From positions 1 through 23,703 of IMG/VR virus record IMGVR_UViG_3300008108_000663: a stretch of DNA of 23,703 bases; one strand, given 5' to 3'. The position numbers were made by a program, and so were the translations under genes. Position 1 is the first letter of the stretch; each line of letters opens with the position of its first letter. Shown in pieces: positions 1 to 23,703 of this stretch. The notes below the pieces were generated by a model. That model made no database searches and was not told the DNA's origin. It was given only the letters and a program-made list of their open reading frames with translations. The DNA is from a virus.

Positions 1-51
1 ACTGTTTAATTCATTTGCAACTCTTACAATTGCGTCGTTTCTTAATGCCAT
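1..51 (-). CDS. Partial CDS, N-terminal 17 codons only
   Basis: An ATG on the minus strand at 51 opens a frame reading MALRNDAIVRVANELNS that runs off the left edge of the window. It starts three bases after the stop codon of the tail-fibre-like gene, so it is probably the next gene of the same structural transcript. The fragment is too short to assign. Its reality rests on tight spacing and an uninterrupted frame. Confidence 0.55.
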   Translation of the reverse strand, partial: MALRNDAIVRVANELNS

Positions 52-54
52 AGT

Positions 55-1722
55 TTAATAATTAAATAAAATTCTTTGATTTATCATTGTTGCATAATCT
101 ACTTCATCACTAAATGATTGTAAAGCCGTATTCACAACATTATTCGTTGGATATTTCGTATTTGAATTATCTAACGCAGATGTTTCTTTATTTGCCACGT
201 TTTCAGGTGTATAACCTATTAATGTGGTTATTGTTGAGGCCGATACAATAACACCATTACCCACCAATATACCATTAAATGTTGTTGTTGTACCCGAGTC
301 AATATTGTTTGTTCCATTGACACCTTGAGGACCTTGAGGACCAACAGGTAATGTTTGTTGAACCCATTGATAACTATTCCCATCATAGTTATATGTGTAT
401 TCAACACCCGTTTCTGAATGTTGCCATATTGAACCAACAACTATTGTTCCAGTTGGAGCTGTGTTTTGATAATAATATTGTATCTTATCATCTAAACTTA
501 CAAGTATGTCATTTATAACAGTACATCCAGTTATATCATCACAAGTAAATTGTGTGTTATTTGAAAATGGTGTTACACCATACGAATAGTGTATATTCCC
601 TTCAGTTAAAAATGTTACAGTGTTACCACTATTATTATTATTTGTCGCTCTTACTTTGACCAATATTCTATCGTCAACACTTATTGTTCTTCCACTATAA
701 TAGCCATCCGTAATTTCCATTGTCGGTGTTGGTGAATTACTTGTAACAGGTGCTGGATCTGTTGATAATAAAAAGGTTTCAGTTCCACCAGTATCTCTTA
801 AATAAATTTCACAAAAAATATCAATTTCAGCTGAGGAACTATCTTTATATGAATGTAAATAAAAAGACCAAACACCTGATGGAATTAAATTGGTATTTGG
901 ATATCCAAGTGGTGTTAAAAATGATGCAATTGTTTCTGTTGATAGAGCGTTAATTGTAACACCCGTGGATTGTTGTGGTTCAGTTGTCGCAATAGGACTA
1001 AACTCTTGATATCCATTTTGACTTTGAGATAAATTTAAATAATAAACTTGACCACCAGCTCCACCAATTGGTAATCCCGTAACACCGAAAGACCCACCAG
1101 CATTATTTCTAAATATTATATTACCATTTGTATATGTACCACCGGTGACATAAATGTCTAAAGGTAAACCATAATATGTTGTTGCAGATATTGTTGGAAC
1201 ATTTAACTGTCCCGTCATTGTGTCACCAGCTTTATTTACCTTTTCCGATAAAATATTCTTAGTTGTGGATGTATATGATTCAAATAAAGATAACGGTGTA
1301 ATACCATTTAAAATAAAATTATCACCATTATTAAAAGTGAAAACAACAGATGTTCCTGATATCGTTCCACCTGTAATAAACGTATCTGTAAATCCACTGA
1401 CTGTAACATTACTTGTATCAGAGTTGTATAAAGTTAAAATTTTTGTGGTTGAATCAAATGTACCACCAGTAACTGTTGTTCCACCCGTTCCACCTGAAAT
1501 CGGTTTCCAAGTCGCATTTCCATTTGAATCTGATGTTAGAACATAACCATAAGATTCTGAACCATCTTGGTATTTTAATATACCTGTTATTGTAAGTCCT
1601 GATGAAAAAATAGGATTAACAGGAATTTCACCTCCAATTCTATATACAATACCGGTTGTTAAATCAGATTGTAAAACATAATTGTAGCTATCTTTAATTA
1701 ATTGATTTCTAATATCGGACAT
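55..1722 (-). CDS. Tail fibre-like structural protein with collagen-like segment
   Basis: This 555-residue protein is rich in Thr, Ser, Gly and Asn and has the low-complexity beta-rich look of phage fibres. Visible elements are a GYVLTSDSNGNATWKP segment near residues 58-73, typical of the N-terminal part of phage fibre proteins; repeated TGGT(Y/F/I) units; an AGDTMTGQL motif near residue 165, the element found in short tail fibre and receptor-binding proteins; a collagen-like GPQGPQGVNG stretch near residue 460; and a C-terminal SALDNSNTKYPTNNVVNTALQ-like region, probably for trimerisation or chaperone contact. It likely forms a trimeric fibre on the tail or baseplate and contributes to host recognition. 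It is followed after three bases by another gene. No TATTTATA motif stands in sense orientation before its ATG. The fibre call is fairly secure; its exact position on the virion is not known. Confidence 0.8.
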   Translation of the reverse strand: MSDIRNQLIKDSYNYVLQSDLTTGIVYRIGGEIPVNPIFSSGLTITGILKYQDGSESYGYVLTSDSNGNATWKPISGGTGGTTVTGGTFDSTTKILTLYNSDTSNVTVSGFTDTFITGGTISGTSVVFTFNNGDNFILNGITPLSLFESYTSTTKNILSEKVNKAGDTMTGQLNVPTISATTYYGLPLDIYVTGGTYTNGNIIFRNNAGGSFGVTGLPIGGAGGQVYYLNLSQSQNGYQEFSPIATTEPQQSTGVTINALSTETIASFLTPLGYPNTNLIPSGVWSFYLHSYKDSSSAEIDIFCEIYLRDTGGTETFLLSTDPAPVTSNSPTPTMEITDGYYSGRTISVDDRILVKVRATNNNNSGNTVTFLTEGNIHYSYGVTPFSNNTQFTCDDITGCTVINDILVSLDDKIQYYYQNTAPTGTIVVGSIWQHSETGVEYTYNYDGNSYQWVQQTLPVGPQGPQGVNGTNNIDSGTTTTFNGILVGNGVIVSASTITTLIGYTPENVANKETSALDNSNTKYPTNNVVNTALQSFSDEVDYATMINQRILFNY

Positions 1723-1761
1723 ACGGGAATTTTACACATATTTATCTATATAGTAAATACT

Positions 1762-2124
1762 ATGGGATCGATTTGTTATTCATGGGATGATACCCCATAT
1801 AGTTGGTTTGAGACACCTTTTACATGGGCCGAGGGTTGTGTAATCCAAAAAATAGTATCTAGTTTTATTGGACCTCCAAAAAAAGGTATCGTAAGAACAA
1901 AAGATAGAGAAAGAAGAGGAATAAAGGGGGAAATAAATAAATTAGAAAAAGAAGAGAAACTTACGTTAATAAATCTTTTTTTAAGACTTGAAACGGATGA
2001 AATCACAATCGAAACCAGAGTAAATAAAAATAAAAATACTAAAATAAAAATAAAATTAAGTGACGTTAAAATTGATATGATGGAACAAAAAAATATCAAT
2101 GTTAATGTTAAAAATATAATTTAA
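1762..2124 (+). CDS. Small unknown protein with N-terminal Trp-rich repeats
   Basis: I do not recognise the function. The frame is open from 1702, but ATG 1762 is preferred: a near-motif TATTTATC lies 15 bases upstream, and the protein then begins MGSICYSWDDTPYSWFETPFTWAEG, with three spaced aromatic units of the form YSW, YSW and FTW. The rest (120 aa) is highly charged: a basic stretch GPPKKGIVRTKDRERRGIKG, then alternating Lys/Glu and beta-type segments. Trp-repeat N-termini of this kind occur in small phage structural proteins, so a virion role is possible. It is divergent from the tail-fibre-like gene and 17 bases upstream of the next gene. Confidence 0.65.
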   Translation: MGSICYSWDDTPYSWFETPFTWAEGCVIQKIVSSFIGPPKKGIVRTKDRERRGIKGEINKLEKEEKLTLINLFLRLETDEITIETRVNKNKNTKIKIKLSDVKIDMMEQKNINVNVKNII

Positions 2125-2129
2125 TCACA

Positions 2130-2137
2130 TATTTATA
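2130..2137 (+). promoter_or_regulatory. TATTTATA motif, 4 bases before the ATG at 2142
   Basis: An exact copy of the motif that recurs in sense orientation just upstream of protein starts across this window. Probably a phage-specific promoter element or a start-proximal translation signal. Confidence 0.5.
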
Positions 2138-2141
2138 GGTT

Positions 2142-2642
2142 ATGGCATACAATTTATATACTGACAAATTAAATAAATTTAATTGTACAATTGATATTGA
2201 AGGAAGTTCATTATCCAAATCCAAAGTTAGATTGGTTATTGAAACTAATGAAATGTCTTATATGTTTAATGGTTATGTTAATGAAGATGGGGCGTGTGAA
2301 GTTATTGTTCCTAAAACAAAAAACTTTTTATCTGAAGGAACAAAAGGTAATATAAAATTAGAAGTTATTGCAGATGACGTATATTTTGAACCATGGACAT
2401 CTGATTTTAATGTAAAAACAACTAAAAAAGTTAACGTTGTTGTTAACGAACAAGTTGAAGATAAACCAAAATTAAGGGTGAATGTTATTGAACAAAAAGA
2501 AGAACCCAAAAAAATAGTTGAAAGTATAGAACCCAAAAAAATAGTTGAGAGTCAAGAACCTAAAAAAGTATCAACATCAATTAAAAATACATACACACTA
2601 TCAAAATCTGATATTATTAGAAAAATATTATCACAAAAATAA
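2142..2642 (+). CDS. Conserved-looking phage protein with beta domain and repeat tail
   Basis: A 166-residue protein. Residues 1 to about 100 look like a compact beta-sandwich (MAYNLYTDKLNKFNCTIDIE, RLVIETNEMSYMFNGYV, NIKLEVIADDVYFEPWTSDF). From memory, this layout (YTDK, FNG, ADD.YF.PW) matches a small unassigned protein found in T4-like phages of marine bacteria; that was not checked. The C-terminal part is a charged linker with near repeats EPKKIVESI, EPKKIVESQ and EPKKVSTS, then a short helix ending SDIIRKILSQK. A TATTTATA motif lies four bases before the ATG. A role in the virion or in head assembly is possible but not shown. Confidence 0.75.
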   Translation: MAYNLYTDKLNKFNCTIDIEGSSLSKSKVRLVIETNEMSYMFNGYVNEDGACEVIVPKTKNFLSEGTKGNIKLEVIADDVYFEPWTSDFNVKTTKKVNVVVNEQVEDKPKLRVNVIEQKEEPKKIVESIEPKKIVESQEPKKVSTSIKNTYTLSKSDIIRKILSQK

Positions 2643-2675
2643 TTTTATAAAATATTTTTATTTTCTATTTTTTTT

Positions 2676-2707
2676 ATCTATATTGTATTTTACAAAAATA
2701 TAGATAA
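2676..2707. repeat. Inverted repeat upstream of the 2710 gene
   Basis: The arms TATCTATATT and AATATAGATA are perfect reverse complements separated by 12 bases, ending two bases before the ATG at 2710. It could be an operator or an mRNA hairpin over the start. The region is extremely AT-rich, so chance is a real alternative. Confidence 0.4.
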
Positions 2708-2709
2708 TT

Positions 2710-2955
2710 ATGAAATGTATCAAATCAATTAAATCGACCAAAAACACCGAAATCGGGGTAATTAAAAGAATCGTTGATAGTGAAGCGGAATCAATGGTTA
2801 AAAGTGGTTATTGGAAATATATCCCTAAATCAGAATACAAGGGTAATAAAGTTGTTGAAGAAGAAAAGTTAAGAGAACAGTACCCCGCAAATGTCGAGGG
2901 TACAAAGGAATTTAATAAGGCAAATAAAAAAAGTAATAAAAAAGTTTCAAAATAA
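2710..2955 (+). CDS. Small unknown basic protein
   Basis: An 81-residue Lys/Glu-rich protein (MKCIKSIKSTKNTEIGVIKRIVDSEAESMVKSGYW at the N-terminus, which I do not recognise). Residues 15-50 resemble the short strand-helix-strand segment IKRIVDSEAESMVKSGYWKYIPKSEY seen in small phage proteins of unknown role; the last 25 residues are a low-complexity Lys/Asn tail. The gene ends inside the promoter region of the downstream tRNA (stop codon at 2953-2955, promoter -7 at 2980), so coding and promoter sequence are packed together. Confidence 0.65.
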   Translation: MKCIKSIKSTKNTEIGVIKRIVDSEAESMVKSGYWKYIPKSEYKGNKVVEEEKLREQYPANVEGTKEFNKANKKSNKKVSK

Positions 2956-3020
2956 TTTTTTTATTTGAAAAACATTATTTACTTTTGTGAAACAATCGGA
3001 AACGATAAAGTTCTTTAAAT
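2938..3020 (+). promoter_or_regulatory. Host-type promoter and boxA-like leader module R1, before the tRNA
   Basis: This is the first of three copies of one module. It contains TACTTTTG (2980-2987), fitting the Bacteroidetes -7 consensus TAnnTTTG, then a small GNRA-type hairpin ATCGGAAACGAT, then AGTTCTTTAAAT (3009-3020), which resembles the boxA-like element of Bacteroidetes rRNA leaders. No TTTG lies at the usual -33 distance (the nearest is 12 bases upstream), so this copy may be weaker. The tRNA begins eight bases after the boxA-like element. Confidence 0.6.
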
Positions 3021-3027
3021 AATTTAT

Positions 3028-3099
3028 AGTGGCGTAGAGCAGTGGTAGCTCACTAGGCTCATAACCTAGGGGTCGTTGGTTCGAATCCAACCGCCGCAA
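3028..3099 (+). tRNA. tRNA-Met (CAT), initiator-like
   Basis: A full cloverleaf can be folded by hand. Acceptor arm: 3028-3034 with 3092-3098. D stem: GAGC/GCTC (3037-3040, 3048-3051). Anticodon stem: CTAGG/CCTAG, with loop CTCATAA and anticodon CAT at 3060-3062. T stem: GTTGG/CCAAC, with loop TTCGAAT. Discriminator: A3099. Three features point to the initiator: the first acceptor pair is an A-A mismatch (position 1-72), the D stem has A11-U24 rather than the elongator arrangement, and CTCATAACC plus GGTCGTTGGTTC read like bacterial tRNA-fMet. Only two of the three anticodon-stem G-C pairs typical of initiators are present. CCA is not encoded; the next bases are CAAA. Confidence 0.92.
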
Positions 3100-3100
3100 C

Positions 3101-3193
3101 AAAAAAAAGTTTCAAAAAGATTTTGAACTTTAAAAAAAGTTCCTTATCTTTGTAAAACATTCGGAAATAAAACACCGAAAAAGTTCTTAAAAA
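3101..3193 (+). promoter_or_regulatory. Host-type promoter and leader module R2, with no RNA gene after it
   Basis: TTTG (3122-3125), a 19-base spacer, then TATCTTTG (3145-3152) make a full Bacteroidetes-type promoter. The leader has a hairpin with stem TTCGG/CCGAA and a shortened boxA-like AGTTCTTAAA from 3182. No RNA gene follows before module R3 starts at about 3192. R2 is either an upstream tandem promoter for the giant RNA, as with the P1/P2 pairs of rRNA operons, or the trace of a lost RNA gene. Confidence 0.6.
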
Positions 3194-3276
3194 AAAAGTT
3201 TGACAAAAATTTGGAAGTTTAAAAAAACGTTCTTATCTTTGTAAAACAATCGGAAACGATAAAAGTTCTTTGAAAA
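3192..3276 (+). promoter_or_regulatory. Host-type promoter and boxA-like leader module R3, before the giant RNA
   Basis: TTTG (3210-3213), a 20-base spacer and TATCTTTG (3234-3241) form a strong promoter of the Bacteroidetes housekeeping type; transcription should start near 3248. The leader has the GAAA-loop hairpin ATCGGAAACGAT and then AGTTCTTTGAAAA (3264-3276), the best boxA-like match of the three modules. Modules R2 and R3 are clear tandem duplicates, and R1 is more diverged. Confidence 0.65.
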
Positions 3277-4180
3277 TATTGGGCGGTCTATAGTCCATAA
3301 ATAAACCATGAAAGTGGTATAAAGTGACTTACTTTGGTTGAAGTGGGTTGCGGCTTGGGAAACCGAGCTCGAGTAGACAAACGAGATATCGTCTGACCTT
3401 TAGTACTGAGGGTAACACTGTAGGGAAAGTGGTTGGATGACCAAGCGATGTGGGTCGTTTGGTTGAGGTGGGAACACTAATAAGAATAACTCGTAGAATT
3501 ATTGCAAGAAGTGTTGTTATCCGACTTCATAATTGCGTTTTTCAATATTATGGTTGTCTTAAAACCGAAAGGTATGATATCGTACAGGTGGTGCTGTTGT
3601 TATCCTTAACCTTAGCCTACCAAGGCATGAGTTATGAAGATGAGCAAAAATATGGAAACAGGGATGTTTCAGAGGGTAGTTTAGTATTTAGCCGTTCAAA
3701 AGATGGCTGAGCTGGCGACGGGCCACTACCTTCACAATCCACAAACCAAATACTTTGCATTCCAAATTATGTGCAAACATTAATTAAAATCAAAGGAAAA
3801 GTGCTCGTCAGTTGTGGATGACAGGTCACTACATAGTCATGAGTTGTTCATGGCCATGAAGGGTCCCAAACCCGACATGATTTTTATGAAAGTTCTCTAA
3901 TCTCGCAAGGATTAATTGGGGTGGCAACCTCGAAGAGTGATAAGTAGTAAGAGAGTGATTCGCAACTTAAGGATTGGTTAATCTAATTGACCGTGACTGA
4001 TTATTACTACTCAAAAGGTAGTGGATGAGGGAAGAATCAATAATGTCCCGAAGATAATCACCAGAACGTGTAATCTCAGCGTTTTATTTTTCCTGATTTT
4101 AATAAATCATGGTGGTGGAGTAATAAAAAGATTCTCATGCCGCAAGGTCCCAAAGGTTAGATTTTTCTAACCTTTTTTTT
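3248..4180 (+). ncRNA. Giant structured RNA, GOLLD-like
   Basis: About 0.9 kb without a credible gene; an 86-codon frame inside looks spurious. It lies between a strong promoter with an rRNA-like leader and a strong intrinsic terminator. GC content is visibly higher than in flanking genes, as in structured RNA. Local hairpins are dense: AACACT (from 3474) with AGTGTT near 3510, GTATG/CGTAC near 3570-3585, GCCT/AGGC near 3615, CATGA/TCATG near 3838-3852, GGGT/ACCC near 3863, a GCAA-capped TAATC/GATTA stem near 3898-3914, and GGT/ACC near 3920-3930. Size, phage location and position just after a tRNA fit GOLLD RNA (about 800-900 nt), reported in phages and prophages near tRNAs; ROOL (about 600 nt) is the next candidate. 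Missing RNase P, tmRNA and group II signatures argue against those. The family call rests on size and context, not on alignment. The 5' end is inferred from the promoter. Confidence 0.6.
4152..4180 (+). terminator. Intrinsic terminator of the giant RNA
   Basis: A perfect 10-bp stem, AAAGGTTAGA/TCTAACCTTT, with a TTTT loop is followed by a run of eight T. It ends against the stop codon of the convergent CCA-adding enzyme gene, and the same hairpin could help stop that transcript, although the T-run favours the plus strand. Confidence 0.9.
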
Positions 4181-5648
4181 ATAACATATTTTTGATTATT
4201 TTTTTAATTTCGTTGATTTGGTTATCAACTCTGTATTTGTTTACAATTTCTATAGCTTCTTCTTTACTAATATTTGGATTTTCATACCACGCTTCTTGAA
4301 CTGCGTTTAATATTTCTTTAAAAATTGGTGATGGTTTTAATCCCATTTTTATAAGATCATTACCTGTTATTGGTAATTTTAATTTTGAATTATCTATATT
4401 TGAATTTAAAATTTTAATTCTTTCTCTAATATGATTTATTTGATTTGGCATTGATGATGTTTCAGAATGTGAAATATTGTCCGCATGAATTACATCTAAA
4501 ATATTTTCTAAATTATCACCAACCGATGCAATAAATTTTCTTATTGATTTATCTGACAATCCTGTCGCATCGTCACCTCCATGTTTTAATGCCATATGAT
4601 TTCTAACACCTAAAGCAACGGCGTCTATTAAATCATTTGGATATCTTAATCTCGACATTATATTTTTAACCATCTCTTCACCCGCTTTTTCATGTCCATA
4701 AAAATGAACGGATCCTTCAGGAGAGACTGTTTTTGTTAATACTTTACCTATATCATGAAATAAGGCAATTAATCTTGTTTTTAAATCATCCGGAGTTTTA
4801 GATAACACATCCATGGAATGTTTAAACACATCATCTTTATGATGTATGTTTTGTTTCATACCAACAGCATCATTAAATTCTTCAATAATGTATGATAATA
4901 AATTGGTGATTTTCAACAAACGAATTCCCTTAGACGGGTTGGGTGATAATAAAATTTTATTTAACTCATCTGAAATTCTTTCTTTTGAAATAGTATCAAT
5001 TAAAGATGAGTGTTTTCTAATTTCTTTTAAAACATCTGTGTTAATGTCAAAATCATATTTAACCGCAAATCTTATTGCTCTTAACATTCTTAAAGGATCA
5101 TCTTTAAAAATAATTTCAGACTCTGATGTAGTTCTAATTACACCATTTTTTATATCATCAATACCTTTTCCTGTTAAATCTAATATTTCACTAGTTGAAA
5201 CATTTTTCAATAAAGAGTTTATTGTTAAATCTCTTCTTAAAACATCATCAATTAATTCACCACCAGTTACATCAGGTTTTCTTGATCCCGAAGTATATTT
5301 TTCTTTTCTCGGTGCCACAAATTCCAATTCAATTGGTGGTAATCCTAATTTATTATTATTTAATGACAATTTAGAAGTACCGAATCTCGGATAAATTACA
5401 GGATTACTTTCTTCCTTAAAATTCCCTAACTTATTTGATAACCAAATAGAAAAATTAATACCAGCATCTAAATCTCCTATAACCACAAAATCTAAATCTT
5501 TTGCAGTTTTCCCCATAATTTCATCTCTAACAGCACCACCAGCCAAAAATACTTTATTTTCCCATTCAGTACCATTAATGGTATCTCTAAGAAATTTCAT
5601 TACTGTTTCTTCGTTAGTAGATTCCATTATAATTTTTTTAAGATTCAT
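4179..5648 (-). CDS. cca: CCA-adding enzyme (tRNA nucleotidyltransferase) with HD domain
   Basis: This 489-residue protein carries the full class II CCA-adding enzyme / poly(A) polymerase head: LAGGAVRD (35-42), catalytic DLD (51-53), RRDLTINSL (138-146) for template-free nucleotide selection, and DDPLRMLRAIRFA (183-195). A C-terminal HD phosphohydrolase-type domain follows, with a His at 277 and HD at 298-299 in LFHDIGK. It adds or repairs the 3' CCA of tRNA-like molecules, which matters here because neither the tRNA nor the tmRNA encodes CCA. The first residues, MNLKKIIMES, form a short leader ending I-M-E, like capsid-targeting peptides. A TATTTATA motif lies three bases before the ATG. 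A poly(A) polymerase role cannot be excluded from motifs alone. CCA enzymes are uncommon in phages. Confidence 0.93.
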   Translation of the reverse strand: MNLKKIIMESTNEETVMKFLRDTINGTEWENKVFLAGGAVRDEIMGKTAKDLDFVVIGDLDAGINFSIWLSNKLGNFKEESNPVIYPRFGTSKLSLNNNKLGLPPIELEFVAPRKEKYTSGSRKPDVTGGELIDDVLRRDLTINSLLKNVSTSEILDLTGKGIDDIKNGVIRTTSESEIIFKDDPLRMLRAIRFAVKYDFDINTDVLKEIRKHSSLIDTISKERISDELNKILLSPNPSKGIRLLKITNLLSYIIEEFNDAVGMKQNIHHKDDVFKHSMDVLSKTPDDLKTRLIALFHDIGKVLTKTVSPEGSVHFYGHEKAGEEMVKNIMSRLRYPNDLIDAVALGVRNHMALKHGGDDATGLSDKSIRKFIASVGDNLENILDVIHADNISHSETSSMPNQINHIRERIKILNSNIDNSKLKLPITGNDLIKMGLKPSPIFKEILNAVQEAWYENPNISKEEAIEIVNKYRVDNQINEIKKIIKNML

Positions 5649-5651
5649 AAT

Positions 5652-5659
5652 TATAAATA
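5652..5659 (-). promoter_or_regulatory. TATTTATA motif before the CCA enzyme gene
   Basis: An exact sense-strand copy (TATAAATA on the plus strand) ending three bases before the start codon at 5648. Confidence 0.5.
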
Positions 5660-5707
5660 TAATAATAAATTTTTGTTTTTTACAAAAAAAATTATTAAAT
5701 TGTGTTT

Positions 5708-5737
5708 ATGAGATTAATTTGTATATCAGATATGTAA
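5708..5737 (+). pseudogene. Remnant of the metallophosphoesterase 5' end
   Basis: ATG 5708 reads M-R-L-I-C-I-S-D-M and then stops at 5735. The current metallophosphoesterase begins M-C-R-I-I-C-I-S-D-T-H at 6457. Over seven codons from AGA to GAY the two copies share 16 of 21 bases, and the differences are mostly third-position changes. I read this as the original gene start, cut off when the HNH gene inserted after the eighth codon. A chance leader peptide is the alternative. Confidence 0.6.
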
Positions 5738-5753
5738 ATTATTACCATTAGTG

Positions 5754-5770
5754 ATATATTTATAATATAT
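5754..5770 (+). promoter_or_regulatory. Palindrome with TATTTATA over the HNH start codon
   Basis: The arms ATATATT and AATATAT flank a TAT loop. The motif TATTTATA (5757-5764) spans the loop, and the ATG at 5769 overlaps the right arm. The same arrangement is seen before the GIY-YIG gene. Confidence 0.45.
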
Positions 5771-6464
5771 GAATTATCAAAAAATATACGAACAAATTAT
5801 TGAACGAGCAAAAAACGAAAAAAGAAAAAAATATAATGGAATATATTATGAATCACATCATATTATTCCTAAATGTTTAGGTGGTGAAGGAAGTACAAAA
5901 CAATGGAGAACACATTCAAATATAATATTATTGACTGCTAGAGAACATTTTTTATGTCATTGGTTATTACATAATATTTATCCTGATAATGAAAAATTGG
6001 CAATGTCTTTTTGGACAATGTGTAGTTTTAAAAACAATAAACAAAAAAGATATATACCAAGTTCAAAAATTATTGAATACACAAAAATTAAGATGAGTGA
6101 AACAAAAAAAAATAAAATTGGTTATTGGAAAGGTAAAAAACTATATGAGAAAACAAAAGAAAAAATAAGTAAATCAAAAAAAGGAATTAAAATTCATAGT
6201 GAAGAAAATAAACGAAAATTGGGTGAAAGAAGTAAAGGAAACACAGATAGATTAGGGAAAAAACATACCCAAAATTCAAAAAATAAAATGAGTGAATCAA
6301 ATAAAAAACGTTATATATTAAATCCACAAATTAAAATTTCACAACGTGAAAAAATGAAAAATAAACAACAAAAAAAAGTAAAATGCCCATATTGTGACAA
6401 AGAAGGTGGAAATACAATGGGTAGATGGCATTTTGAAAATTGTAAATATAAAAATAATGTGTAG
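5769..6464 (+). CDS. HNH homing endonuclease with NUMOD3-like motifs and C-terminal zinc finger
   Basis: A 231-residue DNA endonuclease. The HNH core is ESHHIIPKCLGG (His30, His31), then NIILLTAREHFLCHWLL (Asn51, His60, His64), the usual layout of phage HNH homing enzymes. The middle holds Lys-rich helix-turn repeats of the NUMOD3 type (KISKSKKGIKIHSEENKRKLG; LGKKHTQNSKNKMSES) that bind DNA along the groove. The end is a zinc finger C206-X2-C209-X11-H221-X3-C225. The gene sits between a remnant of the metallophosphoesterase start and the intact gene, overlapping it by eight bases. There are no group I intron core sequences around it, so it is a free-standing insertion. It has its own TATTTATA motif inside a palindrome. 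Confidence 0.88.
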   Translation: MNYQKIYEQIIERAKNEKRKKYNGIYYESHHIIPKCLGGEGSTKQWRTHSNIILLTAREHFLCHWLLHNIYPDNEKLAMSFWTMCSFKNNKQKRYIPSSKIIEYTKIKMSETKKNKIGYWKGKKLYEKTKEKISKSKKGIKIHSEENKRKLGERSKGNTDRLGKKHTQNSKNKMSESNKKRYILNPQIKISQREKMKNKQQKKVKCPYCDKEGGNTMGRWHFENCKYKNNV

Positions 6465-7212
6465 AATCATCTGTATATCCGACACCCATTCTTTACATAA
6501 GAATATGAGACATAAAGTTCAAGATTTTATTGATCCCAATCAAGGTAATATACTTGTCCATGGTGGCGACTGTACTAATATGGGTAGAGAAAATGAAATA
6601 ATTGAATTTGTTAATTGGTATCAAAATCTTACTGGATTTGATACCAAAATATTCATTGCGGGTAACCATGATTTTGGTTTTGAACATTATAATGGTATTC
6701 GTCATAGTAACGAAGCACCTTGGTTACACCATATACTGAATGAGGAAAATCTTTCACAATCAGATGTTGTTTATTTACATGATTCTGAATTTGTAATTGA
6801 AAGTCCTGAATTTTCAAGACCAATTAAATTCTATGGTAGTCCTTGGCAACCCGAATTTTATAATTGGGCATTTAATTTACCAAGAAACGGTTGGGAGTTA
6901 GAATTAAAATGGAAAGAAATACCCGATGATACCGATATTTTAATAACACACGGTCCAGCACATGGATGTAGAGATTTCACACCACAAAACTTACAGGTTG
7001 GTTGTGAATTATTAAGATACAGAATGGATACATTGAAACCACTTGTTCACGTTTTTGGGCATATTCACCACGCCTATGGGGGTGCATATATTGATGATGT
7101 TCTATATGTAAACGCATCTACATGTACTGAAAGATATGTTCCAAGTAATAAACCAATCATAGTTGATCTTAAGGAATATGATGGTGAAATTGTTGCAACA
7201 TATGTAGATTAA
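6457..7212 (+). CDS. Calcineurin-like metallophosphoesterase
   Basis: A 251-residue single-domain metallophosphoesterase with all metal-binding blocks: D9-X-H11 (ISDTHS), G-G-D38, G-N-H-D (69-72), H165 in THGPAHG, and GHIHHAYG (201-208). The layout, with THGP and GHIH.AYG, resembles the MPPED/239FB branch of phosphodiesterases. The substrate is unknown; cyclic nucleotides or phosphoesters from nucleic-acid turnover are possible. Start 6457 is chosen because it gives the canonical N-terminal strand RIICISDTH; the frame is open further upstream only because it overlaps the HNH gene in another frame. The first nine codons seem to be a recoded copy of an older start at 5708. The gene now depends on transcription through the HNH gene. 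Confidence 0.9.
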   Translation: MCRIICISDTHSLHKNMRHKVQDFIDPNQGNILVHGGDCTNMGRENEIIEFVNWYQNLTGFDTKIFIAGNHDFGFEHYNGIRHSNEAPWLHHILNEENLSQSDVVYLHDSEFVIESPEFSRPIKFYGSPWQPEFYNWAFNLPRNGWELELKWKEIPDDTDILITHGPAHGCRDFTPQNLQVGCELLRYRMDTLKPLVHVFGHIHHAYGGAYIDDVLYVNASTCTERYVPSNKPIIVDLKEYDGEIVATYVD

Positions 7213-7231
7213 ATTTTTTATTTTTATAAGA

Positions 7232-7239
7232 TATTTATA
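7232..7239 (+). promoter_or_regulatory. TATTTATA motif before the 7254 gene
   Basis: An exact copy 14 bases upstream of the ATG. Confidence 0.45.
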
Positions 7240-7253
7240 TATAAAGAATATCT

Positions 7254-7466
7254 ATGAAAAACGTAATTAATTTATTAAAAAGTCTATTTAAAAAAGAAAT
7301 TATTGAGTCAACTCAAAATGTTTTTTCTAATGTAGAAAAAATAGTAAATATAGTTAAAGAAGAGGAACCTGTTAAAGAAGAAGTTGTGGTAAAAGAAGAA
7401 CCTATTAAGGAAGAAAAAGCAGAAGTTGAAACACCCAAAAAACGTGGTAGAAAAAAGAAAAATTGA
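7254..7466 (+). CDS. Small acidic-basic protein with AT-hook-like end
   Basis: A 70-residue protein. The N-terminus MKNVINLLKSLFKKEIIEST is an amphipathic helix. The middle is a run of Glu, Lys and Val with near repeats KEEPVKEEVVVKEEPIKEEK. The last residues, TPKKRGRKKKN, look like an AT-hook or nuclear-protein-like basic tail (core RGR), which suggests minor-groove DNA contact. It has its own TATTTATA motif and is followed by a strong terminator, so it is probably a separate transcription unit. The function is unknown; a DNA-associated or virion-internal protein is possible. Confidence 0.65.
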   Translation: MKNVINLLKSLFKKEIIESTQNVFSNVEKIVNIVKEEEPVKEEVVVKEEPIKEEKAEVETPKKRGRKKKN

Positions 7467-7489
7467 TTATAAAAAAAATAAATAAAATT

Positions 7490-7520
7490 GGGTTAAATTT
7501 GTTTTTAACCCTTTTTTTTA
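7490..7520 (+). terminator. Intrinsic terminator after the 7254 gene
   Basis: The stem GGGTTAAA/TTTAACCC with a TTTGTT loop is followed by eight T. The TTTG in its loop is also the -33 element of the tmRNA promoter, so terminator and promoter are merged. Confidence 0.88.
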
Positions 7521-7544
7521 TATATTTGTGTTAGTTCTTTAAAA
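7498..7544 (+). promoter_or_regulatory. Host-type promoter and boxA-like element of the tmRNA gene
   Basis: TTTG (7498-7501), a 19-base spacer and TATATTTG (7521-7528) match the Bacteroidetes housekeeping promoter. AGTTCTTTAAAA (7533-7544) then follows, the same boxA-like element that precedes the tRNA and the giant RNA. The mature tmRNA should begin at 7548. Confidence 0.7.
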
Positions 7545-7635
7545 TATGGGGGTGTTCAGGTATTGATTGGCGTTTATATGGTAAATGGGCACGTAGTCAG
7601 ATGTCATCTATGACTTAAATCAATGGTGGTAAAAA

Positions 7636-7704
7636 TCAAACGGCAACGTTTACAACAACATGGAAATTGCAGGTATCCTTGCAACTTCTAAAGTAGCTGC
7701 TTAA
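7636..7704 (+). other. tmRNA tag-peptide reading frame (about 22 codons)
   Basis: The frame reads from S-N-G-N-V-Y-N-N to A-T-S-K-V-A-A and then TAA TAA. The VAA end fits the C-terminal degron recognised by ClpXP-type proteases. The exact resume codon is uncertain: by alignment with the common GCA-AAC context it is TCA 7636, giving Ser as first tag residue. At about 22 residues the tag is twice the usual 8-15. Confidence 0.75.
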
Positions 7705-7918
7705 TAAGTACCTACTATCGGGTCGGTTAGGACATATAACCCAGGAACAGAAGTCCGTAATACGGGTCACAGGTCAGAGCTCGTTTAAAATAATTCTGAG
7801 ACCAAGTTGTTTGTAGGTAGGTTTCTCACATATATCAAACCTAATATTTCGGAACATTGAGAAACAATGTTGTACTAAACGTGTAGTCCATTTATGATGT
7901 GGCGAACAAGACGAGGGT

Positions 7919-8110
7919 AAAATCGAGCCCCTTCATATCGTGAGATATGTCGAAAATCGGATGAATTCAGGGGAAGTCAGAAATGATTATCCTGAGCCAA
8001 GACTGGTAGGAACAGTAAGGTGCAGAGACTAGTGGGTGATAGACGCTTCTATCGTAATACCACATCAGCGTCCGACATCTCAATGAGATGATGATATAGT
8101 CCACTTGTTG
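7919..8110 (+). mobile_element. ORF-less group I intron in tmRNA
   Basis: Core elements are clear: Q-like ATCCTGAGCCAAG (7989-8001), R-like GTGCAGAGACTA (8020-8031) and S-like GATATAGTCC (8093-8102). GACTA of R pairs with TAGTC of S to form P7. The 5' exon ends GAGGGT and can pair with GCCC just inside the intron, giving P1 with the expected U-G pair at the splice site. TCGA next to that guide matches the 3' exon start TCGA, giving P10. The last intron base is G8110. Excision at these borders restores a perfect T-arm. The intron is 192 bases and has no ORF, so it would need an endonuclease in trans to move; the adjacent HNH gene is a candidate. Confidence 0.92.
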
Positions 8111-8137
8111 TCGAATCCCTCCACCTCCACTTTAATC

Positions 8138-8163
8138 AAAAGGGACCTTATTAGGTCCCTTTT
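8138..8163. terminator. Bidirectional terminator shared by tmRNA and HNH gene
   Basis: A perfect 10-bp stem, AAAAGGGACC/GGTCCCTTTT, with loop TTATTA. On the plus strand a T-run follows; on the minus strand the opposing A-tract also gives T residues. The HNH stop codon (8151-8153) lies in the loop. Confidence 0.9.
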
Positions 8164-8669
8164 TTGTTTTTTACTAAAATTTCAATTAAGTCATTAACTT
8201 GTTTATCTGACATATCATTTTTCATCCAATTTATTACCCTTGATACCCATCTAATATTATTTTTCACATAACCTAATGAACTATCAATCCTATCCAATGA
8301 AGCGGAATAAATCGGATTTTTTTTAATTTTACTATACGATGATAATTCTAACTTCACACCACTAAATGGACAAATACCGTTTTGAACATCCCATTGGTTG
8401 ATTAAATCAATAATTGTCACATCAACAATTTGATTTCTTTTCTTTATATTTCTGAAATGATAATTGAATTTAACGTGATTACTTTTTCTATTGTCACTGT
8501 GTTTAGCGATATTATATCGATTAACGACATTCAATAAATTTTTAGTATTGTTTACTCCGACACAACTTCTTGAACAAAAATTTGGTCTGGATAATTTTTT
8601 ATTACGATTTATTTCTGAGTTAGATTTTTCAAACTCAACTCCACAATTTGCACATATACATTTTCCCAT
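8151..8669 (-). CDS. HNH endonuclease with N-terminal zinc finger, probable homing enzyme
   Basis: A 172-residue protein starting MGKCICANCG. Residues 6-36 hold a four-Cys zinc finger (C6-X2-C9, C32-X3-C36 in FCSRSC). The C-terminal half has CPFSGVKL (100-107) and SLDRIDSSLGYVKNNIRWV (124-142), the beta-beta-alpha metal core of His-Me finger endonucleases common in phages. The frame stays open upstream (a TTG start at 8726 is possible), but ATG 8669 places the zinc finger at the N-terminus as in relatives. This ATG lies in one arm of a perfect 22-base palindrome (8661-8682). The gene converges on the intron-containing tmRNA and shares its terminator. It may be the mobility enzyme for that intron or an independent selfish gene. 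Confidence 0.8.
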   Translation of the reverse strand: MGKCICANCGVEFEKSNSEINRNKKLSRPNFCSRSCVGVNNTKNLLNVVNRYNIAKHSDNRKSNHVKFNYHFRNIKKRNQIVDVTIIDLINQWDVQNGICPFSGVKLELSSYSKIKKNPIYSASLDRIDSSLGYVKNNIRWVSRVINWMKNDMSDKQVNDLIEILVKNKKGT

Positions 8670-8682
8670 TATAATGGGAAAA
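8661..8682. repeat. Perfect palindrome covering the HNH start codon
   Basis: The left arm TTTTCCCATTA is followed directly by its reverse complement TAATGGGAAAA. In the minus-strand transcript this makes a 9-bp hairpin with a UAUA loop that buries the AUG at 8669, which should repress translation unless the hairpin is melted or excluded from the transcript. Confidence 0.7.
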
Positions 8683-8723
8683 AGTATGGAGATGGGTTTT
8701 TTATTTGGTAGGTCTATAACGAA

Positions 8724-8748
8724 CAAAGAGGTCTTTAGGACCCCTTTG
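8724..8748 (-). promoter_or_regulatory. Leader hairpin upstream of the HNH gene
   Basis: CAAAGGGGTC and GACCTCTTTG (minus strand) pair over 10 bp with one G-U pair around a CTAAA loop. It lies about 60 bases upstream of the HNH start, in a GC-richer patch preceded by GGAGGTATTCC. No T-run follows, so it is not a simple terminator. It could be a structured leader of the endonuclease element. Confidence 0.5.
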
Positions 8749-8819
8749 CCGAGATTTGGAATACCTCCTTTCGTTTTTCTATTTTATCACTTAATGGTGA
8801 CCAAACCATTAAACTCTAT

Positions 8820-8827
8820 AATAAATA
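8820..8827 (-). promoter_or_regulatory. Near-match TATTTATT upstream of the HNH leader
   Basis: A one-mismatch copy of the recurrent motif, about 150 bases upstream of the HNH start and just after the stop of the 8829-9854 gene. It is followed by a 24-codon frame starting MVWSPLSDK that stops in the leader hairpin. Confidence 0.35.
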
Positions 8828-8828
8828 T

Positions 8829-9854
8829 TTAGATAATCGTATTTGATACCATTTTTAAAAATTTTAATCCAGCCGCCATTGACATAGGACTTAATTTATC
8901 TGTTGGTTGTTCAACATTATTATCTCCCATATTATTTAATCTTTCAATTTCATCTGGATCTGAATATGTTGAAACCATTTTACCAAATCTAGGATCATTT
9001 GCTAACTTGTCTCTAAAATCTTTATCATTCTGAAGTCTTTCACTGAATTCTTTATATCTTTTGTCAATTTCATCACTATTATTTACATCATGAAGACTAG
9101 GTAAACCAAGTAAATCTAATAAACCATTTGCTATTATAAATTTTTTAATATCATCTCTTCTGGCCTTTCTTGCTGGTCTTACGACATTCCACCAATTACT
9201 AACCCAAGTACTTGGTTTCTGACCATTTTTTGCAATATAATTAGCCAAATATTTACCTTGGTAAAAATTTTTCGTACCTACTCTTAAACTCTCATCTTTT
9301 CCAATTTGTTTAACAAAATTTTTTGGTCCACCAAGGTATGCGCCTTTTGCCAAATCCTCCACTCTTTTTGGTGATATACCAGTTAATGATTCAACTCTAT
9401 TAATTGCTAAATTATGTTCACTAATTTCGTTCCTTAATTTATTGGCGAATTTATTTCCCACTATTGGGTATCTACCAATACCATCTACTGTTTTACTAAG
9501 TGCTTTTGAATTTAAATAAGGTTTTAAACTAACATATCTTTCCGCGAAATCTTTATTTTTAGTTGCAAATGCAACTAAGTTATCGGCATTTTTTACTACG
9601 GTTCTTGATCCTTTAATTATTTTTATTATTGGTTTCGCAATAAAATCACCAACTAATGGTATTAAAGCAAATAACATTAATCCGGCATACAAATACTCAC
9701 CCGCCATTAAATATTTTATTATTAATACAATATCAGCTATTTCACCAATGACCGGAACAAACCCAATAGTCATTAATACATTTTCAATAACATCTTCTTT
9801 TAATAGTTGTTTATTTTCTAAAATTTGTTCTTTAGTATAATAATGTTTCATCAT
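8829..9854 (-). CDS. Large protein with hydrophobic PT-TG-like segment, probably virion-internal
   Basis: A 341-residue protein, last of a four-gene cluster. Residues 1-20 (MMKHYYTKEQILENKQLLKE) form a helical leader ending L-K-E before Asp21, like a prohead-protease site. Residues 26-80 are hydrophobic with VPVIGEIADIVLIIKYLMAG and ALIPLVGDFI. This double IP/VP-V-G pattern resembles the pre-toxin TG segment of polymorphic toxins and can insert in membranes. Residues 80-260 are basic and helical (SRTVVKNADNLVAFATKNKD; RPARKARRDDIKKF); the end is acidic and helical. No nuclease or toxin domain is recognised. A role in genome ejection across the host membrane is a reasonable inference. The second Met, one codon in, is an equally good start. 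Confidence 0.8.
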   Translation of the reverse strand: MMKHYYTKEQILENKQLLKEDVIENVLMTIGFVPVIGEIADIVLIIKYLMAGEYLYAGLMLFALIPLVGDFIAKPIIKIIKGSRTVVKNADNLVAFATKNKDFAERYVSLKPYLNSKALSKTVDGIGRYPIVGNKFANKLRNEISEHNLAINRVESLTGISPKRVEDLAKGAYLGGPKNFVKQIGKDESLRVGTKNFYQGKYLANYIAKNGQKPSTWVSNWWNVVRPARKARRDDIKKFIIANGLLDLLGLPSLHDVNNSDEIDKRYKEFSERLQNDKDFRDKLANDPRFGKMVSTYSDPDEIERLNNMGDNNVEQPTDKLSPMSMAAGLKFLKMVSNTII

Positions 9855-9866
9855 TTTAATTAATTA

Positions 9867-10550
9867 TTAACCATGTACTAGATCACAAAAAACGTTACTT
9901 ATTTTTTCACCTATATTAGATTGTTCAATAGCTGCACCGACAATATTTCCCAATGCAACACTACCAACACCCCCCCAATTATAATCTGCCCTATCTACAC
10001 CTGTTAATTTAGCCGAAATTTCTCTTGTTAAAATTGTTGCCACACCATCCGCAACTTGTGGTGCGTTTTTATCACAAGATTGTCTATTTTTGAATATTGA
10101 AATTAAATCGATAGGATTAATTTGTGAAAATGTTTTCGCTAAACTTGCACTCCATTGTGGACCAATACCAAGGGCGGATGTTGTCCATTTAATTGCATAT
10201 TCGATCGCCATTGTTTTTAATGCCTCGGTACCCATTTTTTCCCAACTAAAATCCTCAGACTTTCTATTTGATCCAACATTACCATCACTCTTATTTGAAA
10301 ACCCGGATATATATTTACCTATTTTTTCACCTAATCCAGGTAATGGGTTATCAAACTCTCTTAACTCTTTTGATATTTCATTAAAATTATATCCTTCATT
10401 CATCAAATTCATTATGGTTTTTGATGTTTCCTTATGGAGTAATTTTTTATCTCTTATTTGTTTTAATTTTGAAAGAGATTCTTTTAAATTATCACCTCTT
10501 TTTTCTTTTAAATTTTTAGAAACAATTTCTTTTACTGTTATTTTTCTCAT
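9867..10550 (-). CDS. Unknown protein of the minus-strand cluster
   Basis: A 227-residue protein I do not recognise. The N-terminal 70 residues are charged and helical (MRKITVKEIVSKNLKEKRGD; LKQIRDKKLLHKETSKTIMN). The C-terminal half is Gly/Ala/Ser-rich with amphipathic or weakly hydrophobic stretches (ALKTMAIEYAIKWTTSALGIG; GGVGSVALGNIVGAAIE), as in proteins that contact membranes or form pores. It starts 21 bases after the upstream gene and ends 12 bases before the downstream one, so it is probably co-transcribed. Its N-terminus lacks a clean hydrophobic-X-Glu site, unlike its neighbours. Confidence 0.72.
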   Translation of the reverse strand: MRKITVKEIVSKNLKEKRGDNLKESLSKLKQIRDKKLLHKETSKTIMNLMNEGYNFNEISKELREFDNPLPGLGEKIGKYISGFSNKSDGNVGSNRKSEDFSWEKMGTEALKTMAIEYAIKWTTSALGIGPQWSASLAKTFSQINPIDLISIFKNRQSCDKNAPQVADGVATILTREISAKLTGVDRADYNWGGVGSVALGNIVGAAIEQSNIGEKISNVFCDLVHG

Positions 10551-10571
10551 TTTTAAATATTATGTTTTAAT

Positions 10572-11690
<1,119 letters not shown>

Positions 11691-11703
11691 TTTTAATTAA
11701 ATT

Positions 11704-12801
11704 TTATTTTGGTACTACATTACCGTTTTCACATTTACAAACTTCCTTCTTTCTAACATTAGAAGAATCTGGCGGATAAATTTTTTCAATAGTGGTACTA
11801 TCACTTGACCAATGATACTGAACACCATCAGATGTTAGTAACCAAGACTTACCACTACTTACATCGTATTCAGGATAATTATTTGTTGGGTTTTGTGCAA
11901 TAAGTTCGGCGTAACAAGTTCTAAGAGGTGCAGAAGGTAGAGGTGTGTTACCACCTGTTGATTTTTTTTCTTGTTCAGTATAATCATCACCAGAATATGT
12001 ATCCACAAGATAGATCAAACCCGCTGTTGTTACACCTATGAGAGATCCCCAAAATAATAATGTTTTCCATGGTATTTTACTACCAGATTTCTTTTTACTA
12101 AATAATTTTTTAAATTTATCGATAATTGAACTTGAATTACTACCAAGAGTTTCCGCCTCTTTAGCTAGTCTTCCCGCAAAGGAACTACCTCCAAGGTTTT
12201 TACTAGTGGAATTTGCATATAATCTTTCTGCAACCGCATCAGGATAACCATCGGCAACTAATTGTGCTTTAAATTTAGGATAATTTCCCGCAAAACTTCT
12301 ATATTTTTCAAAAAACCATTTTTGTTTAATTTGATCAACTGAAAATGATTCCCAAAGTATAGGTGGGGTTTTAGATGATTTAAGAAACCATGTTCTTATT
12401 TGATTGGTTTCAGCACCTTTTTGTAGAACTGTACCTACTGAATTTCTTCCCATTGTGGAACCATGTACAAGTGCACCAAAAAGATCATCACCATTATCAA
12501 TTTGTTTACCACCAACTGTTATGAATGCATTATCTTTTTTTGCTGCTTCCACAACACCATTAAAAGTTTGTTTTATTGGGTTATTGGTAGGTAACGCTAA
12601 AAATGCTGATTTTGATAGTTTTACTCCGTTAGTGGTCACTAATTCTTGTATTAATGCTAAAAATCCTTTCTTAGGTGGTGCATATTCATTCATATCCATA
12701 CTTTCTACTGATGTGGATTCTAAATCTTCTTTTAATAGATTATACAAACCTAAAATTCTGCTTTTTTCAGATTCTGTTATTTGTAATTTACCAATTTTCA
12801 T
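11704..12801 (-). CDS. Membrane-span protein with capsid-targeting-like leader
   Basis: A 365-residue protein, first of the cluster. The leader, residues 1-25 (MKIGKLQITESEKSRILGLY then NLLKE), ends L-K-E before Asp26, matching a T4-type prohead protease site. Residues 45-220 are soluble and mixed (GFLALIQELVTTNGVKLSKS; SSFAGRLAKEAETLG). A Lys-rich patch (230-246) precedes one membrane helix at 245-267 (WKTLLFWGSLIGVTTAGLIYL). The C-terminal domain (about 100 aa) has Cys residues (RTCYAEL, CKC) and a YPEYDVSSGKSWLLTSDGVQ segment. This suggests a protein ejected into, or spanning, the host inner membrane with an outer Cys-containing domain. A TATTTATA motif lies 28 bases upstream. No family is recognised. 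Confidence 0.78.
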   Translation of the reverse strand: MKIGKLQITESEKSRILGLYNLLKEDLESTSVESMDMNEYAPPKKGFLALIQELVTTNGVKLSKSAFLALPTNNPIKQTFNGVVEAAKKDNAFITVGGKQIDNGDDLFGALVHGSTMGRNSVGTVLQKGAETNQIRTWFLKSSKTPPILWESFSVDQIKQKWFFEKYRSFAGNYPKFKAQLVADGYPDAVAERLYANSTSKNLGGSSFAGRLAKEAETLGSNSSSIIDKFKKLFSKKKSGSKIPWKTLLFWGSLIGVTTAGLIYLVDTYSGDDYTEQEKKSTGGNTPLPSAPLRTCYAELIAQNPTNNYPEYDVSSGKSWLLTSDGVQYHWSSDSTTIEKIYPPDSSNVRKKEVCKCENGNVVPK

Positions 12802-12829
12802 AATTTTACTTTATTTTACTTTATTTTAT

Positions 12830-12837
12830 TATAAATA
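12830..12837 (-). promoter_or_regulatory. TATTTATA motif before the 12801 gene
   Basis: An exact sense copy, 28 bases upstream of the ATG, followed by a repeated AAAATAAAGT. It is placed to drive the four-gene cluster down to 8829. Confidence 0.5.
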
Positions 12838-12843
12838 CTTTAA

Positions 12844-13095
12844 TTATACTAGTTTATTACCTTTACCTCTTTTCAATACAGAACCAACAATATCGGACCA
12901 TTTTGTGACACCTATTTGATTTGATGGTCCTCTGGTCACACCACTTTCCCATTTTCCAACCTCAGGGTAACCTTGTTTACTACCAGATGATGAAGTACCC
13001 GTACCGGCGGTGGTATTTTGTTCATCAATATCACCCAAAATATTATTTTTTGATAATATTAATTTTAATTGTTTTTCTGTTATATTTATTTTCAC
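12844..13095 (-). CDS. Small protein with capsid-targeting-like leader, GTG start
   Basis: An 83-residue protein. GTG 13095 is chosen because TATTTATA ends four bases upstream and the resulting N-terminus, MKINITEKQLKLILSKNNIL, then GDIDE, forms a leader ending I-D-E before Gln26, matching its neighbours. After the leader come a Gly/Ser/Thr-rich flexible stretch (TTAGTGTSSSGSKQG) and a basic end (GSVLKRGKGNKLV). It could be a small internal head protein. The function is unknown. Confidence 0.65.
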   Translation of the reverse strand: MKINITEKQLKLILSKNNILGDIDEQNTTAGTGTSSSGSKQGYPEVGKWESGVTRGPSNQIGVTKWSDIVGSVLKRGKGNKLV

Positions 13096-13099
13096 AATA

Positions 13100-13107
13100 T
13101 ATAAATA
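13100..13107 (-). promoter_or_regulatory. TATTTATA motif before the GTG at 13095
   Basis: An exact sense copy ending four bases before the GTG; it supports that start. Confidence 0.5.
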
Positions 13108-13144
13108 TTAAAAAAATACCATTTTTTATAGTAAAAAATAAAAT

Positions 13145-13513
13145 TTATTCATCATAAATTGTTTCATCAATTTTTGAAAACATTTTTATATATTGACCAG
13201 CTTTTGCATTTGCCTCATCTTCGATCTCACCACCAATATCAGGTGGTCTGACTTTTAATCTACCTTGTTCCCATTGTTTATGATGTACCAATTCATGTGC
13301 AAGACTTCTCATTATATCAACAAGAGCCCTATTTTTACCATTAATTTTTATTATTTTATTTTCTTTTCTATAATCATAACTTGCGGTGGTTTTTAATTCT
13401 TTTCTACCATTTTGTATAGAAATTGTGGGGACTTTTTGTAAATCCAATTCTTTTTTTACAAATTTTACAAATTCTTGTAACTTATTCTTTTTTTCTTCAG
13501 ATAAAAACTCCAT
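13145..13513 (-). CDS. Small HExxH metalloprotease-like protein
   Basis: A 122-residue protein. LAHELVHHKQ (71-80) is a zincin motif with His73, Glu74 and His77; GGEIEDEANAKAG (94-106) provides the likely third ligand, a Glu in the following helix, as in gluzincin or SprT/IrrE-like minimal proteases. The N-terminal helix (MEFLSEEKKNKLQEFVKFVK) and a short beta segment complete the fold. ATG 13513 is preferred over the upstream in-frame start because TATTTATT ends three bases before it. The target is unknown: a virion-assembly protein or a host regulator are both possible. It lies just downstream of the 13764 gene. Confidence 0.8.
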   Translation of the reverse strand: MEFLSEEKKNKLQEFVKFVKKELDLQKVPTISIQNGRKELKTTASYDYRKENKIIKINGKNRALVDIMRSLAHELVHHKQWEQGRLKVRPPDIGGEIEDEANAKAGQYIKMFSKIDETIYDE

Positions 13514-13516
13514 AAC

Positions 13517-13524
13517 AATAAATA
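13517..13524 (-). promoter_or_regulatory. Near-match TATTTATT before the HExxH gene
   Basis: A one-mismatch copy ending three bases before ATG 13513. It lies immediately after or overlapping the stop codon of the preceding gene. Confidence 0.4.
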
Positions 13525-13764
13525 TCACCAACCCATCTGTTCGGGTAAGTCGTTTTCTTTTAAATATTCCAAAATCAATTCAGATATAAAATCATCATCA
13601 ATTTCATTCAATTCATATTCTGTTATTATGATTGGGGAATAAAATTTAACGAGATTTAAATCTAAATTTAATGATCTATAAAAATCGTCTCCGTCTTCCT
13701 TTGTTGAAAATTCAATAAGTAATGTTTCTTTTTCTTCGTTGTAAAAATATTCGCGTATTACCAT
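13525..13764 (-). CDS. Small acidic unknown protein
   Basis: A 79-residue acidic protein starting MVIREYFYNEEKETLLIEFS, with alternating beta and helix segments and an acidic C-terminal helix (ELNEIDDDFISELILEYLKE). I do not recognise a family. It ends 11 bases before the HExxH protease gene on the same strand, so the two may be expressed together. The composition could suit a small inhibitor or DNA mimic, but nothing specific supports that. Confidence 0.62.
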   Translation of the reverse strand: MVIREYFYNEEKETLLIEFSTKEDGDDFYRSLNLDLNLVKFYSPIIITEYELNEIDDDFISELILEYLKENDLPEQMGW

Positions 13765-13853
13765 CCCAAGTAAATGTCTATATCAAAAAATAATTATATT
13801 AATTTTCGTAAAAAACCATATTATTATAAAAAATCTAAATAATTACTAGTATT

Positions 13854-14180
13854 ATGGATTGGTATGTTATAGAATATCTTTATTCTGAGTCATTTAAAAA
13901 ATTTATTAAAACAATGTTTCCAAATGTTGGTATAGTAAGTTTAACAACATTAGAATTATATGATATCAAAAAATTATATAAATTTTTTGATAAAGAAGGG
14001 ATATATCTAAATGTTGAAATTTGTTATCCAAATCAATGGTTATACAACATATCATTAAAAAATGGTACTATTTTTTCACCACTGTCATTTAGTAAAAAAA
14101 CAAGAGAAGAAATAGAAATTGATGGTTTTACCGAATGTTTTAAAATTTTGGATAAAAAAATAAGAGACACATCTTTATAA
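13854..14180 (+). CDS. Unknown protein
   Basis: A 108-residue protein, MDWYVIEYLYSESFKKFIKT at the N-terminus, with mixed alpha/beta composition and many aromatics (DIKKLYKFFDKEGIYLNVEI; YPNQWLYNISLKNG). No family is recognised. The end, KTREEIEIDGFTECFKILDK, suggests a full, untruncated domain. The next gene starts 14 bases downstream behind its own TATTTATA motif. Confidence 0.65.
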   Translation: MDWYVIEYLYSESFKKFIKTMFPNVGIVSLTTLELYDIKKLYKFFDKEGIYLNVEICYPNQWLYNISLKNGTIFSPLSFSKKTREEIEIDGFTECFKILDKKIRDTSL

Positions 14181-14183
14181 TTA

Positions 14184-14191
14184 TATTTATA
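14184..14191 (+). promoter_or_regulatory. TATTTATA motif before the 14195 gene
   Basis: An exact copy ending three bases before the ATG. Confidence 0.5.
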
Positions 14192-14194
14192 ATA

Positions 14195-14572
14195 ATGGAC
14201 ATATCTATTAAATTTTTATTACAATCCGTTAAAGTTTTAAACGAAAAAAAATATAGTAATGAAGATTTATATTTGATTTATGATTTTTTAATATCTTCTA
14301 CAAAAAATGAATTATTTAATTTTTACTATTTAAATACTGTTTTATCATATAAAAACGATTTAGAATTGTTTATTGAAACCATAAAACAGTTAATAAAAAT
14401 ATTTGAGGATTTAGAGTATTATGAAGAATGTTTTCATCTTAAGAATAAAGAAAATGAATGTTATGAAATATTAAAAGAAAATTCTTTGTATTTAAAAATA
14501 AAACCTTTTGCCTTTTTAAACTTCCCATTACAACAACCCGAAATATACGTCTTATGTATATTCAATATTTGA
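14195..14572 (+). CDS. Unknown helical protein, 3' end overlapped by the GIY-YIG gene
   Basis: A 125-residue, mostly helical protein (MDISIKFLLQSVKVLNEKKY; ELFIETIKQLIKIFEDLEYY). No family is recognised. The last 37 codons run antisense into the 3' end of the convergent GIY-YIG gene (overlap 14461-14572), and the end (KPFAFLNFPLQQPEIYVLCI) is uncharged and unlike the rest. The original C-terminus was probably replaced when the endonuclease gene inserted. Confidence 0.6.
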   Translation: MDISIKFLLQSVKVLNEKKYSNEDLYLIYDFLISSTKNELFNFYYLNTVLSYKNDLELFIETIKQLIKIFEDLEYYEECFHLKNKENECYEILKENSLYLKIKPFAFLNFPLQQPEIYVLCIFNI

Positions 14573-15117
14573 CAAGCATCTTTTAATGATTCAAATTCAA
14601 ATAATAATTTACCATCTAAGTCAAATTGTTGAACTTTTTTTCTATTAACAGAGGGTTTACCGTAGTTCCAATTTTCAACACCCGACTTTCCATTCTGTGG
14701 CATTTTTTTACCATAATTATGATGATTTGTTCCGGTTTTACCAAACATCGGGTTTGCGTATCCAATACCTAATCCCTTCTTAGATTTTGATATCAAATCT
14801 TTAGTTTCTTTTGAATGAGTTTTACCTAAAAATCCATTGTTTGGGATTTTTTCAATATTATAATGTGGATTATATTTTATAAAATACAAATGTTCTATTT
14901 TTTTGAGTTTGTTTTTTTCAAAAACTTCTTCTACTAATTTAAATTCAAATGATTCTTCACCATACTTATTCCATGCTCTTTGTAATATACATGAGTGATG
15001 TTTATTCTTTCTTAAATCTGATTTATGTTTTGATATCCTTTGTTTAATGTTGACAGAAGAACCAATATAAATTTTACCATTATTTTTATTCTCTATGAAA
15101 TATATTCCCATTTTCAT
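14461..15117 (-). CDS. GIY-YIG homing endonuclease with NUMOD motifs
   Basis: A 218-residue endonuclease of the Seg/I-TevI type. The catalytic domain has G4-I-Y6, Y17-I-G19, Arg27 and Glu75 (in KKIEHLYF), the residues that form the single-metal active site of this family. The middle carries NUMOD3-like DNA-binding repeats (GKTHSKETKDLISKSKKG; NPMFGKTGTNHHNYGK). The C-terminus is a NUMOD1-like helix-turn-helix (VQQFDLDGKLLFEFESLKDA, then CQILNIHKTYISGCCNGKFK). It makes site-specific double-strand breaks that copy its own gene into related genomes. The TATTTATA motif and the ATG lie in a perfect inverted repeat. It overlaps the convergent gene at 14195 by 112 bases. Confidence 0.93.
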   Translation of the reverse strand: MKMGIYFIENKNNGKIYIGSSVNIKQRISKHKSDLRKNKHHSCILQRAWNKYGEESFEFKLVEEVFEKNKLKKIEHLYFIKYNPHYNIEKIPNNGFLGKTHSKETKDLISKSKKGLGIGYANPMFGKTGTNHHNYGKKMPQNGKSGVENWNYGKPSVNRKKVQQFDLDGKLLFEFESLKDACQILNIHKTYISGCCNGKFKKAKGFIFKYKEFSFNIS

Positions 15118-15135
15118 CTCTATAAATATAGAGAT
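15116..15135 (-). promoter_or_regulatory. Palindrome with TATTTATA over the GIY-YIG start
   Basis: The arms ATCTCTATA and TATAGAGAT are perfect reverse complements around AA (plus strand). The sense motif TATTTATA (15121-15128) lies at the centre, and the ATG (15115-15117) overlaps the distal arm. Transcripts from upstream would carry the hairpin over the start; transcripts starting at the motif would not. Confidence 0.6.
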
Positions 15136-15166
15136 AATGAATAAACTCGTAACCGTTTGGTATAAA

Positions 15167-15445
15167 TTATTTATTCACACGTTTTTGTAATAAAAAATAA
15201 AAAATAAAAAATAGTCCCGATATGAAATACATAATAATATTGGCTTTCCAAATATTTCCGGTTATCGATATTAACGTATATTGTACGACATCGAACCCAA
15301 ATGGTAGAAAGAACATTGCCAACATTAGTGAGGTATCTTTGTATAAAGTTAATCTTCCCTCTTTTTGCTTTAATTTTATTAATCGTTTCACCATCAGAAT
15401 CCATGTAAAAACGATTATATTGATGGACAATTTTAAATAATTCAT
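15167..15445 (-). CDS. Small membrane protein
   Basis: A 92-residue protein with three hydrophobic spans: residues 5-20 (KLSINIIVFTWILMVK), about 40-60 (LMLAMFFLPFGFDVVQYTLI) and about 68-87 (ANIIMYFISGLFFIFYFLLQ). It ends in a basic tail, QKRVNK. Two other frames are open over the same stretch; this one is preferred because its hydrophobic pattern and basic loop (KRLIKLKQKEGR) are protein-like. It could be a holin-like or superinfection-related protein, but no specific feature shows this. Confidence 0.5.
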   Translation of the reverse strand: MNYLKLSINIIVFTWILMVKRLIKLKQKEGRLTLYKDTSLMLAMFFLPFGFDVVQYTLISITGNIWKANIIMYFISGLFFIFYFLLQKRVNK

Positions 15446-15576
15446 TATCCCTAATTATTTTAACATTTCTGAATCTACCTTTATCTATTTGGTCTAATAA
15501 AATTTGTTAAAAAGTAAAATAGTATTAATTTTTTTTTATTTGATTTTTTTATATTATTTTTAATAAAAAACATACA

Positions 15577-15945
15577 ATGAATAAAATTTATCAACCTATT
15601 GTTTTAGAAAAATCAGAAGAAATTATTAAAAGTTTAATTGAATCGGGGTTTTTTATTGATTATGAGATACCGAATACAAAATTTGCTAAAGAACTTTTAT
15701 GTGAAAAATTAACTGAAAAATTCATAAATGGTGAATTGTCTGAAGATAACGCTATTTTTAACGAAGATGAATTTGAAAATATTTTAAAATACATTATCAC
15801 GGGTTCCATACTTTATGAATTAAAAACAAAAGGTTTAGTAAATTCATATGAAGATGAAAATACTGAAGAATTATTTTTTTTGACAGAAAGAGGTAAAGAA
15901 ATATTAAAAAATATTCAAAAAATTGATGATGAAAATAAAGAATAA
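15577..15945 (+). CDS. Winged-helix-like unknown protein
   Basis: A 122-residue acidic protein. The C-terminal part, ILYELKTKGLVNSYEDENTEELFFLTERGKEIL, has the helix plus beta-hairpin wing pattern (LKxKGLV...FFLTxxGKE) of winged-helix proteins. The N-terminal helices (EKSEEIIKSLIESGFFIDYE; KELLCEKLTEKFINGE) may mediate dimerisation. The overall acidity argues against a classic DNA repressor. It meets the convergent coiled-coil gene exactly at the stop codons (15945/15946). Confidence 0.68.
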   Translation: MNKIYQPIVLEKSEEIIKSLIESGFFIDYEIPNTKFAKELLCEKLTEKFINGELSEDNAIFNEDEFENILKYIITGSILYELKTKGLVNSYEDENTEELFFLTERGKEILKNIQKIDDENKE

Positions 15946-16275
15946 TTATTTCTTTTTTTCGTCAACTTGTTGACTAAAACTGTTCTTTTTATGCTGTTTT
16001 ATTTTTTCCTTTAATTGCGATAAAATTTTATGTGTGTTAGATAAGTTTGTGGAAATGGTTGAAACTCTACCATTTGATAAAGTTTTTAAACCTTCGGGAA
16101 TACTATCTTCCAATTTTCTGAATTCTTTTATTGTTTCAGATAATGAGTTTTGTAATTCCTCAATTTTATATTGTACTCTATTATACTCCTGTCTATTAAC
16201 TTTAGAAGTATCTTCACTTAAAAGATTATTTAATAGTTTTTTAACTGTTTCTTCTGAAATTATAATATTACCCAT
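15946..16275 (-). CDS. Coiled-coil protein with capsid-targeting-like leader
   Basis: A 109-residue protein. The leader MGNIIISEETVKKLLNNLLS ends L-S-E before Asp22. The remainder is mostly predicted coiled coil (EYNRVQYKIEELQNSLSETI; THKILSQLKEKIKQHKKN) with a basic tail. A TATTTATA motif lies five bases before the ATG. Size, leader and coiled coil would suit a head-core or internal protein. No family is recognised. Confidence 0.7.
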   Translation of the reverse strand: MGNIIISEETVKKLLNNLLSEDTSKVNRQEYNRVQYKIEELQNSLSETIKEFRKLEDSIPEGLKTLSNGRVSTISTNLSNTHKILSQLKEKIKQHKKNSFSQQVDEKKK

Positions 16276-16280
16276 AATAT

Positions 16281-16288
16281 TATAAATA
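16281..16288 (-). promoter_or_regulatory. TATTTATA motif before the 16275 gene
   Basis: An exact sense copy ending five bases before the ATG. Confidence 0.5.
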
Positions 16289-16355
16289 CTTTTTAATCAC
16301 TAATTTTTTTTATTAAAGAAAATTTCTTATTTTTAAAATATAAAAATAAATACAC

Positions 16356-17408
16356 ATGAGAAATGTTGAATTCACACTATTTGATTTTAATGACCTTTTA
16401 ATTGAACCCGCACACATCTCAAATATTAGTTCAAGAAAAGAAATTAACCCCAAATATTATAGTACATCTTACCCAATAATGACAGCACCCATGGATACTG
16501 TAATAAACGAAGAAAATTCTGATTTATTTAAAATAAATGGTATAACACCCATTTTACCAAGAATTAGTAATCCGGGTTTAGATTATATTAGTTCAAAGAG
16601 ATTTTTATCATATAGTTTAACTGATTTTAATAGAATATTTTTAGAAAATACCCCCGTGTGCCATCCTCAACAAAAAAATTTAGTTTTAATTGATGTTGCG
16701 AATGGTCATATGAGAGCACTATATGATTCCGCAAAAACGGCAAAAGAAAAATATGGGGATAAAATGGTTTTAATGGTGGGTAATGTTGCAAATCCAAAAA
16801 CATTCGCCGAATATTGTATGATTGATGTTGATTATATAAGGGTTGGTATTGGTAATGGTGGAGGATGTTTAACAACAGTCCAAACAGGTGTTGGATTCCC
16901 TATGGCATCGTTAATTGAGGAATGTTACGATGTTAAAAAATATATGAACTACCCCAATACTAAAATAGTTGCGGATGGTGGTTTTAAATCATATTCTGAC
17001 ATTATAAAAGCATTGGCTTTAGGTGCCGATTATGTTATGTTAGGATCAATTTTTAACAAATGTTTAGAAAGTGCGGGTGAAACAACGAAAGAAAATGGTG
17101 AAATTATTGATCAGTATAGTATGGAATCCATGGACATGTACAATGCCGACATACCACTATATAAAAATTTTAGAGGTATGAGTACTAAAGAAGTTCAAAA
17201 ATCTTGGGGAAAAGAAATCTTAACAACATCTGAGGGAGTAACAAGAAAACATAAAGTGGAATATACAATAAAAAGTTGGATTGATAATTTTGATTCCTAT
17301 TTAAGATCTGCAATGAGTTATACGGGAAAAAAAGAACTCCACGAATTTATTGGTGGAGTTCAGGTGAATTTCATAAGTCAAAATTCCTATAAGAGATTTA
17401 GTAAATAA
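16356..17408 (+). CDS. GMP reductase-like enzyme (IMPDH/GMPR family)
   Basis: A 350-residue TIM-barrel enzyme. Motifs: MTAPMDTV (42-49); LIDVANGHM (111-119); the catalytic loop VGIGNGGGCLTTVQTGVGFP (163-182) with Cys171 as nucleophile; VADGG (205-209) for phosphate binding; ADYVMLGS (224-231); and RGMST (273-277). The usual G-S-x-C loop is changed to G-G-G-C. There is no CBS pair, and length, TGVGFP and the GMS turn fit GMP reductase (GMP to IMP, NADPH) better than IMP dehydrogenase. Either activity would alter the guanine nucleotide pool during infection. No TATTTATA precedes it, so it may be an early or middle gene. It lies near an Nmad1-like gene and a nucleotide-kinase-like gene. Confidence 0.88.
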   Translation: MRNVEFTLFDFNDLLIEPAHISNISSRKEINPKYYSTSYPIMTAPMDTVINEENSDLFKINGITPILPRISNPGLDYISSKRFLSYSLTDFNRIFLENTPVCHPQQKNLVLIDVANGHMRALYDSAKTAKEKYGDKMVLMVGNVANPKTFAEYCMIDVDYIRVGIGNGGGCLTTVQTGVGFPMASLIEECYDVKKYMNYPNTKIVADGGFKSYSDIIKALALGADYVMLGSIFNKCLESAGETTKENGEIIDQYSMESMDMYNADIPLYKNFRGMSTKEVQKSWGKEILTTSEGVTRKHKVEYTIKSWIDNFDSYLRSAMSYTGKKELHEFIGGVQVNFISQNSYKRFSK

Positions 17409-17651
17409 TCATACTCTGAATTCTTTATCTTCAGAACCGGATATTTCTTTATCTCTTTTCATACCTTCTTTAATATAACTTCTAATAAGTCTTGAAACGG
17501 TTACTTTTTTCTTATCCGCAACCTTTTCAATTTCTTTATAGTAAGCAGGAACAACCCTAAATGATAACATCTGAATAAGTTGTTTATGTTTAGGTAATTC
17601 AGAAGCGGTCGGTTTTTCGTTTTTCGAGTCTTTATATGATTTTGACGCCAT
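17409..17651 (-). CDS. Ribbon-helix-helix DNA-binding protein
   Basis: An 80-residue basic protein. After a disordered N-terminus (MASKSYKDSKNEKPTASELP), MLSFRVVPAYYKEIEKVADK and KKVTVSRLIRSYIKEGM give the strand-helix-helix pattern of Arc/CopG-type dimers, with FRV as the DNA-contacting strand and VTVSRLIR at the helix turn. It is likely a transcription regulator. It converges on the GMP-reductase-like gene and is divergent from the 17722 gene. TATTTATA lies 14 bases upstream. Confidence 0.8.
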   Translation of the reverse strand: MASKSYKDSKNEKPTASELPKHKQLIQMLSFRVVPAYYKEIEKVADKKKVTVSRLIRSYIKEGMKRDKEISGSEDKEFRV

Positions 17652-17665
17652 TTTATTCTTTTTTT

Positions 17666-17673
17666 TATAAATA
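17666..17673 (-). promoter_or_regulatory. TATTTATA motif before the ribbon-helix-helix gene
   Basis: An exact sense copy 14 bases before the ATG at 17651. Confidence 0.45.
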
Positions 17674-17721
17674 TTTGGGTTTTAAGTAATTTTTTATTAT
17701 TTTAATAAAAACAATATAAAT

Positions 17722-18081
17722 ATGTCAGAAGAAAAATCAAATGTAAATCCCGCAATCAAGGAAATTGAAGAAAAATACCCTGAAATGACAAGGGAATTCA
17801 AAAAAATCATGAGAGAACAATACGAAATGTTTTGTAAAAAACAATTAACCTATGGTACAGGAAATATATCGGTAGGTACACGATTAGAAACTCCGGAAGA
17901 GGTTAAATTATCCCAAACTGGGTTGTGGTTTAGGAAAATGGATAAAATAAATAGACTAAAACAATTAGTATTACTAAACAAGGAAGATGTTGTGAGTGAA
18001 ACGGTTGAAGACACATATTCAGATCTATCTGTTTACTCTATTATATCACAAATTGTTAGTAGAGGTAAATGGGGAAAATAA
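17722..18081 (+). CDS. Nucleotide modification associated domain 1-like protein
   Basis: A 119-residue protein. The segment YEMFCKKQLTYGTGNISVGT, the conserved W.R..DK.NRLKQL pattern (TGLWFRKMDKINRLKQLVLL) and the C-terminal ETVEDTYSDLSVYSIISQIV match my memory of the Nmad1 domain (formerly DUF1599), found in phages and linked by context to modified-nucleotide metabolism. The Glu/Asp-rich helices suggest a metal-dependent nucleotide-binding fold like the MazG group. The biochemical role is not established. It is followed by a strong terminator and sits between the GMP-reductase-like and protease genes. Confidence 0.78.
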   Translation: MSEEKSNVNPAIKEIEEKYPEMTREFKKIMREQYEMFCKKQLTYGTGNISVGTRLETPEEVKLSQTGLWFRKMDKINRLKQLVLLNKEDVVSETVEDTYSDLSVYSIISQIVSRGKWGK

Positions 18082-18109
18082 AAAGGGATAAAACTAATCC
18101 CTTTTTTTA
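18081..18109 (+). terminator. Intrinsic terminator after the Nmad1-like gene
   Basis: The stem AAAAGGGAT/ATCCCTTTT with a seven-base loop (AAAACTA) and a T-run begins within the stop codon of the preceding gene. Confidence 0.88.
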
Positions 18110-18117
18110 TTTAAAAA

Positions 18118-18125
18118 TATTTATA
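18118..18125 (+). promoter_or_regulatory. TATTTATA motif before the 18140 gene
   Basis: An exact copy placed between the terminator and the ATG, 14 bases upstream of it. The leader also has GAAAAGGT, a weak Shine-Dalgarno-like stretch. Confidence 0.5.
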
Positions 18126-18139
18126 ATAAACGAAAAGGT

Positions 18140-18493
18140 ATGACAGTAAACATTAATCACCCAACATTTATTGCATTTTTAGAACAAGTTACAAATAAAA
18201 TTTTATCAGGAGTTTCTGTTGAAAATTACTTTAATTTATCACAAGAAAAAAAACTACGTATTCAATATATGGTTTTTAAATTAATGAAAAATCTAACTAA
18301 AATGCGTGGTAAATTTAATGATTCTGAATTAAAGAGTTTTGTGAATATTTTATGTAAAAAAAATGAAGAATATGAGAATTATGAATTTTCAGGAATATTA
18401 AATGATATTTCTAACAATTTTGACAAAATAAATGAATTAACAATAACTAAAAAAAGAACAAATAAACAGATAAAAATAGAAAACAAAGAATAA
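18140..18493 (+). CDS. Unknown helical protein
   Basis: A 117-residue, mostly helical protein (MTVNINHPTFIAFLEQVTNK; QYMVFKLMKNLTKMRGKFND; LKSFVNILCKKNEEYENYEF) with a Lys/Asn-rich tail. No family is recognised. Its stop codon overlaps the start of the next gene by one base, so the two are translationally coupled. Confidence 0.68.
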   Translation: MTVNINHPTFIAFLEQVTNKILSGVSVENYFNLSQEKKLRIQYMVFKLMKNLTKMRGKFNDSELKSFVNILCKKNEEYENYEFSGILNDISNNFDKINELTITKKRTNKQIKIENKE

Positions 18494-18888
18494 TGAACAA
18501 AAAAACTGCTGATCTTGAAATTAAGAAAAAATATGCGGTTTTAACTATGAAATGGTGCCAAGAAAATTTGGGTATAAATAAGAAAAAAAGAAATAAAATA
18601 AAAATTTCTGTTAGAATTAGACCCAAAAAAGAAGGTAATTACGTAGTTTATGGTCATTTTAGATCAGACGATAATAAAATTATTGTTTATGGGATAAACG
18701 AACAAACACTTTATGAAATAGTATCCACTGTTATACATGAATATACACATTATTTACAATCAAATAAAAAATATTGGGAATATTTCAAAACACATTATTA
18801 TTCAACACATCCATACGAAAGACAAGCAAAAAGAAATGAAGTCAAGTATTCCTCAGAATGTTTAAAAGATATAAAAAAATTAATCTAA
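18493..18888 (+). CDS. SprT-like small zinc metalloprotease
   Basis: A 131-residue protein with zincin motif STVIHEYTHYLQ (His82, Glu83, His86) and a third-ligand candidate in HPYERQAKRNE (Glu109). HE.TH followed by a helix carrying P.E..A is the pattern of SprT-like and related minimal metalloproteases. The preceding segment (NYVVYGHFRSDDNKIIVYGI) supplies the edge strands. The start overlaps the stop codon of the 18140 gene. It is the second such protease in the window. The substrate is unknown. Confidence 0.83.
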   Translation: MNKKTADLEIKKKYAVLTMKWCQENLGINKKKRNKIKISVRIRPKKEGNYVVYGHFRSDDNKIIVYGINEQTLYEIVSTVIHEYTHYLQSNKKYWEYFKTHYYSTHPYERQAKRNEVKYSSECLKDIKKLI

Positions 18889-19080
18889 TATTTCCAAATC
18901 AGTAATTTCTCTTAAAAATAGTAAAATATCATCTTCATTGAATCTATGTTTAACAACTAAATCACATCTCCAAAATTCTTTTATATTTTGGATAAAACCT
19001 TCCTTTATTCTATCTTGTTTTACTTTTCTGTATATCCAGTATAATCTATCCTGATAATTTACAAATTCTTTGGGGTACAT
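18880..19080 (-). CDS. Small unknown protein
   Basis: A 66-residue protein. ATG 19080 (MYPKEFVNYQDRLYWIYRKV) is preferred because it starts just after the stop codon of the upstream P-loop gene; the longer frame would overlap that gene. It is aromatic- and Lys-rich with an acidic end (NEDDILLFLREITDLEILD). It overlaps the convergent protease gene by nine bases. The function is unknown. Confidence 0.6.
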   Translation of the reverse strand: MYPKEFVNYQDRLYWIYRKVKQDRIKEGFIQNIKEFWRCDLVVKHRFNEDDILLFLREITDLEILD

Positions 19081-19084
19081 AATT

Positions 19085-19639
19085 TTAAATATTATTTGAA
19101 ACCATATATTCATATATGTCTATATGGGTGTTATTATTCACGTTAAATTCAACAAATGGTATGTCATAAAGAATTAGATTGTTTTTTATTTCCTCATCAA
19201 TCTGCTTAGACTCTTCTAAGCTTTGAAATCTCCCATTTTTATCATATATCTCATCATTTCTCGTCAATAATATATTAAAATTATCATATTTACTAAAAAG
19301 TTTAAATATAAAATAATCAAATGTAACATCATACAAATTTGATGGGTATTCTGAACTATTATTATATCTACTTTTATAAATTGGACCTAATATGATTGGA
19401 GAATCCACTATAATATATTTAACTTTACCATATAATCTACTTATATTACGGTGTTGGTTAGCCGTTATATAAAACTGATCTTTTATTGACGAATAATTTT
19501 CTTCCCATGTTATTAATTTAGGAAATTCATAGGTCAATTCCACATCTAAATTATTTTTTTTCATTTCATGAAATAATCCTGCAGATTGTGTTGATTTACC
19601 AATACCGGGGCCACCAAAAAAATTTATTATTAAACTCAT
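19085..19639 (-). CDS. P-loop kinase-like ATPase
   Basis: A 184-residue protein beginning MSLIINFFGGPGIGKSTQSA, with Walker A GGPGIGKST (9-17). VKYIIVDSPIILGP supplies a Walker B/DSP motif like that of nucleoside and NadR-type kinases. The later NFNILLTRN and RFQSLEESKQIDEEIKNNLI segments resemble the lid region. The layout suits an AAA_28/NadR-like or deoxynucleoside kinase-like enzyme acting on a small nucleotide; the substrate cannot be read from sequence. Start 19639 puts the P-loop at the usual distance. The gene lies directly upstream of the 66-residue gene. Confidence 0.8.
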   Translation of the reverse strand: MSLIINFFGGPGIGKSTQSAGLFHEMKKNNLDVELTYEFPKLITWEENYSSIKDQFYITANQHRNISRLYGKVKYIIVDSPIILGPIYKSRYNNSSEYPSNLYDVTFDYFIFKLFSKYDNFNILLTRNDEIYDKNGRFQSLEESKQIDEEIKNNLILYDIPFVEFNVNNNTHIDIYEYMVSNNI

Positions 19640-19747
19640 ACGATAATATAACAAATAAGACTCAAATTATCAAATGATATTTGTCCATTTATATATTTGT
19701 TTATATTTATTTGAAGGAATAATAAACGACCCTCTGAAATAAAAAAA

Positions 19748-20353
19748 ATGGATACAAATATCGGTATGTTAGGAGCAGTGATAGTGGCAATAATTTCAAC
19801 AATAATAGGTCCAACTATTATGGAATATGTTAAACAAAAGTTTAGAAAGAAAAAGGGTGATACAATAAAAAAAGATTTAGAAAAAAATCTAATTATAGAC
19901 CAAGAATTAAGACATATTTCAGAAGAATTAGATGCAGATAGAGTTTGGATCACACAATTCCATAATGGTGGTCACTTTTTACTTTCAAATAAATCAATTC
20001 AAAAATTTTCAATAACATATGAAATAACAAAAGTTGGTGTTGCACCCGCAAGTCAAGTCTTCAAAGATATTCCAATCTCTTTATATTCAAGGGCAATGAA
20101 TGAAATTTTAGAAAATGGTCACATATATGTGTCAAATTTTGAAGACACGACTATTGATTCATATTGTCTAAAAAGTGCCGCATTTGCAACTGGAACTAAA
20201 TCAAGTTATATTGTTGCGTTATATGATATTGCAACCGATAGATGTATAGGTACTGTCGGTGTTGATTACGTTAAAAAAAGAGAATTACACCACGAACAAA
20301 TTGATGTCTTAAATGAAAGATCCAATAGAATTGCAGGATATTTATCTATATGA
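19748..20353 (+). CDS. Membrane-anchored GAF-like protein
   Basis: A 201-residue protein. Residues 6-27 (GMLGAVIVAIISTIIGPTIM) form an N-terminal membrane anchor, then a basic linker (KQKFRKKKGDTIKK) and a helix. Residues 60-200 have the GAF look: ELDADRVWITQFHNGGHFLL at the start, a middle KSSYIVALYD strand and IGTVGVDYV near the end. GAF domains sense small ligands or act as dimerisation scaffolds. The cytoplasmic face of the host membrane is the likely location. It overlaps the next gene by four bases (ATGA). A near motif, TATTTATT, lies upstream at about 19706. Confidence 0.75.
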   Translation: MDTNIGMLGAVIVAIISTIIGPTIMEYVKQKFRKKKGDTIKKDLEKNLIIDQELRHISEELDADRVWITQFHNGGHFLLSNKSIQKFSITYEITKVGVAPASQVFKDIPISLYSRAMNEILENGHIYVSNFEDTTIDSYCLKSAAFATGTKSSYIVALYDIATDRCIGTVGVDYVKKRELHHEQIDVLNERSNRIAGYLSI

Positions 20354-21981
20354 AATTTAATGGAATTTTAAGTGATTTATTAATTGAAGCCGTAAGGGAT
20401 CAACAAAAATTTGATAGAATTTTTGAAATATGGAAAAATCAAGATCAAAATTTATCTTTAGAATTAGCTGAATTTTTATTTAACGAACATTTAAAAAGAT
20501 CGTCAGGATTTAAAGTGACAAATCCAAATGTTAGAACTTTTTTAAATAGATTCGATGGTGTTGTTGGTAATTTTAATCAATTTGCACCCAATATTGATAG
20601 GGATGATTATCAAGGTCTTGAAAAGGCATTATCTAAAATAGAAAATTTTAATTTAGAACAAATTAAATTTTTAATAGGTGAATTTATAGACTTACCAGGA
20701 CAACAATTTGCGAATGTGGTTACAAGAATTGCTGCACCAAATCAAGATCCAAATCCACAAATTATTGATAATTCAAAATCATTATGGTATGGTAAAAATG
20801 AAAATTTAATTATTGATGAAGGTAATTTCAGAGTATATAAAATTGATACAAGACAAAAATCAATTGATTTTGGTTACTACGAGGGTTATATTTCTCAAAG
20901 TGAACCATATAGATCATCTGGTAAAAGTCACATGCAATGGTGTACCACTAGACATAGAGTAGATAGTAATATGTATGCGGGTTATAGAGACAGAAGAACA
21001 TTCTATTTTATTATTGATGAAAGTAAAGATCCTGATATTGAAAAAGATATTAATATAAACCAATATTATCTTTCCGCATTACAATACGCAACAGATACTG
21101 CTAGAGGTATTAGATTCAAATTAACATCGATATTAAATGATGGGTCCGATCCCGATTTTTCTGATAGTAAATTATTGTCTGTTTATCCAAAATTAAGTAA
21201 TCATTTAGATAAAATTATAAAAAAGGATTATAATAGAAGTTATGAAATTTCAAATGATGATGATGTTATAAATTGGATAACTGAACAACCTGGTGAATAT
21301 GAATTTAAAAGAAGAAGTAATAGAGAGAAAAAAGAATATGTTGATAGAAGAAAATTCCTTAAGAAAAAGGATTCTTGGTTGTCTATGGATAAACCATTAC
21401 GTCAAACTTATATCAATTACACCCAAGGCAATGATGTTCTTGAGAGATTTTCAGATGAAATAATACAAACAATTTTAAAAGATAAAGACGATAAAAGTCG
21501 TTTTATGAATAGATTAAAATTACTGAATTTTAATTTAGCGGATATCTTAACTCATTTCTTTAGTAATGATTATGAAGTAATCATGAAAAATATTAAAAAT
21601 GAATATATTGTTTTGGCAATGACAAAATCTCAACCAAGAAAATATGGTATATATGATTTAAATAAAAAAGAATTTTTAGAAAAAGATGGGAATATGTATT
21701 CACCTGAATATAACGATATTTTACATAAATTCATGATCGATCAATCAGGTAATAATTATACAGTAAGGGGTCATTCAAAAACAAATAGTATTGATAATAA
21801 TTCATTTTTTACGATTGTTGATCTTTTTAATGAAAATGATAAAATGGCACCAGCTATTTTTGTGTCAAAACAACAATGGGATCAACTTATTAATGATGGG
21901 GCTTTAATCGATGATGATGAAATTGTGACATCAGATAAAGAAGTAAATAATATTGGGGATATAGAAGAAGACTCATATTAA
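20350..21981 (+). CDS. Large unknown phage protein with capsid-targeting-like leader
   Basis: A 543-residue protein. The first residues, MKFNGILSDLLIEA, form a leader ending L-I-E before Ala14. The middle has a conserved-looking block HMQWCTTRHRVDSNMYAGYR and RRTFYFIIDES (about residues 196-226), a W-C-T/FYFIID pattern I recall from large-phage proteins without known function. The C-terminal half is charged, with many short helices, and ends in an acidic tail (DDDEIVTSDKEVNNIGDIEE). Translation is coupled to the GAF-like gene (ATGA overlap), and the next gene begins one base after its stop codon. It may be a packaged protein. Confidence 0.78.
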   Translation: MKFNGILSDLLIEAVRDQQKFDRIFEIWKNQDQNLSLELAEFLFNEHLKRSSGFKVTNPNVRTFLNRFDGVVGNFNQFAPNIDRDDYQGLEKALSKIENFNLEQIKFLIGEFIDLPGQQFANVVTRIAAPNQDPNPQIIDNSKSLWYGKNENLIIDEGNFRVYKIDTRQKSIDFGYYEGYISQSEPYRSSGKSHMQWCTTRHRVDSNMYAGYRDRRTFYFIIDESKDPDIEKDININQYYLSALQYATDTARGIRFKLTSILNDGSDPDFSDSKLLSVYPKLSNHLDKIIKKDYNRSYEISNDDDVINWITEQPGEYEFKRRSNREKKEYVDRRKFLKKKDSWLSMDKPLRQTYINYTQGNDVLERFSDEIIQTILKDKDDKSRFMNRLKLLNFNLADILTHFFSNDYEVIMKNIKNEYIVLAMTKSQPRKYGIYDLNKKEFLEKDGNMYSPEYNDILHKFMIDQSGNNYTVRGHSKTNSIDNNSFFTIVDLFNENDKMAPAIFVSKQQWDQLINDGALIDDDEIVTSDKEVNNIGDIEEDSY

Positions 21982-21982
21982 A

Positions 21983-22885
21983 ATGAATCTACAAGAACAA
22001 ATATTAAGAATAAAAAATGTCATGGGTTTAGTTAATGAACAAGACTCAAATTATGGTTTTTGGGATAATGTTATTGATTTTTTTATGCCTGGAACGCCTG
22101 TAAAAGATGGTAGGGAATTACTTAATCAGTTTGAAGAGATAATCAAAAGAAGAATTGAATATAATAAGAAAAACAAATTACCTTTAGATACGTTAACCTC
22201 CGAAGAAAAGGCATTCAGAGAAAGAATATTAAAGGCAACACCAAATTTAAATTATCCACGAATTGGGGGTTTGTCAAAGATAATACAAGATATAAATCAA
22301 GGTAAAAATATAAGACCAGAAGAAATTAAAAATTATACTAATCCTGCGTGGAATCAATTATGGGCACCAATAGATGCAAATTCAGCCACTAAATTACTTG
22401 ACAAACGAGAAGAACTTAAAAGAATGTGGTTGGGTATTGATGAACCGGATGGTGAAAACAAAGGGTTTTGGGTGAAATCTGAATTTAGACCAAGAGATTC
22501 AAAAGATCCGAATGCAGTTTACTACAAACCAAAATCTTTACCAAAATTAACCCCCCAACAATTCGATGAATTATATGAAAGAATTATGAAAACAATATTA
22601 CCAAATGGTAAATTTCCTGGTGGGAATAGTGTGAAAATTTTTGAAGATTATAAAAAATATAAATTTTTGTCATATAATTTATTATTACAATTAATAGGTG
22701 ACGAATCTGGTTCATTTCACGCTATTCTTGGAGAATTCAAATTTGGTGCCGCTGAGGAAAATGGAAAAAAATATATTTCAATATACGATGAATGGGATTT
22801 GGTTCCTCCATCTGCACAAAAATTTGGTGTGAATGTTCAGAAATACGGTAAAACACCGCTAATATATTATCGTATTTATAGATAA
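21983..22885 (+). CDS. Unknown protein with capsid-targeting-like leader
   Basis: A 300-residue protein. The leader MNLQEQILRIKNVMGLVNE (1-19) is nearly the same as that of the next gene (MNLQEQISRMKSIMELMTE). Mature sequence would start Q20-D-S. Then come FWDNVIDFFMPGTPV, charged helices, and a C-terminal domain ending LGEFKFGAAEENGKKYISIY and DEWDLVPPSAQKFG, a beta-rich segment. No family is recognised. It starts one base after the preceding stop codon. Confidence 0.75.
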   Translation: MNLQEQILRIKNVMGLVNEQDSNYGFWDNVIDFFMPGTPVKDGRELLNQFEEIIKRRIEYNKKNKLPLDTLTSEEKAFRERILKATPNLNYPRIGGLSKIIQDINQGKNIRPEEIKNYTNPAWNQLWAPIDANSATKLLDKREELKRMWLGIDEPDGENKGFWVKSEFRPRDSKDPNAVYYKPKSLPKLTPQQFDELYERIMKTILPNGKFPGGNSVKIFEDYKKYKFLSYNLLLQLIGDESGSFHAILGEFKFGAAEENGKKYISIYDEWDLVPPSAQKFGVNVQKYGKTPLIYYRIYR

Positions 22886-22893
22886 TATTTATA
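22886..22893 (+). promoter_or_regulatory. TATTTATA motif before the SGNH hydrolase gene
   Basis: An exact copy 10 bases before the ATG. A second copy at 22873-22880 lies inside the end of the preceding gene. Confidence 0.5.
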
Positions 22894-22903
22894 TTTATTT
22901 AAT

Positions 22904-23695
22904 ATGAATCTTCAAGAACAAATATCAAGAATGAAGTCCATAATGGAATTAATGACCGAATCTAAAAATTCAATATTGGATGTAGATGATATGCGTATAT
23001 CAAATAGATATAATTCTGATGTTGTTAAATTGCAACAAGAATTGATCAAAAAAAAATACTACATAGGGAAATTTGGTGAAAATGGTGATGGTGTAGATGG
23101 GAAATATGGTCCTTTAACTAAATCAGCACATAAAGCATATAAAGATGGTATAACATCAGATGAATTTAATAAAAAATTTGATTTAAATTCTAAAAATAAT
23201 GTAAACGGAGAAACCATTTCCACTGATATTAAAAATATAATTATTGGTGATTCACAAACTCCTTATGTTGATATGAACACAACTAAAGCGAGTAGAATAT
23301 CTCGGAAACCTGGAAAAAGTTCATTATGGGAAGGAGGTAAGACAGTATCATGGTTGATATCCGCCTTAAAAGATTTTGATGAATCACCTAATGTAAATAA
23401 TGTTATAATTGTGATCGGTACAAATGGTGGATTTGGAAAATTCTCTACAGATAACATATCACAATTATTTAAATTATTAAAAAATAAATTTCCTAATGCT
23501 AAATTTTATGTTGTTCAAGGGTCTTGGGGATGGGGAGGTTTGAAAAATATTAAAGAAAAAGATGTTAGAAGTTACTACCAAAAATTCAAGGAACAAGGTG
23601 CGACTATTATTGATCCACCTATTGGTCCAATTGAACCTCATAGTAATAAACCAATATATAAAACTATTGGTAGTAAGATAGATGAACTTTTATAA
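22904..23695 (+). CDS. Peptidoglycan-binding SGNH hydrolase with capsid-targeting-like leader
   Basis: A 263-residue protein in three parts. Residues 1-19 form the leader MNLQEQISRMKSIMELMTE. Residues 38-82 form a peptidoglycan-binding domain (VVKLQQELIKK, DGVDGKYGPLTKSAHKAYK). Residues 110-263 form an SGNH/GDSL-type esterase: block I G115-D-S117, block III G172-T-N174, and a block V-like D237...H246 (IDPPIGPIEPHS), with Ser117, Asp237 and His246 as candidate catalytic residues. It likely removes acyl groups from cell-wall glycan or a surface polymer near peptidoglycan. The leader hints that it travels in the virion, which would suit entry rather than lysis. The C-terminus is complete. Confidence 0.82.
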   Translation: MNLQEQISRMKSIMELMTESKNSILDVDDMRISNRYNSDVVKLQQELIKKKYYIGKFGENGDGVDGKYGPLTKSAHKAYKDGITSDEFNKKFDLNSKNNVNGETISTDIKNIIIGDSQTPYVDMNTTKASRISRKPGKSSLWEGGKTVSWLISALKDFDESPNVNNVIIVIGTNGGFGKFSTDNISQLFKLLKNKFPNAKFYVVQGSWGWGGLKNIKEKDVRSYYQKFKEQGATIIDPPIGPIEPHSNKPIYKTIGSKIDELL

Positions 23696-23703
23696 TTATA
23701 ATT

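Follow-up and report, generated by a model that had tools for sequence, protein, structure and literature searches.

The locus described here raises two questions: (i) whether a phage tmRNA gene is interrupted in its T-loop by an intron, and between which bases; and (ii) how an intron without an open reading frame is kept and spread at such a site. The DNA is a stretch of 23,703 nt from the IMG/VR viral record IMGVR_UViG_3300008108_000663, referred to below as the window, and the features on which the argument depends are as follows (+ and − denote the strand).

4179-5648, tRNA nucleotidyltransferase gene
7521-7528, +, TATATTTG, 5′ of the tmRNA and fitting the Bacteroidota −7 element TAnnTTTG
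7548-7918, +, tmRNA exon 1 (371 nt), with acceptor 5′ strand GGGGGUG, tag frame, T-stem 5′ strand and T-loop base 1; placed by the RF00023 start at 7548 and by 96% identity to intron-free L108 along the full spliced sequence
7639-7704, +, tag reading frame NGNVYNNMEIAGILATSKVAA plus stop, from translation; the resume codon is not certain
7919-8110, +, ORF-less group IA intron of 192 nt, ending in G, between T-loop bases 1 and 2; from RF00028, border deletion and covariation
7915-7930, +, P1: GGGU (7915-7918) with GCCC (7927-7930), U.G at the 5′ splice site
7923-7926 and 8111-8114, +, P10: UCGA paired with UCGA, from sequence
8027-8101, +, P7: GACTA (8027-8031) with TAGTC (8097-8101), enclosing P7.1/P7.2 and P8 (8076-8090)
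8111-8129, +, tmRNA exon 2 (19 nt), with the remaining T-loop, T-stem 3′ strand and acceptor 3′ strand CACCUCC with G3.U70 and A73; from sequence and relatives
8138-8163, +, intrinsic terminator following the tmRNA; the convergent HNH gene overlaps it with its end
8151-8669, −, putative HNH/Endo VII-like endonuclease gene, free-standing (172 aa; coding part 8154-8669, then stop); its end lies about 22 nt past the tmRNA
8686-8694, −, CATCTCCAT motif upstream of the HNH start, resembling the tmRNA 3′ end CACCTCCAC (8122-8130, +)

The tmRNA gene has an acceptor stem with G3.U70, a T-arm and a tag frame ending in small residues, and near-identical tags occur in intron-free L079 and others. The earlier note had suggested a check against the Rfam tmRNA model (RF00023), which was borne out in part: the match to the unspliced DNA starts at exactly 7548, but it scores 30.9 bits, under the cut-off of 47, and its 3′ end is misplaced within the intron. 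Against the same model, the intron-free allele, which has 96% identity with the spliced tmRNA of the window, scores 86.8 bits. ARAGORN called no tmRNA in either the interrupted or the spliced gene, and the cause is probably an unusual D-arm region, GGTATTGATTGG, a variant common to the whole tmRNA family. The gene ends in A73 without an encoded CCA, which could be added to the tmRNA by the tRNA nucleotidyltransferase of the window. The −7 element TAnnTTTG is present in 56 of 94 upstream regions (background 5.8%), and this enrichment suggests Bacteroidota hosts.

As the earlier note had anticipated, the Rfam group I model (Intron_gpI, RF00028) matches, over 7909-8120, with 61.7 bits (E 1.2e-13, cut-off 50). 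Deletions were scanned with the first removed base at 7901-7940 and a length of at least 120, and removal of 7919-8110 was the sole one tested that gave GAGGG-TTCRANY-CCCTC-CACCTCC; the 390-nt product has the T-arm GAGGG-TTCGAAT-CCCTC, followed by acceptor strand CACCTCC. It aligns with intron-free L108/L123 over all 390 nt, and because this alignment runs end to end, the borders are read from an empty site and not from ribozyme rules alone. They are the borders that had first been proposed, 7919 and 8110.

The P7, P1 (with U.G) and P10 pairings described in the same note are likewise all present, together with helices P3, P4, P5 and P6, and the P1/P10 elements recur in other introns at this site (site 2, as defined below). 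The P7.1/P7.2 extension presumably places the window intron in subgroup IA. In 13 distinct site-2 introns, 96.7% of helix cells pair and 14 pairs have changed on both sides, a result equalled by none of 500 shuffles (paired cells plus covariation score) and far above all slid controls; P3 and P7 are invariant, and their own covariation carries no information. Across the intron, T-stem pairs 1 and 2 covary, with four standard pair types each and a single mismatch in 66 cells from 33 distinct introns. Within the intron, no stop-free run exceeds 47 codons, a length reached on the minus strand. Likeness of the intron to other phage introns reflects the common core. These results confirm the reading of 7548-8129 as a phage tmRNA split in its T-loop by a predicted self-splicing group I intron; self-splicing itself we infer from the sequence.

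A pattern for the tmRNA 5′ end retrieved 115 stretches from IMG/VR. In this tmRNA family, 72 intron-free genes, 61 of them distinct, and about 46 intron-bearing ones were resolved. The intron-free allele of the window tmRNA sits in a 287-kb phage contig. Twenty introns follow T-loop base 1 (IGS GCCC, exon TCGA) and 26 follow base 2 (IGS GACCC, exon CGA); these positions are sites 2 and 3 in the numbering of PMC11915505, taken as internucleotide loop positions in our understanding of its Figure 2 legend. The introns are patchy among intron-free relatives: in the tmRNA tree, a minimum of 14 changes between presence and absence fall on branches with good support. In four site-3 introns (L172, L184, L185 and L200), the T-loop is restored only if the intron ends in A (...TTTA, then exon CGA) and not in the near-universal G; they are either inactive or rare final-A introns. 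L166, at a contig end, joins the 5′ half of a site-2 intron to the 3′ half of a site-3 intron. A long identical stretch separates its match to L021-like introns from its match to L175-like ones, and it was set aside as a probable assembly chimera. The exact intron-end pattern, which would miss divergent copies, revealed no copy in a bacterial host; its only match in a bacterial genome (L168) is coding DNA and was dismissed as a chance match.

The endonuclease gene beside the tmRNA is absent from the earlier note. Its protein matches PHROG endonuclease families (E 2.3e-20 and 6.9e-13), whose profiles match all 20 members of the HNH family, and residues D126, R127, N138 and N147 are invariant. 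A Pfam search of the protein gave no HNH match and no nuclease domain, among solved structures the sequence search matched only PacI, and weakly (E 0.016), and the AlphaFold prediction for the family is of low confidence (pLDDT 53.5). We propose that the product of 8154-8669 is a putative homing endonuclease that acts in trans. The HNH proteins of L189 and L183 are near-identical save for the first ~35 residues (the zinc-finger part), which suggests domain exchange.

An adjacent endonuclease gene is found in 27 of 39 distinct intron-bearing tmRNAs versus 3 of 58 distinct intron-free ones (Fisher 1.2e-11). Related contigs inflate such simple counts; of 14 phylogenetically independent pairs from the tree, 8 have the two traits going the same way and, on average, 0.5 have them going opposite ways (median p 0.016). 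The position just past the tmRNA is occupied by an HNH relative in 30 intron-bearing loci and by a LAGLIDADG gene in three others (L026, L056 and L200). The remaining 12 distinct intron-bearing tmRNAs have no adjacent endonuclease, and a search for endonuclease remnants near them found none.

Intron and endonuclease are also jointly missing from the close relatives L123 and L108, and between the window and L123 the flanking sequence has 85-93% identity on the tmRNA side, with greater divergence past the HNH gene. In the tmRNA tree the window clusters with L108, L190, L110, L080, L164 and L165 (100/100); in the intron tree its intron clusters with L026, L012, L051 and L100 (100/100). Although the exons are nearest those of L110 (0.89), the intron is nearest those of L100/L051 (0.91/0.85 versus 0.74), as is the HNH protein (0.74/0.75 versus 0.62). 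Given the exons, intron and HNH identities are correlated (partial Mantel 0.68, p 2e-4, approximate on related sequences). Together, these comparisons indicate that the intron and the HNH gene of the window were inherited together.

IMG/VR was also searched with the HNH alignment, so that loci were not picked by their tmRNA. Among the best 80 loci, a tmRNA lies within 600 nt in 79, a few of them judged by eye, the exception being L255. In L259 and L279 the HNH gene is antisense within the T-loop intron and past it lies the 3′ exon CGACTCCC, and L256 has a similar layout in a locus cut by the contig end. GGG adjoins the T-loop in every intron-bearing tmRNA, as P1 requires. In the intron-free tmRNAs beside an HNH gene, GGG is mostly missing or the loop is changed; by hand count this holds for about 24 of the 27 distinct arms in the endonuclease-first set, examples being GAGGC-TTCGAT-GCCTC, AGCGG-TTCGACT-CCGCT, GAGAT-TTCGACT-ATCTC, GAGGG-AGTCGGAG-CCCTC and CGGAA-GGCAGTA-TTCCG. 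In the set picked by the tmRNA 5′ end alone, T-arms are altered in 5 of 5 with the HNH gene versus 5 of 56 without it (Fisher 4e-5, related loci included). Three distinct canonical T-arms also stand beside an HNH relative (L249/L250, L258 and L272). Stem pairing in the altered arms is kept while the letters change, a pattern that would fit escape from a DNA-cutting enzyme with the RNA still working. T-loops of 6 or 8 nt occur among these remodelled phage tmRNAs. Loops without TTCRA (GGCAGTA, GGCAGAG, GGCGGTA, the 8-nt AGTCGGAG and variants), all beside an HNH gene, were noted in L221, L222, L243, L253, L260, L262-L264, L266, L274, L275 and L277.

Upstream of the HNH start codons are one or two copies of CAYCTCCA, which matches the tmRNA 3′ end CACCTCCAC; double copies are spaced about 17-21 nt apart. 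When the motif was searched as CAYYTCCA, at least one copy was present in 46 of 63 cases (background 2.1%) and two copies in 24 of 63 (0.05%). A composite of CAYCTCCA and ATATTTAT precedes 29 distinct HNH genes and two LAGLIDADG genes, and is otherwise all but absent from the loci that were fetched. Because two unrelated enzymes have it, the composite may be a common cassette promoter rather than the binding site of a single protein. Copies of CAYCTCCA, often in tandem pairs, are seen upstream of tmRNA-adjacent endonuclease genes of both the HNH and the LAGLIDADG kind, for HNH genes among L205-L284, and have the opposite orientation in the codirectional subfamily.

We consider it probable that collaborative homing, in partnership with the free-standing HNH gene just past the tmRNA, both maintains the ORF-less group IA intron in the T-loop and spreads it. 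The endonuclease would cut the T-arm sequence of intron-free tmRNA genes in co-infecting phages, and repair from the donor would copy the intron, the 19-nt exon and the adjoining endonuclease gene. The intron, or a remodelled T-arm, would shield the donor from self-cutting, and splicing would restore a presumably functional tmRNA of 390 nt, so that the insertion would cost little. The precedent is F-CphI of cyanophage S-PM2, a free-standing enzyme with an Endo VII motif that cuts intron-free psbA and is blocked by the intron (PMC6083498); we infer the same mechanism here, with the tmRNA as target. Several observations argue for homing: an adjacent endonuclease goes with the intron, also in independent pairs; 79 of the 80 best endonuclease relatives have a tmRNA close by; the same place is occupied by an HNH gene or an unrelated LAGLIDADG gene; the composite introns of L259 and L279 have the form predicted by the collaborative homing model, in which the endonuclease becomes embedded in the intron (PMC3984707); the intron-free tmRNAs beside HNH genes have altered T-arms, as if immune; and L123 has neither intron nor HNH gene, while the intron and HNH gene of the window differ from its exons in their affinities. 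Counting against homing are the 12 intron-bearing tmRNAs that have no endonuclease, the canonical arms beside HNH genes, the altered arms without one (5 of 56), and the pLDDT of 53.5 and lack of a Pfam nuclease domain in the HNH protein.

Some of these same facts would fit a scenario in which the endonuclease gene hitch-hikes: homing genes would use the tmRNA 3′ flank as a landing site, and the intron would travel on its own through rare recombination. In addition to the 12 endonuclease-less loci, at least three intron-free tmRNAs have an endonuclease, and the window contains other homing genes (5769-6464 and 14461-15117). However, the association of intron and endonuclease holds under phylogenetic control, the two are co-transferred, T-arms are altered beside HNH genes, and the HNH gene lies within the same intron in L259/L279, all of which makes independent spread unlikely. 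A different possibility, raised in the earlier note, is that splicing serves as a regulatory switch on ribosome rescue during infection. Its premise stands, in that a broken T-arm implies that splicing is needed before the tmRNA can work: the unspliced RNA has no T-arm, so aminoacylation or ribosome entry should await splicing. The switch itself fares poorly against the closest relative, an intron-free allele 96% identical, against the patchy distribution with its minimum of 14 changes on supported branches, and against a 192-nt intron that has no extra regulatory domain. We regard it as very improbable, and the adjoining endonuclease gene as a better explanation of the intron. The view that the gene is a degenerate tmRNA copy, with the intron residing in a pseudogene, could draw on a D-arm region off the usual consensus and on the ARAGORN miss even when spliced; but the acceptor, G3.U70, the tag frame and the T-stem have all been kept, T-stem covariation extends across the intron, the D-arm variant is shared by the family, and SmpB is encoded in some contigs (3 of the 28 tested), so that decay is scarcely credible.

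T-loop introns of tmRNA and collaborative homing are each already known. The earlier note had called such introns rare, which is at odds with PMC11915505: that source reports 883 unique intron-form tmRNAs, all interrupted in the T-loop and catalogued at four sites, with site 2 in Anaerolineae and one Myxococcota, site 3 in Bacteroidia, and LAGLIDADG genes within 23 of 844 introns. The phage genes resemble these bacterial ones in having a T-loop group I intron with U.G in P1 and a final G at sites 2 and 3, and differ in that both sites occur in one phage lineage and free-standing endonucleases lie outside the gene. Endonuclease genes are tied to tmRNA introns in both, but here they are mostly outside the intron and of the HNH rather than the LAGLIDADG type. 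With the psbA/F-CphI system (PMC6083498; PMC3984707) the locus shares an ORF-less phage group I intron, an adjoining free-standing Endo VII-like endonuclease and a presumably protective intron. Unlike that system, the target would be an RNA gene (the tmRNA T-arm), two unrelated endonuclease families are present, there are many intron-free altered target alleles, and intron-embedded versions of the same enzyme exist. As far as checked, the combination is new, as are the tmRNA-bound endonuclease family, the use of both neighbouring sites within a single phage lineage, and the remodelled T-arms, although single intron-bearing genes may exist among the 79 phage tmRNAs of PMC11915505.

Collaborative homing at this locus would reveal how tmRNA genes acquire introns and how these pass from one such gene to another; the ORF-less majority of the introns has been catalogued without a mobility mechanism. 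One locus type presents all stages: empty site, intron alone, intron with neighbouring endonuclease, embedded endonuclease, and endonuclease beside an altered target. The function of tmRNAs with unusual T-loops is open to direct test. A broader proposal, which we judge as likely as not, is that Bacteroidota phages carry an endonuclease family dedicated to the tmRNA T-arm, that phages survive it through a T-loop intron or a remodelled T-arm, and that the enzyme thereby drives the evolution of a near-invariant RNA element; the copies of the tmRNA 3′ end in its promoter may act as an operator.

Finally, we note some features of the genomic setting. Related contigs reach 318 kb, a contractile tail sheath gene is present in 9 of the 15 tested (7 above the curated cut-off), and L123 has 21 tRNA genes. 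A blastn search of isolated phages found none with a similar tmRNA, and Terminase_6C gave no information. The homing genes elsewhere in the window are a NUMOD3 homing-type endonuclease gene (5769-6464) and a GIY-YIG endonuclease gene with NUMOD domains (14461-15117, minus strand); the block comprising the tRNA nucleotidyltransferase and NUMOD3 genes (4179-6464) is missing from the close relative L123. A GOLLD RNA (320.8 bits) lies at 3672-4082, near tRNA and tmRNA genes; GOLLD is also present in 7 of 28 related contigs, and in several endonuclease-first loci it adjoins the tmRNA/HNH pair. In L079, a tRNA model match is spread across 130 nt (8306-8435), perhaps a tRNA with an insertion.
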